Position numbers and translations under genes: made by a program
Shown here: in pieces, positions 1 through 64,000 of the stretch
Numbering within the stretch: the stretch's first letter is position 1
How the letters are laid out: each line of letters opens with the position of its first letter
Origin: Mycosarcoma maydis
Lineage: Eukaryota > Basidiomycota > Ustilaginomycetes > Ustilaginales
DNA: 64,000 bases
Direction: 5' to 3'
NCBI RefSeq assembly: GCF_000328475.2
Contig: NC_026478.1
Coordinates: 2,046,001-2,110,000, forward strand
Notes under the pieces: model-generated
The model's input: the letters and a program-made list of their open reading frames with translations, nothing else
Databases searched by the model: none
What the model was told of the DNA's origin: nothing

Positions 1-1039
1 GCATGTGCAACATGCATTGACGACACAGCACTCGCCGTGGAAAGGCTTACATCCTCAGCCTTGAGCATCAGTCACGAGGGCGGTCATAGCCCATCTTGAT
101 GGTTAGTTTTCGACTCACTTATGATGTTCTAAATTCATTCACGATTTGAGGTTTTTGTTTATTTTGCGAGTTTTGGCTAGAGTATGCAAGCCTGTCTGAA
201 GAAACTCGTGTCGGTGAGAGTGTCACAGAGTTGGTTTGAATAGCAAAACGAGCTTGACAGACGGTGAACGGATGCGTGGTGTCGTGTGCTGCTTGTGACG
301 TTTGTTTGATGGGCGTGCCCATTTGGTGGCTTCATCGCAGCCGCGCAGGATATGCTCTGTCCTGCCTTGGCGTTTGGGAAACAGTGGCGCACAACATAGC
401 TTAGCATCAAGAGAGAAGCCCTTCACAACGCATAGGGACAACGTGGTGGATTTTCACACTGAGTCTGCAGTACCAGTCACACACATACACATACGAAACG
501 TCGATTAGCACAGTTGGCATGCATCGAGAAGTGATTCGTGATTTCATTTCATTTCGTGACTGAGTCAAGGGGAAAAGGGTCGTCAGATGGGGATCTTGCG
601 ATCGTGAGGTCTTGAAGTCTTGAGGTCTTGAAGTCTTGAGGAGCTTGGGCTCGGAGTGAGTCGTGCAGGCTATATACATGGTCTTGATCCTCGTGTTGTT
701 GGTTTTTGGCTATCTACAGAGGTCGGGATCGGATTCTTGCGTCTTGTCAATGGAAGCATCCGTGCGTGTGCAAGCTGCGTCTTGGTTTGTCCGACGAGTC
801 GGCTTGCGTCGATGCTTGATATGTTTTCTGGTATTCGCTACGTATACGGCAAGCGTCTTGCAGAAGAATCGGCCGTCTTAGCTGTGCAACGTATATACAC
901 TGTATCTTGAAGCGGACGCATGAATCTATACACACAGAAGGCAACAAGGTCAGTAGCATCGTGTCTTTCATGAGACGTGTGACTCACAGTACAAGTACAA
1001 AGTGTGCGCTGTTGAAGCGCACACGCATGGTTCACTCGA
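1..1039. other. Left-edge intergenic region, no gene supported
   Basis: Only short, unconvincing reading frames occur here. The stretch lies downstream of the stop of the giant MFS-like gene on the minus strand. It holds an ATTTC-rich stretch next to a GATTCGTGATT motif near 534-556, and a small tandem repeat at 606-640. I see no RNA gene. Confidence 0.6.
606..640. repeat. Tandem repeat, 16-bp unit GAGGTCTTGAAGTCTT
   Basis: Two full copies plus a partial copy of GAGGTCTTGAAGTCTT. It can also be read as four 8-bp units alternating GAGGTCTT and GAAGTCTT. It is non-coding. Confidence 0.85.
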
Positions 1040-4000
1040 CTAGAAGCCGAGACCAGACATGTGTCGCTGCCTTTCCACTCGTGGACTCGCACCGGCAGCG
1101 ACAGGCGAATGAGTCGCAGCATGCAAGTTGGTCGGCTGCGAATGGCTTCGAGCCATGATGTCCGCCCTACTCGCTGCCATGTTGAACATCTTCCTCGTCA
1201 TGACCGGCGTATGAGGTCTGTCTTCTTCGCCCATCTGTTGCGGCTGGAAGTGGACGATTTCGAAGCCGTCGTCGGGATGCGCAGGCACAAGAGATCGGTG
1301 GTGACTGATGCTGGCTCGAGGTTGAGCTCGAGGTGGAGGTGAGAGTGGGTGGAGTTGGGTAGGTGGCGAAGCGTAGATGCCAGTGCTGGAGTGTAGATTG
1401 ATTGGCAGAGAAGTTGAGGCATTCAGGGAACGACCGATCATATCGCGCTTGGCAGGAGCGCGAGTGTCGTTGTCTGTGGTGGCGCGACCGAGCATGACGC
1501 CACCAAAGCTTTTCATGCTCCGTTTGAGCCCGCTACCACCACCGCCCGCGAGGTGGGTGTTCGTAGCGCGTTGGGCCGCTGAGGTTTCCTCGTTGAGTCG
1601 GATCGCTGGTGCAAGACCATCTCCATCCGTTCCATTGTTCGCGTCCATTCGTCGATGTTTGTCTCGACTCGCGACGAGTTTGGCCAACCACAGCTCGCGC
1701 TTTCCATCAGCTACATCGGTCGCCGTCGAGCGAGTCTCGATTTGTCGCATCAGCGGCTTGGGTGCTGGCGTCCTGACACGTCGTGGCACTGGATCAAGAT
1801 CGCGTTGGAACATGTCCATGCCGTCGTCCGAAAGCGGTTTGTACCCCAATGCGTCGACAACTCTCTTCGCCAGTCGCATCGGTGCACTCGGCTTCCTGTT
1901 TGGCAATGGCTGTGCGTGGCTATCAGTCGGCGCCTGCGATTGGGTGAGCGATTGTTGACGTTTCAAAGCCCGCTTCTCGCGCAGACGAGCACGTCGAATG
2001 TGTGCACGATCCATGTCGGCCTCGTCCAGCATACTGAGCGACCGAGCTCGAGGCTTGGCTCCGTACAGATATACGCACAGCAACGCCAGGAGCACAACGA
2101 GTGTAGCTGAAGCAAAGATAATGGCAAACGCTCCGAACGAGAGCTTGGCCAAGGCTTGGAAAGAGACGAACGAAAGCAATGAGCAGGCTGTAAAGAGCAG
2201 AGACACGACAGCGCTCAAAGCGGCAAGCGCCGTCTCGTCGAGCCACCTCTTATCACGTTGCGCAACGATGGTCTCGCCAGCATCAAGCCATGCTTCGCGT
2301 TCATCACCCGTTTCACTGTCGCCGGAATCATGTAGCTTGTCTTGCTCCAAGCGCCCATGCCTTCCGCCTGAACCGCCTTGGAAACGCGCTGAGCGAGCAG
2401 CCGCAGCCAACCGCCCCGCTGTACGACGCGAGTACGAAGTGAAGCGATCCTCCTCCTCGTTCTGTAGCAGTGTAGGGGTGGAAACGTCTTCTCTCGCCAC
2501 CACGTCTCGCAGTGCTACTCTTCGGGGTGTCGAGTATCCGTCCAACACATACTGCACTGTTGTCATACCGACGATGATCAACGATGCGGTGGCGAGGGCG
2601 ATGCCAAAAGCGGTAAGGAACCACGTGCTTGCAAAGCTCGAAGTGAGTGCCAGGGTATAGAGAGCAAAGGAAAAGGCAGCAGTTGCGTAAAGACCCGTGA
2701 CCAGCAACGACTCGGTCTTGGCACGAAGCGGTCGGCGTGTGTCGATGTGGCCCTTTTCGTCGAGATACAGAGGGCGAGCTTTAGTAGCAAAGCCACCAGT
2801 ATTGTTCGAAGAAGCTCTCTTCGAGTTGAGCAAGAAGATGGCCACAACGCCAAGCGCCGACCCGATTGCAGCCGAGACTGTAATCGCGAGTGCGCCGCTG
2901 TTGTTCGACAGTCCATGCACACGAACAAAGACCATTTGCAGGCCTGAAAACAGGAACATGTACATTCCCGCCAGTGCTGAGAGACCCAGTGCTAAAATGA
3001 CCAGCATAGGGTTGTACCTCAGCAGCCGCACCGGCCTCACCAGATCGTCGCCAAACACTTGACGGATGTTGGTTTCTGGTTGAGGCTCCGGTGTCCATCC
3101 CTGTCCCGTACGTTTGATACGCAGTGCGTGGCGGCGGAACAGTACAAATGCAGCCGTCTCTTGAGCAAAAATACCGTCGTATACCACCAACACAGCAGCT
3201 ACGATTATCGTTAGCCAGTACGTCCAGGACCAGCTCAGAAGTCCGAGAACGAGCCTAGAGATCCAAGGGCCAGCCAGCTGTCCGCCTACCAGCATGAACA
3301 CAATGGAACCGACACCAAACAGGCGACCCTTGGAGGTGGCGAAGATGTCCATGACCGTGGCGAGCGAAAGAAACAGGAAAACACCGGAAACGAGACCTAG
3401 ACCTGCTTGGCAAGCGAGGAGCGCAAAGACGTTGTGCATGAACCCAGCAATGGCGCACACCACAGCTACTGCCACCAGAGGGATCAACGTCATGCGTTGT
3501 CGACCGAAACCTACGATCAGGTTGGCAAAGAACAATCCGCCACCCTGACTACCATTGTACGAAAGCGAGCCGAGCTGGTAGAGCATGGCAGTTGCTTCGC
3601 TTGCGCTCTCGTCCAAGATGATCTCACCAACTGTGTTGGTGTATCCGGAGGCGAGCGCCTGGAGTGCAAACACCACGACCCAGTACACGAGCAATTGTCG
3701 CAGTTTGACCCAACCACTCCATCTGTCTGCCCACAAGACCGGGTCTGAGTCGGAAGAAGCAGAGGAAACTGCATCGACTTCGCCATCAAAGTCGTCCTCA
3801 TCCTCGTAGTCAGCGGGATCAAAATCAACAATCTCGCCCTCCTCGAATTGTCTGCGTTTGTGCGAGCCTGAACGCTTCATGTTGTTAAGAAGCGTCGTCC
3901 TAGCATCGCCTTCCTGAGCCTCGATTTGGTCCTGATCTAAGCCGTCTTGCAGCGTCATTTGGCTCAGACGGCGGTCCCTGTGGCTGTTGCTGAGACTGCG

Positions 4001-7000
4001 TTTGACTTTGTCCGTGTCCTGTTTCTGCTGCTGGTCTTTCATATTTTGGTACTTGGCGAGATCAATTTCGTCGTCGGCGTCAGCAGACCAGGGTTTGTGA
4101 TCAGCTGCGAGCTGCTTACGCCTTTCCTGTTCTTGCTTCTCCTCGAGCAGTTCGTTGTACATGCCACGAGTTACGGGACGACTAAGTGCCGACTCGCCGA
4201 AAGCCACCTCGCCGAGCTTGTCGACATAGTTGCGTCCAAGAGCTTGTTCGACAGTAATGCTACCGCCACGGACATCCCGACCGTCCGTCAAAGAGCCTGC
4301 AGTGTGGGGTCGGCCGGCGGTGACAGCAGCACCATCTCGAATCGAGAAAGCATTGAGTCCACCCGCAGCTACAAAGTCTTGGAAAGCTTTGCGAGCGGCA
4401 GTGCCTTCACCAAGCTGCAGGTTCATGGCACAGTCAAAGCCGGCACGGAAGCACTGTCGGCAAGCAGGCGAGGCACCGTGCTGCCTCGATCCAGGTCGCT
4501 GCTGTTCAATGTTGGAAGGGTTGCTGCGGAAGGAGACGCGAGTATCGCGTGTACGTGGACGCCGGGCTTTGCCCGCCTTGACAGACGAGATTGGGATGAA
4601 GCGAAACTCTGACGTTCGGTTACCGTCTTTGAGGATTGCGATGTCGTCTTCATCATTGTTCGTGTAGGTATTTACGACGAACGGCACTCTCCTTTCGAGA
4701 GAAAGGTCGTAAGTGCCCTCTTGATCATCGATCTCCGTGCCATCATCGTCATCGTTCATGGGCATGTTGCCCTCTGCCTCATCTGGCTCTTGCACCTCTT
4801 GGACGTCGCTCGGCGGCGCTACTGTTTCCTTAGCGGTACCTCGAAGTGCTTTGGCACTTCCTGCCCCGCTCGATTGTCGGAACAGATTGATAGGGAATTC
4901 CTCCTTGGTTGGAGAATCGAAAGCGGTGGTAGCGGATCCAATCGAGTCACGTCGACTTTGTTGCGAAGCACTACTCTTGCGCCGAACGACGGTTGTCGTC
5001 GTAGCCACCGCTGGTTCGATTTTTCTGTCCGGCTTGTCGCTGGAAACACCTTGAGCAGGAGTAGGAAGTGTGGTAGCCGACACTGCAGCTTGGCGGGACG
5101 AACCTACACCTTTTCCCCTGGCTTCCTGATCGAGCTGCTGCATTTGGTAAAGAAATAGCTTTCGATTCGCTTCTTCGAGCATGCTCGGTCCAGGCTCGCC
5201 AAAGGTGTTGCGACGTGATCGTGAAGGGTCGCTCAAATCAAGGTATTCGTGCTCTTTCCTCTTGCGCACATCAGTGTCATCCGACTTGGCTTGGGTCAAT
5301 CCAGTGATGCTCTTGTTACTAGCATCTGTCTGAACGAAACCTTGAGCCTCGGTCGCCTTGCGTAAAGCTTCTGGATCAGGACGGGACGGATTCTCGTGCG
5401 AAGTCGAAGCACCCACAGACGGTGCAAGTCTGTCAAACGTGAGCGAATGCGGGATCTGAGGTGCAGGTGGAGCCTCGACTGAAGCAGAAAGTGGCGATGG
5501 GATCCTCTCCTCGCTCTTGGCCTCACTTTTGCTGCCTCCCTGAGGCACCTGAAGCAGAGTCGACTGCCTCCTAGCCGCAGCAAGCGTCTGAGGAGTGGGC
5601 GAATAGATAGTCCTGGAAGAGCCGTCGTTTTTCTTGACCATTTTCGCATCTTCGCGAGCCAACACATGACCACCCACGGTTGGCATTTGCTCCTTGACTG
5701 TTGATGGGCCAGCTTTTTCGGTGATCACAGCTTGCTTGGGCAGGCTAATGCGCTTGAGATTCTGAAAGTCGGTCCGGACGGTTGGGATCTGCGTCCCATC
5801 AGGCAAGGCGAGCGTTTCTCCCGAGAAGCTAGTGTCGCCTGAGTTGGATCGAATGGGCGGTGCTGACAGGTTGGAAGACTTTGCTGGAGCGAAAGGAGCA
5901 GCAGAAGCCTTGATACTTGCGACCTCGGCAGCACTGGTGGCCACACCAGGCGCTGCTGCCTTTTCCAGCGCTCGCCTCCCGCCAAAGTGAGCACCAATCA
6001 CTGGCAACGCCACTGCCTGTGTCGGTGGTACAGAGGACGCTGAAAGAAACGTCGAAGGAAGTGTAAGCTGAACAGGCTGCAGCTCTCTCTCCAGCTCTGC
6101 GTTACGCTCACGCGTTGCGGCGATGCTGCTCGGTGTGGGTGTTGGCTCCGACTCGGTATTCGAGGACCATGCTGAAGATAAAGATCCAGCCTGGGGCTCG
6201 GCGGAAGGCTGAACAGGAGGCTTAGCTTGTCTAGCCTTATTGATTGACAAGGGTTCGGTCTGAAAAGTTGCTGACTGGCCAAGTGGAGGAGTGGACGGGA
6301 TGTCGGATGCGTACAGATTGCGTACCTGGCGATCGATTCTCTGTCCAGGTCCGAAGGAAGAAGGACCTCGAGACAGTATCGGCGATTGTATCTGCTGACT
6401 GGCACGACGCTGCAATTCAGAGGTGGACAGCTGCGAGTCATTGTGGACAACAGACGATTGATGAGGGTTCGGAAAGTCTCTTCGCTGTGGCTCAGCTGCA
6501 GAAAGAGGCTCGAAAACATACGGCAAGCTGGGTCTCCTACTGCCTTGCTTCGATTCTTGCTTTCTGCCAGTAACGGGGTCGAAGTTTCTGGGCAGTGCAC
6601 GCGAGTACTCCTCCATCGAAGCAGATTTTTGATGCTTAGCCGCCTGACTTGAACCGCCCGGCCTGAGAATTGAGGGCATCGTAGATAATTTCTGTTTCTT
6701 TTCCTCTTGCTTAACTGCAGCTTCACCCGATGAGCCTTCCGAGGTAACTTCTGGAATCCTCTGCAGCTGATTTGAGCCTCCAACAGGCCCGGCGGCATGG
6801 CGAGGGTTTGATTGTGGGATAGGCTTGCGCTGCACCTGATACGGAAAAGTGGCATAAGTAGGCTGAGTCTCGGCCTGATACTGCCTCAGTGCCTGTTCAG
6901 CTACAACTGTTGCCTCCCGCAGCATTTCTGCACTAGTAGCGAAGGGAGCTGCTCTGGTAGCAGATACATCTACCTGTGCAGGAGCTACGCCAAAGTCGCG

Positions 7001-7072
7001 TGTCGGGCTTCCAGGAGCTCTGCCGCCTGACAGTGACAAAGAACGCTCTTTACGTCTTCCTGATCCGTGCAT
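1040..7072 (-). CDS. Giant MFS-like membrane protein with a very long disordered N-terminus
   Basis: This is a single frame of 2010 residues. The first ATG is at 7072, because the codon that opens the frame at 7081 is GTG. Residues 1 to about 1110 are low-complexity, rich in Ser/Gln/Pro, with an acidic stretch just before the membrane part. Near residue 870 there is an isolated C-x2-C-x6-C motif (CRQCFRAGFDC). From about 1120 to 1650 I count about 12 hydrophobic segments. The middle, with a DIFATSKGRLFGVGS loop followed by GGQLAGPW and a later ET motif, resembles the DHA1 branch of the major facilitator superfamily. A loop of about 100 residues separates the last two segments. The tail of about 360 residues is basic and Ser-rich. 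Substrate and location are unknown. Such length is unusual for an MFS protein, but I see no frameshift. The MFS assignment is moderate. Confidence 0.85.
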   Translation of the reverse strand: MHGSGRRKERSLSLSGGRAPGSPTRDFGVAPAQVDVSATRAAPFATSAEMLREATVVAEQALRQYQAETQPTYATFPYQVQRKPIPQSNPRHAAGPVGGSNQLQRIPEVTSEGSSGEAAVKQEEKKQKLSTMPSILRPGGSSQAAKHQKSASMEEYSRALPRNFDPVTGRKQESKQGSRRPSLPYVFEPLSAAEPQRRDFPNPHQSSVVHNDSQLSTSELQRRASQQIQSPILSRGPSSFGPGQRIDRQVRNLYASDIPSTPPLGQSATFQTEPLSINKARQAKPPVQPSAEPQAGSLSSAWSSNTESEPTPTPSSIAATRERNAELERELQPVQLTLPSTFLSASSVPPTQAVALPVIGAHFGGRRALEKAAAPGVATSAAEVASIKASAAPFAPAKSSNLSAPPIRSNSGDTSFSGETLALPDGTQIPTVRTDFQNLKRISLPKQAVITEKAGPSTVKEQMPTVGGHVLAREDAKMVKKNDGSSRTIYSPTPQTLAAARRQSTLLQVPQGGSKSEAKSEERIPSPLSASVEAPPAPQIPHSLTFDRLAPSVGASTSHENPSRPDPEALRKATEAQGFVQTDASNKSITGLTQAKSDDTDVRKRKEHEYLDLSDPSRSRRNTFGEPGPSMLEEANRKLFLYQMQQLDQEARGKGVGSSRQAAVSATTLPTPAQGVSSDKPDRKIEPAVATTTTVVRRKSSASQQSRRDSIGSATTAFDSPTKEEFPINLFRQSSGAGSAKALRGTAKETVAPPSDVQEVQEPDEAEGNMPMNDDDDGTEIDDQEGTYDLSLERRVPFVVNTYTNNDEDDIAILKDGNRTSEFRFIPISSVKAGKARRPRTRDTRVSFRSNPSNIEQQRPGSRQHGASPACRQCFRAGFDCAMNLQLGEGTAARKAFQDFVAAGGLNAFSIRDGAAVTAGRPHTAGSLTDGRDVRGGSITVEQALGRNYVDKLGEVAFGESALSRPVTRGMYNELLEEKQEQERRKQLAADHKPWSADADDEIDLAKYQNMKDQQQKQDTDKVKRSLSNSHRDRRLSQMTLQDGLDQDQIEAQEGDARTTLLNNMKRSGSHKRRQFEEGEIVDFDPADYEDEDDFDGEVDAVSSASSDSDPVLWADRWSGWVKLRQLLVYWVVVFALQALASGYTNTVGEIILDESASEATAMLYQLGSLSYNGSQGGGLFFANLIVGFGRQRMTLIPLVAVAVVCAIAGFMHNVFALLACQAGLGLVSGVFLFLSLATVMDIFATSKGRLFGVGSIVFMLVGGQLAGPWISRLVLGLLSWSWTYWLTIIVAAVLVVYDGIFAQETAAFVLFRRHALRIKRTGQGWTPEPQPETNIRQVFGDDLVRPVRLLRYNPMLVILALGLSALAGMYMFLFSGLQMVFVRVHGLSNNSGALAITVSAAIGSALGVVAIFLLNSKRASSNNTGGFATKARPLYLDEKGHIDTRRPLRAKTESLLVTGLYATAAFSFALYTLALTSSFASTWFLTAFGIALATASLIIVGMTTVQYVLDGYSTPRRVALRDVVAREDVSTPTLLQNEEEDRFTSYSRRTAGRLAAAARSARFQGGSGGRHGRLEQDKLHDSGDSETGDEREAWLDAGETIVAQRDKRWLDETALAALSAVVSLLFTACSLLSFVSFQALAKLSFGAFAIIFASATLVVLLALLCVYLYGAKPRARSLSMLDEADMDRAHIRRARLREKRALKRQQSLTQSQAPTDSHAQPLPNRKPSAPMRLAKRVVDALGYKPLSDDGMDMFQRDLDPVPRRVRTPAPKPLMRQIETRSTATDVADGKRELWLAKLVASRDKHRRMDANNGTDGDGLAPAIRLNEETSAAQRATNTHLAGGGGSGLKRSMKSFGGVMLGRATTDNDTRAPAKRDMIGRSLNASTSLPINLHSSTGIYASPPTQLHPLSPPPRAQPRASISHHRSLVPAHPDDGFEIVHFQPQQMGEEDRPHTPVMTRKMFNMAASRADIMARSHSQPTNLHAATHSPVAAGASPRVERQRHMSGLGF

Positions 7073-9014
7073 GATTGTCACAAGGCCGACGGTTCCTGTT
7101 GCAGCTTTTGTTGTGAATAGTACGTGCCGATCTATGAATTGAGGTTGAAAACTGAAATACCGAAGGTTATAATGAGATGGTGCGAGTGCAAAATGCCAAA
7201 GTTGTTCGAGAAAGGGTGCTTATAGGTTGTCGTATATAGGTAATGATGTCAAGGCGTAAGTAGCATTGATGGGCGTTGAAGAGAGTCGTAAGGGTCGTTA
7301 TAAAATTGCAAATCCCTTCAAAGCATGGGCTCTGTCTTACGGGAGGGCACTACCGTTGCTCGGCAAGTCGTAAAAAGACGCAGCGTAAGAGCTATGGTGA
7401 GAAGTGATCTAGACAGCCTTTTTGTGCTACTCGTCGATGGTACTTTCCAAAGAGAGGAACCCACAATAAGCTGCTAGAACCAACACCTCGATAAAAGCCT
7501 GACTAAATGCGGGGGGAGAAGAAGTGTAAAACGTGAAATGTTGAAAGCGATGTAAAGTCGTAAAAGAGGATGGTTGATAGCAGACCAGGTGGTGGATCAA
7601 TGCAAGCAACTGAAGAAAGAAATGTTAGAAAAGGTGCTCCGAAACCAGTCAGAGATCACCAAAGTATCGTAAAGAAGTGCCTGCTCCAGCAGGTGGTGTC
7701 GTGAAGTCGTAAAGAGTATAAGATCGAATGCCAGCCGTAGAAGTAGAGAAGAAGTAAGAAGGGTAATGGCTGGCGACCAAAGTATACCGAAGGGAAAAAT
7801 CGTAGAAAGGAAAGGTCGAGTAGAAGAAGGAATAGTTGATGAAGGTGGTGGAGAATGAAACAGGGGAGAAGGGCGGGGAGATCAAGTAGAGACGTGCTAG
7901 GGCACCGGCAGCAGGTTTCGAGGCTTGCTTGAAGCAAAGGAATCAGGCGAGGCAGAGGCAAGATCTACACTTTAATAAAGCACAAAGAGAGGCAGGCCGG
8001 CACTGACGTCGATCCCTCTACCCAACTCCAGTTCAGCCACCTTGCGCCTACAAACGGTACACAGCAAAACTTGCACACAGACTCAAGTCCACGTACAAAC
8101 CCGATTTGTCATTATCCTTCCTTCCCACAGCGCCTCTGAGAAGCTTTTGAGTCGACCGAGCCATACTGTTCCACGGTCCCGGAACAGCCGAAGCGTGACA
8201 GGTCTGATGCAAACGACATTCAGTAAGAGTTGAGGAGCTCCGTACACTGTGGGCTGCAAACGGCAGCAGCTAGCAGAGCCCCGAAATACGTGCATCACAG
8301 AAAGTTGGATTCGCACATAGCAGCCACAGAAGACCTCGTGGATACGGAACCTGGCGGGCTGAGAGTGCGACATGTCTAACCTCAGAGGGCGAAACATAGA
8401 AATGTAGATGCTTAATGCAGACTACATAAGGCAGCTCGTGCGGAAATAGAAAAACACGAGGATCACTCACACACGATGTATGACCGTCCCGCTATTCGAC
8501 ACATGTCAAAAAATGGATTCGTGATTCGTTATTGGGTTTTTCTACGTGCTACTCTGTGACTCTCAAGTCTTTTTGGCTTTCGGCGGTTTGTGGCATCATG
8601 TACAGTAAAACTCACTTCGCTTAAACACAGCCGGTTTCTTCTGTCGTGCATGCTTCATTTCAACTACATTACCTTTGATGCAGCCGCAAGTTGGGAAATG
8701 ACGTTGAGCCCAGTCTTTCGTTTCTCAGTCCAATGTGAGTACGAAGGGTGCCGATTTTTAGTGGCTGTGTATCACGTGGTAAAAAAATCGGGACAAAGAA
8801 GTACGAGATCGGGTGATCTGGAGCCACGCGAAGGAGTGGAGGCTCGGAAAACGGAGAGAACACAAACACACTTACACTCAGCCTCAGGACTTTGACATTC
8901 ACGATTTAGTCTTGATCATATCTTCTTCGTCGTCTGTTCCATCTTCCACCTCGCCCTCTTCTGGTAGCAACCGACTTGACTCTACTACGATTCAAGCTTG
9001 CAATTCAAAGTGAA
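7073..9014. promoter_or_regulatory. Divergent intergenic region between the MFS-like gene and SAD1
   Basis: This region of about 1.9 kb lies between two genes read away from each other. The half next to the MFS-like gene is purine-rich on the plus strand, so it is pyrimidine-rich in that gene's leader. It holds five exact TCGTAA hexamers at 7286, 7368, 7558, 7667 and 7707. The SAD1 side has ATTCGTG motifs near 8517 and an ATTCACGATT motif at 8897. No gene is supported. Confidence 0.5.
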
Positions 9015-10943
9015 ATGGCGGATGTAACGGTGCCGGTAACGAAGCGACAACGAACAGCGCAAGGCGGAGGCGCAATCTTGCCTCCAGCGCCTCCTCCACC
9101 ACAGCAGGATGTACACACAACAAGAAATGTACTTTCGGAACCGCCTGCTTCGCCACCCCCACCACCTCCGCCAGACATGGCTTTCGATCAGGCTCAGAAC
9201 AGTGACATCGTGCCCCCACCACCTCCATCGAGCATGCCCCCACCACCTCCCCCCGACCAAGCGTTCGACGACCAAGAAGACGACGCTGACGTTCAGGATG
9301 CTGCATACTGGACGCGTTTGGCACAGTCTTCTTCTTCGGCGGTCGCCACTTCTTCTGAACCTTCATCATATGTAGCTACTCTATCGAATGACAGGAACGG
9401 CGCCGCAGTAGCAAAGAAAGGCAAGTCCGCCTTGTACCTTGATACGATCAACCGTGCGGTACTTGATTTCGATTTCGAAAAGCTCTGCTCGGTCTCGCTG
9501 TCGAACATCAACGTTTATGCATGCCTCGTCTGCGGGCGCTACTTCCAAGGGCGTGGACGTAATTCGTACGCCTACTTGCATAGCATTGACGACTCGCATC
9601 ATGTGTTTATGAACCTCGCTACGGCTCAGACATATATCTTGCCAGACAACTACGCGGTCCCAGAGGAGAACCAAGCCGCATTGCACGACATCAAATACCT
9701 CCTGAACCCTACTTTCACTCCCAAGACAATTCATGCCATCGAAGCGCGCCCGGCATATGATCTAAACGGAGACCAGTATTACCCAGGATTCGTAGGACTG
9801 AACAATGTGGGTAAGAACGATTATGTCAATGCGGTGATTCAGGCACTGGTGCACGTTCCTATGATACGGGACTACTTTTTATTGGGAAAGGAGGTTGAGG
9901 GAGAAGTTGGAGAAAAGAGCGAGTTGGTCAAGCGGTTTGGAAGTCTAGTGCGAAAAGTGTGGAACCCTCGAGCTTTCAAGGCACAAGTTTCACCACATGA
10001 ATTCCTGCAACAGGTGGCAGTGGTTTCGGGGAATCGGTTCAGAATCACGCACCAGTCGGATCCGGTCGAGTTTTTGGGCTGGCTGTTGAATTGCTTGCAT
10101 GCTGATCTGACGCGAGGGGGCAAGAATGGTGGCAAGAGGAAAAGGGGTGTTGGTGCTGGTGGAGAGAGCGTTATCAGTCGCTGCTTTCAAGGTGTTGTGC
10201 AGGTAGAATCGCAGCCGCTGTCTCGGTCCGACGAGACTGAAGCAGCCAGTTCAGCTTCGACAGTAGCTGCCGAGGCCGAGGGCATGCTGAAGGAGGCCAC
10301 CATTTCGGGGGAACAGGTGGACGAAAGTGGACGTGCACGATTCGACCCTTCTGTGCCAGTCGATAGACGCGATTCGCCCTTCTTTCTATTAGCGATGGAT
10401 CTTCCACCACCAGCTCCAGTGATCAGCTCGGAAGAAGGAGAGAATCTTGTTCCGCAGATCACCATTGGACAGGTGCTTTCCAGGTACGATGGGCAAAGTC
10501 TGCATGCGTCCAACGCCAAACTCACCCGCTACACGCTACGTCGTCTACCGCCATACCTCATCATTCACTTCCGTCGTTTCACCAAAAACAGCCTGGGTCA
10601 GGAAGAACGTAATCCCACGCTGGTCAATTTTCCCATTAAAGGTCTGGACGTCACCAAGCACGTTGCACTTTGCCGTGATACACAGCAGCAGCTCTCATCG
10701 CCAGACGCCGATTCAAAGCTATCAGAGATCTACGATCTCGTCGCCAACGTCGTTTACGACGCTGTACCAGGTACAGTGCGTCAAGGCGCCAGCTGGAAGT
10801 GTCAGGTACACACTAAGGGCACAGCGACGCCGGAGAAGCAAGCAGAAAAGTGGTTCGCCATCCAAGACTTGCTCGTCGAAGAGGTCAATCGCCAAATGAT
10901 CTTCTTGGGCGAAAGCTATTTGCAGATCTGGCAGAAACGCTGA
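9015..10943 (+). CDS. SAD1: Sad1/USP39-type tri-snRNP protein (catalytically dead ubiquitin-hydrolase fold)
   Basis: The protein has 642 residues. The frame opens earlier at a TTG, and the first ATG is at 9015. Residues 1-90 are Pro-rich (runs of PPPPP). A ZnF-UBP domain follows at about 150-215, with CLVCGRYFQG and later His residues. A USP-like domain runs from about 260 to the end, closing with GESYLQIWQKR. In active USPs the Cys box reads roughly GLxNTCYMN; here it is GLNNVGKNDY, so the nucleophilic Cys is absent. This matches the Sad1/USP39 family, which assists assembly of the U4/U6.U5 tri-snRNP in the spliceosome and is not a protease. It probably acts in the nucleus. The identification is firm. 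Confidence 0.95.
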   Translation: MADVTVPVTKRQRTAQGGGAILPPAPPPPQQDVHTTRNVLSEPPASPPPPPPPDMAFDQAQNSDIVPPPPPSSMPPPPPPDQAFDDQEDDADVQDAAYWTRLAQSSSSAVATSSEPSSYVATLSNDRNGAAVAKKGKSALYLDTINRAVLDFDFEKLCSVSLSNINVYACLVCGRYFQGRGRNSYAYLHSIDDSHHVFMNLATAQTYILPDNYAVPEENQAALHDIKYLLNPTFTPKTIHAIEARPAYDLNGDQYYPGFVGLNNVGKNDYVNAVIQALVHVPMIRDYFLLGKEVEGEVGEKSELVKRFGSLVRKVWNPRAFKAQVSPHEFLQQVAVVSGNRFRITHQSDPVEFLGWLLNCLHADLTRGGKNGGKRKRGVGAGGESVISRCFQGVVQVESQPLSRSDETEAASSASTVAAEAEGMLKEATISGEQVDESGRARFDPSVPVDRRDSPFFLLAMDLPPPAPVISSEEGENLVPQITIGQVLSRYDGQSLHASNAKLTRYTLRRLPPYLIIHFRRFTKNSLGQEERNPTLVNFPIKGLDVTKHVALCRDTQQQLSSPDADSKLSEIYDLVANVVYDAVPGTVRQGASWKCQVHTKGTATPEKQAEKWFAIQDLLVEEVNRQMIFLGESYLQIWQKR

Positions 10944-11321
10944 CCCAGGTGAGAAATCGACGCCATCAATTCACGAATCCCACACACACAGAACATCCCC
11001 GACAAAACCCGNNNNNNNNNNNNNNNNNNNNNNNNNNNNNNNNNNNNNNNNNNNNNNNNNNNNNNNNNNNNNNNNNNNNNNNNNNNNNNNNNNNNNNNNN
11101 NNNNNNNNNNNACAGCAGTTGAAATGGGACGAGATACAATGACAAGATACGACTGTTGAAGTGATCATTAGGGATATACCAGAGACTGAAACGCATGAGA
11201 AAAGAGTACGATGGAAAAAAGAAGAGATGGCGATGTGTGGAATCGCAAAGCACCGATGAAGGAAAAGAGAGTCAGCAGGCACAGACGGCAGTGACAGAGT
11301 GTACGCTGCTGATGCGATGAG
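10944..11321. other. Convergent intergenic region with an assembly gap
   Basis: This is the 3' flank shared by SAD1 and the antizyme gene. It includes 100 unknown bases, so content and true length are uncertain. No gene is visible in the known parts. Confidence 0.7.
11012..11111. other. Assembly gap of 100 N
   Basis: There are exactly 100 consecutive N. The round number suggests a scaffold gap of unknown size, not a measured one. It lies between two gene ends and breaks no recognised reading frame. Confidence 0.98.
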
Positions 11322-12855
11322 CTAAAGCTCAATGGCGACAAGCACAAGGCCGTTCTGAAGCTGCAAACCCGAGATGGGGTCGGTCTCTGGCAGATTGGCA
11401 TGTCCACCTCCGAGCTGATCCGATTCTTTAGCAGCAGCAACAAGTGCACCGCCAACGTAGCAGAGACCATGGAGGACCGAGGCAAAGTCACGCATTGCCT
11501 TGTTGAGACAGACCATGACCGAGTCACATCCAAGCTTGTCGCTTGCAGCATCGAGCACTGCCAGCACCTGTTCTCTCAGCAAGGTAGCGTCGACGACGGA
11601 TGGCATGCTAACATAGAGCGTACGCTGCGAGTCAGCCGAGCTGTCGCTGCTGCTCGTAGAGCTGATCGAGCTGGATGGCTGAGTAGGAGCGATTGCGCCG
11701 GATTTGATCACAGCGCCACTCCAACCAGGGCTGATCAGTTCCACACCAGCATCCTCGACTGAGAGATCGCCAGGGACGTTTGCAAAGATGCGATGCAAAA
11801 ATGCATGGGCAGACTTTTGTGCATGGTGGCGGACGTCGTTGTCGGGACTGATTTCAGGAGTGGCAGGCATGAGCTCGCCCCTCTGCGTAGCGATACTCGA
11901 GACGTTGGCCGATTCGGGTCCGAGCGCATGTTGCGGATTGGTGCGATCCGGTGCCGAAGAAAGGAGGAGCGACTGCGCTGCTTGAACGAGCTGATCGATG
12001 GTCGCCTGTGAGGTGTCGTCCGAGAAGTCGGATTCGGCAACGGATTCCAACTCGCTGTCACAAGGGGTCTGGCCGGTATAGATGACATCGGTCGAGATGT
12101 CCGCATCGCGCGCATGGGCAGGTAGAGGGCGGCTCCAGCTGCGTGGAGCTCGCTCGTGGACATCAAAGTGCCTTGAAGGTGAAGGACGCTGTGACTGAGG
12201 TAAACGTCCCAATTCGCCCAAGGATGGCAATCGAACGGGGGCAAGGCCAGGCGAGTGTGGCGGGGTATCGGGGGGAGAGTCGGGAAGCTGTGCAGCGGTG
12301 ACATTTCGGTGCGCATTGTTCGAGAGCGCCGGGATGGTGGCAGGATGAGCTGCACGGAAGATAGGAACAGCAACGGCCGGGGCTGGCACACCGCTGCTGT
12401 ACGGACGGTGCCAGCTGGAGCGTAGATTGGACTGCTGCTGGTGAGCGAGCGCATTTGAGGTTGAATTTGGATTAGGCGTCGATGCGGTGGTCGCACTGGG
12501 ACGAGCGGCAACGACGTTGGCGTCAGAAGAGGAAAGGGTGATAGAAGTAGACGTGGAAGCTTGCTGCGAAGCGACCCCTCTCACAGGTGCACTTCGACCT
12601 GGACTCTGCAGGGACGAGTTGTTGTATCCAGGCATTTCTGCTTTGAGGACGTCAGGACCACCACTTGACCACGGTGCTCAACGTGGTGGACTGCTGCTGG
12701 CCACGAGGGTAGCCAGCAGCAGCAGCAGCAGCAGCAGCATTATTGGTGTTGGTGAGAGCATGGTTGCGCGAGTAAGGAACCCCATCGGAGCCAGCACCTG
12801 CGCTAAAGGAGCTGACGGGGGACAAATGGGGTTGATTCAGATTATCGGTGGTCAT
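11322..12855 (-). CDS. OAZ1: Ornithine decarboxylase antizyme, expressed by +1 programmed frameshift
   Basis: Antizyme binds ornithine decarboxylase monomers, sends them to the proteasome and restrains polyamine uptake. Frame 1 starts at ATG 12855 and has 67 codons, ending with TCC (12657-12655) and then TGA (12654-12652). Skipping the T at 12654 continues as GAC GTC CTC into the long frame to TAG at 11322, giving about 510 residues in total. The last ~150 residues carry the antizyme domain: an LYVSMP strand, then LAVLDAASDKLGCDSVMVCL, an FASVLHGL helix and a closing GLVLVAIEL strand. Before this lies a long Ser/Pro-rich disordered part, so the protein is about twice the length of animal antizymes. 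Frame 1 contains an eight-Ala run. Shifting at TCC TGA is the established antizyme mechanism and is stimulated by polyamines. Upstream starts in frame 1 are possible but less likely. Confidence 0.93.
12652..12657 (-). promoter_or_regulatory. Antizyme +1 ribosomal frameshift site TCC TGA
   Basis: Read on the minus strand, the end of frame 1 is TGG TGG TCC TGA C. TCC followed by TGA is the classical antizyme shift site. A +1 move gives Ser-Asp and enters the antizyme-domain frame six codons before its first internal Met (12635). A hairpin 5' of the site is possible at 12687-12668. Confidence 0.93.
12715..12738 (-). repeat. Trinucleotide repeat (GCT)8 encoding Ala8 in antizyme frame 1
   Basis: There are eight perfect AGC units on the plus strand, read as GCT on the minus strand. 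They lie about 20 codons before the frameshift site. Length change in steps of three would keep the frame. Confidence 0.9.
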
Positions 12856-13789
12856 TTTTATGAAGCGCAGGCGAACAGCTTGGCGGTATAAGTGGAGAAA
12901 AGTACAGAGAGCCGATTGACGTTGACAGATGTCTAGTCGAGTATGCTGCGAGCGGCAAGAAAGGAGGTAAAGCGTTGAAGATAAGATGGAGTGCAAATGA
13001 TGGAAAGTAGCAAGGCGAAAAGGACGCTTTGAGATAGCTCTCCAAGCAGGTCACGAGTCGTGAGTTGGGGATAACAACGAATGTCGACCACGAGCACCGA
13101 GCGTGGAGCACAGAGCGGAGCCATTCACGATTCACGATTCATGATTTATCATTCACGATTCACATTCAGTCATCGCAGCCACCAAGCTCAGCAACGCAGC
13201 CGAGTCCGTGAGTGTCGAGACTGGAGAGACCCTTTTGGCAAGGGAGAATTAGAATTTAGATTCGTGATTTTGGAGCAGCGAACGGCGGGACTTGTGCAAT
13301 GTGCGTCAAATCCGCCTACAACCTCAGTCACTCAGTCAAGCGTAATCGTGGCAGATGGCGACAGATGGGGGCGAATTCCAAAGAAAACTTGTTCCCCCCT
13401 GAACATATTCCAGCCAGGGCCAAAAAAAAGGTTGGACGAAGGAATAGACTGACTGCTTTTCTGCCTGAAGATTGGTTGTGAAGATTGGTTGTTTTTTAAG
13501 ACTCGCCTGTTGAACAGCTCACTCATCGAATTTCTCTCAATTCAAATGTCTTAACGAGACTGCTTGACGAGATGGCGTCATCTGCTATCACGAACTCTCG
13601 GACGAAAAAAAACTCCAAGCATCTGCAAGCTTTTAGCATTGGTGATTCAGGGTCCAGCTATGCTCCACCTCGGCCGCCCAGAGTCACTCTTGACTGACTT
13701 GCTACGCCCAGTTTCAATGCATCTGACCTTTAGACGTTATACTTGTGCAACCACCACATGAACGACTGTTTTGGGCTGACTAACGATTG
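12856..13789. promoter_or_regulatory. Divergent intergenic region between antizyme and ESS2
   Basis: Genes on both sides are read outwards. The region holds a dense (ATTCACG)n-type array at 13123-13164 and a GTCACGAGTCGTGAGT stretch near 13051. No further gene is supported. The antizyme leader presumably lies in the left part. Confidence 0.5.
13123..13164. repeat. ATTCACG heptamer array (degenerate)
   Basis: It reads ATTCACG, ATTCACG, ATTCATG, then a spacer and another ATTCACG. It is a member of the TCACG intergenic motif family. Confidence 0.8.
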
Positions 13790-15604
13790 ATGCCGCTGCG
13801 CAAAGAACCGCCAACGCCTCGCTCAGCCGCTGTCAATGCTCGCCTCGATTCGAACAACGATGTGGGCCCGTCGAGGTCAGGTCTAGCACCCTTGATCCCA
13901 TTCAAGCCGGGACAGACGTCGTTGCGTAAACAAGCAATCTTGACGGAAGAAGAGTACACTTGCGCCTTATCCTCGATCATCAAGCGCGACTTCTTCCCGG
14001 ACCTCGATCGGATCACGGCTGAAAACGAGTATCTGGCTGCGGTGGAGGCAGAGGAGCCGGCGCGCATACGAATCGCCCTGGATCGCTTGCTGCGACTGGA
14101 CGGGCGGACGAATGCTAGTCCAGCACCACAGCGAGCTAGCAAGCGGAGCCGCAATCATCTGTCGAGAGCTTCAGCAGCGGCAAGGAACGACAGTGGTGAA
14201 TGGGACAATACTCCGATCGCCTTTGGCTCGTCTTCCGAGGTGTTCGATCCGACCTTCACGCCTGCCGAATCAACCATATGGCTGGATCACCAAGGTGAAC
14301 CTCAGCACGAAGCCGAAGCCGAGGCCGCACCCGCTTCAGGTATCCATCCAGATCTCGACCTCTCCTTGGCCCATTTCCAGTCGCGCTACACCTCGGAAGA
14401 CAATGCGAGCTTCTCACAGCTTCTCGACCGGGACAACGAGCTACGCAAACGTAAACACGCCCATCTCTTTGCACATGAAGCAGCATCCGGAAAGCGTCGC
14501 CAACAGCTGATAGATGCGGAGAGGCGCGATGCAGAAAGGGGCAAACGACTGATGCTAGAGGCGAGCCCAGATGATTCGAACATGTCGGAAGAGGCGACAG
14601 AAATGCTCTTGATCGAGGGTAGCGATGCAAAGGTAGAGGAGAAAAGCGCCACGGCGGCGGCGGTGACGGTGACAGGACAGAGGCCGGAAACCAGCAGTGA
14701 AAAGGATCCGATGGACGATCTCGTCCTCGTTTGCGAGCCACGACAAGACGATCGACGGACAGCAAGCGGTCTGCATCGCTGGAAATACACGGCGCGCAAC
14801 GCGCTCATGTTCGGTGCAGATGCCAATGAGTCATATCTGCATGCTCGGCCTCTCGGTGTCACTGCCGATCACGAGGCGTCGAGACCACAAACAAATTTTA
14901 CAGCGCTTCGGCTTGGCGAACAATCCAACTCTCACACAGCAGTACGCCACGTCGACGCGCCGCAGAGTGAAGCCGGATGGTGTGCTTCCACTTCTCGCCT
15001 CGACGCTGCCATTCAACGCGGTCGAGCTGGGTCGTTTACCTCTCCGGTAGCTTCTGCCTCCGGTGACGAAACGCCCAAAGTTAACGGCTACGGCTTTGTG
15101 ACGCCCTACTCGACACCCCAGTCTGGCAACAGCCAGTCCGTGGACGGTGAGATGCATTTACGTGTCTACAATGCGATCAAACGCTCGCGTCAGCACCATG
15201 TAACGGCATCCACCAGCATCGACGATATCGCTGCGCGTGCATGTGGATTTCAACTGCCTCGGTTGGATAAACGCGAACAGCTCGCAGAGAAACTCACCAG
15301 TACGCCTAAGCTGAAGCGAGCGGCAGAGCGCGCGTCGACGCCATACGGACAGGCGAGGTATACTGGATTGACGCGTTTGAGAACGAGTGCATTCGGCAGA
15401 TCGCCACAGAAGATGCGCGACAAAGTGGGAGGTCTCACGCCAGCGGCAAAGGCTCTGTTGGATAGAAGCACACGTGGTCTCACCCCTGCGTCGGCTCGAC
15501 AACGCGTAGCTAGCCCAATTGCATCGCAGCGCCATGATGCTAACACAGCAAAATCGTTAGGAGACAGAAGCTGGACCCCTACATCTCAACGCACACGACA
15601 TTGA
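13790..15604 (+). CDS. ESS2: Ess2/DGCR14-family nuclear splicing protein
   Basis: The protein has 604 residues from the ATG at 13790; the TTG just before it is not needed. The N-terminal family signature is at about residues 45-85: a KQAILTEEEYTCALSSII helix, then KRDFFPDLDRI and an ENEYL helix. Charged helical segments follow around 200-260 (SFSQLLDRDNELRKRKHAHLF). The conserved TARNALMF/GADA patch is near 330-345, and the C-terminal STPYG and LTPAAKALLDR repeats are near 520-590. Ess2 (Bis1 in fission yeast, DGCR14 in mammals) is a nuclear protein that travels with late spliceosomal complexes. It stands back to back with antizyme and lies in the same stretch as Sad1, another splicing factor. 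No intron is needed. Confidence 0.92.
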   Translation: MPLRKEPPTPRSAAVNARLDSNNDVGPSRSGLAPLIPFKPGQTSLRKQAILTEEEYTCALSSIIKRDFFPDLDRITAENEYLAAVEAEEPARIRIALDRLLRLDGRTNASPAPQRASKRSRNHLSRASAAARNDSGEWDNTPIAFGSSSEVFDPTFTPAESTIWLDHQGEPQHEAEAEAAPASGIHPDLDLSLAHFQSRYTSEDNASFSQLLDRDNELRKRKHAHLFAHEAASGKRRQQLIDAERRDAERGKRLMLEASPDDSNMSEEATEMLLIEGSDAKVEEKSATAAAVTVTGQRPETSSEKDPMDDLVLVCEPRQDDRRTASGLHRWKYTARNALMFGADANESYLHARPLGVTADHEASRPQTNFTALRLGEQSNSHTAVRHVDAPQSEAGWCASTSRLDAAIQRGRAGSFTSPVASASGDETPKVNGYGFVTPYSTPQSGNSQSVDGEMHLRVYNAIKRSRQHHVTASTSIDDIAARACGFQLPRLDKREQLAEKLTSTPKLKRAAERASTPYGQARYTGLTRLRTSAFGRSPQKMRDKVGGLTPAAKALLDRSTRGLTPASARQRVASPIASQRHDANTAKSLGDRSWTPTSQRTRH

Positions 15605-15770
15605 AGTCTACCTTGACACACACTCGTGACTGTATCAATCGTGAATACAGACGTGAAATAACGCATAAACTACCTTGGATTGCAATAGCATTCCGTGGGG
15701 TTTGAAAATAATACATCGAGCATCAAACCACGAACACAAGACCATAGACATGATTTTTCAATGCTAGACG

Positions 15771-16841
15771 CTACGCCTCGTTTGGCAGGATGACGACCTT
15801 GAGACCGCTGACGCCTTGCTTGTTGATTTTGAGTGCCTCTTCAACACTGTTCAGGCCACCTTGCACCACTTGAGTCCTGTTCAACGAGACCTTGCCAGTT
15901 GCGACGTAACCGTCCTCGCCACCCAGATGGGCAGCGAGCGGTTCGGAGACGTACCTGTAGGCGGGGTTGCTGCCGATACCGAGAATGTTTGACACCTCGA
16001 CGTTTGGTTTGCCATCGACCTTGGATTGGGCGGCGGCCTTTTCGTCGGCCGGCGTGACGGTGATCACTTTACCACCTTGGAGCGCTTGCAGAATTTGCAC
16101 GGCGAGGAGCTGCGTGGAGGCGGACGAGATCGAGTCGTACACCCACGTCGCTTCAGAGTTGGAGTCAATGGCAGCAATAAACTCGGAAGCGGTGGTGGCT
16201 TGGGATCGATCCAATACTTGGGTGGCACCGAGATTCTTGAGGTAGTCAAAGTGCGATGCGCTGGAAGAGGTGATGATGTGATCAAAGCCGGAGAGCTTAG
16301 CGAACTGGATGACGTACTGTCCAACCGATGAAGAGCCGCCCAAGATAATGGCGGTCTTGCCCTTACCCACGCTGTCGCCGTTCTTGTCCCAGGGAGCAGC
16401 GAGACTCAGTCCGCTGTTGTGGTACAAGCCAGTAGCAGCCGCCATACCCGCTACCCAGAAGGTGGCAGCTTGGTCGTCAGAAACTTTTTTGGGCGTCTTT
16501 GCAGCGAGGCTTGCAGGAATCTTGGCGTATTGCTGGAAAGTAGACGAATCGTAGTTGCCCAGAATGCCCTGGAAGAACACACGTTCGCCAACGGTGTGCG
16601 ACTTGACAGACGAGCCGACGGCGACAACTTCACCAGCTGCATCCGAGCCGAGGACCGCAGGGAACTCGGTAATAAAGATGCGGTAGTCGCGGATCTTCCA
16701 ATCAACAGGGTTAATGGCAGTGGCGGTGATCTTGACGGCAATCTCGTCGGCGGCGAGCGAGCCGAGCGAACGGTCGACCACTTTGTGCTGCGCACCCGCT
16801 TCCGGCACCACAGCGGCCAAGTGAGAGGAAGGAAGAGACAT
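15771..16841 (-). CDS. MDR-family zinc-independent oxidoreductase (quinone oxidoreductase/enoyl reductase-like)
   Basis: The protein has 356 residues and starts at ATG 16841. The N-terminal GroES-like domain carries AINPVDWKIRDY and LGSDAAGEVVAVGSSV. A Rossmann domain follows, with the NAD(P)H loop AIILGGSSSVGQYVIQFAKL at about 165-185 and a LGATQVLDR strand. The Cys cluster of the structural-zinc alcohol dehydrogenases is absent. This fits the CipB/ToxD-like fungal branch of medium-chain reductases that use NADPH. The substrate is unknown. A good TATA box lies about 95 bp upstream of the start. The 3' end is 166 bp from the end of ESS2, and the two genes converge. Confidence 0.9.
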   Translation of the reverse strand: MSLPSSHLAAVVPEAGAQHKVVDRSLGSLAADEIAVKITATAINPVDWKIRDYRIFITEFPAVLGSDAAGEVVAVGSSVKSHTVGERVFFQGILGNYDSSTFQQYAKIPASLAAKTPKKVSDDQAATFWVAGMAAATGLYHNSGLSLAAPWDKNGDSVGKGKTAIILGGSSSVGQYVIQFAKLSGFDHIITSSSASHFDYLKNLGATQVLDRSQATTASEFIAAIDSNSEATWVYDSISSASTQLLAVQILQALQGGKVITVTPADEKAAAQSKVDGKPNVEVSNILGIGSNPAYRYVSEPLAAHLGGEDGYVATGKVSLNRTQVVQGGLNSVEEALKINKQGVSGLKVVILPNEA

Positions 16842-16930
16842 GATGGCGTGAATGAAATTGGATCGACTGGGATTGAGATCGAGCTTGAGGGTAGGTGGAT
16901 TTGCAGAAACGCGTTGCAGACAAGTCTGGC

Positions 16931-16938
16931 TATTTATA
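16931..16938 (-). promoter_or_regulatory. TATA box of the MDR oxidoreductase gene
   Basis: TATAAATA on the minus strand, about 95 bp before the ATG at 16841. This is a plausible spacing for a fungal TATA promoter with a short leader. Confidence 0.5.
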
Positions 16939-17170
16939 TGGCTACGCTCGCATCACAACTGGTATCAAGTCGTCCCTGGTCGGGTGAACTTGATAGAAGC
17001 ATGCCGTTCTCTTTGTGCCGGCTGCAGATTAGAATCTCGAAATCACGAATGCAAGCTTTTGTGGAGGAAGCTCGGCGATAGTCACGATTCACGATTTGTG
17101 ATTCTGCTTCTATGACCCAATGCAAATCACCAAGTCACGTCACGTCACGAGTCGAACGCACATCATCGGC

Positions 17171-17194
17171 AATCACGAATCACGAATCACGAAT
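17171..17194. repeat. AATCACG heptamer tandem array
   Basis: Three perfect AATCACG units followed by AAT. It is the cleanest copy in this intergenic region. Confidence 0.9.
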
Positions 17195-17781
17195 TCTTTC
17201 GCTGCTTTCCTCGCAGACACGCAAAAGTTCACAGATTTAAGAACAAACGCCGCGCGTCCTTTGTTTTTCGCCTGCACGATAAAAATCGAATCGGACTTAA
17301 GCTGACCGAATTTTAAATGTTGAGAAACAGCAACACATGTCAGCCAAAGAGTTGCGCCACTTCTGTTGGCCGGTGACGTGTGAGCCGGTGGCAATCGTGA
17401 ATTGGGCCGTACTGAACTGTACTCACAATCACGAATTCGTGATTGTACAGTGACGAGTATGTCCACGAATCATACAGTAGCAACATTCGTGATTCACGAT
17501 TCACGTAACCTATTTCGTAGACACCCACGACTTGAGAATCACGAAAATTCTTCACGTAACCACAGCGGTCATGCCAGCTCTCGGTCATGTCACGCTGCCT
17601 GTCACATACGGCCATCTTTTCCATGCGCCAGACGCTGCCTAACTTAGCTCCGATTTCTCCCTCCGCGGATCGGCTACTGATGGAGCTGTCCAACGCTTCG
17701 GTTCTAGAAGGGCCGAGCTTTCCATACCCTGATTGCCGCGTTGCTGAGCCAACAAATGCAGAACAACCTTCACGATCAATA

Positions 17782-19791
17782 CTACCTGTGTTGTCCTGCT
17801 AGCTGCCGGCGCTCCCACTCTGCGTGTGCCCTTCGGTAGCCTTTGTCGTGTCCAAGTCAATGCACTTCTGTGTCAGCATAGGCACAAGCCCGCTTTCATT
17901 GCAACAGAAAAGATCGACCTACTCACCTAGGGCGTTGAGTCGAGGGCCGTGCTCGTTGGTAGCGCGATGTGTGTTCAAATCTATTGTGTTGCTCAATTGG
18001 AAGTCAGGACAAGGTTGCAGACACGATCGCGAGGCAAAAGCACACAGTAGGGCGTCAGGAAGTGTAAGTGTGCCGACTGGAAAAAAACCGTAGAGCGTCG
18101 TCATGGATGTCGATTCACCTGCGGCGCGTCATTCACGATTGCGTTGACTTACGGTTGAGTGTACCATAGGCCTTTTCGCAACCGTCGTAATCGCATCGAT
18201 ACTTGCGTTCCACCTCCTCCGACTTTCGACGTCGACGAATGCGTCGGATGCCCTCACTACCCGTTGAGCTACCTTGCCCGTAGCTGTTTCCGTCCCCGTC
18301 CGATACAAACTGTCCAGAAAGAGCTTGCGTAGCAGAAACAAATTGTCCGTTCGGTGCTCGATACCAGATGCGCTTCCTCGACCCAATACAGCCCTCCTCC
18401 ATTCGGCCCCCGAGCAAGTTTGCGCTCACATTCACGCTGCTTGTACCTGGCCTAGTAAAGGCCTCTCCTTGTAAAGGCGATCCTCCTCGTCGAAAGGGTA
18501 GATCGACACTGTTATAATGACCACGATTTAGCTCTGCCGCTGCTCCATGCCGATTGACGCAGGTTCTAGCTTCGAGCTCCTCTGCTTCCTCCGGCCTGCT
18601 CACAGGCTCGTTCCGCCCGTCAGCCTCAAGAGATTCAAGGTCGGCTTGACTCGACCACGTCTCGCGCAGCATTGTGCTGAGTTCTGGTAGCGATCTGCTG
18701 AAAGACAGCGAGCTTGAGTTTTCACTCGTCAAAAGTCCATCAGATCCATTGTTCCCAAGCATGATGGAATTTCTCGAAGTGTTGTCGAAGCTCGGCCCTG
18801 CATAGTTTGAAGAAAGCCCCCACATTGGGTTCTGGGTCAAACAGCTCGTTGCAGTCTGGTAATCAGGATGCCCTAACTGCAGCGTTGCATTGTCATATCC
18901 CGGCTGCATCGTGTTCATCGCTTTGTCTAGGTTTGACAGATATGGTTGCAGCCATTCTTCGCCAGGTGTCGTCGTCTTCGAATCTTCCAGGCTCACAGAG
19001 TCCCGACCGAAGCATGATCGGCAAGACTCCAAAGCCGGGGACGTGCAAAGATTCAAGTCTCGGACTCTTGCTGCAATAGCTCCATGCTTTGCTTGCTGCG
19101 TGTCCAAGCTGGAGGCGGACTGGGCTGGGCATGGTTCTAAAAAGTGATGCTCCAGAGTGTACAGCTCGGAGAGAGAGTAGAACGTCTCTCCTGGCGATGC
19201 AAGGGCGAGTCGTGCCTCTCTGGCCATTCGGATCAAGGTTGGCACAGCATGCGTTGCCATTGCCCCGAACGAGGGTTGATGGACGAGACTGTTGCCAAAA
19301 GGTGGTGCTAGGGTCGCTGCTGAGCCAAAGCCAAACCCTTGCAGGCTTTGCAGTTGATCGTCATCAGCATTACAGTCGAGTTCCTCATTTTGCGAAGACA
19401 GGTTGGCAACAGGCATATGTGTATTGCCAGCATGACATATCTCTGAATGGAAGGCCTCGCCAGAGAAAGCTTGCTGTACATCGCCTTGCATATGTCCAAC
19501 GTCGAGGACGTGTCCACGGTCTTTATCCCGAGCCGTGAACAGGTCTGTTTCGCCAGTCGGCACGACCCCAGGTGCTACATGAAAGTCTTGAGATTCGATC
19601 CATCCAGGAGTTTGCAGCAGTTCCGGGTCCGAGCTGCAGTCGAGGTTTGCGGTTACTTCAAGATCTGCTTTTTCGAATGGATTCAAGCTGGAGACGTTTT
19701 TTGGCGGTACTGTATTCGAACGAGCTGGCAGATTGGCAAAGACGGCGCCCAATCCACTGCCTCCTGACCACAGAGTGGTGTTCCGGTCCAT
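17782..19791 (-). CDS. C2H2 zinc-finger protein, three exons
   Basis: The long first exon starts at ATG 19791. It would stop at 18133 inside the zinc finger, after YRCDYDGCEKAYGTLN. Splicing 18152-17981 (GTAAGT to TAG) joins AACC to ATTTGAAC and restores GTLNHLNTHRATNEHGPR, giving C-x4-C-x12-H-x5-H. A second intron from 17926 (GTGAGT) probably ends at 17841, giving a tail GYRRAHAEWERRQ and a stop at 17782, for 583 residues. The spacing of the Tyr and Trp after HGP matches the usual fungal finger extension (HGPKR..EFKE.R..W). If intron 2 is retained, the protein stops at 17919 instead. The first ~520 residues are Ser-rich and lack other domains. A basic RRIRRRRK stretch just before the finger may be a nuclear signal. 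It is a likely DNA-binding protein with unknown targets. Exon 3 is less certain than exon 2. Confidence 0.78.
17841..17926 (-). other. Intron 2 of the C2H2 gene (acceptor uncertain)
   Basis: The donor is a strong GTGAGT after CTAG. The acceptor AAAG at 17841 is weak but yields the family-like tail. Alternatives are CAG ending at 17868, which gives an immediate stop, and GCAG ending at 17820. Confidence 0.5.
17981..18152 (-). other. Intron 1 of the C2H2 gene
   Basis: A 172-nt intron, GTAAGT to AATAG. Its removal completes the zinc finger. It contains an AATCGTGAAT motif near 18131-18140, which belongs to the intergenic motif family. Confidence 0.8.
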
Positions 19792-20941
19792 GTTGAGTGG
19801 AGATGATGCGACAAGGCGTCCTCGATCAGGGAAATCAGCGGAGACTCAGCACCATCGACTCGAATGTTGTTGTCTGGCAGCGGATCGCAGACTCTTGTCG
19901 ATTAAAATGGAAGATCAAAACGAGGTCTTCTTTATACAGGTCCTGCCTCAGTCAGACGGTATGTCATTGTGCTCAGGACGAGTAGACCTTTCCTCGAGCG
20001 AGTTCGCTCCGGGCTGATGCCAACTCACATTATACCGAGATTCTGCAGGCACAGCGACCGTGCACTCCACTCTGTCCATCGCAGAGACATGTCTGCCGTT
20101 CAGGTCCGCCGTCCAATTACGCCCTTGCCGTTAGCCACCCCAGCGGAGTCGGACAGTAGAGAGATTGGCCGATTCAAGGTCATGCGGAGATAGTTTCGTT
20201 TCTTCGAATGATCACATCGAGATCTTGGGGTGTGCTGTAAGCTAAGGCCGTCCGAACATATTTTCTCTGTGCAAGGGAGACAGCAGAAGACGATCTCTTT
20301 TGTGTAAATTCGTAGCCATTGGCGTTGTGCACCACATGACAATGTGATCTCTCAGTATTCGGGGAACTTGCTTTCGTAAACGCCAAGTGTTCCCTTCTCC
20401 TCCTATGCCCGGATGGTCAATACATAACTCAACTCGTCACAATCACGATTGGCGTTGCAATGTTTCAAGCTTCGCGCCTCCCGATCGTCACCACTTTGAC
20501 CGGGATATGAAATGCACAGAGAGGTACAGTATCACCCAACGAACGACAAGACGTTCTTGTGTGAAGGAACGTCATCATTGGTTTGTTAGATAACCTTTGT
20601 AGCCATTATTGCCAGCGTGATCGGTTCTGAGTCCTTATAGACCTCGGATAGTATGGTCGAATGCGACCAAGCAAACATGTGGCGACACTTCGTGATAGCC
20701 GTACGTCTGAATTGCGACGTTTGGCAAGCACTAGATCCGCTCCTGTCACCGAGTCTCAACTCCCCTCATGTGCAAACAGCTGGTTTGCTTCGCTTCTGCT
20801 GCATCGCCACAAGTTTCCATTCTCTCTCGCTACGTCATGCAGCAGAACATGTCAGAGCGCCATGGGGAAAAGCGCCGCGGCGCATAGTCGCATTACCCTC
20901 TACAAGGTGCTCAGAGGAGCTGCAATGGTCTCGGGTCCACT
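19792..20941. promoter_or_regulatory. Promoter region of the C2H2 gene
   Basis: About 1.15 kb with no supported gene. On the minus strand TATAAA (19936-19931) lies about 140 bp before the ATG. One AATCACGATT motif is present near 20440. The right end is the 3' flank of the acidic protein gene. Confidence 0.5.
19931..19936 (-). promoter_or_regulatory. Possible TATA box of the C2H2 gene
   Basis: TATAAA on the minus strand, about 140 bp upstream of the start codon. Motif and position are the only evidence. Confidence 0.3.
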
Positions 20942-23900
20942 TCAGTTCAGCTTGAGAACCTTGCGTTTCAGCGACTTGCGCGGACTCGTCTTAGTGGCGC
21001 TTGGACTCTGGGAAGCTGCGCCTCCTCGCGATCGGCGGCGCGTGTGGATCTCTTTTACGCTGTCTGCCTGATCTAGCTTGGGAATCTTTTTGTCTGCTTC
21101 TGTTTCTTCCCTTAACGAGGCGACTGAATTCTCTTCGCTGGGCTGTTTGCGCTTTTTCCTACCTCGACCAGCCTTTCTCTTGCTGTCCTGTTGCGGTTCG
21201 AGCTGATCTCGATCCTCGTTCTGCCTATGATTTCGCTCGGCATCACCTTCTTCTTTCAACTCGGCTTTTTCTTCACAAGTTTGGCCCCCTCGAAGCGATC
21301 TCTTCGGCGTTAGCTCGATAGCATCGAGAGCACTCTCGACTGCCACAGCATCATGCTCGTCCTCGTCCTCATTGATGGGCGCCTCACCCGCATCAGGCGC
21401 AGCGGAGGCTGCAGACTTGTGGCCTCGGCGCTTTTTTAGCTTGGGGGATGAAGGAAGATCAAGGTCAACCTCATTCGCCCGTGGCTCGTGTTGTGCCGTC
21501 GGTGTATCCTGAGCATCTTTTGCAGCACTTTTGCGAGGTCGACCACGCTTCTTCTTCGATTGCGACGGCAGAGCGGCTGGCGGGGCGGGTGGCGCATGCA
21601 CCTCTGCCTGGTCGTCTTCTTTGATAGTCCCCACCTTGGACGAGTGGTCTTCTGCCATCTGCTCTGTAGCTTGCTTTTCAAGCGAAGCAATGGAGACGTC
21701 TCCAGAAACGACAGCTTGCGGATGCCTGTGCTTGGCCAAGCGGCGTCTTTCCTCCTCTGGCAGATAGTCGGCATTAGGACTCTTCGGATCGGCATGGCGA
21801 GGCGAACGATGGTGCGATGACGCCGATGCTGCACTGCTATTTCGTCGGTGTCGGTTGCTCCGTCTGGTCGCTCGCGTGGGTGTTTCTGGTTCTTGTTCAA
21901 GGTTGTTGCCTTCGGATGAGTCTGTCCTTGTATGAGCCGAGTCATTCTCTTCTCTTGCTTCGTCACTAGAGTTCTCGACATTCTTTGCGCTCTCGCCTGT
22001 CTTGTTCTCGACCTTGGCGTCCAGGTCCCGCTTGTTGACTGTGTCGTCAGAGCCCATACCCTGGCTGTGGCTCGCTTCCTCGTCGAGAGGCGGCAGGAGG
22101 TCCACCCCCAGGTCGAAACCGGAGAAAACAAGCTTGGCCGCAGTCGAGTCGGGCTCCACACAGATGCCTTCATTGAGAAATTCAAGACCGATAATGCGGC
22201 TGAGCGTATGGTGCACGTCCTCTGGAATCAAGTCAGGGTCCACAGTGAGCCAGTCGTCCGCGAGGCTTTCGTCTGTAAGACCCAAGTCCTCGGCACCTTC
22301 CTTGTGAGCCTGCTCGTAGTTGATCGAGCAGCCCGGAACGATAAAGATGGGCGCACCCTCGACTTTGCTCAACTGCAGCCTGCGGCAAATGCAATGAGAT
22401 CGAGTGGTAATGGTGAATTTCGGCAGCTCCGTTGAATTGTTCGAGCGAGATTTTTGCTGTCGCTCTTCTTCACGGCCGTTGCCTTCCATCTTGTTTTCAA
22501 TTCTTGCTGTATGTTCCGCTTTCTCGTTGTCCTCGCGCGTTTCTTCCGCTCGTCTCTCGCTGATGGGCAGCAGAGATGGAAGCGCACGGAGTGGCGCGGC
22601 CAAGTTGCTAGCCAGACCCGATGCAGCTTCGGTGACTTGCGCAAAGAAGTTCCGCTTCGCGGCACCGTGCAGATGTCGATTGCCTTGGCGGTTGGCGGAT
22701 GGCGTGAAGCTTGAAGTAGAACGACGGTCCGACGAGGCGGGTGATGGCGGGACGCGCCTAGGCGTCAGACTGTTTTCAAAAACGGAGACGGGCAGGTCGA
22801 TATCTTTGCTCTCCTGTTCCGGCTTAGAGAACGTCGGCTGCTCGTTTGCAACATCTGATGAAAGATTGTGTTCAGTTGAGCCTTGGTGGTGGCTGACTTT
22901 CGCAGCTGGAGAGGTACCGTTTCCGCCTTGATCATCTGCCAGCTGGTCAGCATCCTCTTTGGCGAGCGCAGTATCTTTGGACTTCTCCTGTTCCGAGGAC
23001 ACTTTTTCCGAAGGATTAGGAACCAGAGCAGCAGCATCCACATCTGCCTTGACTTCGGTGTACACCTGAGCCGCATCGCCTTGCGCAGTCGAATGTTCCT
23101 GGATAGCCGAAAGGGTGGCAGCAGCTGCTGGTGCCACTTGTCGTTCGAGGCTGCTGTCTCGATCGGTAAGATGGCCGCTCAGAGTGGCCTCTTTTTCTGT
23201 TTCATGGATGGCTTCCTCCGGAACATGGACAGAGACATGTGGCTCGGAGGCCTCGAGCGCTACGGATGCGTCCAGAGGCTCCGAATTGACAGAGACGGGC
23301 GCGTCCACAATGACATCGGTATTCAAAATGCCTATCGTATTGCTGTCGGCTTCGACTGTATTTGCTTCGGCGTTGGACGAAGCATCCGCAGCTGCGACCA
23401 GCGCGGGCCCATTTTCCAGTTGGAGAATAGCCGCATCAGGTGCAGCCTCGTTCCCACTATTGTCTTGGACATCTGCCTCTAGCACATCTGTGCTTTCGAT
23501 GCACATCAAGCTGGCTTGGCTTTTCTCGATGGTTGCGTCGGATCCATCTTTATCGCCAACGGATACCGGTGCGGCAGTGAGGAGCTCTTCTGCTTCGCCA
23601 AACTGAGAGACTCCCATTTGCTCTCGAGATGCAGGAGCCTCCTTTGCGTCTGAGTGGGAGGCGTTAACCTGCTCAACGGTGTCGACATGCTGATTGCCCT
23701 GACGTCCTACCATTTTCTCCGCGACGAGGCTGGGTAAAGAAGCATGGTGCTTTGTCTCGGCATCTTTTCCGAGCTCGCTTCCTGCTAAAACATCATCACC
23801 CTCACTGGCAGCAGCACCTTGTTCGTTAACGGAATCAACATCTCCAGGTTTCGTGAGCGACTCTTCAGTGTCTGCATCGTGACTCTCCTTGATGACAGCT

Positions 23901-26809
23901 CCATCATTCTGTGTTTCCTCGGGGGCGGCGGCGGCAGGTGAGTCCTGATCCGTGTCGGGACGGTGCAGATCAGCCTCTCCTGCGGCGGAACCTCGTTCGA
24001 AATAGGAGACAGCATCTCCAGGCTTGGAAGGCGGCACTTCAATCGCCGCGTCATGATCCTCTTCGATGGCAGACTCAGTATCCTGTATGTCCTCGGCAGC
24101 CGCGGGGAATGCCTCCTGATCCTGAAGCTGTCGCTCATCGACAGTATCATGGGTGTCCGAGGAGGCGTCTTGGCGTGTGAATGCGTCGAAAATGTCCGCT
24201 TCAGTTTGGACTTTCGAGCGTGACGACTCTTGTGGATCATCATTGGATGCGGTGTGGGCGGAAGAGAACAGGTCAGTGACCAGCTCGTTGTTGGAGAAGC
24301 CTTCGAGCAGCTGTGGGTCAATGCGCTCCAATCGCTCGTCTGAAGCGCAGGCTGGTGGGCTGGCTTGGTCTGTCGAATCAGCCTCCGACGTCTGGATGTC
24401 AGCAAAGATCCGAGCGGCGGAAACAAAGCCAGGCATAGAGTGTGCTTCTACCCTAGCGCGGAAAGCGAGGTCAGCAGGTTCGAGTCGGGCCGGGCTTTGG
24501 GCACGTGAAGAATCTTCGCCTTGCTGTTGAGCGGGTTCAAAGTCAGACCAACGCAGATCTTGATCCAGCTCCTCTGGCTCGACCTCGCTATCAGGGACGC
24601 CTTCACCCTCAGAATCGTGCGGCAGTTGACCGTTGGCTCGTTCGGATGCGGTGTTGAGAAAGCTGACAGCAGCTGGGCGACTCATTTCGGGCTCCTGTGT
24701 CTCGGCCTCCAGCTGCTCAGCAAGAAGGCCGTCGTCAAACCCTGATACAATGCGACTTTCGACGCTATTGTTAAGAACGTCGTTGTGCTCGCTTTGAAGA
24801 GCAGCTTCTTGCTGTGCATCGCTGACATCTACGTCACTTTGCGTCTTGGCCTCTTGTCGCTCGTCGTCAGCTAGATCGAGGGGGTTTTGAAGTTGCTGCG
24901 GCTCATGACTGTGCTGTTGTGAACCAGCGATGTCGCCTTGATTGGACTCATCTTGGTGATTACTATCACTGTCAGATTGGCTGTCCGACTGTTCCACGAG
25001 CTCGTCTTGATCTTGTTCCTCGACTTGGTCATCTTGGCTTCCTTGGCTGTCAACTTGATGGTTGCTCGAGGTACTGTCTGTCTCACTGTTGTCGTCCGAA
25101 TCTGACAGCACGATGGGCTCGTCAGCATCTCCTATAGGAGTCTCGAATAGAAGATCACGGGTATTCACACCGCCAAAGCCATCGTAGTAGTGTAGAGATG
25201 CGGCGTGGGAAGTGTTTCTGCGCTCAGCGCCATCATCCATCCCATCACCATCATCGTCTTCTTCTTCATCGTCGTCTTCATCATCATCATCGCCTTCTTC
25301 TTCTTCTTCTTCTTCTTCTTCTTCGTCTCCTTCTTCTTCCTCCTCCCCTTCGGCCACCTCTTCCTGGTTTGCTTCTTCCTGCTCCTCTTCTTCTCCATCG
25401 GCGACGGATCTTGTACCATCAGAGGCATCCAGGTCAGACGCACTGTCTATCTGGTGGTTGGTGGTTCGTTTGAATGGCTCGTTGTCTTGAACGTGCACGT
25501 CGTCGACTTGGACATGTTGAGTTTGGGTATGGTGTTGCGGAAGCTGCTGGGGCTGGGTGGCAATAATCTTGAACACGCCATCGACAATGGCAATTTGATC
25601 CATCGGGTGTGGGTGCGGCACGCTTCTTTGGTCACTGTCCAGATGAGTAGTTTGCTCGTTGACCTGCTCTGCATGGCCATGTGATGCTTGATTTGGTTGA
25701 GGATCCGAGTGAGGTGGCGAGGCATCGCCCAACATTTCGATTGTAGGCTTTTTATTGGGATTTGAAGCAGCTTGGGAAAGATTGAGCATGGTAGATGAAG
25801 GAATTGATGGGCGAGATGGATCGGAGTCTCGAGCGGCTGCTATTTGAGCACGTTGTCGAAGGATGGATTCGATGTCGAGCGAGCCGTCTGATGCTCGATT
25901 CGCTTCAAAAAGCGAAGAAGGGCCAAGTCCATGGTTTGTGACGGGTAGGGCTTCTGCGCTGCAGAGCAGATTGTCAAAGCCATCGTCGTGTTCCGCCGCT
26001 TGCGACTGCAAACCGCCACTACGCATCAACTCTTGGAGCGACTTTGCGGTGAGAATGCTTCGCTCCACTGCAGGGTCGACGGAGCGCTGTTCGGCAGTGT
26101 GCATGTTGTTCTGATTCGCGTCAATGTCAGTGCGGGTATCTTGCAGATGCTTCAAAACCTGTTGACGTGAGTTTTGTAGTTCGGCACGACGATGCTCAAA
26201 GTCTTGCTGTGCGTGCTGGGCCCATGATGTAGCTGAAGTATCGGGATCGTCAGCCCGGTCAGAGATTGAGGAGATCAGACTGACGTCAGCAGGTGCTGTG
26301 GAGGAAGATGAGGTGTGGGAGAGCTGGATCCTATGCTGCAGCTCGCGGAACTCCTTGCTGGGTCGAGGTAAACGCACGCGGCTTCGAGAAGAGTTGAGGG
26401 CGTACGAAGAAGGGGAAGAAGGGGAAGCAGCGGATGAAGTGGCAGCGTGCTGCAAGATGCGCGAGGGAGACTGCAAGGCATTGCCGATACGAGAGCTGAG
26501 ATTGATGATCCAGTCGACTTCGTTGAAGCGGTCGTAGGCGGAAGGGGACGCGTGAGAGGGAAGGTGAGCAGCAAGACGAGACACGCTGGGAGTTGGATGT
26601 ACATCGGTAGCGGAAAAAGTGGAGATGGATGACGATGATGTATTCATGTTGTTTTGTGGTAGACCATGGAGGCCATTGGATTGGCGTGCAAGGCTCGACC
26701 GAGTGGAAGACGCATTGGTGTGTTGGCCTTGAGCTGCAGAGTATGGAACGTAGTACGGGCGCTGTTGGGTGTGCTGTGAGTGGCTGTGAGGCGTATTGGA
26801 ACGAGTCAT
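20942..26809 (-). CDS. Large acidic, AT-hook-bearing nuclear-type protein
   Basis: A single frame of 1955 residues from ATG 26809. I do not recognise the family with confidence. The N-terminal ~450 residues are Ser/Gln-rich. A strongly acidic block lies at about 473-520, including ten consecutive Glu. Residues 520-1400 are acidic low-complexity with repeated Ala/Glu/Asp/Ser blocks. The only globular-looking part is at about 1465-1580: it begins SHCICRRLQL, continues with APIFIVPGCSINYEQA, and includes a conserved-looking IIGLEFLNEG helix with several Cys and a His. Basic motifs follow: KKKRGRPRKSAA near 1750, a canonical AT-hook, and GRGRKKRK near 1895. The extreme C-terminus is also Lys/Arg-rich. 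An acidic body with AT-hooks suggests a chromatin or nuclear-periphery protein; that is inference. It is transcribed divergently from the G-beta gene. Confidence 0.85.
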   Translation of the reverse strand: MTRSNTPHSHSQHTQQRPYYVPYSAAQGQHTNASSTRSSLARQSNGLHGLPQNNMNTSSSSISTFSATDVHPTPSVSRLAAHLPSHASPSAYDRFNEVDWIINLSSRIGNALQSPSRILQHAATSSAASPSSPSSYALNSSRSRVRLPRPSKEFRELQHRIQLSHTSSSSTAPADVSLISSISDRADDPDTSATSWAQHAQQDFEHRRAELQNSRQQVLKHLQDTRTDIDANQNNMHTAEQRSVDPAVERSILTAKSLQELMRSGGLQSQAAEHDDGFDNLLCSAEALPVTNHGLGPSSLFEANRASDGSLDIESILRQRAQIAAARDSDPSRPSIPSSTMLNLSQAASNPNKKPTIEMLGDASPPHSDPQPNQASHGHAEQVNEQTTHLDSDQRSVPHPHPMDQIAIVDGVFKIIATQPQQLPQHHTQTQHVQVDDVHVQDNEPFKRTTNHQIDSASDLDASDGTRSVADGEEEEQEEANQEEVAEGEEEEEGDEEEEEEEEEEGDDDDEDDDEEEDDDGDGMDDGAERRNTSHAASLHYYDGFGGVNTRDLLFETPIGDADEPIVLSDSDDNSETDSTSSNHQVDSQGSQDDQVEEQDQDELVEQSDSQSDSDSNHQDESNQGDIAGSQQHSHEPQQLQNPLDLADDERQEAKTQSDVDVSDAQQEAALQSEHNDVLNNSVESRIVSGFDDGLLAEQLEAETQEPEMSRPAAVSFLNTASERANGQLPHDSEGEGVPDSEVEPEELDQDLRWSDFEPAQQQGEDSSRAQSPARLEPADLAFRARVEAHSMPGFVSAARIFADIQTSEADSTDQASPPACASDERLERIDPQLLEGFSNNELVTDLFSSAHTASNDDPQESSRSKVQTEADIFDAFTRQDASSDTHDTVDERQLQDQEAFPAAAEDIQDTESAIEEDHDAAIEVPPSKPGDAVSYFERGSAAGEADLHRPDTDQDSPAAAAPEETQNDGAVIKESHDADTEESLTKPGDVDSVNEQGAAASEGDDVLAGSELGKDAETKHHASLPSLVAEKMVGRQGNQHVDTVEQVNASHSDAKEAPASREQMGVSQFGEAEELLTAAPVSVGDKDGSDATIEKSQASLMCIESTDVLEADVQDNSGNEAAPDAAILQLENGPALVAAADASSNAEANTVEADSNTIGILNTDVIVDAPVSVNSEPLDASVALEASEPHVSVHVPEEAIHETEKEATLSGHLTDRDSSLERQVAPAAAATLSAIQEHSTAQGDAAQVYTEVKADVDAAALVPNPSEKVSSEQEKSKDTALAKEDADQLADDQGGNGTSPAAKVSHHQGSTEHNLSSDVANEQPTFSKPEQESKDIDLPVSVFENSLTPRRVPPSPASSDRRSTSSFTPSANRQGNRHLHGAAKRNFFAQVTEAASGLASNLAAPLRALPSLLPISERRAEETREDNEKAEHTARIENKMEGNGREEERQQKSRSNNSTELPKFTITTRSHCICRRLQLSKVEGAPIFIVPGCSINYEQAHKEGAEDLGLTDESLADDWLTVDPDLIPEDVHHTLSRIIGLEFLNEGICVEPDSTAAKLVFSGFDLGVDLLPPLDEEASHSQGMGSDDTVNKRDLDAKVENKTGESAKNVENSSDEAREENDSAHTRTDSSEGNNLEQEPETPTRATRRSNRHRRNSSAASASSHHRSPRHADPKSPNADYLPEEERRRLAKHRHPQAVVSGDVSIASLEKQATEQMAEDHSSKVGTIKEDDQAEVHAPPAPPAALPSQSKKKRGRPRKSAAKDAQDTPTAQHEPRANEVDLDLPSSPKLKKRRGHKSAASAAPDAGEAPINEDEDEHDAVAVESALDAIELTPKRSLRGGQTCEEKAELKEEGDAERNHRQNEDRDQLEPQQDSKRKAGRGRKKRKQPSEENSVASLREETEADKKIPKLDQADSVKEIHTRRRSRGGAASQSPSATKTSPRKSLKRKVLKLN
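25294..25324 (-). repeat. (GAA)n run encoding poly-Glu
   Basis: About ten CTT units on the plus strand, read as GAA on the minus strand, inside the acidic block of the 1955-residue protein. Neighbouring codons are imperfect GAA/GAT/GAC, so the tract is partly degenerate. Confidence 0.85.
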
Positions 26810-26988
26810 GGTTGGAATCGCTATCGAGCAGAAGCTACTGCCGAGTGTGATACGCTGAGGTAGTTGTGTGAAGAGCCGCGCGTACTGTTGTGGTGTGGAT
26901 CACGTTGAGATGCTGTATTCACGACGTAGGAATCTCATGGTGCGCACATGCCAGTCAGCCACGAGTGTGAGTCGTGAGTTGATTCGCA

Positions 26989-27009
26989 ATTCACGATTCA
27001 CGATTCTTG
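26989..27009. repeat. ATTCACG heptamer array
   Basis: Two ATTCACG units followed by the variant ATTCTTG and then ATTGTGATT. Confidence 0.8.
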
Positions 27010-27344
27010 ATTGTGATTTTGTGGAGGGGCAAAAGTCCAGAACGCAGAACAACCACAGACGTCACGCTTGTCTGAGCAAGACAAGTGTTAAGCCGCGCAT
27101 CTTATGCTTCCTCCTTGAAATTTGGCTACGACAATCACGAATAATCACGAAAATCGTGAAATGGTGATTCGTGATTGTACGCCCGATGCGATCAGATCGA
27201 TGTTGACCGACCGGCTGTGGGGCGCAGACCTTTTGGCGAGTCTCGAATTTGAAACAAATTGGCCATAACTTAGGGCTGTGGGCCCACTAAACGACTCACG
27301 ACTTGGCACATAGTCACTCTAAGCAAAGAGGCCAACGCTCAAAT

Positions 27345-27364
27345 ATCGTGAATCGTGAATCGTG
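27345..27364. repeat. AATCGTG heptamer array
   Basis: Two AATCGTG units preceded by ATATCGTG, running directly into the GTGCTTG array. Confidence 0.8.
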
Positions 27365-27398
27365 TGCTTGGTGCTTGGTGCTTGGTGCTTGGTGCTTG
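27364..27398. repeat. Perfect (GTGCTTG)5 tandem array
   Basis: Five perfect 7-bp units, abutting the AATCGTG array and sharing its period of seven. Confidence 0.92.
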
Positions 27399-28072
27399 TT
27401 TAGAGTGTGCTTTGTGTTTGACTGATCTTCTATTCACATTCACGATTCGGCGCTCACAGAATTCGGTGATTCGCACGTCGTGCGTGATTCAAGATTGACG
27501 ATTCACGATTGTCTCGGATCGACACACGCTCTGCTGCCTCGTACCTCACGCCTCGTGCCGCCTTACTTACTGGCATACTCCGCTTTGACCTCTGCATCCT
27601 GCCTTCATCTCGTCCTGATCCAAAGCATTCCATCGCATCCTACCCCAATCGTGAATCCATCCCGTTTCCTCCGTATCACCGCTTCCTCACCTTCTTCAAC
27701 TCCACTCGATCGTTGCTCCCTGGTCGACGTGTGACGTGACGTGCATTAACCCTATCCCTCAATCGCACCCGTCTCAATCCATCGCACGTCGTGCAAAGGT
27801 TTTCTCGAGCAATCCATCCTACGTTCTCTTCGTTTTGCGCCTGACAGCAAGTTTCTTCCTCGCATTGTTGGTCCTGCATCCACTCTAGCGCCCCATCGTC
27901 GTTAATCCATCCAGCCATTCCACCGACGGTCAACCAAACGTCCGTCACTTGTCTGATCTCCTCTGGGCTTTGGGCTCGCTCGACAGCCACTTGAACAACT
28001 TCAGCTCAGCACGCTCGCCGCGTCGTTTCCATCCCAACCGCTCTCCTATCTTTCCAATACACCTTTCCCGCC

Positions 28073-29122
28073 ATGTCAGCACCAGCAGCCGATTTGCAGG
28101 AGCGCATTGCCGCCGCTCGTCGCGAGGCCGACGGTCTCAAGGAAAAGATCCGTGCCAAGAAGGATCAAATGGCGGATACCAGTCTTCGAGCTATGGCCAA
28201 CGACATCGAACCTCTGCCCAGAATTGTCATGAAGCCACGAAGAACGCTCAAAGGTCACCTCGCCAAGATTTACGCCATGCACTGGGCCAGCGACAAGCGT
28301 CACCTTGTCTCGGCTTCCCAGGATGGAAAGCTCATCGTCTGGGATGCCTACACCACCAACAAGGTCCATGCCATCCCTCTTCGCTCTTCATGGGTCATGA
28401 CCTGCGCTTACGCTCCCTCGGGCAACTCGGTCGCCTGCGGTGGTCTCGACAATATTTGCAGTATCTACTCGCTCCGCGGCCGCGACCCGCACAACATCAA
28501 GGTCGGAAGGGAACTTTCGGCGCACACCGGCTACCTCAGTTGTTGTCGCTTCCTAAACGACCAACAGATCCTCACCTCGTCCGGAGACATGAGCTGTATC
28601 CTCTGGGACATTGACTCGGGCACCCGCATCTCTGAGTTCAACGACCACACCGGTGATGTTATGAGCATCTCGCTCAGCTCCAACCCCAACGTCTTTGTCT
28701 CGGGTGCCTGCGATGCCGTTGCAAAGGTGTGGGACATCCGAAGCGGCAAGGCCGTCCAGACATTTGCTGGCCACGAGAGCGACATCAATGCCGTCCAATT
28801 CTTCCCCAACGGCGATGCATTTGCTACCGGTTCCGACGACGCCTCGTGCCGCCTCTTTGACCTCCGAGCCGATCGTGAGCTCAACACGTACACCCACGAC
28901 AACATTCTCTGCGGTATCACCTCGGTCGGCTTCTCGGTATCGGGTCGTATCCTCTTTGCCGGCTACGACGACTATACCTGCAACGTTTGGGATACTCTCA
29001 AGGGCGAGCGTGTGGGTGTGCTCGCAGCGCACGAGAACCGTGTATCGTGCCTCGGTGTCAGCGCCGACGGTATGGCGCTTTGCACGGGCAGCTGGGACTC
29101 GCGCCTCCTCATCTGGGCTTAA
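28073..29122 (+). CDS. bpp1: Heterotrimeric G-protein beta subunit (Bpp1-type)
   Basis: The protein has 349 residues from ATG 28073, the usual length. An N-terminal helix (about 8-45, [19 protein letters not shown]) forms the coiled coil with G-gamma. Seven WD40 blades follow, with repeated GH...W/FD endings such as [30 protein letters not shown] and the closing [12 protein letters not shown]-beta works with G-alpha and G-gamma at the plasma membrane. In Ustilago maydis the beta subunit Bpp1 acts in the cAMP pathway together with the alpha subunit Gpa3, affecting pheromone-gene expression and filamentation. The coding part has no intron. The leader is pyrimidine-rich. The identification is firm. 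Confidence 0.97.
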
Positions 29123-29940
29123 GCCCGACGAGCACAGCAAGCTGGCCGGCAGGTGCTTCTTCCAACCTTAATGTTATCGCCAACCTCTCTGCACCGCCCT
29201 GCAATGCAACCAACAAATACTGCCCCGTTGTTCGCCCGGTCGAGTCTGGCCTATACCCTCCGCCAAAACGCACGTTTGTGCCTTTGTATGTTGGCCCTTC
29301 TCCAGAGCTGCTCTTGTCGGGGACGCTGCACCGTGGACCAGCCGATTCTCATCCGTGGCCCCTCTCCCCTTACTTTTTGGCGCATAGCTTTCTTTTCCGC
29401 AGACCACCATTGGTCTTCACTGCATGTCCTCTTGCTCAGCATTCCGCCTTCTCTTTCTTTACCAGTCGATTCGGGCAATTCGCTCGAATCGGCGCCTGAT
29501 GCGTGTCAGAACATGGCCAGATGTCGGTTTTCTTCTTGGCTTGTGTCTGGGGGTCATTTGTCCGCCCTCACACTTTCCATCGCCTTTGTCTTTTCTTGTG
29601 ATTCCTTGCCAATACACACCGTCGCTTTGTGAGAGCAAATTCTCGATGCATCTATGGCGCAGTTGCAGATTCAGATGAGAGTCACGAGTCACGAGTGTGC
29701 AACGTGTGTGGAACGGGCGACGTGGATGGAGCCGAGGCGAGTTGTCCCGTGCCAATCGTGAATCACGAATCACGAATGGCGGAATTTTACCGGTAAAATC
29801 GGTCTTATGGGGGATATCCGGGGTTTCTCAGTTTGCTTCACTCACGACTTGCTCTTTGACGGCGTGTTTGGTACGCGCATCATTGCTTTCTTCACTTTTG
29901 ACTGCTTGACTTTGTCGTGCAGCTGACAGCGATACGGATC
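29123..29940. other. Intergenic region between G-beta and the thioesterase gene
   Basis: It holds the G-beta 3' flank, an AGTCACG array near 29681-29697, an AATCGTG/AATCACG array at 29754-29777 and an ACTCACGACT motif near 29840. GTACGC at 29871 to GTGCAG at 29922 could be a short leader intron of the next gene. No gene is supported. Confidence 0.5.
29754..29777. repeat. AATCGTG/AATCACG mixed heptamer array
   Basis: One AATCGTG, two AATCACG and a final AAT, so both orientations of the core occur in one array. Confidence 0.88.
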
Positions 29941-30663
29941 ATGGTGATGGCAAGACTGGGGTATGGTGTCAGGCTGCTCGGGCGGGATTGTCTGGCGCAG
30001 ACATGCGCGGGACGATCTGTTGAGCGGTCAGTGATTAGGTGGCGCTCAATGACATCGGAGGTTCGACCGGCTTCATCTCAGCTGTTCAGTGTTGAACAAG
30101 TTCAGGCTGGAATCTCGGCGCTTGCTGCGGCAGGGTATGATACAGAAACGGTGTGGGAGCAGCGCGTGGTTTGGGGAGATCACGACCAGTTTCAGCATGT
30201 CAACAACGTACATTTCGTTCGATGGTTCGAGTCGGCACGAATGTGGTTCGCCAATCAACTCTGCCAAACGCCCGAGTTTTCCGATCAAAGACGACAAGAA
30301 ATCAATAGAGGAACAGGCAAAAGCTTCATCCTCGCCGGCATCAACGTCAGGTACCGAAAACCTGTCTTGTACCCAGACACCGTAAGTTGGCGCTTTCACC
30401 TCGGCCTTTTCCTAAATCCAGTCATCATGCTCACAACGCTTCATACACAGATCCTGATCGGCCAAGCTTGTCAACTTCCGCTAGCCAAAGACCGCTTCAT
30501 CCTCCGCGCAGCAGCGTACTCTCTCGCCCAACAAACTATCGTCGCCGTCTCAGCGCAAGACTGTGTCACATACGATTACACAAAGCTAGCCAAGTGCGAT
30601 ATACCAGACGACATCAGGAAGGCATTGGAGAGTAGAGCAACTCATTTTGATAAGAAGCTCTAG
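29941..30663 (+). CDS. Hotdog-fold acyl-CoA thioesterase-like protein, one intron
   Basis: The first ATG is at 29941; the frame opens earlier only at a GTG. With the intron 30382-30450 removed the protein has 217 residues. The core motif WGDHDQFQHVNNVHFVRWFE at about 85-105 is the 4HBT hotdog signature, with the catalytic Asp and the HVNN turn. The strand INVRYRKPVLYPDT is then joined to ILIGQA. The first ~35 residues are rich in Arg and poor in acidic residues, which suggests a mitochondrial presequence. It probably hydrolyses acyl-CoA or aryl-CoA thioesters; the substrate is unknown. Its end lies 152 bp from the end of the convergent PPR gene. Confidence 0.87.
   Translation: MVMARLGYGVRLLGRDCLAQTCAGRSVERSVIRWRSMTSEVRPASSQLFSVEQVQAGISALAAAGYDTETVWEQRVVWGDHDQFQHVNNVHFVRWFESARMWFANQLCQTPEFSDQRRQEINRGTGKSFILAGINVRYRKPVLYPDTVSWRFHLGLFLNPVIMLTTLHTQILIGQACQLPLAKDRFILRAAAYSLAQQTIVAVSAQDCVTYDYTKLAKCDIPDDIRKALESRATHFDKKL
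30382..30450 (+). other. In-frame intron of the thioesterase gene
   Basis: GTAAGT to CACAG, 69 nt, phase 0, with a CTCAC branch-like motif near 30430. It contains no stop, so retention would add 23 hydrophobic residues. Removal gives the normal hotdog strand order. Confidence 0.85.
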
Positions 30664-30815
30664 AAACCATTGTTCAGCAATTCAACAAAACAATAGCATA
30701 ACGTCGAACGTGCATTGTCAAATGGTACAGACGATTGCAAGATTGTGTGGAGATGTGCACGCAGGTGGGGTTTGAGGATGTCAGCCGGGGGAGAGGTGCT
30801 GGAGAGTTGCTGTGC

Positions 30816-33635
30816 CTAGAGAACTGTCTGCTCGCCAATGTGTTTCACCTGCGGATAGAGCCAGCTATATTCTTCACGGATACGTGTTCGCAGCGTATGC
30901 CAGATCGAGGTTCCTGATGCCGCAATGCTGCCGCTACGAGCACCCGAGATGGGTCCTGGCAATAGATTCGTCGCGGACCGCTTCTGTCGACGATCGCGCT
31001 CGCGAGCGGCGAATCGCAGCAGCACTCCAAATGTCTTTGCGTCTGGACCGACGACGTGTCCCCTCCGATTCTTGACTGGCGCCTGAGCCGATCTAGCAAC
31101 CAGCTCGTTCGCTGTTATGCCAGCATCGACGCTATCCAGGTCATGTGCGTTCATGGCTTCTTTCAAGAGCGCCTTCCTCATCTCTCCAAATGCCAGCTCG
31201 ATCGCCTCCTCCAACCGACCACATCGTGCCAGACACTCGAGCCACGAATCCCATGCACCCTTTGTCAGAACTGATCTCACCGACTCGCCCTTGTCTTGCA
31301 CTTCGATCTGTCTCACCGTTCTAATCGCCTTCCTTGCCAACGACAGCAGCCCGTGTCTGCCAGCAGTATCGAAAAACACGGACAACGTTACACCGTCGAT
31401 CTCCTGGCGTGTCGCCATCAAGCTGTTCCAGATCGCAAGCACCATCGCCGGCTCACCAACGCGGTTGTACGCGTTCATGAGCGCGTTGATCAGCGGCAGA
31501 TCCGGCTCGAGTCCCTCATCGCGTTTGAGCATCTCGTGCGTTGCCTGCACTCCGACATAGCACGGTGGTGTGGTTTTGGAATAGTAGTCCAGAATTGACG
31601 TGTAGATCACGCACCAAGGCCGATGGCCAGCGGCACGCATGTCTTCGACGATACCCAGCAGCTCTTCCGGTGGAGCCGGAAGTCGGCTCGAAGACGATCT
31701 GGGATCCGGAAATGTGAGAGCGCACAAGCTCTCGAGTAGCGACATGTAGCCTCGTTCATCCAGGCCTGCCTCAGATGTTCGCGATCCAGCAGAAGATGAG
31801 GTGCGAAAGCGCGAGAGACTGCGATACATGTGAAAAGCCTCGGGCCATGATGTGGTGATACCGATCAGTCGACGCAAAAGCTTCGATTTGTCTGTGACAC
31901 TCATCGTGATTCCGGCTTCGTGTAGTCGAGAGAGCAAGTTGCGGGCGGACGAAAGGTCCTTAAGCTTGACACATGCGTCCAGTACAGGACTGATAATGGC
32001 CATGTCGAAAGCAAGCGAGCGTGGAGCTTTGCGACGTGTCGAACCGGATAACCTGCTGGAGGGTGCGGCCGTGATAGGTTGTTGAGCGAGAAGGTCGTCT
32101 ACAAGTTTCATGGCCGATGGTAGCGATGGCAGGAATGCTTCGCAGTATGCCCTAAGCAACGGGGTGACGAGAAGAGGCGTCGGTGGAATTCCAGTAGAAC
32201 AGACATGGTCATATAGCAACTGTGCCTCGTGAATCTGGTTGGGAGAGGGATTTGGAGTGTCTTCTGAAACCGAGTTACTGAGCAGTCCGAACATGAGGAT
32301 GCTGTAGCATTCATCATCGAGCGCGATGGAACGACTCGGATCGATCGCAGATTGCACCTGGTCTAATAACTCGAGCGCATCCTCACTGCTCTGCAGCTCG
32401 TTGAGCTCCTCTGTATGCAGACGCAGCAACACGCATAGGGTGCTATAGTCAAACATGCCAGGCTTGTATACTTGCCGAGCTGTCTGCCGAGCATGTGCAG
32501 GACTGACGACGAGGGCTTCGTATCTCAACAAAGCATTCCAAGACGCCGTGTTGTTTGCCATTTGCGGATTCGATTCCACCTCTCTTTGCAGCTGATTTAC
32601 GTGCTTGCGCAACTTGTCCATCCGCTCCAAGCTGGTCTCTGTGTTGGACAGCACGAGCTCACAGAGCGACATGACGGTTGCAGGAAGATCGTCTGGACTG
32701 ATGCTTGCCTCCTCTCGAGCAAGCTCTAGTCGCTGATCCTCGGCTTCGCCAGTCCGAATTACCGCTGTGAATACTCTGATCATCGTATTGCGCAGATCGG
32801 CTGACGGAGTGACACCGGAGATGGACATGTCGTGCCAGACTTTGATAGCGTGCTTGTACGAGCGACGTCGAGCCAGGTGAGAGATGACCAGGTTCCATTC
32901 AATAGATGTGGTCTGCCATTCGGGATAGCTAGCACGAAGATGAAGAAAAGCATCGCGCAGATCCAAGCTCTGGTCCGATGACAGGCAGAACACCTGCAGC
33001 TGTCGGTGCAGATCAGTTGGGCCGATGCGAAAGCCGAAACGCTGGTTCATATCCTCGAACATTTGTTGACATGCTTCGACAAGGACACATTCCATACGGC
33101 CCTCGGTTTGAGAGTGTTGGACCAGATATCGAATGGCTGTCTGGATGTCGTTCTTACGAACGGGGAATTTGGTCTGGTATGGTTCCGCAGCAGTTGAAGA
33201 CGAATCTCTGACGTCTTGTACTTGTCGCTCGTGAGCTTGAGTGAGCAAGGTATATGCTTCGATGATGGCGGCTGGCTCACGGGTACTGATAGCTTGTCGA
33301 AATGTGTTGACGGCTTGTCGTGATGCCGATGCGACCTCGTGGGACACCTTCGGCCTCGTCAATGATGCCGTGTTGTTGCAAGTAGGAGCTGGGACACGTG
33401 CGTCGAAAAAGTGCGATGAGGCTGTGTTCTTGGTTTGAGGATGTCGGCTAGACGCTCGGTCGTTGTGCTCCTCAGCGTCTTGGTTGACGTACGTCGAATC
33501 ATAAACATACCGACTTGAGCTCGAGTTCGAAGCGGCTCGAAGGCGTATATGAAGTGGATGCGCTAGCTCGAGTTGTCGAGGAAGCTGCGAGGAGGCTCGC
33601 AGTAGGCGAGGTGGGGGCACGAGACAGAGCAGCAT
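30816..33635 (-). CDS. Mitochondrial PPR-type protein
   Basis: The protein has 939 residues from ATG 33635. The N-terminus (LLCLVPPPRLLRASSQLPRQ and on) is hydrophobic and Arg-rich without acidic residues, a likely mitochondrial presequence. The body is a helical-repeat protein. Segments such as WNLVISHLARRRSYKHAIKV, AMKLVDDLLAQQ, INALMNAYNRVGEPAMVLAI and SWLECLARCGRLEEAIELAF fit degenerate pentatricopeptide repeats of about 35 residues. Fungal PPR proteins bind organellar RNA and support its stability or translation; the target is unknown. I cannot assign it to a named yeast protein. No intron is needed. Confidence 0.85.
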   Translation of the reverse strand: MLLCLVPPPRLLRASSQLPRQLELAHPLHIRLRAASNSSSSRYVYDSTYVNQDAEEHNDRASSRHPQTKNTASSHFFDARVPAPTCNNTASLTRPKVSHEVASASRQAVNTFRQAISTREPAAIIEAYTLLTQAHERQVQDVRDSSSTAAEPYQTKFPVRKNDIQTAIRYLVQHSQTEGRMECVLVEACQQMFEDMNQRFGFRIGPTDLHRQLQVFCLSSDQSLDLRDAFLHLRASYPEWQTTSIEWNLVISHLARRRSYKHAIKVWHDMSISGVTPSADLRNTMIRVFTAVIRTGEAEDQRLELAREEASISPDDLPATVMSLCELVLSNTETSLERMDKLRKHVNQLQREVESNPQMANNTASWNALLRYEALVVSPAHARQTARQVYKPGMFDYSTLCVLLRLHTEELNELQSSEDALELLDQVQSAIDPSRSIALDDECYSILMFGLLSNSVSEDTPNPSPNQIHEAQLLYDHVCSTGIPPTPLLVTPLLRAYCEAFLPSLPSAMKLVDDLLAQQPITAAPSSRLSGSTRRKAPRSLAFDMAIISPVLDACVKLKDLSSARNLLSRLHEAGITMSVTDKSKLLRRLIGITTSWPEAFHMYRSLSRFRTSSSAGSRTSEAGLDERGYMSLLESLCALTFPDPRSSSSRLPAPPEELLGIVEDMRAAGHRPWCVIYTSILDYYSKTTPPCYVGVQATHEMLKRDEGLEPDLPLINALMNAYNRVGEPAMVLAIWNSLMATRQEIDGVTLSVFFDTAGRHGLLSLARKAIRTVRQIEVQDKGESVRSVLTKGAWDSWLECLARCGRLEEAIELAFGEMRKALLKEAMNAHDLDSVDAGITANELVARSAQAPVKNRRGHVVGPDAKTFGVLLRFAARERDRRQKRSATNLLPGPISGARSGSIAASGTSIWHTLRTRIREEYSWLYPQVKHIGEQTVL

Positions 33636-34280
33636 GGACGCTGATCAGTACGTGGAGGAGTGATCTGTATATGGTACCTCCATCTTCCGTACCTAGACCA
33701 GCCAGTAGTTCTGAGGGCGAGCGTTTCGGGATGCTGTTGGGCTATGTCAAGGGCGAGGTAGGGCGATGGGCAGTAGTTCAACTATGTCTCGATACGAGGC
33801 CAAGGTGGAGTTGGACAAGAGGACAAGAGGTTAACAAGAATCGTGAATATGACAACGTTGTTCTGCATGGTAAAAATCTCTTTGGACCCTGTCCAGATCG
33901 GGGATTTCTTGCATTTCCTTGATGTATCGGCGATCTTTTTGCTTCTATTTTGGGTCTGTCTTTATGGTACAACAATTTCGGTAGCCTTTTTGATTTTGTG
34001 TGAACACTATCGTGGTGTCTCGTGCTGCGACACTGTGCGTCTTGCTGAAGGTAATGTAATAGGTACGCTCAATCAAGGCTACTACAACAGACAAGAAGAC
34101 TTCCGACCAAGAGTCCCAACATCAAAGGTACGCGACAGCGTACAATACTTTACAGCTTGTAAGCTACAAGGGTCTTGCAATCATCAAGCCAAGGCAGAGC
34201 GTCGGACCAATGTATCGATATGCGCACGTATGCTCGGGATCAAAAAGCCGATACACTCGCGAAATGCGGTGAAAGCCCGT

Positions 34281-34343
34281 CACGAATCACGAATCACGAA
34301 TCACGAATCATGAATCATGAATCATGAATCATGAATCACGAAT
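34281..34343. repeat. Nine-unit CAYGAAT tandem array
   Basis: Four CACGAAT, four CATGAAT and one CACGAAT in perfect 7-bp register. It is the longest array of the TCACG motif family in this window. Confidence 0.95.
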
Positions 34344-35465
34344 CACACTCAGGAATCTTGAAAAATCGTGAATGCTCCGGTCCGTCAGGTCAATTCTGGC
34401 GGCCTGATTTGACGCAGTGCTGCAACTCTTCATTCACCTGCAGCACTGCATGTGTGTGTGTCTGGGTGATGTGCCGCAAAACTGGGTCAAGCAAAACGCC
34501 TTCATCGTCGGGAGAGCCCCGCAAGCAAGCAAGAAAGCACAAGAGACAGTGCGAAGCGTTGGCACAATTTATCGGCCAAGATCGTCCGAAGGAAGGAGGC
34601 GTTCGTCAAGCTGTGTCCTCGCGCCGTCTGACGCGGTGGAATTTGACTTCAAGGAGGGATCGCCAAACGATCGTGAATGTGAAGTCTTATACAGCATTGC
34701 AGCGCACAAGAAGAGGATAACGGCAGTTAACCAGTTTGATCTGATAGATGAGCCCGGCTGCTGTGAGCCGATGTGAAAAAGGCATGCGCACGGTTCCTTT
34801 TTGAGAAGAATAGGGGAAGCACAAGGGACGAAGAGACCAGTCGGACCAGCCGAGGCGGGTGTCTGATTTCCCTGGTGTATTTACTCGTGACTCTCTCTGA
34901 CCGATCCTTGTGCATGAATCGTGAATGTTGGCAACCTTTTGCGATGACAGGAAACCGCAGAAAAAAGGACAGCTTAACTTAGCGGTAGAACAAATAGCAC
35001 TTTGGGTCCAGCCATGTACTCTAACTACTGTAACTTATGATAACGAAAAGGAAAGGTGAAGCAAAATTAACACCAAATGCGCAGACTTGACCGGTAAACG
35101 TGTCCTTCGTGTGCACATCTCTGAATATATATGTGTGTGTGTTTGCACGTTGGCAATTCAATGCGGTCTCCTGGTTGAGTCTGATTGAGATCCAGTTGGG
35201 GGAAAGCAGCTGGCCTGTGTTTGGCCATGGACCAAAGGCGAGCTACATTCATTGACACGAGCATGTCGGCGCTGCTGAAAGTGGAACGCTAGTGGCCCAG
35301 CTCCTTTCGTGTTTGAAAGTGTCGAGCTGGCCTAGAAAGCCGGTGATCTCCTGTGACATTCACGATTGAGGGATCGCGTCGTCCAGCTGCGTGATTCGTG
35401 ATTGTGTGCGTGACTTTGTGGGAGAGGACCACTCAAGACGTGAGACTAACTTACTATTTTTCTTC

Positions 35466-35487
35466 CTTTTCTTTTCTTTTCTTTTCT
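35466..35487. repeat. (CTTTT)n microsatellite
   Basis: About four CTTTT units, followed by a T-run after one G. It lies in the non-coding region upstream of the GATA gene. Confidence 0.85.
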
Positions 35488-36222
35488 GTTTTTTTTTGTT
35501 GGCTTGTTTTTCACTTGTGACGGTTGCTGATCCCCACGTCTAGTCTCGTCTGGCGCTGACGCAAAGTGGCATACTCACGACTTGACTTAGGTTAGCTGGA
35601 TATTTCATGTTGAATCATGAATGTGCACGATCTTCTTGTGCTGTTGTGCTCGCCTTTCTGCCCGCGTGTTCCTTATCCGACCATCGATGCGCTCGCTGGA
35701 TGGCTTCTGTCCGACTCTTCTTCTTCATCTTCTTCGTCATATCTGCTCGAAAAGGGCCTGCCCAGTATCACGCCTTTTGCGCATATTCCCATTTCCGGCT
35801 TCCAACCTGCCAACTTGATTTCAATTTCTTTCATCTTGTTCTTCCATTCGGTCCCATCCCATCCCCTCCTCGCCATCACCAACCACCGTCACGTCGCTCT
35901 CGTAGCGTCGTGATTTTTCCATTACCAACTTACGCCGTCTTCTGCAGGACATCTCTGGCCCCATCTCATCAAGGTATCGATCCATGCACCGCGACTCATC
36001 AGCTCCCGTATCCTGGTCTGGCCAACATCGTCACGAGCAAGTTTGGACGGCGCACCGCATATCCCTAAGGACCATCTGAGGCCTCCTTGGTCCTTCTCGA
36101 TAAACAAACCCAACCTTGCTTCGGATCGTCTTTTTGCGATTTTCCGCATGCTTCTCTTCCACCATTAACACAAACCTCTTTGACTGGATACCAAGGCTGA
36201 GCTTGCGTCGCTCAGCGGGACC

Positions 36223-39200
36223 ATGAGCATCGGGTCAGGGGAAGCCAGCTCAGATAGCATCCAGGTTCATCCTGGCCCTGCTGCGGCCGGATCCACCCCT
36301 TCTGCCAACCCTGAGCCCCTACCTCACACACCTACTCCACCACTGCCTTCAAAGCAACAGCAAAGTGCGCTCATCTCATCACAGCAACAGCAGATTCAGC
36401 ATCATCAACAAGGCCAGTTGCCATCACCACAAGATGCTTCTTCAACATCGATTGCACCCGTGACCACCTCGGCCGATCCGGCACCATCGACGCCAGCCAC
36501 AACACCACCCACAGACCAAGCGCCGCAACGTCCACCGCCTCCTGCCAGCGCTGTCAGTCTGCACGCTGCAGCCGCTGCGGCCAACAGGCAGGCTGGCGCC
36601 CAAAGCAATTCCACATCCCAGCTCGCTCCATCGTCCGCATCCAATGGAAAGACGGGCGCCGATAGCGCGCCCAAAAAGGCAGCCAAACCGAAAACCACTA
36701 AAGCACCAGGTGCTACTAAACCAAAGCAGAAGAGAAAAGCGAATCAGGCGGGTGTGAACGATGAAGTCGTTTATCGTCCAGCGCTAAGTACAGCCGGCGG
36801 CACCATCGGAGCCGCGCCTGACTCCACCATACCGGCCATGCTGAGTGCAGCTGGTGGTGGACGCAAAGCAATGCCAGAGCTCGTGCTGCCTTTTCAACTG
36901 CCTTTCGTTGATGTTCGACCCGAGATGCCCATGCTCGACAACGCGAGCGTACAGGCAGCCATGGCTATGGGCGCTTCAGAGACATCTTCCCTCGACACAG
37001 GCAGCGACAGCGACGACTACTCGGTCCTCTCTGACAATTCAGATCTGGATCAGGAAGCCGAGGAGAGTCGTAAAGACGCGCGCAGACGCAAAAGAGAGCC
37101 CGCCACCATCGAAGAGAGTCTTGTCCTTCTGCAGTCGCTACGACAGTCGCGCCTCTCGCATCTTTCTTCGCTTCTCACTCCTTTCAGTCAACGTGTGAGA
37201 TCGGGCATGATCTATCCTAACGTGCTGCCGCTCAGCCTGCTGCATGGTCTCAATCCGCGAGACCCCCACGTTCTCATTCAGCTCGGACGGGCCGACATCC
37301 ACGTCGGCCCTCACGTCTTTCTCAAGACCAAGTTCTGGGAGGTGCGTCCCGACTACGAGCTGCCGCCCACTATGAACACGCTTGGCGGCATGCATGCGCC
37401 AGGCCCTTACGCCACTTTATCGGTCTATCCGCGTTTGCCTGTTCCCCAGCCGATGGCGCAGCAATTGCCTCAGCCCCAGCCTGCCAAGCTGCCTCTGCCG
37501 CGTGCAGCGCCCAGTCCCGTCGCCCCCCAACCGAGCGTACCGTTGGCTCGGCCGCCCATTGCACCAAACAAGTCTCCGGTAGCGCGTCCCGCAACAACGT
37601 CCACTCCAGCTGCAACCGCAAGCAATGCCACAATGCCCGCCACATTGAATCCACCTGCATCCAGGCAAATCAGCCTGACGACATCTGCGGTTTTGCCGAC
37701 ACCCACTCTTCCCGCAACACCGATGCAAAGCTCGACAGCTGTTCGACCTGTAGTCACGCTCAAAGCTGCTATTCCCGCTCCTGCAACACCCACCGCGTCG
37801 ACACCGATGGTCAAGCTGCCTGCATTGAGCGCCGGCATCGCTTCAACCCCAACTACGGCTTCAGCAACCTCACTGTCAACAGCCCCAAAGGTCTCAATTC
37901 CCGTTGCAGCTTCGCCACCCGTGTCTGGATCGACGACTCCCACTTCAGCTAGTTCTGACAGCAAGCCCGCTACGTCCATCACAACATCAACAGCCACTCC
38001 ACTGGCGCCCAAGCCCATGTCAGTATCTGTATCGCTTCCGCGACCCCCGATGACGACGCCGTCACTGCCCAGACCGCCGAGCATCAATCAGAACAACGTC
38101 CCGTCGAGTGTCAACCCTGCGACCAGCTCCAGCAGCTCAGCTGCAGGCTCGGCGGCGCCTCGAAAGGCTCTTTCTCCGGTAAGCGCGGCTTCAGCCGAGC
38201 AAGGCGGCACAGGAGCCAACGCCAACGTCAACGCGACTCCGTCTGCAGCATCACCATTAGCTGCAAAGGTTGCAGCAGCGCCTTTTGAGACCTCTACATC
38301 TACGAATGCCGCTAGTGCTACTGTGTCGAGCCAGGGTTCGACAGCTGCCAAGCCAGCAGCGCCTACCAACACCAATGCCAACACGGCCTCTCCACAAGCG
38401 CCGTCACGTCCATCGGGCGTTCCCCCTCCGCCAGCGATCGATGCTGTTTTAGTGTCTCGGGTGAATGCTACCGCAGCGCTCAACCCAGAGCTGCAGGAGC
38501 TTCTGCACATCGCCGCCTCAGGCAAGGCGAATCCTAATCAGCTGAAAGCGCTCGGCGTCTGGATCCAAGCCATTACGGCTCAGCTCAGACAAGACGAGGC
38601 TCGCAACGCGGCTGCTGCCGGCAATACAGCGGCAGCATCGGGCTCTCGCGCTGGTAACACGGCATCGACCACAGCAGAAGGGAAGAAGTCGAAGAAGAGC
38701 AAGGTAGACGAAGCTGCCAAAGCTAGCAAGAAACAGGCCAAGATTGAGGAGCGCGAAGCCAAGAAGAAGGCCAAGGCCGAAGCTAAAGCAAAGGCACAGG
38801 CGGACAAACAGCAGGCACAGAAGCAGCAGAAGCAAAAGCAAGCGCATGCACAACCGCAGCAGACGCCACAACAGCAGAAAACGCAGCAAACACAACATCA
38901 GCCGCCGGTCTCCAACAAGCTGCGTCATCCTCCGCCTGGCTGGCCGACCGACGGACCACCTAAGCCGCCCGTCATCATCGTCGAGTTTCGAGAGAACCCG
39001 AGCATGCGCTTCATCCTGCCCTTGTGGAAGTGTCTGGTGGAGCGTACCGAGGGCGTCGAGCGGCCATCATCGCCAAAGGTGAAAAAGGAGAGACGTAGCT
39101 TTTTTGACAACGACTCGGATGACGAGGATAGCCCAAGGATCGAGCCTGAACTGAAACTGAGTTTCTTCGCGCCTTCGCTCGGTTCAGATGCCGCAGATGG

Positions 39201-40533
39201 AAGTGGATTGCGCGAGCTTGAAGAGGAGTTGAAGCGCAAGGCTGCCGAGGAAGCCAAGCTCAATGCCGCCAGTGCAGCTTCGACGGGAGGGCAGGGTGAT
39301 GCTGCGCGCTCGTCTGCATCGCCCGAGGCCGCGTCTGCTGCTGTCGCCAGTGACAAGGCCGTCGACGACAGTACAAGCTCGCAGGAAAAGAAGAAAAAGG
39401 GAGGACCAAGTGATGGCAGCAGCAAGAAGGGCAGCAAAGCGACCAATCAGGCGTCTTCCGATGCGAGCCTTTCGTCGGACTATTCGCAGAGCAAGAAGCA
39501 CGAAGTCTATCCACTCACATGGAGCATCAAGGGAGGCGTTACTGAGAGTCTCTGGGAGGCTTTTGGTCGTGTGCCTGGCACGATGACGTGTCAGCCGGTG
39601 AAACGCGAACCCGAGATCGAGCTCGAACCGGACGTGGCCGAATTTCTGGTGCCCGAAATTCGATACCACCTGCTCGACCTGCCCATGGAAGAGATCAAGA
39701 TTCACAAGGAGACGACTGACACGTTTGTGGATCTGTACAGCCAGATGCCCGATCGACGCTTTATCCTGCCACGTGTGGCTCCTGCGCTCCTACCCGCAGG
39801 CCTCGAGGACCATCTTCACGATCGGTTTGCGGTTCGCACCCAGTGCGTGCAGGACCGACCGATAGTGAAGCGAAAAGCGGGTGCACGTGAAGACGACGTA
39901 AGCTTCTCGTACGAAGGCATCGGTCTCACCGTCATTGGACCCAATGGGGTCAAGACCGAGCCTGGCGCCACGGCACCGCCCAAGCCGCCGAAGCGTAAGC
40001 GACACGTTGCAACGCACAACCCGGATGGGTCGATCAAGAGTTGTGGAGCGTGTGGCAAGACCAAGACGCCCATGTGGCGTCGCGGACCCAAGGGACCATC
40101 GCAGCTGTGCAATGCGTGTGGTGCGCGATGGAAGGCAGGTCGCCTGGTGGTCCCTGAAGTGGCGCCTGCACCGATCATCGAAGCGGAAGAGGACAAGTCC
40201 AAAGAGGAGGAAGCCCGCAAGGAGGATGAGGTGCAAGCATCGATGCACGGTAGCAACGCGCTGGTGATTCCACAAAGCTCGGGCGCTGACGATGCTAGCT
40301 ACACGGTGATGGCTTCGAATGGACTGGTGGGAGCTGCTGCGTTTGGCGACCACTTCTCGTTGTCTTCAAAAGACGAAAGTGGGATAGACTTTGGAGCAAG
40401 CCACCTGAGCCGTGGCTCATCGAGTCCGAGCCCATTCATCCGATCGCCCATCCCTGAAGACGATGTGATGCCCGCATCGGTAGATCCGAGCATGCTTTCG
40501 GGATCGAATCGCGTTTTTTCTCATCGCCGATGA
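36223..40533 (+). CDS. GATA-type zinc-finger protein
   Basis: The protein has 1436 residues from ATG 36223 with no intron. The only clear domain is a C-terminal GATA finger at residues 1274-1299: C-x2-C-x18-C-x2-C with TPMWRRGPKGPSQLCNACG. The 18-residue loop is the white-collar/plant-like type, not the 17-residue AreA type. Upstream lie Gln/Pro/Ser/Ala-rich disorder (1-180 and about 400-840), a conserved-looking helical part at about 285-385 with ATIEESLVLLQSLRQSRLSHL and GPHVFLKTKFWEVRPDYELP, and a Lys/Ala/Gln coiled stretch near 830-900. It is probably a nuclear transcription regulator. It is not Urbs1-like, since that iron regulator has two fingers. Its targets are unknown. Confidence 0.92.
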   Translation: MSIGSGEASSDSIQVHPGPAAAGSTPSANPEPLPHTPTPPLPSKQQQSALISSQQQQIQHHQQGQLPSPQDASSTSIAPVTTSADPAPSTPATTPPTDQAPQRPPPPASAVSLHAAAAAANRQAGAQSNSTSQLAPSSASNGKTGADSAPKKAAKPKTTKAPGATKPKQKRKANQAGVNDEVVYRPALSTAGGTIGAAPDSTIPAMLSAAGGGRKAMPELVLPFQLPFVDVRPEMPMLDNASVQAAMAMGASETSSLDTGSDSDDYSVLSDNSDLDQEAEESRKDARRRKREPATIEESLVLLQSLRQSRLSHLSSLLTPFSQRVRSGMIYPNVLPLSLLHGLNPRDPHVLIQLGRADIHVGPHVFLKTKFWEVRPDYELPPTMNTLGGMHAPGPYATLSVYPRLPVPQPMAQQLPQPQPAKLPLPRAAPSPVAPQPSVPLARPPIAPNKSPVARPATTSTPAATASNATMPATLNPPASRQISLTTSAVLPTPTLPATPMQSSTAVRPVVTLKAAIPAPATPTASTPMVKLPALSAGIASTPTTASATSLSTAPKVSIPVAASPPVSGSTTPTSASSDSKPATSITTSTATPLAPKPMSVSVSLPRPPMTTPSLPRPPSINQNNVPSSVNPATSSSSSAAGSAAPRKALSPVSAASAEQGGTGANANVNATPSAASPLAAKVAAAPFETSTSTNAASATVSSQGSTAAKPAAPTNTNANTASPQAPSRPSGVPPPPAIDAVLVSRVNATAALNPELQELLHIAASGKANPNQLKALGVWIQAITAQLRQDEARNAAAAGNTAAASGSRAGNTASTTAEGKKSKKSKVDEAAKASKKQAKIEEREAKKKAKAEAKAKAQADKQQAQKQQKQKQAHAQPQQTPQQQKTQQTQHQPPVSNKLRHPPPGWPTDGPPKPPVIIVEFRENPSMRFILPLWKCLVERTEGVERPSSPKVKKERRSFFDNDSDDEDSPRIEPELKLSFFAPSLGSDAADGSGLRELEEELKRKAAEEAKLNAASAASTGGQGDAARSSASPEAASAAVASDKAVDDSTSSQEKKKKGGPSDGSSKKGSKATNQASSDASLSSDYSQSKKHEVYPLTWSIKGGVTESLWEAFGRVPGTMTCQPVKREPEIELEPDVAEFLVPEIRYHLLDLPMEEIKIHKETTDTFVDLYSQMPDRRFILPRVAPALLPAGLEDHLHDRFAVRTQCVQDRPIVKRKAGAREDDVSFSYEGIGLTVIGPNGVKTEPGATAPPKPPKRKRHVATHNPDGSIKSCGACGKTKTPMWRRGPKGPSQLCNACGARWKAGRLVVPEVAPAPIIEAEEDKSKEEEARKEDEVQASMHGSNALVIPQSSGADDASYTVMASNGLVGAAAFGDHFSLSSKDESGIDFGASHLSRGSSSPSPFIRSPIPEDDVMPASVDPSMLSGSNRVFSHRR

Positions 40534-42587
40534 TCGATCGCTGCGCCTACAAAGGCCACACACACACATTCCCGATTCGAGAAATACGAAATGTACTAGT
40601 ACGAAAGATGCGAAGGTGTTCACGGCTGAGTCTTGAGATCGGCGTCCGAGTGACTTGTACTGCGGCGACAATTGACGATTGTGAATCGTGAAGCATGCAT
40701 AGCTCGGCATTCAACAGAATAGCGGCACAGGACGATCAGGGTTCGTGTTCGTGTCAAGGCTTGTTGCCGTAGCGTCGTAGCAGACACAGCATAGAGCGAT
40801 GCCGTGCTGCAGACATGGTCAAGTTGGCGAAGATTTATCGGCATTGCATCCGGCGTGAAGCAGGTCAAGTCAAAGACGCGCGCTTTTTGGCACTCAGGTC
40901 TGGCCATCAGGGCAGCCGATAGCGGCAGAAGCCATCTGTTGCTTCAAAGCGAAACAAGAGAGTCGCGAGTACAATCACGAATCCATGAATATGAACCACA
41001 AATCACGAATGCAAATCACAAATCGTGATTAGGTTGCCTCGCAAGTCCGAGACTAGTTTTTACGAACTTTCGTTTTTGAACAGAATCACGAAGATCCGAG
41101 GGGTGAAGTACCGAGCCATGCGACCATCGCCAAGTCCGTCCTTCTTGGTTGAATCGAAAAGCGCTGGATTTCCGTGCTTGCTTGCTACAATCTGAAAGCG
41201 CTGAAGGCGCCGCGATGGAATCGTGAATCGTGGGCCGTGAACCGCAGCAGCGGATTGCTGTGAGAGAAGCCGTTCGCCAATCAAGACGCGGCGTACTTCG
41301 GCCAAATCGTGAATCCTGAATGGTGCTTGCCAAGCCCCGTGCAGGAAGCTCTTGAATGCACCGAGCAATCGAGCTGCCGTCAGTCTTGGCGCGCGAGTGA
41401 GTCGCGTGTTGTTGTTTTACAGCAAGCAAACCAAAACAAAGCGCTTCACACCGAGTCACAAAGTCTAAATCGTGTGCTTCTCAGGGCAAATACCAATCAC
41501 GAATCCAAGTTGCGTTTTGCCAGCGAGCTCTTGCTTTACCTAACGACGCTAACTGAATTCATATTTGGATGCTGCCAACCTGTGTTTATTTTCTCGTGTC
41601 TAGTCACGGTGTCTCGATCTGTCTGTTTTTACACGCCTCTATTCAGGGTTCAGAGCCAGCCAGCCACAAATGAAATGGCCTCGGTGGTGCGTGCATCGCT
41701 CAGGTCCTCTGTGGTGCACACCGATCGCTCAACGGCATGGACGCAGCGCCTTCGTCTGCCCCTCCCTGCACCTGCATCTATCACTGCAGACTCTCCATCT
41801 GACCGGCACGCTCATCCAGCGCAGGCAGATAACCGCGCTGAGCCCGAGACAAAGCCAGTCGCACCAGCAACTGCCATTTCAACTCAAGCATTCGTGGTTG
41901 GCATGAGAGAACGAGATTGTGACAGACATGTTCCAGGTCGAAGAGTAAATCGAAGCACAGCTTGCGTTTCCGCCAGAGTTTTGAGTTGATTCAACAAATA
42001 TTTATGTTACTCTCAGTCACGAGTTAGCAGCCGTCTGGCAAGGCAGCAGACAGCTCCTTTGCCTGCCATTTACCGAAAAAATGTGACGAGTGGGCTTCAC
42101 AAAGATGCTGCCGCTGCTGTTGTGCCCCCTTTTTTCCCGAAGCGGCTTGGCTCCTTTGTGCCTCGGCGTATGCAGCGGAAAGCCAGCGAAGTTAACTTGG
42201 CTGTCCTTTCGTGCGCGTTCTCTCTTCCACCCCTCCGCTCACTCATCCTCGACACCGCCTCGACGCTTTCCGAGCGTTGATCTCGACTCTTGATCTCCTT
42301 CGACGTTCCTATCTTCCATCGACCTCCCTTGTCGTCACCATCACTTCACCCCACTCAGACCCATCTAGTCCCGCTCAGTCCCACCTGAACCCACTCACCA
42401 CCCTTTGTTCGCTTTTCCTTCTTAGGTAAGCCTTTCGCTGCGTCTGTGTGAAAAAGCCATCGTTGGCCATCTTTGTCTTTGGTTCGCTTACTGACACTAC
42501 AGTCTCACTGCCGTCAACACATCCTCACTTTATCGTCAAACAGAAGCGGACTTTCCAGGAGGCAGGGAACCCCCGCACGTGTACATC
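40534..42587. other. Intergenic region between the GATA and heparinase-like genes
   Basis: About 2 kb. TCACG-family motifs occur near 40680, 40975-41028, 41084, 41219-41232, 41310 and 41497. A possible small reading frame begins at 41675 and is not accepted as a gene. The right end is pyrimidine-rich, with a likely leader intron at 42426-42502. Confidence 0.5.
42426..42502 (+). other. Possible 5' leader intron of the heparinase-like gene
   Basis: GTAAGC donor after CTTAG, then CTTACTGACACTACAG at the 3' end with a CTGAC branch motif. It lies 85 bp before the ATG. It is supported by splice motifs only. Confidence 0.4.
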
Positions 42588-45230
42588 ATGTCGTACCAAC
42601 GACCCCAAGATCCTTACATTCACTCCAACGCCTCTCAATACGATGAGCGTTATCAGCCCAGCTACCAGCAGGGCTACGGTGGTCAGCAGGCTGGCGGATA
42701 CAGCGACTACCCTGACCACGCCTCTGGCTATCACGGCTCCTATAAGGAGTCTTCCGAGGGTCTCTACAATACTCAGGCTGCCGGTGCTGCTGCTGGCGCT
42801 GGTTATGGCCAGCACCGCAATGCCGCTACCAATAACGCTGCCACTTACTCGTACGCCAAGCCGAAACGCGGAGTTTCCAAGTGGATCAAGTTTGGTATCC
42901 CGCTCCTTATTCTCATCATTGCTGGTGCGGTTGTAGGTGGCATCTTTGGCGCACGAGCCGCCAAGGACAACAACAGCAATTCTAGCGGAGGATCCAGCGG
43001 CGGCAGTGGAGGCACCAGCAGCGGCTCGACCCCCAACGTTCAGGGCGCTGCTCTTTCTGCCGCTCAGCAGGCTGCCAAAAACGGTGGAAACAACATGCTC
43101 TTCTACCAAGGTACCGACCCATACGGAAACCCTGCCTTTGTCTCGAGTAACGTCGACACCTCAGCCCCGCCCTACAATGGCGTAGCTCACAACCAGTCTT
43201 GTGCCGATTCGTGGACCCCCACCAACAGCCTTACCAATCTGCGTTCTCACCCTCGTATCATGACCACCCAGGCCCAGTGGGACTGCTTGCCCACCAAGAT
43301 CGCCAACGATGCCTACCTCACCGTCTGGAACACCACCATCTTCAACAATGCCACCAACTGGGCTAGCGAGCCACCTGTCGCATACATCGCCGATGGTGGC
43401 TTCGGTGGCTCCGGTATCCTCGATGTCAGTCGAAACATCCAGCAGCGTGTCAAGGCCTGGGCTTATGCTTACAAGCTCTCCAAAAACACCATGTACAAGG
43501 ACCGCCTGTACCGCGAGCTCAACAACGCTGCCGGTAACACCGCCACTTTCTTCGGTCAGAACGGCACGCGCTGGAACGCTGATCACTTCCTAGATGTCGC
43601 CGAAATGACTTCTGCTTTCGCCATGGCCTACGACTGGCTCTACGACGACTGGAACTCCACCCAACAGACAATGATCCGTAACGCCATTCTCCAGTACGGT
43701 CTTCTTCCCGGCCTCAACCAGTACGCCACCGACGCAGGATGGTGGAAGCAGCCCGCCAATGGAGACGGCAACTGGAATTGTGTCTGCAACGGCGGTATGC
43801 TCACCGGTGCCCTTGCTATCCGCGGCGACGGCGATGCCAACGCCACTGCTACCGCTGACAGCATCATCAACTCGGCGCTCAACAACATGAAGGCCAACTG
43901 CATGCGCGGTGTCTACGACGACGGCACCTGGACCGAAACCGCCAATTACTGGTACTTTGGCACCAACGCTCATGGCCGTGCTCTCTCGGCACTTATCTCG
44001 GCCACCGGATCCGACCAGGGACTCATGGCGGAAAACCCCAACTGGTACAAAACCTCGGCTTTCCACATGTACGTCTCGGGTCCCGGCGGTCTTTTTGCCT
44101 ACGGTGACAACGGTCCCAACAAGTTTGCCACCACCGCCAACCAGCTTATGCTTTACTCGAAGCTCTCTAACGATGCCCGTGCCGCTCTCTACCAGCGTGA
44201 TCGCGCTGACGCCGCATTCGACCCGCTCAGCATGTTCTGGTATGAGCCCACCGCTAAGGGCGCTTTTTGGAACGGTCTTCCCCTTGACCGCTACTTTGAC
44301 GACACTCGAGGCTCGTGGGCCAGCATGCGCAGCTCGTGGACTGATCCCAGCGCTGTTTTCGTCGGCATCAAGGCTTCCATCCTCACCGGTCATCAGACGC
44401 ACGGTGATCTGGATGCGGGTGACTTTGTGCTCGATGCGCTTGGAACTCGATGGGCTGGTGAGTACGGCAACGGCAACTACCTCTCCACCGACTACTTTTC
44501 CAACGAAACGCAGGGCTCAGCTCGATGGACCTACTACCGCAAGGCTACCGACGGTCAGAACACGCTCACCATCAACTTGCAGAACCAGGACGTCAACTGC
44601 ATGCCCATCAACCAATTTAACTCGACGGGTGTTGCGCAGACTGGTGACCTCTCCTTCAAGCCTGCCACCACGGACGCAGTGCAGTTTATCAGCGATTTGA
44701 GCAGCTGCTACAGCCAGCCCGCCGGCACCGTGCAGCGAGGTATCCGCATGCTCAACGGTCGTCGTCAGGTTCTCGTGCAGGACGAGATCGCCCAGTCGAG
44801 TCAAATCACCGATGTCCAATGGCGTGTTCAGACCAACGCCACTGTCTCGATCTCGTCTGACGGCAAGACTGCCACTTTGACGCAGAGCTCCATCACTAAC
44901 CCCAACGCCGCCATCAATGTGAAAGCCAGCCTCGGGGGCACCAAGACCATGAAGGTGCAGATCCTGAGTCCGTCCACCGCTGTCTTTAGTGTTGACGGCC
45001 CTCCCGCTAATCGCATCTACGGCACTGCCGTCGCTTCTGCAGCACCAGAAGACTCAGACATACCCAACACAGGCGTTACCGCGCTCCAGATCGAGCTCGG
45101 CGGCACTCAATCTGGCTCGAAGACGTTGCAGGTCGTGTGGCAGCCCCAGTGGGACTCGCTCTCCGCCGAGGACCAGGCGACTCCCAAGTCGGTCCCGCTC
45201 AGCCAGTGGAGCCTCACCTCGCACAACTAG
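42588..45230 (+). CDS. Type II membrane-anchored heparinase II/III-like protein
   Basis: The protein has 880 residues. The frame opens at a GTG, and the first ATG is at 42588. Residues 1-95 are cytosolic, rich in Tyr/Gln/Gly. One membrane segment follows at about 98-122 (FGIPLLILIIAGAVVGGIFG), preceded by basic KPKRGVSKWIK, so the C-terminus faces outwards. After a Ser/Gly linker comes an alpha-toroid (about 290-520, with FLDVAEMTSAFAMAYDWLY and GTWTETANYWYFGTNAHGRAL) and a beta-rich C-terminal part. The motif GHQTHGDLDAGDFVLDALG near 605 resembles the conserved heparinase II/III patch, where Tyr/His residues act. Many N-x-S/T sites suggest glycosylation. It may trim a uronic-acid-containing wall or host glycan; that is inference. 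Codon use is strongly biased to C-ending codons, which hints at high expression. Confidence 0.88.
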   Translation: MSYQRPQDPYIHSNASQYDERYQPSYQQGYGGQQAGGYSDYPDHASGYHGSYKESSEGLYNTQAAGAAAGAGYGQHRNAATNNAATYSYAKPKRGVSKWIKFGIPLLILIIAGAVVGGIFGARAAKDNNSNSSGGSSGGSGGTSSGSTPNVQGAALSAAQQAAKNGGNNMLFYQGTDPYGNPAFVSSNVDTSAPPYNGVAHNQSCADSWTPTNSLTNLRSHPRIMTTQAQWDCLPTKIANDAYLTVWNTTIFNNATNWASEPPVAYIADGGFGGSGILDVSRNIQQRVKAWAYAYKLSKNTMYKDRLYRELNNAAGNTATFFGQNGTRWNADHFLDVAEMTSAFAMAYDWLYDDWNSTQQTMIRNAILQYGLLPGLNQYATDAGWWKQPANGDGNWNCVCNGGMLTGALAIRGDGDANATATADSIINSALNNMKANCMRGVYDDGTWTETANYWYFGTNAHGRALSALISATGSDQGLMAENPNWYKTSAFHMYVSGPGGLFAYGDNGPNKFATTANQLMLYSKLSNDARAALYQRDRADAAFDPLSMFWYEPTAKGAFWNGLPLDRYFDDTRGSWASMRSSWTDPSAVFVGIKASILTGHQTHGDLDAGDFVLDALGTRWAGEYGNGNYLSTDYFSNETQGSARWTYYRKATDGQNTLTINLQNQDVNCMPINQFNSTGVAQTGDLSFKPATTDAVQFISDLSSCYSQPAGTVQRGIRMLNGRRQVLVQDEIAQSSQITDVQWRVQTNATVSISSDGKTATLTQSSITNPNAAINVKASLGGTKTMKVQILSPSTAVFSVDGPPANRIYGTAVASAAPEDSDIPNTGVTALQIELGGTQSGSKTLQVVWQPQWDSLSAEDQATPKSVPLSQWSLTSHN

Positions 45231-46384
45231 AGCGTACGTAGCTAGCTAGCTGCCTTGTCAAAATGACCGAGCCTGACACTGGGCTGGGTCACGCAACCCT
45301 GCCCCACCTTATGATTCAGACTCATACATGGACGTTTCCTGACCTCAGTCAACCCTGCCTGTTGAGAGCGGGTACTTGGCCAGCCTGAGATATTTCTTTC
45401 TCTACTCTGCTTCTTAGTCTGTAACGACTCTTTGGGTTTCCCTCGACCAAGCCCGCAAATCGAACATTCTCTAGTATCTGTGATTTAGCTCGTTTCATCT
45501 TAGTTGAACACTGTCCTTTCGCCCAATTCTCGGCTGTGGTTTGGCTATGTGGCGCTTGATCTCGGAACGCACGCAAGTCGGGGCGAAATTGTCGGGTAAC
45601 TTAAGTATGTAATATCAATCGTGAATGTGAATCGTGAACTGCTGGCTTTAAATTGGGTTGTCACAAAGCAAGTCGTCCATTTGTCGGACGAGCAAGACAG
45701 CTCAAGAATCCATCAAGGTTTGGATTTTTCGGATCTGACGTGTGACGCTGACGGTCATGTAATCACGAATCCAGAGTCCGTTCGAGCCAAGGCCGGTGCG
45801 CAGACATTCGTGATTCATGCTGAACTACGCAATACGAGGAGAGTCGGGCGAACAAGCAATCGAGCAAATGCCGCGAGATTTCGCGGAGTGAACGTCCAGT
45901 CACAATTCACGATTAGCGAATCGTGGTGGTTCATCTAAGAAGAGGTGATGTTCGCTTATTGATGCGACCCAGCCCGATGTCGCCAGGACAGCGTGCTGAG
46001 TCCAGCAGCCAATACGTCCTATGAAGCGCTTCGGGTAAGCTGCATTCATGATTCGTGTACGGTGATGGAAGATCACGATAGCAGCGCTACGTGTTGGTGG
46101 TAATTTTACCAAGCCTCGTGTGAAAGCACTTTGGGTGGAAGCCTGTCATTGGTGGTTACCACCCCACATTTCGGCCCTACATGCATGTTTTGGTGTTTGC
46201 CCGCGTCCTGTATCGAACGTTGCGACTTACGATGATTTCAAGAACTAGGCGTTGTCCTCTTCGCCACCTCGGACAAGTGCTTCTTTATATAACGGATGCC
46301 TGCATTTCTCCCGCCGTCTTTCCTTCCATCTGACATCCTACCTTGACCTTCGGATCCACTTGCGTGGCAGGGAAGACACACAAG
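45231..46384. promoter_or_regulatory. Promoter region of the monooxygenase gene
   Basis: The start holds a GTAGCTAGCTAGCT palindromic stretch just after the upstream stop. TCACG-family motifs occur at about 45618-45638, 45763, 45809, 45904 and 46050. A TATA box lies at 46286. No gene is supported. Confidence 0.55.
46286..46292 (+). promoter_or_regulatory. TATA box of the monooxygenase gene
   Basis: TATATAA about 95 bp before the ATG at 46385, with pyrimidine-rich sequence after it. Confidence 0.5.
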
Positions 46385-48154
46385 ATGGCTTCTGCACTAC
46401 CTCCGTGCGAACAGCCTCTGCTGACGCCCGAATACCACGATGTCATCATCGTCGGCGCTGGCATCTCAGGGATCGCTATGGCGTGTCAGCTCAAGCGAAA
46501 GCTCAACATCCACGATTTCAAGATCCTCGAACGAAGTCCCGACCCGTCTGGGACATGGACCAACAACTCGTACCCTGGATGTGCTTGCGACGTACCTGCT
46601 CCCGTCTACTCGTTTTCCTTCGCCACCAAAGGCGACTGGTCGACGTTCTATCCGCAGCAGAAGGAGCTGAAGAGGTACTTTGGCACTGTAGCTGCTGAGC
46701 ACGATCTGCAGAAGAATTTCCATTTCCAAACCACCGTCCAGGAGGCCAGATACGACCGCGATACCGGACTGTGGCACATCTGGAGTCAAGACTGGACTCG
46801 CGCCCAGCGTGAAGGGCAGCAGCATCATTTTGTGTGCAAGTTCTTCGTCAGCGCCGTCGGTGGATTGTCTCAACCCAAAGCATGTGATATCGATGGACAC
46901 GAATCGTTCGCAGGACCCATCTTTCACACTGCAGCATGGGACCACTCGGTCGACCTCAAGGGCAAAGATGTGATTCTGGTCGGCAACGGCTGCTCGGCCA
47001 CTCAATGCGTACCGTACCTAGCAGAACACTCGAACAAGCTGACCCAATTCGTTCGTTCTAAACATTGGATCGCTCCGCATCCGCATCAACCGTTCGACTC
47101 GATTCCTGGCTTCAAGTGGTTGCTAAAACACTTTGTGTTTGTACGCAAATTTCAACGTCTGCTGATCTGGTTGGTGCTGGAATCACACTTTATCATGATC
47201 CTTCAGAACCCGTTAGGAAGATTGTTCCGCTGGAGCTGGAGGAGGAAGTGCGAAGCCCACATGAAAAAGAACGCTCCCAAGGAGTACTGGGACATGCTTT
47301 TGCCGAACAAGGACGAGCTGATGGTGGGTTGCAAACGTCGAATCATTGATGATGATTACCTACCCACGTTGCGTCTGCCTCACGTCAGTGTGGTCAACGT
47401 CAAACTGGCACGCATCGAGCCGAACCACGTTGTTCTCGCAGATGGACGAAAGATCAAGGCCGACGTCATTGTCATGGCGAACGGGTTCGAGCCGCACGCA
47501 GCCGGAGCACCGATGAAGGTTGTCGGCGTCAACCGAACGCTGCACGAGCACTGGGAAAAGTATGGCGAGGGCGGAATGATCGCCTATCGATCCTCGCTCA
47601 ATGCGGGCTTTCCGAACATGGGCTCGATCAACGCTGCCAACACAGGGACGGGCAACCAATCGCTCATCTTTGCTTCCGAATGCACGGTTAACTTCCTGCT
47701 CGAAGTCGCGAAACCCATCCTCGCTGCCCCGCGTCCGCCGACGTTTGCTATCGAGCACATGCCCACCACCACGTTCTCCAACGACACGCGACTACACAAC
47801 TACAAGATCCCCACTTTCGAGGTCAAACTCAAGGCTGAATTGGACGAACAGCACTGGATCGCCAAATGCATGTCCAAACTCGTCTTCACCAGCGGCTGCA
47901 AGAGCTGGTACATCGATGCTAAGAGCGGAAGGGTGACCAGCATGCAGCCTGACTGGCAGATCAACTACATGCTCAAGGCTACCTTCCCCAAGTGGGACGA
48001 TTTCAAATACACCGGCTTGAAAAATGCCGGTGCCAAAGTACCGCAATGCGTTCCCTGGTGGAAAGTGTGTGGTGACTGGCTTGGGTTGGGTCATGTCAAG
48101 TATGTTGATCCCAAGGAGACCCCTCAGATCAACCGCGCTTCTATGGACGCCTGA
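46385..48154 (+). CDS. FAD-dependent Baeyer-Villiger-type monooxygenase
   Basis: The protein has 589 residues. The frame opens at TTG 46343, and the first ATG is at 46385. The FAD loop VIIVGAGISGIAMACQL is at about 20-35, then ERSPDPSGTW. The type I Baeyer-Villiger fingerprint F-x-G-x3-H-x3-W-D is present as FAGPIFHTAAWD near 175, followed by the NADPH loop VILVGNGCSATQ near 195. The late motif VIVMANGFEPHA closes the second dinucleotide domain. Such enzymes insert oxygen into ketones or hydroxylate small molecules with NADPH. The substrate is unknown, and no biosynthetic cluster surrounds it. The coding part has no intron. Confidence 0.93.
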   Translation: MASALPPCEQPLLTPEYHDVIIVGAGISGIAMACQLKRKLNIHDFKILERSPDPSGTWTNNSYPGCACDVPAPVYSFSFATKGDWSTFYPQQKELKRYFGTVAAEHDLQKNFHFQTTVQEARYDRDTGLWHIWSQDWTRAQREGQQHHFVCKFFVSAVGGLSQPKACDIDGHESFAGPIFHTAAWDHSVDLKGKDVILVGNGCSATQCVPYLAEHSNKLTQFVRSKHWIAPHPHQPFDSIPGFKWLLKHFVFVRKFQRLLIWLVLESHFIMILQNPLGRLFRWSWRRKCEAHMKKNAPKEYWDMLLPNKDELMVGCKRRIIDDDYLPTLRLPHVSVVNVKLARIEPNHVVLADGRKIKADVIVMANGFEPHAAGAPMKVVGVNRTLHEHWEKYGEGGMIAYRSSLNAGFPNMGSINAANTGTGNQSLIFASECTVNFLLEVAKPILAAPRPPTFAIEHMPTTTFSNDTRLHNYKIPTFEVKLKAELDEQHWIAKCMSKLVFTSGCKSWYIDAKSGRVTSMQPDWQINYMLKATFPKWDDFKYTGLKNAGAKVPQCVPWWKVCGDWLGLGHVKYVDPKETPQINRASMDA

Positions 48155-49337
48155 CCGTGTGGATACATCCTCACTTGATACTTGATAAGTTCACCCCTAT
48201 ACCGACACATGATCCTTGCTTCAATGCTTGTTGTGCAACGCTATATTAACCTTCGCACAGGACTGTCGTGGCTGTTAGTGTGTTGAATATCGTACCAAAC
48301 ACGTATGTGAGTGCACTACTTCAGGAGCTGAAGCACACAGACCAGGCACTTGGCGACTCGTGACTTTGTGACATACACGATGTGAGTCCAATCGCCCATA
48401 TTAATTCGTGAACGCGGCCCCATGTCCCGTGTCTGCACACCGTGTCCGAGAGGGGGTGCGGTGTTAGACCGTGGAAGCTAGGTGAACACATTCGTGATTA
48501 GTTCTCGCGCGAAATTCACATCGTGATTTCATGGTATAATTTGCTTCCGCGTGAATCGTGAATAGTGAATCGTGGATCGGGAAGTGCCGCTGGTCGGGAA
48601 AAACCCGCCTTGCTAAGAGGTATTCACATTCACGATTCTTTACGTTTGACGATTTTTGATGAGTATTTTTTGAGATTCACAATTTGCTCATCTATGACCG
48701 TGACCTCAGGAGTTTTTTTTTTTTTTTTTTGGTTGGCTCAGCCTGAAGCCTGTTCTTCGTGCTTCCGAGAGCAGGCGAGCGAGTGTGAGTGCAGAGAGTG
48801 GAACTCGGGATACACCACGAGTCGTGAGTGGAGTGGTGTCGACATTCTCATCATGCCTGGTCGACGTCGTTACCTTGTTGCACTTGCTCGGTCAGACTTG
48901 AACACATCATCAAAGTAGGCATCAACGCCAGCGACGACATCATCACTCGTCGAATTTAAAAGGATCGCCCAAAGCCTACTCATAACCGAGAGTTTGGAAT
49001 CCTTGCACGTCGTACCCGCACCTTCTCAACTGCGCATCGCCGCTCAGAAGCAAAACGTCGTAGTTGCGCATCGGACAACAGCACCAAGTACGACACTAAA
49101 AGTCGAACGCAGGATACTTTCAACCAGACTCGCACCGAAGTCCTTCGCCTAGCGCCGGCTTCGACCACTAGCAAAACATAGGTAGCGTTTATCACGCCGG
49201 TTAGCAACGATCTCTACGTTCTGCAGCTGGGCCAACAGGCATCGTGTACGACAGCTTCTCTGTAGTTCTCGCTTTGCTTTCCAGCCAGAAAACTTGCCTA
49301 GGCCTTTGGCAGCTAAAGATTCACAGCTGAAGATAAG
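48155..49337. promoter_or_regulatory. Intergenic region between the monooxygenase and TIM17
   Basis: It contains TCACG-family motifs near 48404, 48490, 48552-48575 and 48626-48640, a T-run of 18 at 48713-48730 and CACGAGTCGTGAGT near 48818. The final 400 bp should contain the TIM17 promoter. No gene is supported. Confidence 0.5.
48713..48730. repeat. Poly-T run of 18
   Basis: Eighteen consecutive T in non-coding DNA upstream of TIM17. It is prone to length error in assembly. Confidence 0.9.
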
Positions 49338-49841
49338 ATGGCGCACGCAGACCACACACGAGATCCCTGCCCGTGGGTTATCCTGAACGACTTCGGTGGA
49401 GCGTTTGCTATGGGTGCGGTGGGCGGCACCATCTGGCACGGTATTAAAGGAGCGCGCAATTCGCCTCGCGGTGAGCGTCTGCCTGGTTCGCTGTCCGCGA
49501 TCAAGGCGCGCGCTCCGGTGCTCGGCGGAAACTTTGGCGTTTGGGGCGGAATGTTCTCCTCGTTTGATTGCGCTGTCAAAGGCATCCGTCAAAAAGAAGA
49601 TCCCTGGAACGCCATCATCGCTGGCTTCATGACTGGTGGCGGACTGGCAATTCGAAGCGGACCCAAAACAGCTATCGGAAGCGGCATCATGTGCGGCATC
49701 CTGCTCGGCGTGTTCGAAGGCGTAGGCGTGCTCATGCAAAGGATGATGGCCGAGGGGAATAAACAGGTCGCTCCCATCATTCCGGATACCCTACCTGGCT
49801 CAGCACCAGCCGGCTCGCCCGCATTGTCAGGCGCACAATAG
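49338..49841 (+). CDS. TIM17: Mitochondrial import translocase subunit Tim17
   Basis: The protein has 167 residues from ATG 49338. It has the Tim17/22/23 fold: four hydrophobic Gly-rich helices between about residues 15 and 135, beginning [22 protein letters not shown] and including [33 protein letters not shown], the family signature. Conserved negative charges near the N-terminus are present. Tim17 is part of the TIM23 presequence translocase in the inner membrane. The C-terminal Pro/Ala/Ser tail is species-specific. It converges with SEC5. Confidence 0.97.
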
Positions 49842-50221
49842 ACCGCTTTACCAATCCTATTCGCATCCCCCAAAACCGCGCGCCTTCCCTCAGCCATCAG
49901 CAAGCAAGCGCTGCCCCTGCATCCGTCACCACCACTATCTTGTATCAAGCACCCAAAATCTCATCCCCACAGTCCCACACCCTAGCTTTGCATGCTTTCC
50001 TAATGCACACCTTTGTTCACCAGACACTCCCGCGCATTTACGATTGCGAGAGCAACACAACAGCAAGCGTTTGAGAATCAACACACCATCGCGACCGAGT
50101 CATACCGTCGAAACTCGATCACCGAGCACCCCACACCGCAGCCACACGACGTCGAACACGAAACACACTGATTGCACCGCTCGTGCTCGAGAGAAAACAG
50201 AACTGATTGTCCGTGGACGGA
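49842..50221. other. Convergent intergenic region between TIM17 and SEC5
   Basis: About 380 bp of shared 3' flanks. I see no gene and no repeat array. Confidence 0.6.
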
Positions 50222-52912
50222 TCAAGTGGGAGCAGCCTCGTCCTTGGCAGTGTCGCGCCTTGCGCGTCTGAAACACAAAAACTCTAACGCGGTCGCCTTC
50301 CTGCTGGCGACCAAGATCTGCTTTACCCTCTCGAGCTCGGAATTCAACTGCTCCTTCTCGCGTGCGTCGACCCTCCTGTACTTGTGCGAGATGGTTTCGT
50401 ACACCTGTTTCAACAGGCCTTCTGCCTTTGGGCTGATAAAGTTGGTGAGCGTCTGGTGCAGGAACTCGATCTCCAACGTGGCCTGTAACATGCCTCCGAG
50501 GCCAAACCGGGGGATGCGTTGGAACGAATCTAACGTGGTAGACGCGAGGTCGTCAACGAGCGTCGTGACAGTCCGCGTGACGAGCGGCTTGGCTATACTT
50601 CGCACGTGTGCATGTACCTGAACCAACGAGAGCAGCGCTTGATAGATGAACGCATGCACCGAAGACGGCTTTGGAATGTTGGACCATTCGATCCCGGACG
50701 AAAGAATGCCGTGCGAGACGATTTCCGAGATCCAAGCCGACTTTCGTTGCACATAGTCGTTGAACAGAATCGCATCGAGTTGCGTAGATACCTCGGTGAG
50801 CGTTGCTAGGTCTTCGTCCATCTTGACTGCGTATGCATCACCAAACTGTTTCACCAGACTGGGGACGACGATGCGCGAGAGATGAGAGAGATTTGTGACA
50901 CTGACAAGTACACGTGTGTCGGGATCGCGTACGTCAACCGCACTGCCCGGATGTCCCGGCACACTCTGTACAGAAAGCGCTGTCCGCGGCTCTAACGGGC
51001 TGTAGTCAGAAAAGGCAAGATGTACCAAGCCATCCAGAAAAGCGTACAGCGCATCGAGGAACGACGCTTTGATCCTCGTCGTGAACTCGGGTGCAACCGG
51101 TTGTTCCGCATTGCGATTTTTTCGACTCGCCTCCAACGCCGATGCTGGCGTCACAGCCGATCTTCCACCTGCGAGGTGAAACGCCTGACGTGCATTGCTC
51201 TTGTGGAAAGCAGCCAGTTCGCGCAGATGCAACGTCGTTGCCTGCTCGTCTGGGTTCAGTGTCCAGTCTTCCAACATGTGCAACAGCTTAGCATCTTCCT
51301 GCCAAAGCACGCACAGCACCTGCACAAAGCTGAACCGCGCATTCGTCAGCAGTCCACGCAACGAGCTAGTCGATGTGATGCCCAACGACGCTAAATCGTT
51401 GCACGCCTCCACTAGCTGTGTGAGCATCTTTCGCAGATAGTGCGCAGCTGTCGGCGAGCTCGTTCCCGTCGGCACCCAGTCTGGCGTTTGTGTCGGCAAC
51501 GGCTGTCTGATCAGAATCGACATGTCAGTGAGTGAAAAAAGGTGCGAAACGAGGCTGATGTATGCATCCAACGCTTCGACTGCCCATGCTTTGTTTTTTG
51601 CCGACATGGTTGTACCACTTGTCGTCGTCGCGGACGTTGCACCACCTAATCTCGTCTTGGCCCTTGTAAACTTGCCTTCAGCGTGGTTCTTGGCCACTCT
51701 CCAGAAGTTGGGAAGCGAACCAGCGATCGTCTTGGAGAGCGACTTGACGAGATCATGTGTAGCCTTCCAGGTCTCAGCGCCTGTACACTTGTCGAATGAA
51801 GCATCGAGTCGGTCTATGAAACGCATGCTACGAATGCTCTTCTGAAGATCCCTCGCACGGTCGCGATCGGCTGCACTGCTAGATGCGCGCTGAGCCGAAC
51901 GCGCAGCCTCGATGCGAGCCACGCCGCCATCAAACGTCTTACGCATGACGCTGCGCAAGTGCTCATGCTGCGACTCTAGGAAGATCGACACCGGATCGTC
52001 GGTGGGATCGAGTTCGAGCAGGATTTCGATCGTCCTTTCCTGCTCCTCTACGCTCCTGCGCGGTTCACGAAGTTGCGCCGTAAGTCGACTCTGCATGTCC
52101 TTCATGGTGACCTCAACTGCATCCCATACTTTAGCGAACACGCGTTTCTGCTGAATGTCGTTCCTCGCCCCTCCGGCCGATTCGGGTTGTGTGGCACTAC
52201 CCACTGCCAGAAGCTGACCAGGGCGGCTATCGAGGAGGTACTTGCCCTTCTTATAGTCGCGAAGCGCTACATCGTATCTTCCCATCTCAACTGATTCCGA
52301 CAGGGATCCTGGCAAGTTGAAGAAGAACTTGGAGCGTTCGAATACGCCCAGAGTCGATCGGAGCTTGATGGTCTTGAGATTGTTCTCGAGGACAGGCATA
52401 AACACCTGGTCGGCTTTGGCGGATGCATTAGCGAGAATGTTGTTGAGCGATGCGACACCGTAATCTGCCTGCGGCTGCAATGGTCCAGACTCTGTATCAC
52501 GCATTTCGCGGTACACGCCATCGGTAGTAGCCTTGACTGCGACGAATCTGTCAAAGTTCTCCTCAACGAGCACTTTGAGTGCCTCGGAACGCTGGTCTAT
52601 CGAGTTCTTCAGGTGCTGAATACCATGAGATAAGTCGGCAAAGGTGGCATCGGGATGTATAGTGGAGAGGAAGACTTTCGCATCAAATGCCTTGGATGAG
52701 AGTGATGTCTGCGTTTTGACATCCTTGGGAAGACCACGAAAGGTGGCCATGGACGAGCGCAGACCGAGCGGATCAGGTTCGTCGGCTACAGCGGTGGAGG
52801 ATGCGCTTCCCTTTTCGTCGGCTCCAGTCTCTGTCGTGTGCCATGCGGATGGTTCGAGTGAGTCGAGGTGGTATGCTTTGAGCAACTCGGCCTCATCAAA
52901 TTGCAGGGCCAT
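50222..52912 (-). CDS. SEC5: Exocyst complex subunit Sec5
   Basis: The protein has 896 residues. The frame opens at a TTG, and the first ATG is at 52912. The Sec5 N-terminal signature is clear: FDAKVFLSTIHPDATFADLS, then IDQRSEALKVLVEENFDRFV and VFERSKFFFNLP, at about 75-215. A DYKKGKYLLDS motif follows. The remaining ~650 residues are helical, as in the other rod-shaped exocyst subunits. Sec5 helps tether secretory vesicles to the plasma membrane at growth sites. It is divergent from the PA28 gene, with start codons about 475 bp apart. No intron is needed. Confidence 0.96.
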   Translation of the reverse strand: MALQFDEAELLKAYHLDSLEPSAWHTTETGADEKGSASSTAVADEPDPLGLRSSMATFRGLPKDVKTQTSLSSKAFDAKVFLSTIHPDATFADLSHGIQHLKNSIDQRSEALKVLVEENFDRFVAVKATTDGVYREMRDTESGPLQPQADYGVASLNNILANASAKADQVFMPVLENNLKTIKLRSTLGVFERSKFFFNLPGSLSESVEMGRYDVALRDYKKGKYLLDSRPGQLLAVGSATQPESAGGARNDIQQKRVFAKVWDAVEVTMKDMQSRLTAQLREPRRSVEEQERTIEILLELDPTDDPVSIFLESQHEHLRSVMRKTFDGGVARIEAARSAQRASSSAADRDRARDLQKSIRSMRFIDRLDASFDKCTGAETWKATHDLVKSLSKTIAGSLPNFWRVAKNHAEGKFTRAKTRLGGATSATTTSGTTMSAKNKAWAVEALDAYISLVSHLFSLTDMSILIRQPLPTQTPDWVPTGTSSPTAAHYLRKMLTQLVEACNDLASLGITSTSSLRGLLTNARFSFVQVLCVLWQEDAKLLHMLEDWTLNPDEQATTLHLRELAAFHKSNARQAFHLAGGRSAVTPASALEASRKNRNAEQPVAPEFTTRIKASFLDALYAFLDGLVHLAFSDYSPLEPRTALSVQSVPGHPGSAVDVRDPDTRVLVSVTNLSHLSRIVVPSLVKQFGDAYAVKMDEDLATLTEVSTQLDAILFNDYVQRKSAWISEIVSHGILSSGIEWSNIPKPSSVHAFIYQALLSLVQVHAHVRSIAKPLVTRTVTTLVDDLASTTLDSFQRIPRFGLGGMLQATLEIEFLHQTLTNFISPKAEGLLKQVYETISHKYRRVDAREKEQLNSELERVKQILVASRKATALEFLCFRRARRDTAKDEAAPT

Positions 52913-53386
52913 GGTGGCGCGAGCTGCTCGAAACGAGCACAAGCAAGGTGCTTAGCAGCGGGTCAATTGCAGCTTGGATGACAAGTACATCCGTGTGCTC
53001 TGAAGCGTATGATCCACTTGATCAGATCCGAGTGTTGCAGCGAGGCGACCAGGAGATCTTAGGTAGGATCGAGGTCAGAAGCACAAGGTTTCGAAGTTGA
53101 AATGCACGTCCAAGCCAACATCGGCGAATTGGTCGGTGCGCGCTGTCAAACAAGCTGGACGCGTCTAATTTAACAGAATTGACCCGTGCCCACCGCCCCG
53201 CCAAATTTCCTAGTCTAACGTTATTTGTGATTCGTGATTCGTGATTCCCAGGTCGAGCTGCTGAACAGAGCAGACCACAGACCCTCTCCTTCTCGTGGTA
53301 CAGAGAGCCGCGCTCGTGCCACCTCGTCGTTCTCATCCTTAATAGTACAACAGCTCGCCATCGTCGTCATATGTGTCTAGCTCGAA
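52913..53386. promoter_or_regulatory. Divergent promoter region of SEC5 and PA28-gamma
   Basis: A region of 474 bp that must drive both genes. It contains an ATTYGTG array at 53223-53247, roughly 140 bp before the PA28 start. No TATA box is obvious. Confidence 0.55.
53223..53247. repeat. ATTYGTG heptamer array
   Basis: One ATTTGTG and two ATTCGTG units followed by ATTCC, inside the SEC5/PA28 promoter. Confidence 0.88.
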
Positions 53387-54181
53387 ATGTCAGGAGAAGC
53401 TGTCAAGCTCGAATTTGAGCAGTCTACAACAGACGCGCTCGAAGCGTGGCAGCAATCCATTCGTGACAACGCCATCAACATCCTTCAAAAGACATTGCCG
53501 GAAAAGATTCTTTCGCTGAATGCAAGGATCGCCGAAGTCGAGAGCGACGGGCAATCTCTCTTCTCAAAAGCTCACTACTTTGAGCCTGTAACCATTGGTA
53601 GCGATGTAGCTGTCTACGCGTCTTCTGCGTCGCACGATGACGCTGGCTCGAGTAGCAAGAAGCGCAAGACAGTCGATGTCCGGGCTGTGAACGGTGATTC
53701 GCCTTCGTCAGACGCTGCACACGTATACACCGGCGTAGTCCACACGCCAGCCTTCCTAATGCGCGCATTCGACGAGCTGCGCATCGAATGGGACCAACTC
53801 ATCGAAACCATGGATTCGCTCAAAATATACATCAACCTCCAAATGCCGCAGATCGAAGACGGAGATACTTTCGGCGTTTCGATCCAGGAAGAAGCGCTCA
53901 ACGAAATCATCCGCACCCAAGAGTCAGCTTACACACTCATCTCCACCCCTTTCACATACCACTCTACAAGAGGTGACCTCGCGGCCAAACTGGTCAAGTT
54001 CCCAGGTGTGCAGGACTACGAGAAAGCGATCCTCGAGCATGACAGAAAAACGGTATATAGATTAAAGATGTACTTGACCGACATCAGGAACATGTACGCT
54101 GTGGTGTTTGACATCGTCAAGAAGAATATCGGCAAGATCAGCAAGCCGAAGAGTGGCAACCAGATGGGTTCGTATGGTTAA
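53387..54181 (+). CDS. PSME3: Proteasome activator PA28-gamma (REG-gamma) homologue
   Basis: The protein has 264 residues from ATG 53387, very close to animal PA28-gamma (about 254). The N-terminal helix domain covers about 1-65. A variable insert of about 70-115 carries SSSKKRKTVD, a likely nuclear signal. The C-terminal four-helix domain carries the activation-loop motif QMPQIEDGDTFGVSIQEE near 155-170. The C-terminus lies past DIRNMYAVVFDIVKKNIGKI. PA28-gamma forms a heptamer that opens the 20S proteasome without ATP, mostly in the nucleus. Budding and fission yeast lack the gene. There is no intron. Confidence 0.95.
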   Translation: MSGEAVKLEFEQSTTDALEAWQQSIRDNAINILQKTLPEKILSLNARIAEVESDGQSLFSKAHYFEPVTIGSDVAVYASSASHDDAGSSSKKRKTVDVRAVNGDSPSSDAAHVYTGVVHTPAFLMRAFDELRIEWDQLIETMDSLKIYINLQMPQIEDGDTFGVSIQEEALNEIIRTQESAYTLISTPFTYHSTRGDLAAKLVKFPGVQDYEKAILEHDRKTVYRLKMYLTDIRNMYAVVFDIVKKNIGKISKPKSGNQMGSYG

Positions 54182-54503
54182 TCCAGCAAAACGACGGGCG
54201 AAAGAGGAAAGTTGAAAGCAAGATGAGAAGCACGTCGGACGGAATGCGAGAATCAAGGCGCGCTTGCCTGGCGATTGTACATATACAAATCGCGTTTACA
54301 TCATCCAATCAATGGAATTGTATTTATTGCATCATCCCAGTCGTCGGTCAATGTCGAGACTAAATGCTCGCCTCATGCTTAAAGAAGCTGCTCTCAGATA
54401 TTTTGGACAAGCTGCGAGGAGCGATATGAAAACGAATCCAATGTGACTATTCCGTATGTGTGGATGATTCATGGCTACAACTTGTGTCTTATGCCCAAAT
54501 CGA
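54182..54503. other. Convergent intergenic region between PA28-gamma and the ABC transporter gene
   Basis: About 320 bp of shared 3' flanks. I see no gene and no repeat array. Confidence 0.6.
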
Positions 54504-57500
54504 TTACTGGAAAGCACTTCCCAGTTGTGCATTGCGTACGATCTCCTCGCGCGTAATGTTGCTTCTCACACACATGCTGTGAAAGATGCCTTCGGGGCGA
54601 TCAAACAGTTCCAACGGGCTTGCATATTCTGCCAGCTCGCCCTTGTCGAACACCGCGATGCGATCGTACGACAGAATCGTTCTCAGACGGTGGGCGATGC
54701 AAAGTATGGTGCGGTTGGCAAACTCTTCGCGAATCGTTTGCTGGATCTTGGCGTCGGTTTCGAGGTCGACTGAGGCGGTGGCTTCATCAAGCAGAATAAT
54801 CTTGGAATTCTTCACCAAGGCTCTGGCGAGCGAAACGAGAGAACGCTGACCAACGGACAGATTGGCTCCTTCTTCTTCGATGACCGTGTCGAGGCTGATG
54901 CGCGTGATGGATCGGCCAGGTGACGAATCGCCTGAAGCCGAAACCACTTTCTTCTCGTCCTCTTCGACCGAGCCCGTTTCGCTTCCGGCTTCTAAAACGG
55001 GTATCACAGGGGTCGCCGCGCCGTGCGTATGCGTGTCGTCCCCGATGAGATAGGCACGCTTGAGCGCATCGTTGAGACGTGCATCGTCGTAAATACCGAA
55101 AGGATCAAGGTTGCTTCGCAGCGTTCCACTGAATAGCAACGGCTCCTGTGGCAAGATGGCTAGTTTGCGCCGCAAGTCCTCTAATCCGATATGGCCCACA
55201 TCGACGCCGTCGATTTCGATCGAACCTTTGCTGAGCTCCACAAGACGCAGTAGCGCCGTCAACAGCGAGCTTTTACCTGCACCGGTTCGACCGACGATGC
55301 CGACCTTTTCGCCACTCCCTACCTCGAAAGAGATGCCCTTGAGCACCGATGGCAGCCCAGGTCGGTAAGTGAGCCAGATGTCCTTAAATGATATGCGACC
55401 TTCCTCGGGCCAAGATTCGCGCATGGGATTGTCAGGTCGGGTCTGCGCCTTTTCTTGCTCAAGCTCCTCGGCGTAGTACAACAATCGCTCAACTGACGCT
55501 GAATCGTTCTCCACCTCGGCAATCTGACGCGTCATCCAAGAGAACGCTTGAGCGACGGTCAACATGTACGTGAGCGCAATACCTGCGTTACCGCCCGTGA
55601 TAGGTGTCGAACTAGCCGTGGTGAGAAGTGCAACGATGAGCACCAAGAGCGCGCCGAGCATATCAAGCCGCACGCCGAGCCAGCGCTGATTCGTGATGCT
55701 GAGGTAGTAAGCACGATTCTCAATGTCCATGCGCTTCTGGTTCTCCTTGACGAAAGTGTCGGTTTCGCGATACGCCCGGATAGTTGCAAGACCGGACAGG
55801 GTCTCAGAAAAGTGCGAATAGAGATTGGATCGCAGCAGAGCATCCAGACGCTTGACTTCTCGTGCCGACGAGCGGTAGAAGAGCGCTCCGAAAAAGTAAA
55901 AGACGAGGACGACTGCAACGGCAATCACAAAGTAGTGCGTGAGAATCGTAATCAGGATGACGGCACCTGCCACCGATGCAAGCGTGTTGGCGGCCATACG
56001 AACCGCATCAGCCAGCTGGTTATCGACCACATCGACGTCTTTCGAAAATCGATTCATAATTCGACCGATGGGTGTCACATCGAGCCAAGCCATGGGTGCG
56101 TAGACAACACGCTGGATCGCCTCGTGATGGACCTTTTTACAGGCATAGTAACTGAGGAAGCCCATGGCGCAGCCCATGACGAAGGTGAACATGGTCATGA
56201 CGATACCGAGCATGGCGTAGATGCCCATGTAGAAGCCGACGGGCTTGTTGAAGTGGTTCTGCTGCCACCAAATCAGCCAGTACGAGTTGAGAATGTTGGC
56301 CACCTGCATGAGCACGATGCTCCCCACACAAATCGGGACCATGTACGTTCCACGGCCAAACTTGAGGTACGAAATGTAGACGTGCATCGACACGGATCCC
56401 GTGTTTCGCTCCTCAGCTTGCATAAGGGCACCGGCCTTGTCACCGGGCTTGCCTCCAGAAAGTTTGCTACGGTCGAGAATGTTGCCCTTGTTCTCATCGT
56501 TTTCTGCGTCCTCGATAGCTTCGGCCTCGTCTCCTTTCTCCTCCTCCTCGTTCTTCTCCTTTTCGCCACCAAACTCGACCACCAGACGTTGGAATGGCCC
56601 ATTGGCGCTGTTGAGCTCATCGTACGTGCCCATCTCGGCAATGTGGCCGTCTTCGAGCGTGATGATGCGGTCAACATCGGGGAGGAAGTGGAGGGCGTGG
56701 GTGACGAGGAAAACGGTAGCGCCTTTGGCACGTAGACCCATGATCGCGTTGTAGAAAAGCGCCTTGCCGACGTGCGCGTCGACGGCAGAGAGCGGGTCGT
56801 CGAGACAGACGATATCGGCATTGTAGTAGAGTGCACGTGCGATGTTGACTCGTTGCTTCTGGCCACCACTGAGGTTGACACCCTTTTCACCGATCTCGGT
56901 AAGATCACCAGCGGGCAACATAGCAAGATCCGCTTCGAGTTCAGAGACCTTGACCGCATGCCAGTAGCGCTCTTCGTCGAAAGGCTGTCCAAAAAGAATG
57001 TTATTGCGCACCGTTGCGTTTTGGATCCAGGCGCTCTGTGAGCAATACGCCACGCGCTCGCTTCCCCACTGAACTGAACCGCTAGTCTGGCGCATCTCAC
57101 CAATGCAGGCCTGAAGGAAGGACGACTTGCCGGAACCGACGGGACCGACGATGGCGACCAGCTCACCCTTGGGAATTGAGAGATTGACGTGAGACATGGA
57201 GAAGGGCTCCTGCACCTCCTCGACGGTCTTTTCGGCGCTAGTAGCCTCTCCAAGCGTGGGTTCTAGCTGCGCCTCGGTGACAATCGCCTCAACATTTCCA
57301 TCAGCAGCAGAGTCGTTCTGTTCGGATCGAATCTGTTGCAAACGTCGTGCGTTGTCGCTGTCAGGCATCTTGGCCGACACGGGTGTGGGAAGACCGGGTT
57401 CGTTGGTGACAGGAACAGCAGGCGACATTTTCGCCCCTCTCTTGGCTTTGCTGAACATGTCTGTACGAGATGCTGACCGGACCTCTGCAGCGGCACCCTT

Positions 57501-59348
57501 GGCGCCTTTTTTGGGCTTAGCTTTGGACTGGAGCGCCTCGTCTGCCTCGACAGTCTCCCAGCGGAAAGAAGCATCGCGAACGACAAGAGCGTGCTTGCTG
57601 TTCTCGTCGTGCTCGACTGTGTCTTCGAGCTGTTCTGCAGTAAAGACAGTGTAAAGACGATCAAAGGCATTCTTGGCATCGGTAGTGGCCGAGAGCGAGA
57701 GAGGCAGAAACATGAGCGGCATTCGAAGCAGCTGGAAAAGCGTGAGCGAAGGAAAGACGATGGCGGGATTGAGGTCGTGACCGGTGAGGCTGTAGACAAC
57801 AAAAGCGAGGACAGCCGCTAGGATGGGCAAGCTAAATGCGATGGCATTGTTGGCGGATCGAAGGATGAGGATCTTGCGGATGCCGTTCAGCTCGTTCTTC
57901 CGAATGTCGTAGATGCGCTCGAGGAATTTGGCTTCGTGCGAGAATGACTTGACGATGCGCATGCCTCCGAGGACTTCTTGAATGGTCTTTGCTCTTGCAT
58001 CAGTCCATTTCATAGAACCTCGTCGGAACTTGAAAAGCGCCTTCATGGTCTGTAATTGAAGAGGAGTGGCAATGACAAAGATGGCAAAACCGGCCAACGC
58101 CGAGGGACCGAGCTGGGTAAGGAGAATGATGATGCAGATGATCATCTGGATAGGCGCAGCAAAGACTATGGAGAACCAAGCCGAGGCAAAGTCGATACGA
58201 CTGCAGTCGGTAGAGATATGGTTGATGAGCTTACCACTTGATCGAGCTTTACCATTCATTTTCATGGCACGGTCAAAGATGGCGGTGATGAGCGCTGCTC
58301 GTGACTCGACGCCACACGACATGGAGCGCCAGAAGAACTGATGAGTGCCTAGAGACGAGATGATCTGCATGAAGAATAGGGCAAAGGACAAACCGACCCC
58401 ACGGCCGACGGGCGGACCAGGTTCTCCGCGTGCATGAGCCGCGTATAGCTCTTGAGCGAATTTGATGATGGCTTTGAGCACGAGCGGCGAGGTGATGAGC
58501 GAAGTATCGCCAACGATCTTGAACAAGAGACCAGACCACAGCTTCCAACCAAGTTGATCGTGCATGGCCCAGACAAGCGACGGCTTTTTGTGGCCCGAGG
58601 AGTCTTTGGTAACTTTGGCTTGGGAAGGACCAGACGTAGGAGGTCCAGCAGGAGCAGCAGCGGCAGGAGCAGGCCTGGGTGGAGCTCTCCAGCTCGCTTC
58701 GCGTTGCTTGACATCGCCGCCTTTGGGATTGAGCACGGATCGCAGAGCCCAAGAGGTGCGTCTCCTCCACCCGGGCCGGATCTCGCCCGAGACAAGCTTA
58801 GCATTGTAATCCTTGGCTTCGCGAACACGGCGCTCCCAATCCTTGTTGAGCTGACCGCCGAGCTGCTTGGCACTGAGGTCTTCGGAGAGCACCCAGAGGT
58901 CGGTAGCTTCAAGAGGTCGCTGATAACCCAGCACCATGATAGGGGTCATCCACTGGAAGAAGATGCGGCTAATGACATTGGCGTTTGCGAGTGGAATAAG
59001 CGTAGCGTCGTCAAGACTGGCGGGAGGAGCAGGTGGGGGGTCCTTGGGTCGCCAAACCTGGAACCACTTTTCTCTGTGCTTACCTCCGACAAAAGCGCGT
59101 ACGCCGGGATTGTATTCGTAGCCCGACTTTTCTTCTCCGGCCGTGGAGATATGTGCTGCATGTTGGCTGGAATTAGCGGCACTCCGAGAGGACTCGCTAT
59201 GGCTTTCGTCTGGGGCGTCTGGGATGGGATCCGATGGATCAGAGGAGACGGTGCGAGAGGTAGACGTTTGTACTGTTGTGTCGGCAGAGGCGGGCTCGAT
59301 CTGTAGCGCAGCGCTCGACTGCGCCAGGTTCGTTACAGGGAGCGACAT
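54504..59348 (-). CDS. Full-length ABCC (MRP/Yor1-like) transporter
   Basis: The protein has 1614 residues from ATG 59348, with no intron. The order is TMD1-NBD1-TMD2-NBD2, without an extra N-terminal membrane domain, as in Yor1-type proteins. TMD1 spans about 290-610. NBD1 carries Walker A GPVGSGKSSFLQ near 736, signature LSGGQKQR near 829 and Walker B IVCLDDPLSAVD near 848. TMD2 spans about 1010-1290. NBD2 carries Walker A GRTGAGKSSLL near 1352, a degenerate signature LSVGQRSL near 1506 and Walker B IILLDEATASVD near 1520. A low-complexity insert at about 620-710 separates TMD1 from NBD1. In NBD1 Walker B the catalytic Glu is Asp, which is usual in ABCC proteins. It probably exports organic anions or drugs at the plasma membrane. 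The substrate is unknown. Confidence 0.95.
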   Translation of the reverse strand: MSLPVTNLAQSSAALQIEPASADTTVQTSTSRTVSSDPSDPIPDAPDESHSESSRSAANSSQHAAHISTAGEEKSGYEYNPGVRAFVGGKHREKWFQVWRPKDPPPAPPASLDDATLIPLANANVISRIFFQWMTPIMVLGYQRPLEATDLWVLSEDLSAKQLGGQLNKDWERRVREAKDYNAKLVSGEIRPGWRRRTSWALRSVLNPKGGDVKQREASWRAPPRPAPAAAAPAGPPTSGPSQAKVTKDSSGHKKPSLVWAMHDQLGWKLWSGLLFKIVGDTSLITSPLVLKAIIKFAQELYAAHARGEPGPPVGRGVGLSFALFFMQIISSLGTHQFFWRSMSCGVESRAALITAIFDRAMKMNGKARSSGKLINHISTDCSRIDFASAWFSIVFAAPIQMIICIIILLTQLGPSALAGFAIFVIATPLQLQTMKALFKFRRGSMKWTDARAKTIQEVLGGMRIVKSFSHEAKFLERIYDIRKNELNGIRKILILRSANNAIAFSLPILAAVLAFVVYSLTGHDLNPAIVFPSLTLFQLLRMPLMFLPLSLSATTDAKNAFDRLYTVFTAEQLEDTVEHDENSKHALVVRDASFRWETVEADEALQSKAKPKKGAKGAAAEVRSASRTDMFSKAKRGAKMSPAVPVTNEPGLPTPVSAKMPDSDNARRLQQIRSEQNDSAADGNVEAIVTEAQLEPTLGEATSAEKTVEEVQEPFSMSHVNLSIPKGELVAIVGPVGSGKSSFLQACIGEMRQTSGSVQWGSERVAYCSQSAWIQNATVRNNILFGQPFDEERYWHAVKVSELEADLAMLPAGDLTEIGEKGVNLSGGQKQRVNIARALYYNADIVCLDDPLSAVDAHVGKALFYNAIMGLRAKGATVFLVTHALHFLPDVDRIITLEDGHIAEMGTYDELNSANGPFQRLVVEFGGEKEKNEEEEKGDEAEAIEDAENDENKGNILDRSKLSGGKPGDKAGALMQAEERNTGSVSMHVYISYLKFGRGTYMVPICVGSIVLMQVANILNSYWLIWWQQNHFNKPVGFYMGIYAMLGIVMTMFTFVMGCAMGFLSYYACKKVHHEAIQRVVYAPMAWLDVTPIGRIMNRFSKDVDVVDNQLADAVRMAANTLASVAGAVILITILTHYFVIAVAVVLVFYFFGALFYRSSAREVKRLDALLRSNLYSHFSETLSGLATIRAYRETDTFVKENQKRMDIENRAYYLSITNQRWLGVRLDMLGALLVLIVALLTTASSTPITGGNAGIALTYMLTVAQAFSWMTRQIAEVENDSASVERLLYYAEELEQEKAQTRPDNPMRESWPEEGRISFKDIWLTYRPGLPSVLKGISFEVGSGEKVGIVGRTGAGKSSLLTALLRLVELSKGSIEIDGVDVGHIGLEDLRRKLAILPQEPLLFSGTLRSNLDPFGIYDDARLNDALKRAYLIGDDTHTHGAATPVIPVLEAGSETGSVEEDEKKVVSASGDSSPGRSITRISLDTVIEEEGANLSVGQRSLVSLARALVKNSKIILLDEATASVDLETDAKIQQTIREEFANRTILCIAHRLRTILSYDRIAVFDKGELAEYASPLELFDRPEGIFHSMCVRSNITREEIVRNAQLGSAFQ

Positions 59349-61988
59349 GGTCTGATGGCAGCCAGATTAGCCACACGTCGCGCACAACGATCTATAGGCA
59401 GGTATCGAGGATGCTTTTGTTGTCAATCAGAGGGATATCGACATGAGACTGAGTGTAGGACAGAATGCTGACCGCAGAAATTGAACTTTGCAGTGTCGTC
59501 CCAATCGAAGACGGTTTAAAGTGGATGCCGGTTTTAAAAAGGGACTCTGATGAAGCGGGATGGTACGACAAAGATCAAGTATCAGAACAGGATTGTGTTG
59601 TCAGAGCCTGGAAAGTGAAGCGACGAAAAGAACCGATCGACTGAGCCAAGGGTGGAACAGGCAAGGCGTAGTCGGCAACGTGGTATTGGTGTTACCGCAA
59701 AGAGGCAGGTGAGGAGAAGGAGATGGACGCGTAAGAGGAAACAATCGGTATAGAGGTGTAAGGACCAAGTAACTTAGAGAGAAGAACAGTGGGAAAAGTG
59801 ACGACTAGAAGGCAGAGCACGCACAACGTGGTGCAAAGGAGTGAGTCGTGAGTGTTGAGTCAGGGCAGTCATCCCAATCGTGAATAATCACGAATGCAGC
59901 GTTGAGAGTGAGAACGGAAATCCCGTGGAGTCGTTACCCAGCTGAATATACGCTGGTCAAGTTGTGCGTTGCTGAACAAGCAAGAAAATCAACCGTGTGC
60001 TGTACCACGTCCCCGCAGCGGTTGTGTTTGTTCCGTCCTTTACCTCGCTTGTGCTTGTAGAAGGCATTGCTCAACATGCTCAGTTGCTACGTCGTGGTTT
60101 CTGCTCAGTTGCAGCTCAGGCTCAGCGGGCGCAGGATCGATCGGTCATGTGAGTTTTCTGAGTGTCACTCGAGAGGCGTAGCCGTAGCAACAAGTGTCGT
60201 GCGCGCCGACTGGTTTGCTGCGTGGTTTCTGCTACATTTTTGGTTTGTATGGGTGATTCGGCTATGTTTCTGGCGCTCAGCCCGGGATTTGCAGAGATCG
60301 AAACCGCAACCGGATCAGCTCAGCATCACGCTTGATGGCGGCTATAAGTCAAGAGGTAACTCACGACTTGAGTTATTCACGATTCACTTCGGTCTTGCAT
60401 TTTCATTTTAAGTAATAATATGTTTTCATGTAAGTTAGTTAACAAGTCAAGTTTATTTTTCGATTTGGGAGTCGTGATTCCTGTGATTGTTTTGGCTGCT
60501 CTTCAACCACCGCCGGCTCGAGACCAACAACAGCTGCGCTGCGGGGAAGGTTTCCTTTTCATCGACCGCGTGCTTTTTGCCGTGCTTGATCAAGTTCGTG
60601 ATTAGACCCGAGCGCGACTCCGCTCTTTGGCGCTTGCACGGCTGTAGCCTCGTCAGTGCCGTGCTCATCCATTGCTGCTCCTTGCTACACGATTAAAAAA
60701 AAAGTGTCGAGGAGGTCAAGCCGCGTCAAAAGCGTCTATCGAGTATACAGTAGTTAACTTATGGGCAAGCTCATGTCTGTCCAATTCTGCATCCGAGGTG
60801 TTTGCCCTTTAAGCACACGCCACGGTAAAATACATTTTTCCGGTTCAGTGCACGGTGGGCTGATCCTTGAGCCAAATATTAGTTAATCAAAAATCGTGAA
60901 TGGACTCTATCTTAACCTCGCCACTCAGTCTGTGACTACCTATGGCCCGACATCATCGTCTGGAAAAGGTGGCGCTTCATGCTCCGTATCAGCTAGAAAC
61001 TTCGTGTGCCACAGACTAAACACAAAGGAAGCACACTTGGAGAAGATCAAATTTTGGACACGTTTGTTCCAACTCACCAAGATTGCCCTCGAATTTTAAG
61101 TCCGCGGAGCAGCCATTTTCGTCAGCCAATCACAGCCACGGCATTTCCGATAGGTTTCGCGGCGCGCTGCTTCCGTTGGGTCATTCTCTTCTTGGTATTG
61201 CAGTGCAAGTCTACGAGAGCATCTCGGCTTGCCGTCCACGCATCTATTCGTGATTGTTCAGATATCTGAATTGGTCTTGAAGCATGCTGCTGCGAACACC
61301 AATCACGATAGCATCGGAGATATCATGACTCCATCGACACGTTTCGCTTCGTACGATCATCATACAATCAACAATACGCATACCAAATTGAGCAGCATGT
61401 TGCAGTCGTCGGAAGCCACTCTTCCGAGTGGCATGAACGCGTGCACATGCTGACTACTCGGCTGTCACTGCATCGTGCATGATCTGACCATGCTTCAACG
61501 CTTTGTGCTTCACCTTCGTGTTTTTGGAATTTTGAACGCTTAGGTCGCACAAGTATAATTTATACAGATCTTACATCCGTGATCGGCACGTGACTCGTGA
61601 CTCGTGCCTCACGACTCGTGCGCGAATCACGAATACTTTTGGATTTTGTCAAGACTGTCGACTCAACATGCTCAATTTTGTGATCGACGCGTGGACCCTT
61701 CTTGAAACACGAATTGTGAATCAGGCTCAGCTGTGCACACACCAAGCTTCAGTGCCGCTGACCTCCACTTTCTTCGAGTTGAAAACGGTACGACACTCAC
61801 AACTTAGGTACAGACGACACCTCCAACCAAACCACTATTATCTTATACCAATCGATCCGCATCTAATTTTTCGTTTCTAGCGATATAAGCTGCCGCCCAA
61901 ACTTGCGCAATCGTCACCATAATTCATCATACGGCGAGCGTCACTGGCATCTTCTGCTTCGTTCTTCCATCTTATCCACTTCGAAACC
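59349..61988. promoter_or_regulatory. Long divergent intergenic region between the ABC transporter and NPL4
   Basis: About 2.6 kb with no supported gene. It holds TCACG-family motifs near 59845, 59878-59898, 60358-60385, 60893, 61247, 61302 and 61593-61634. A/T content seems higher near 60400-61100. NPL4 should be driven from the right end. Confidence 0.5.
61593..61634. repeat. ACTCGTG/CCTCACG mixed array
   Basis: ACTCGTG, ACTCGTG, CCTCACG, ACTCGTG and then GAATCACGAAT. The array combines the ACTCGTG and AATCACG variants of the motif family. Confidence 0.85.
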
Positions 61989-64000
61989 ATGATCGTTCGT
62001 GTTCGTTCAAAAGATGGCAACTTCCGCTTCGAGCTGCAGCCCACCGATGACGCATCACAGCTCATTGCAAAGGTGCTGGAGACCATGCCGAATGCAGATT
62101 CGGACTCTCTCAATTTTTCAAACCAGCCAAGAGGCGGAGAATTCGCAGCTAGCACGCTCAAAGGTAGCACACTCGCCGAGCTTGGCATCGCTCACGGTCA
62201 CCTTCTCTTTGCCTCCTACAAAGAGCGCCCCTCCACTGCGGCTGATAGCAACAGCTCTGATACAGCTCCTCCTCCTTCTACATCGACGCTAGAATCATCC
62301 TCATCCGCAACTGCCTCCTCATCGCAACATCAACCCTCGCCATTACCGGCCCGTCCAAAGAAGCCCTGGGAGGCCGTCGAGGAGCACACCGTAGACACAT
62401 ACTGGCAGGCGCAGCAAGGCAAGATCACCCGCAAAAAGGATTCGCAATTCTGTCGCCATGGTCCCAAGGGCATGTGTGACTACTGTATGCCTCTCGAACC
62501 ATACGATTCCAAGTACCAAACTGAAAACAACATCAAGCATCTCTCCTTCCACGCTTACTTGCGCAAGCAAGACATTGCCACCAACAAGCCCAGCCAATCC
62601 TTCATTCCGCCACTCGAAGAGGTCGACTATAGCGTCAAGAAACCGTGTCCTTCCGCAAGCCACCTCAGCTGGCCTGCAGGTATCTGCACCAAGTGCCAAC
62701 CTTCTGCCATCACCCTTCAGCGCCAACCGTACCGTATGGTGGATCACGTCGAGTTCGCGCATCCCGACCTCATCGAAAACATCCTCTCTTTCTGGAGAAG
62801 TACCGCAACGCAGCGATTTGGTTTTCTTCTTGGACGCTATGAAGCCTATCACGACGTGCCTATGGGTATCAAAGCCGTTGTTGAAGCTATTCACGAACCT
62901 CCACAAGAAGGTGAGCTCGACGGACTCACTCTCGGTGTGCCATGGGAAGAGCAACCGCGCGTCGAGAAGCTCGCCAAGCTTTGCGGGCTTGAATTTGTCG
63001 GCATGATCTATTCGGACCTGAGCCCTGCCGACCCCACCCACCAGGACCCTTCGTTGGCCGGCAAGGTCGTCTGCAAACGGCACAAGGACAGCTTCTTCCT
63101 CTCTGGTATCGAGACAATCTTTGCCGCTCAGCTTCAGCTCGGTAATCCCAACCCGTCTCGCTTCAGCTCTACCGGTCGTTTCAACTCCAAGTTCGTGACG
63201 TGCATCCTTAGCGGTACAGAGGAGGGCGCGATCGACGTGTCAGCGTATCAGATCAGCGAGCAAGGCATGGGCATGGTTCAGGCAGATATGATCGAGGCCA
63301 GCGTCAATCCCAATATCATCCGTGTCAAACCTAGCGAAGGAGAGCGTTATGTCCCCGAGGTCTTTTATCGCTATACAAACGAGTACAAGATCGACGTCAA
63401 AGAGAGCGCTAAACCCACCTTTCCAGTGGAGTATCTCATCGTCAACGCTACCCACGGATTCCCCAACGCACCCAACCCGACGTTCCTCAGCTCCAAGTTC
63501 CCCATCGAGAATCGACCCGGTCTTCACGATCAGGATCTCACTGTCGCCTTGACCAACATCGGCAAGATTGTCGGCCAAAAAGAGCTGTTCCCCATCGGCG
63601 ATGGCATCGAGAGCACCAAGGGCAAGTCGCGAGCCGACGACGATCAGGTACGCGACAAGCTTGTTGGTGTGCTCAGTGACTGGCATCTGCTCGCCTTCCT
63701 CGACACGAGCGGCTTCCTTGACCAGGACGACATGGCTGCTCTCTGTCGTCTTGCCACCACCCATGACTCGGGGGCCTCGCTCGATGCGCTCCTCCTTCGA
63801 CCTGGCTGGCAGACGCTCATGGCTCTCGCCCGTGAACATGCGCCGCACTCAGCAAGCGGGACCAAAGCGAGTGACCCACCCAAGGATCAATTCATATACG
63901 ACGGTGGGGTGGATTCAGATGACGACGTTGGATTCGATGATGCCAATGAGGACTTTTATGACGATGGCCAGGATGATGATGACGACGACGACGAAGTGCA
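61989..64000 (+). CDS. NPL4: Npl4, cofactor of Cdc48/p97 (3' end outside the window)
   Basis: The frame is open from ATG 61989 to the window edge, about 670 residues, and is therefore partial. The N-terminal ubiquitin-like domain covers about 1-80. The zf-Npl4 domain covers about 140-285, with FCRHGPKGMCDYC and later SWPAGICTKCQPSAITLQRQ. The MPN-like Npl4 domain follows, starting near YRMVDHVEF and including FGFLLGRYE. The last visible part is an acidic Asp-rich stretch. Npl4 with Ufd1 recruits ubiquitinated substrates to the Cdc48 ATPase, in ER-associated degradation and in the nucleus. The MPN-like part lacks a metalloprotease His set in this family. The stop codon is not visible. Confidence 0.95.
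   Translation, partial: MIVRVRSKDGNFRFELQPTDDASQLIAKVLETMPNADSDSLNFSNQPRGGEFAASTLKGSTLAELGIAHGHLLFASYKERPSTAADSNSSDTAPPPSTSTLESSSSATASSSQHQPSPLPARPKKPWEAVEEHTVDTYWQAQQGKITRKKDSQFCRHGPKGMCDYCMPLEPYDSKYQTENNIKHLSFHAYLRKQDIATNKPSQSFIPPLEEVDYSVKKPCPSASHLSWPAGICTKCQPSAITLQRQPYRMVDHVEFAHPDLIENILSFWRSTATQRFGFLLGRYEAYHDVPMGIKAVVEAIHEPPQEGELDGLTLGVPWEEQPRVEKLAKLCGLEFVGMIYSDLSPADPTHQDPSLAGKVVCKRHKDSFFLSGIETIFAAQLQLGNPNPSRFSSTGRFNSKFVTCILSGTEEGAIDVSAYQISEQGMGMVQADMIEASVNPNIIRVKPSEGERYVPEVFYRYTNEYKIDVKESAKPTFPVEYLIVNATHGFPNAPNPTFLSSKFPIENRPGLHDQDLTVALTNIGKIVGQKELFPIGDGIESTKGKSRADDDQVRDKLVGVLSDWHLLAFLDTSGFLDQDDMAALCRLATTHDSGASLDALLLRPGWQTLMALAREHAPHSASGTKASDPPKDQFIYDGGVDSDDDVGFDDANEDFYDDGQDDDDDDDEV

What the first reader, a model, noticed from the sequence alone, without database searches (positions are those of the whole stretch)
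11322..12855. Antizyme gene hidden across two frames, with a TCC TGA +1 frameshift
Frame 1 (ATG 12855) ends at TCC TGA (12657-12652). A +1 shift enters the frame that encodes the antizyme domain with no intervening stop. Known for the family: antizymes use +1 shifting at TCC TGA, stimulated by polyamines. Seen here: the exact site, the matching frames and the C-terminal domain. A normal gene caller would report only the downstream frame from Met 12635, or two unrelated genes. The protein is about 510 residues, about twice the length of animal antizymes.
Basis: partly seen in the sequence, partly recalled or inferred. Interest (0 to 1): 0.8.

Follow-up and report, generated by a model that had tools for sequence, protein, structure and literature searches.

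The report
Smut-fungus antizyme with +1 frameshift

Summary
Confirmed, and essentially ordinary. On the minus strand a 67-codon ORF1 (ATG 12855) ends at TCC TGA (12657-12652). A +1 step enters an open frame of 443 codons ending at 11322; the product would be 510 residues. ORF2 matches Pfam ODC_AZ (E 1.9e-10), the only such match in the genome. Other smut fungi keep both frames. The 3' RNA element published for Basidiomycota antizymes, Ustilaginomycotina included (PMC4505036), is present in layout, though not unusually stable. An intron (12669-12606) that would remove the site, matching two public gene models, is possible on paper, but its acceptor is not conserved. Possibly new is a conserved smut ORF1 tail, QQSTTLSTVVKWWS, about where Agaricomycetes carry a nascent-peptide stimulator. 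Thecaphora has Thr, not Ser, as the last ORF1 residue. I had no ribosome, RNA-seq or peptide data and no DNA of other smuts, so the shift itself is inferred.

The parts
12652..12855 (-). ORF1, 67 codons plus TGA; ends QQSTTLSTVVKWWS*
   Evidence: homologues P0031-P0034
12652..12657 (-). shift site TCC TGA (followed by C)
   Evidence: TGGTGGTCCTGAC found once in the genome
12652..12677 (-). 26-base overlap in which ORF1 and the +1 frame are both open
12655..12696 (-). last 14 codons of ORF1, conserved tail QQSTTLSTVVKWWS: candidate smut-specific 5' stimulator
   Evidence: alignment A3; codons inferred for U. trichophora; function inferred
12658..12664 (-). GTGGTGG, the position of 'module A' (6-7 nt abutting the shift site)
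   Evidence: position as described in PMC4505036 (passages); sequence; function inferred
11322..12653 (-). ORF2 as entered by +1 shift, 443 codons plus stop
11427..11636 (-). antizyme domain PF02100 (ODC_AZ)
   Evidence: E 1.9e-10; genome search
12634..12637 (-). AAAU abutting stem 1 (supplies the first two bases of the AUG at 12635 that gene callers use)
   Evidence: element described in PMC4505036
12597..12633 (-). 3' stem-loop 1, starting at the 19th base after UGA
12567..12596 (-). 3' stem-loop 2, directly adjacent, 7-nt loop UGUGAGA at 12584-12578
12606..12669 (-). rival reading: 64-base GTCAAG...CTGCAG 'intron' that would join the frames
   Evidence: equivalent, at protein level, to gene models P0003 and P0023

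Best explanation
This is the ornithine decarboxylase antizyme gene (one copy found) of a smut fungus, probably Ustilago maydis. Ribosomes translate ORF1 to UCC UGA. When free polyamines are high, a fraction skip the U of UGA and read GAC in the +1 frame, making a 510-residue antizyme. Antizyme then binds ornithine decarboxylase, one copy of which was found in this genome, and sends it to the proteasome, which lowers polyamines. Shown here: the two frames, the site, the antizyme domain, the layout of the 3' double stem-loop, and conservation of both frames in relatives' proteins. Inferred from the family: the shift itself, its polyamine dependence and ODC degradation.
For: ODC_AZ domain E 1.9e-10 in ORF2, one match in the genome; ODC gene present (PF02784 E 2.4e-75; human ODC chain 1d7k E 3.3e-122). 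ORF1 by itself is found in other contigs (P0033, E 9.3e-17; P0034, E 2.5e-15); the 4 ORF1-only proteins, of which P0031 is this sequence and P0032 nearly so, all end directly after WW[S/T]. ORF1 start region and tail recur inside gene models of S. reilianum, K. brasiliensis, T. cyperi and V. palustris. U. trichophora P0007 reads the ORF2 frame through the overlap, and back-inference allows the same codons as here at 15 of the 16 positions nearest the junction, TGA included; the exception is a forced Ser to Ala. The layout of the published 3' element is matched: the strict form is reached by 19 of 5000 synonymous recodings and 0 of 2000 dinucleotide shuffles, a looser form by 58 of 5000 and 5 of 2000. 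Published: UCC_UGA is the site of most antizymes (PMC5009743, passages); the 3' structure in Ustilaginomycotina (PMC4505036).
Against: Folding energy of the 3' element is not unusual (z -0.30, 67 of 200 shuffles fold as well; 1993 of 5000 synonymous recodings and 594 of 2000 shuffles do). Rfam gave no meaningful match in 12450-12900. Antizyme chains of the PDB were hit only at E 0.5-0.86 by single-sequence search, and the structure prediction failed. T. frezii ORF1 ends in Thr, not Ser. Two relatives' gene models splice the site out (P0003, P0023). V. palustris P0028 shows extra residues between WWS and DVIKAEMPG, which I could not explain. No DNA of relatives was read, so TCC TGA in them is inferred from proteins.
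Confidence: 0.93

Rival explanations
1. The frames are joined by a 64-base intron (12669-12606, GTCAAG...CTGCAG) and no shift is needed.
For: The junction keeps an open frame and a CTGAC branch-like sequence lies inside. The S. reilianum (P0003) and T. cyperi (P0023) models read ...TLSTV followed by N or H and PGRSAPV, the equivalent junction.
Against: Of the 16 homologue rows with an MPG...PGR stretch (own-species P0001 included), 11 have a residue whose codon could supply the AG acceptor at that place and 5 do not. CTGAC begins at the 15th base of the intron, very close to the donor. 71 GT-AG combinations of 40-400 bases between 12855 and 12300 would join the frames, so one that does is weak evidence. 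The intron would delete the end of ORF1, AAAU and one arm of stem 1. U. trichophora P0007 has DVLKAEMPG and V. palustris P0028 DVIKAEMPG, so the stretch is kept as coding sequence there.
Confidence: 0.04
2. ORF2 starts on its own at Met 12635, by leaky scanning or re-initiation after ORF1, giving two separate proteins.
For: Gene pipelines annotate it so. Of the 18 homologues that reach PGR[S/R][A/Q]PV, 16 have MPG before it; the other 2 (P0003, P0023) are spliced models.
Against: The Met overlaps AAAU, which PMC4505036 reports as absolutely conserved in sequences with the structure. The ORF1 tail and overlap recur in relatives, which re-initiation does not need. In the family the shift is required for functional antizyme.
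Confidence: 0.02
3. The ribosome shifts -2 rather than +1 at the same site; the product gains one residue (Ser-Pro-Asp).
For: -2 and +1 lead to the same frame; -2 use at antizyme sites in some heterologous tests is recalled, not read here.
Against: Antizyme shifting is described as +1 in PMC4505036 and PMC5009743.
Confidence: 0.01

Closest known systems
Basidiomycota antizyme mRNAs, Ustilaginomycotina branch (PMC4505036, J Biol Chem 2015; read: introduction, Results parts 1-2 of 3; elsewhere passages only)
   Same: Two overlapping frames, +1 shift at the ORF1 stop, AAAU abutting two adjacent stem-loops about 19 nt downstream, second loop of 7 nt, UGG at codon -2 named as a natural variant in some mRNAs outside Agaricomycetes.
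   Different: No difference found in what I could test. Whether this species is among their 54 aligned sequences I could not see, because the figure and supplement are not held.
Agaricomycete antizymes (Coprinopsis cinerea, PMC4505036; Ganoderma lucidum, PMC9604110, passages)
   Same: Same gene, same kind of 3' element, a conserved ORF1 stretch just before the site.
   Different: Site UUU_UGA there, UCC_UGA here. The paper found no amino-acid similarity near the site in species outside Agaricomycotina. Ganoderma protein 333 aa, here 510.
Animal antizyme 1
   Same: UCC_UGA and the ODC_AZ domain; UGG before the site (UGG two codons 5' of the antizyme site is called strongly conserved in PMC5009743).
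   Different: Much shorter protein (length recalled). mRNA pseudoknots are strongly represented among antizyme 3' signals; here two adjacent hairpins.

Membership tests
ornithine decarboxylase antizyme | ODC_AZ domain above curated cut-off | tested here: met
   41.1 bits against 24.2; 26 of 26 proteins of A2 match at E 0.001 or better
ornithine decarboxylase antizyme | two overlapping frames with a stop codon between, second frame +1 | tested here: met
   T. frezii has ORF1 and ORF2 as proteins with consecutive tags, P0034/P0025
ornithine decarboxylase antizyme | shift site of family form (UCC_UGA in most) | tested here: met
   12657-12652; family form from PMC5009743 (passage)
ornithine decarboxylase antizyme | target enzyme ODC in the same genome | tested here: met
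ornithine decarboxylase antizyme | antizyme three-dimensional fold | not tested
ornithine decarboxylase antizyme | polyamine-dependent +1 shifting and ODC degradation | not testable with these tools
   needs reporter and protein assays
Basidiomycota antizyme 3' stimulator | AAAU abutting stem 1, two directly adjacent stem-loops about 19 nt after the site | tested here: met
   layout only, not energetically exceptional (z -0.30)
Basidiomycota antizyme 3' stimulator | 7-nt loop 2 with six conserved bases | tested here: inconclusive
   loop of 7 (UGUGAGA) present; the conserved letters are in a figure that is not held
Agaricomycete nascent-peptide stimulator | its conserved ORF1 peptide at codons -14 to -4 | tested here: inconclusive
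   a conserved smut tail sits there, but the Agaricomycete peptide letters were not seen, so I compared nothing; the paper reports no similarity outside Agaricomycotina

The most novel reading that the evidence does not exclude
Smut fungi have evolved their own 5' frameshift stimulator: the last 14 codons of ORF1 (QQSTTLSTVVKWWS) act as a nascent peptide in the exit tunnel, and/or as an mRNA signal, to set polyamine-responsive shifting. It would be a second, independent peptide stimulator in the place where Agaricomycetes carry theirs. In Thecaphora the same tail works with a Thr shift codon.
Probability: 0.25. Interest if true: 0.45.

Novelty: already known. Interest (0 to 1): 0.18.

Why it matters
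It shows that raw sequence reading can recover a recoded gene that annotation pipelines cut short, split or splice; among the 30 homologues and the ORF1 protein there are examples of all three. If the conserved ORF1 tail proves to be a nascent-peptide signal, it would give a second lineage in which to test how ribosomes sense polyamines. [quoted passage not shown]

Tried and rejected
Pseudogene or sequencing error: rejected, because relatives show the same two frames (P0033, P0034/P0025, inferred U. trichophora). Energetic significance of the 3' RNA: not found; only its layout is unusual, and I set the layout test after seeing the paper and the native fold. Rfam, 12450-12900 only, gave one sub-threshold miRNA match at E 2. 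Papers: PMC1874602, the survey of close to 300 antizymes, is not held, so that U. maydis is in it is recollection. PMC2375905 (antizyme finder) has no passage on the terms I sought. Full-text searches for antizyme with Thecaphora and with Sporisorium found 0 papers each; antizyme with Ustilago found 10, of which I opened four. Synonymous against non-synonymous counting in ORF1 was not done because I had no DNA of other smuts: the genome has no relatives held, metagenome scans were capped at 0, and I did not scan the viral and prokaryote collections. The substitute was back-inference from one protein, P0007: if the peptide is kept, the degenerate third bases at S-1, V-5, V-6, T-7, T-10, T-11 and S-12 are the same as here. 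That fits constraint on RNA as well as on peptide and does not favour a pure peptide signal.

Full report
Observation. On the minus strand ORF1 runs from ATG 12855 to TGA 12654-12652 and is 67 codons. The codon before the stop is TCC and the base after it is C. The +1 frame, read from GAC at 12653, is open for 443 codons to 11322, so the product would have 510 residues with Ser67-Asp68 at the junction. The +1 frame is closed just upstream of 12677, so any change of frame must fall within 26 bases. ATG 12855 is the first ATG in its open frame (in-frame stop just upstream of 13050), with A at -3. The start region recurs in relatives.

Chance. Long open frames past a stop are common here: 203 ATG ORFs of at least 60 codons give 34 shift readings open for 300 or more codons, 4 of them +1. 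Only this one has TCC TGA. TGGTGGTCCTGAC was found once in the genome (reversed-pattern control 2).

Identity. ORF2 carries ODC_AZ at E 1.9e-10, residues 340-409 of 443. It is the only match in the genome of 19,664,356 bases in 27 contigs. The genome also has an ornithine decarboxylase (PF02784 E 2.4e-75; human ODC chain E 3.3e-122). Thirty homologues were found among the 7994 candidates scored; those that carry an organism name are smut fungi and their yeast-like kin (that kinship is recalled). All 26 proteins of alignment A2, this one and 25 of the 30, match ODC_AZ. Against solved structures a single-sequence search reaches antizyme chains only at E 0.5-0.86, and no structure could be predicted, so the fold rests on the Pfam profile.

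Relatives at the junction. ORF1 alone is found as a protein in four clusters: P0031 (this sequence), P0032 (one alanine fewer), P0033 and, with the profile, P0034. P0034 (ACQY0O_007798) and P0025 (ACQY0O_007797) of Thecaphora frezii have consecutive tags and the same longest-contig length, 1,746,187. P0034 ends WWT instead of WWS, so the shift codon seems to be a Thr codon in that lineage. Thirteen of the 30 ORF2 homologues begin at the MPG Met. P0003, P0021, P0023 and P0028 hold ORF1 and ORF2 pieces in one chain. P0007 (U. trichophora) reads the ORF2 frame upstream through the overlap: PPWSSGGPDVLKAEMPG. Because ORF2 codon positions 1-2 are ORF1 positions 2-3, that protein constrains ORF1. 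It is compatible with the codons found here at 15 of the 16 positions nearest the junction, including TCC and TGA; the exception is Ser to Ala at -8. This is compatibility, not proof, since the first base of each ORF1 codon is often free.

3' RNA element. PMC4505036 (sections read) describes in Basidiomycota antizyme mRNAs, explicitly including Ustilaginomycotina, AAAU abutting stem 1, two adjacent stem-loops starting 19 nucleotides downstream, and a 7-nt loop 2 with six invariant bases. Here AAAU is at 12637-12634, stem-loop 1 at 12633-12597 (first base the 19th after UGA), and stem-loop 2 directly adjacent at 12596-12567 with a 7-base loop. The fold energy is not special (z -0.30; 1993 of 5000 synonymous recodings and 594 of 2000 shuffles as stable). 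The strict layout occurs in 19 of 5000 synonymous recodings and 0 of 2000 dinucleotide shuffles, a looser one in 58 and 5. I fixed the layout from the paper and the native fold, so this is a check, not an independent discovery. The AUG that gene callers take as start overlaps AAAU.

Intron rival. A 64-base GTCAAG...CTGCAG stretch (12669-12606) would join the frames, and the S. reilianum and T. cyperi models look equivalent at protein level. But 71 GT-AG combinations of 40-400 bases would join the frames here. The acceptor place has a residue whose codon could end in AG in 11 of 16 rows and not in 5 of 16. The branch-like CTGAC begins at base 15 of the intron. The stretch contains the end of the tail, the site, AAAU and one stem arm. 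I rate it at 0.04.

What may be new. The ORF1 tail QQSTTLSTVVKWWS is nearly unchanged in this sequence, Sporisorium, Kalmanozyma, Testicularia, Violaceomyces (QQSSTLGTVVKWWS) and Thecaphora (QQSTTFGSVVKWWT), while the middle of ORF1 varies in length and sequence (eight rows, three of them ending before WW because the gene models leave the frame there). Against a special role of the tail, the first half of ORF1 (around DGVP) is also conserved, so ORF1 may simply be a conserved protein segment. The tail occupies about the place of the Agaricomycete peptide stimulator (codons 14 to 4 before the site). The paper says sequences outside Agaricomycotina lack amino-acid similarity near the site and left them out. 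I found no text on a smut tail in what I opened after the searches, but figures and supplements were not readable. Back-inference from P0007 shows no third-base change if the peptide is kept, so RNA-level constraint is at least as likely. Probability that the novel reading holds: about 0.25.

Verdict. A correct and well-argued reading of a known kind of gene in a group where the mechanism is already described; low interest overall, with one modest open question.

Noticed in passing
P0034 (Thecaphora frezii): ORF1 ends WWT rather than WWS: the shift codon seems to have changed to a Thr codon; its DNA was not seen.
   Followed up: partly
   Followed up: no
window 12634-12637: The Met used as start by gene callers overlaps the conserved AAAU RNA element.
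   Followed up: partly
window 11012-11111: Run of 100 N downstream of the antizyme stop.
   Followed up: no
window 8976-10943: Plus-strand gene with zf-UBP and UCH domains, convergent with the antizyme.
   Followed up: partly
window 13787-15604: Plus-strand Es2 nuclear protein gene (PF09751, E 6.7e-92), divergent from the antizyme.
   Followed up: partly
window 12933-13124: A 63-codon upstream ATG ORF; four shorter ones lie at 13125-13173; transcription start unknown.
   Followed up: no
ORF2 protein, LPDSPPDTPPHSP and MPATPEISPDNDVRHHAQKSAHxFLxRIF: Strongly conserved motifs outside the ODC_AZ match, looking like proline-directed phosphorylation sites (my guess); may explain part of the extra length.
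   Followed up: no
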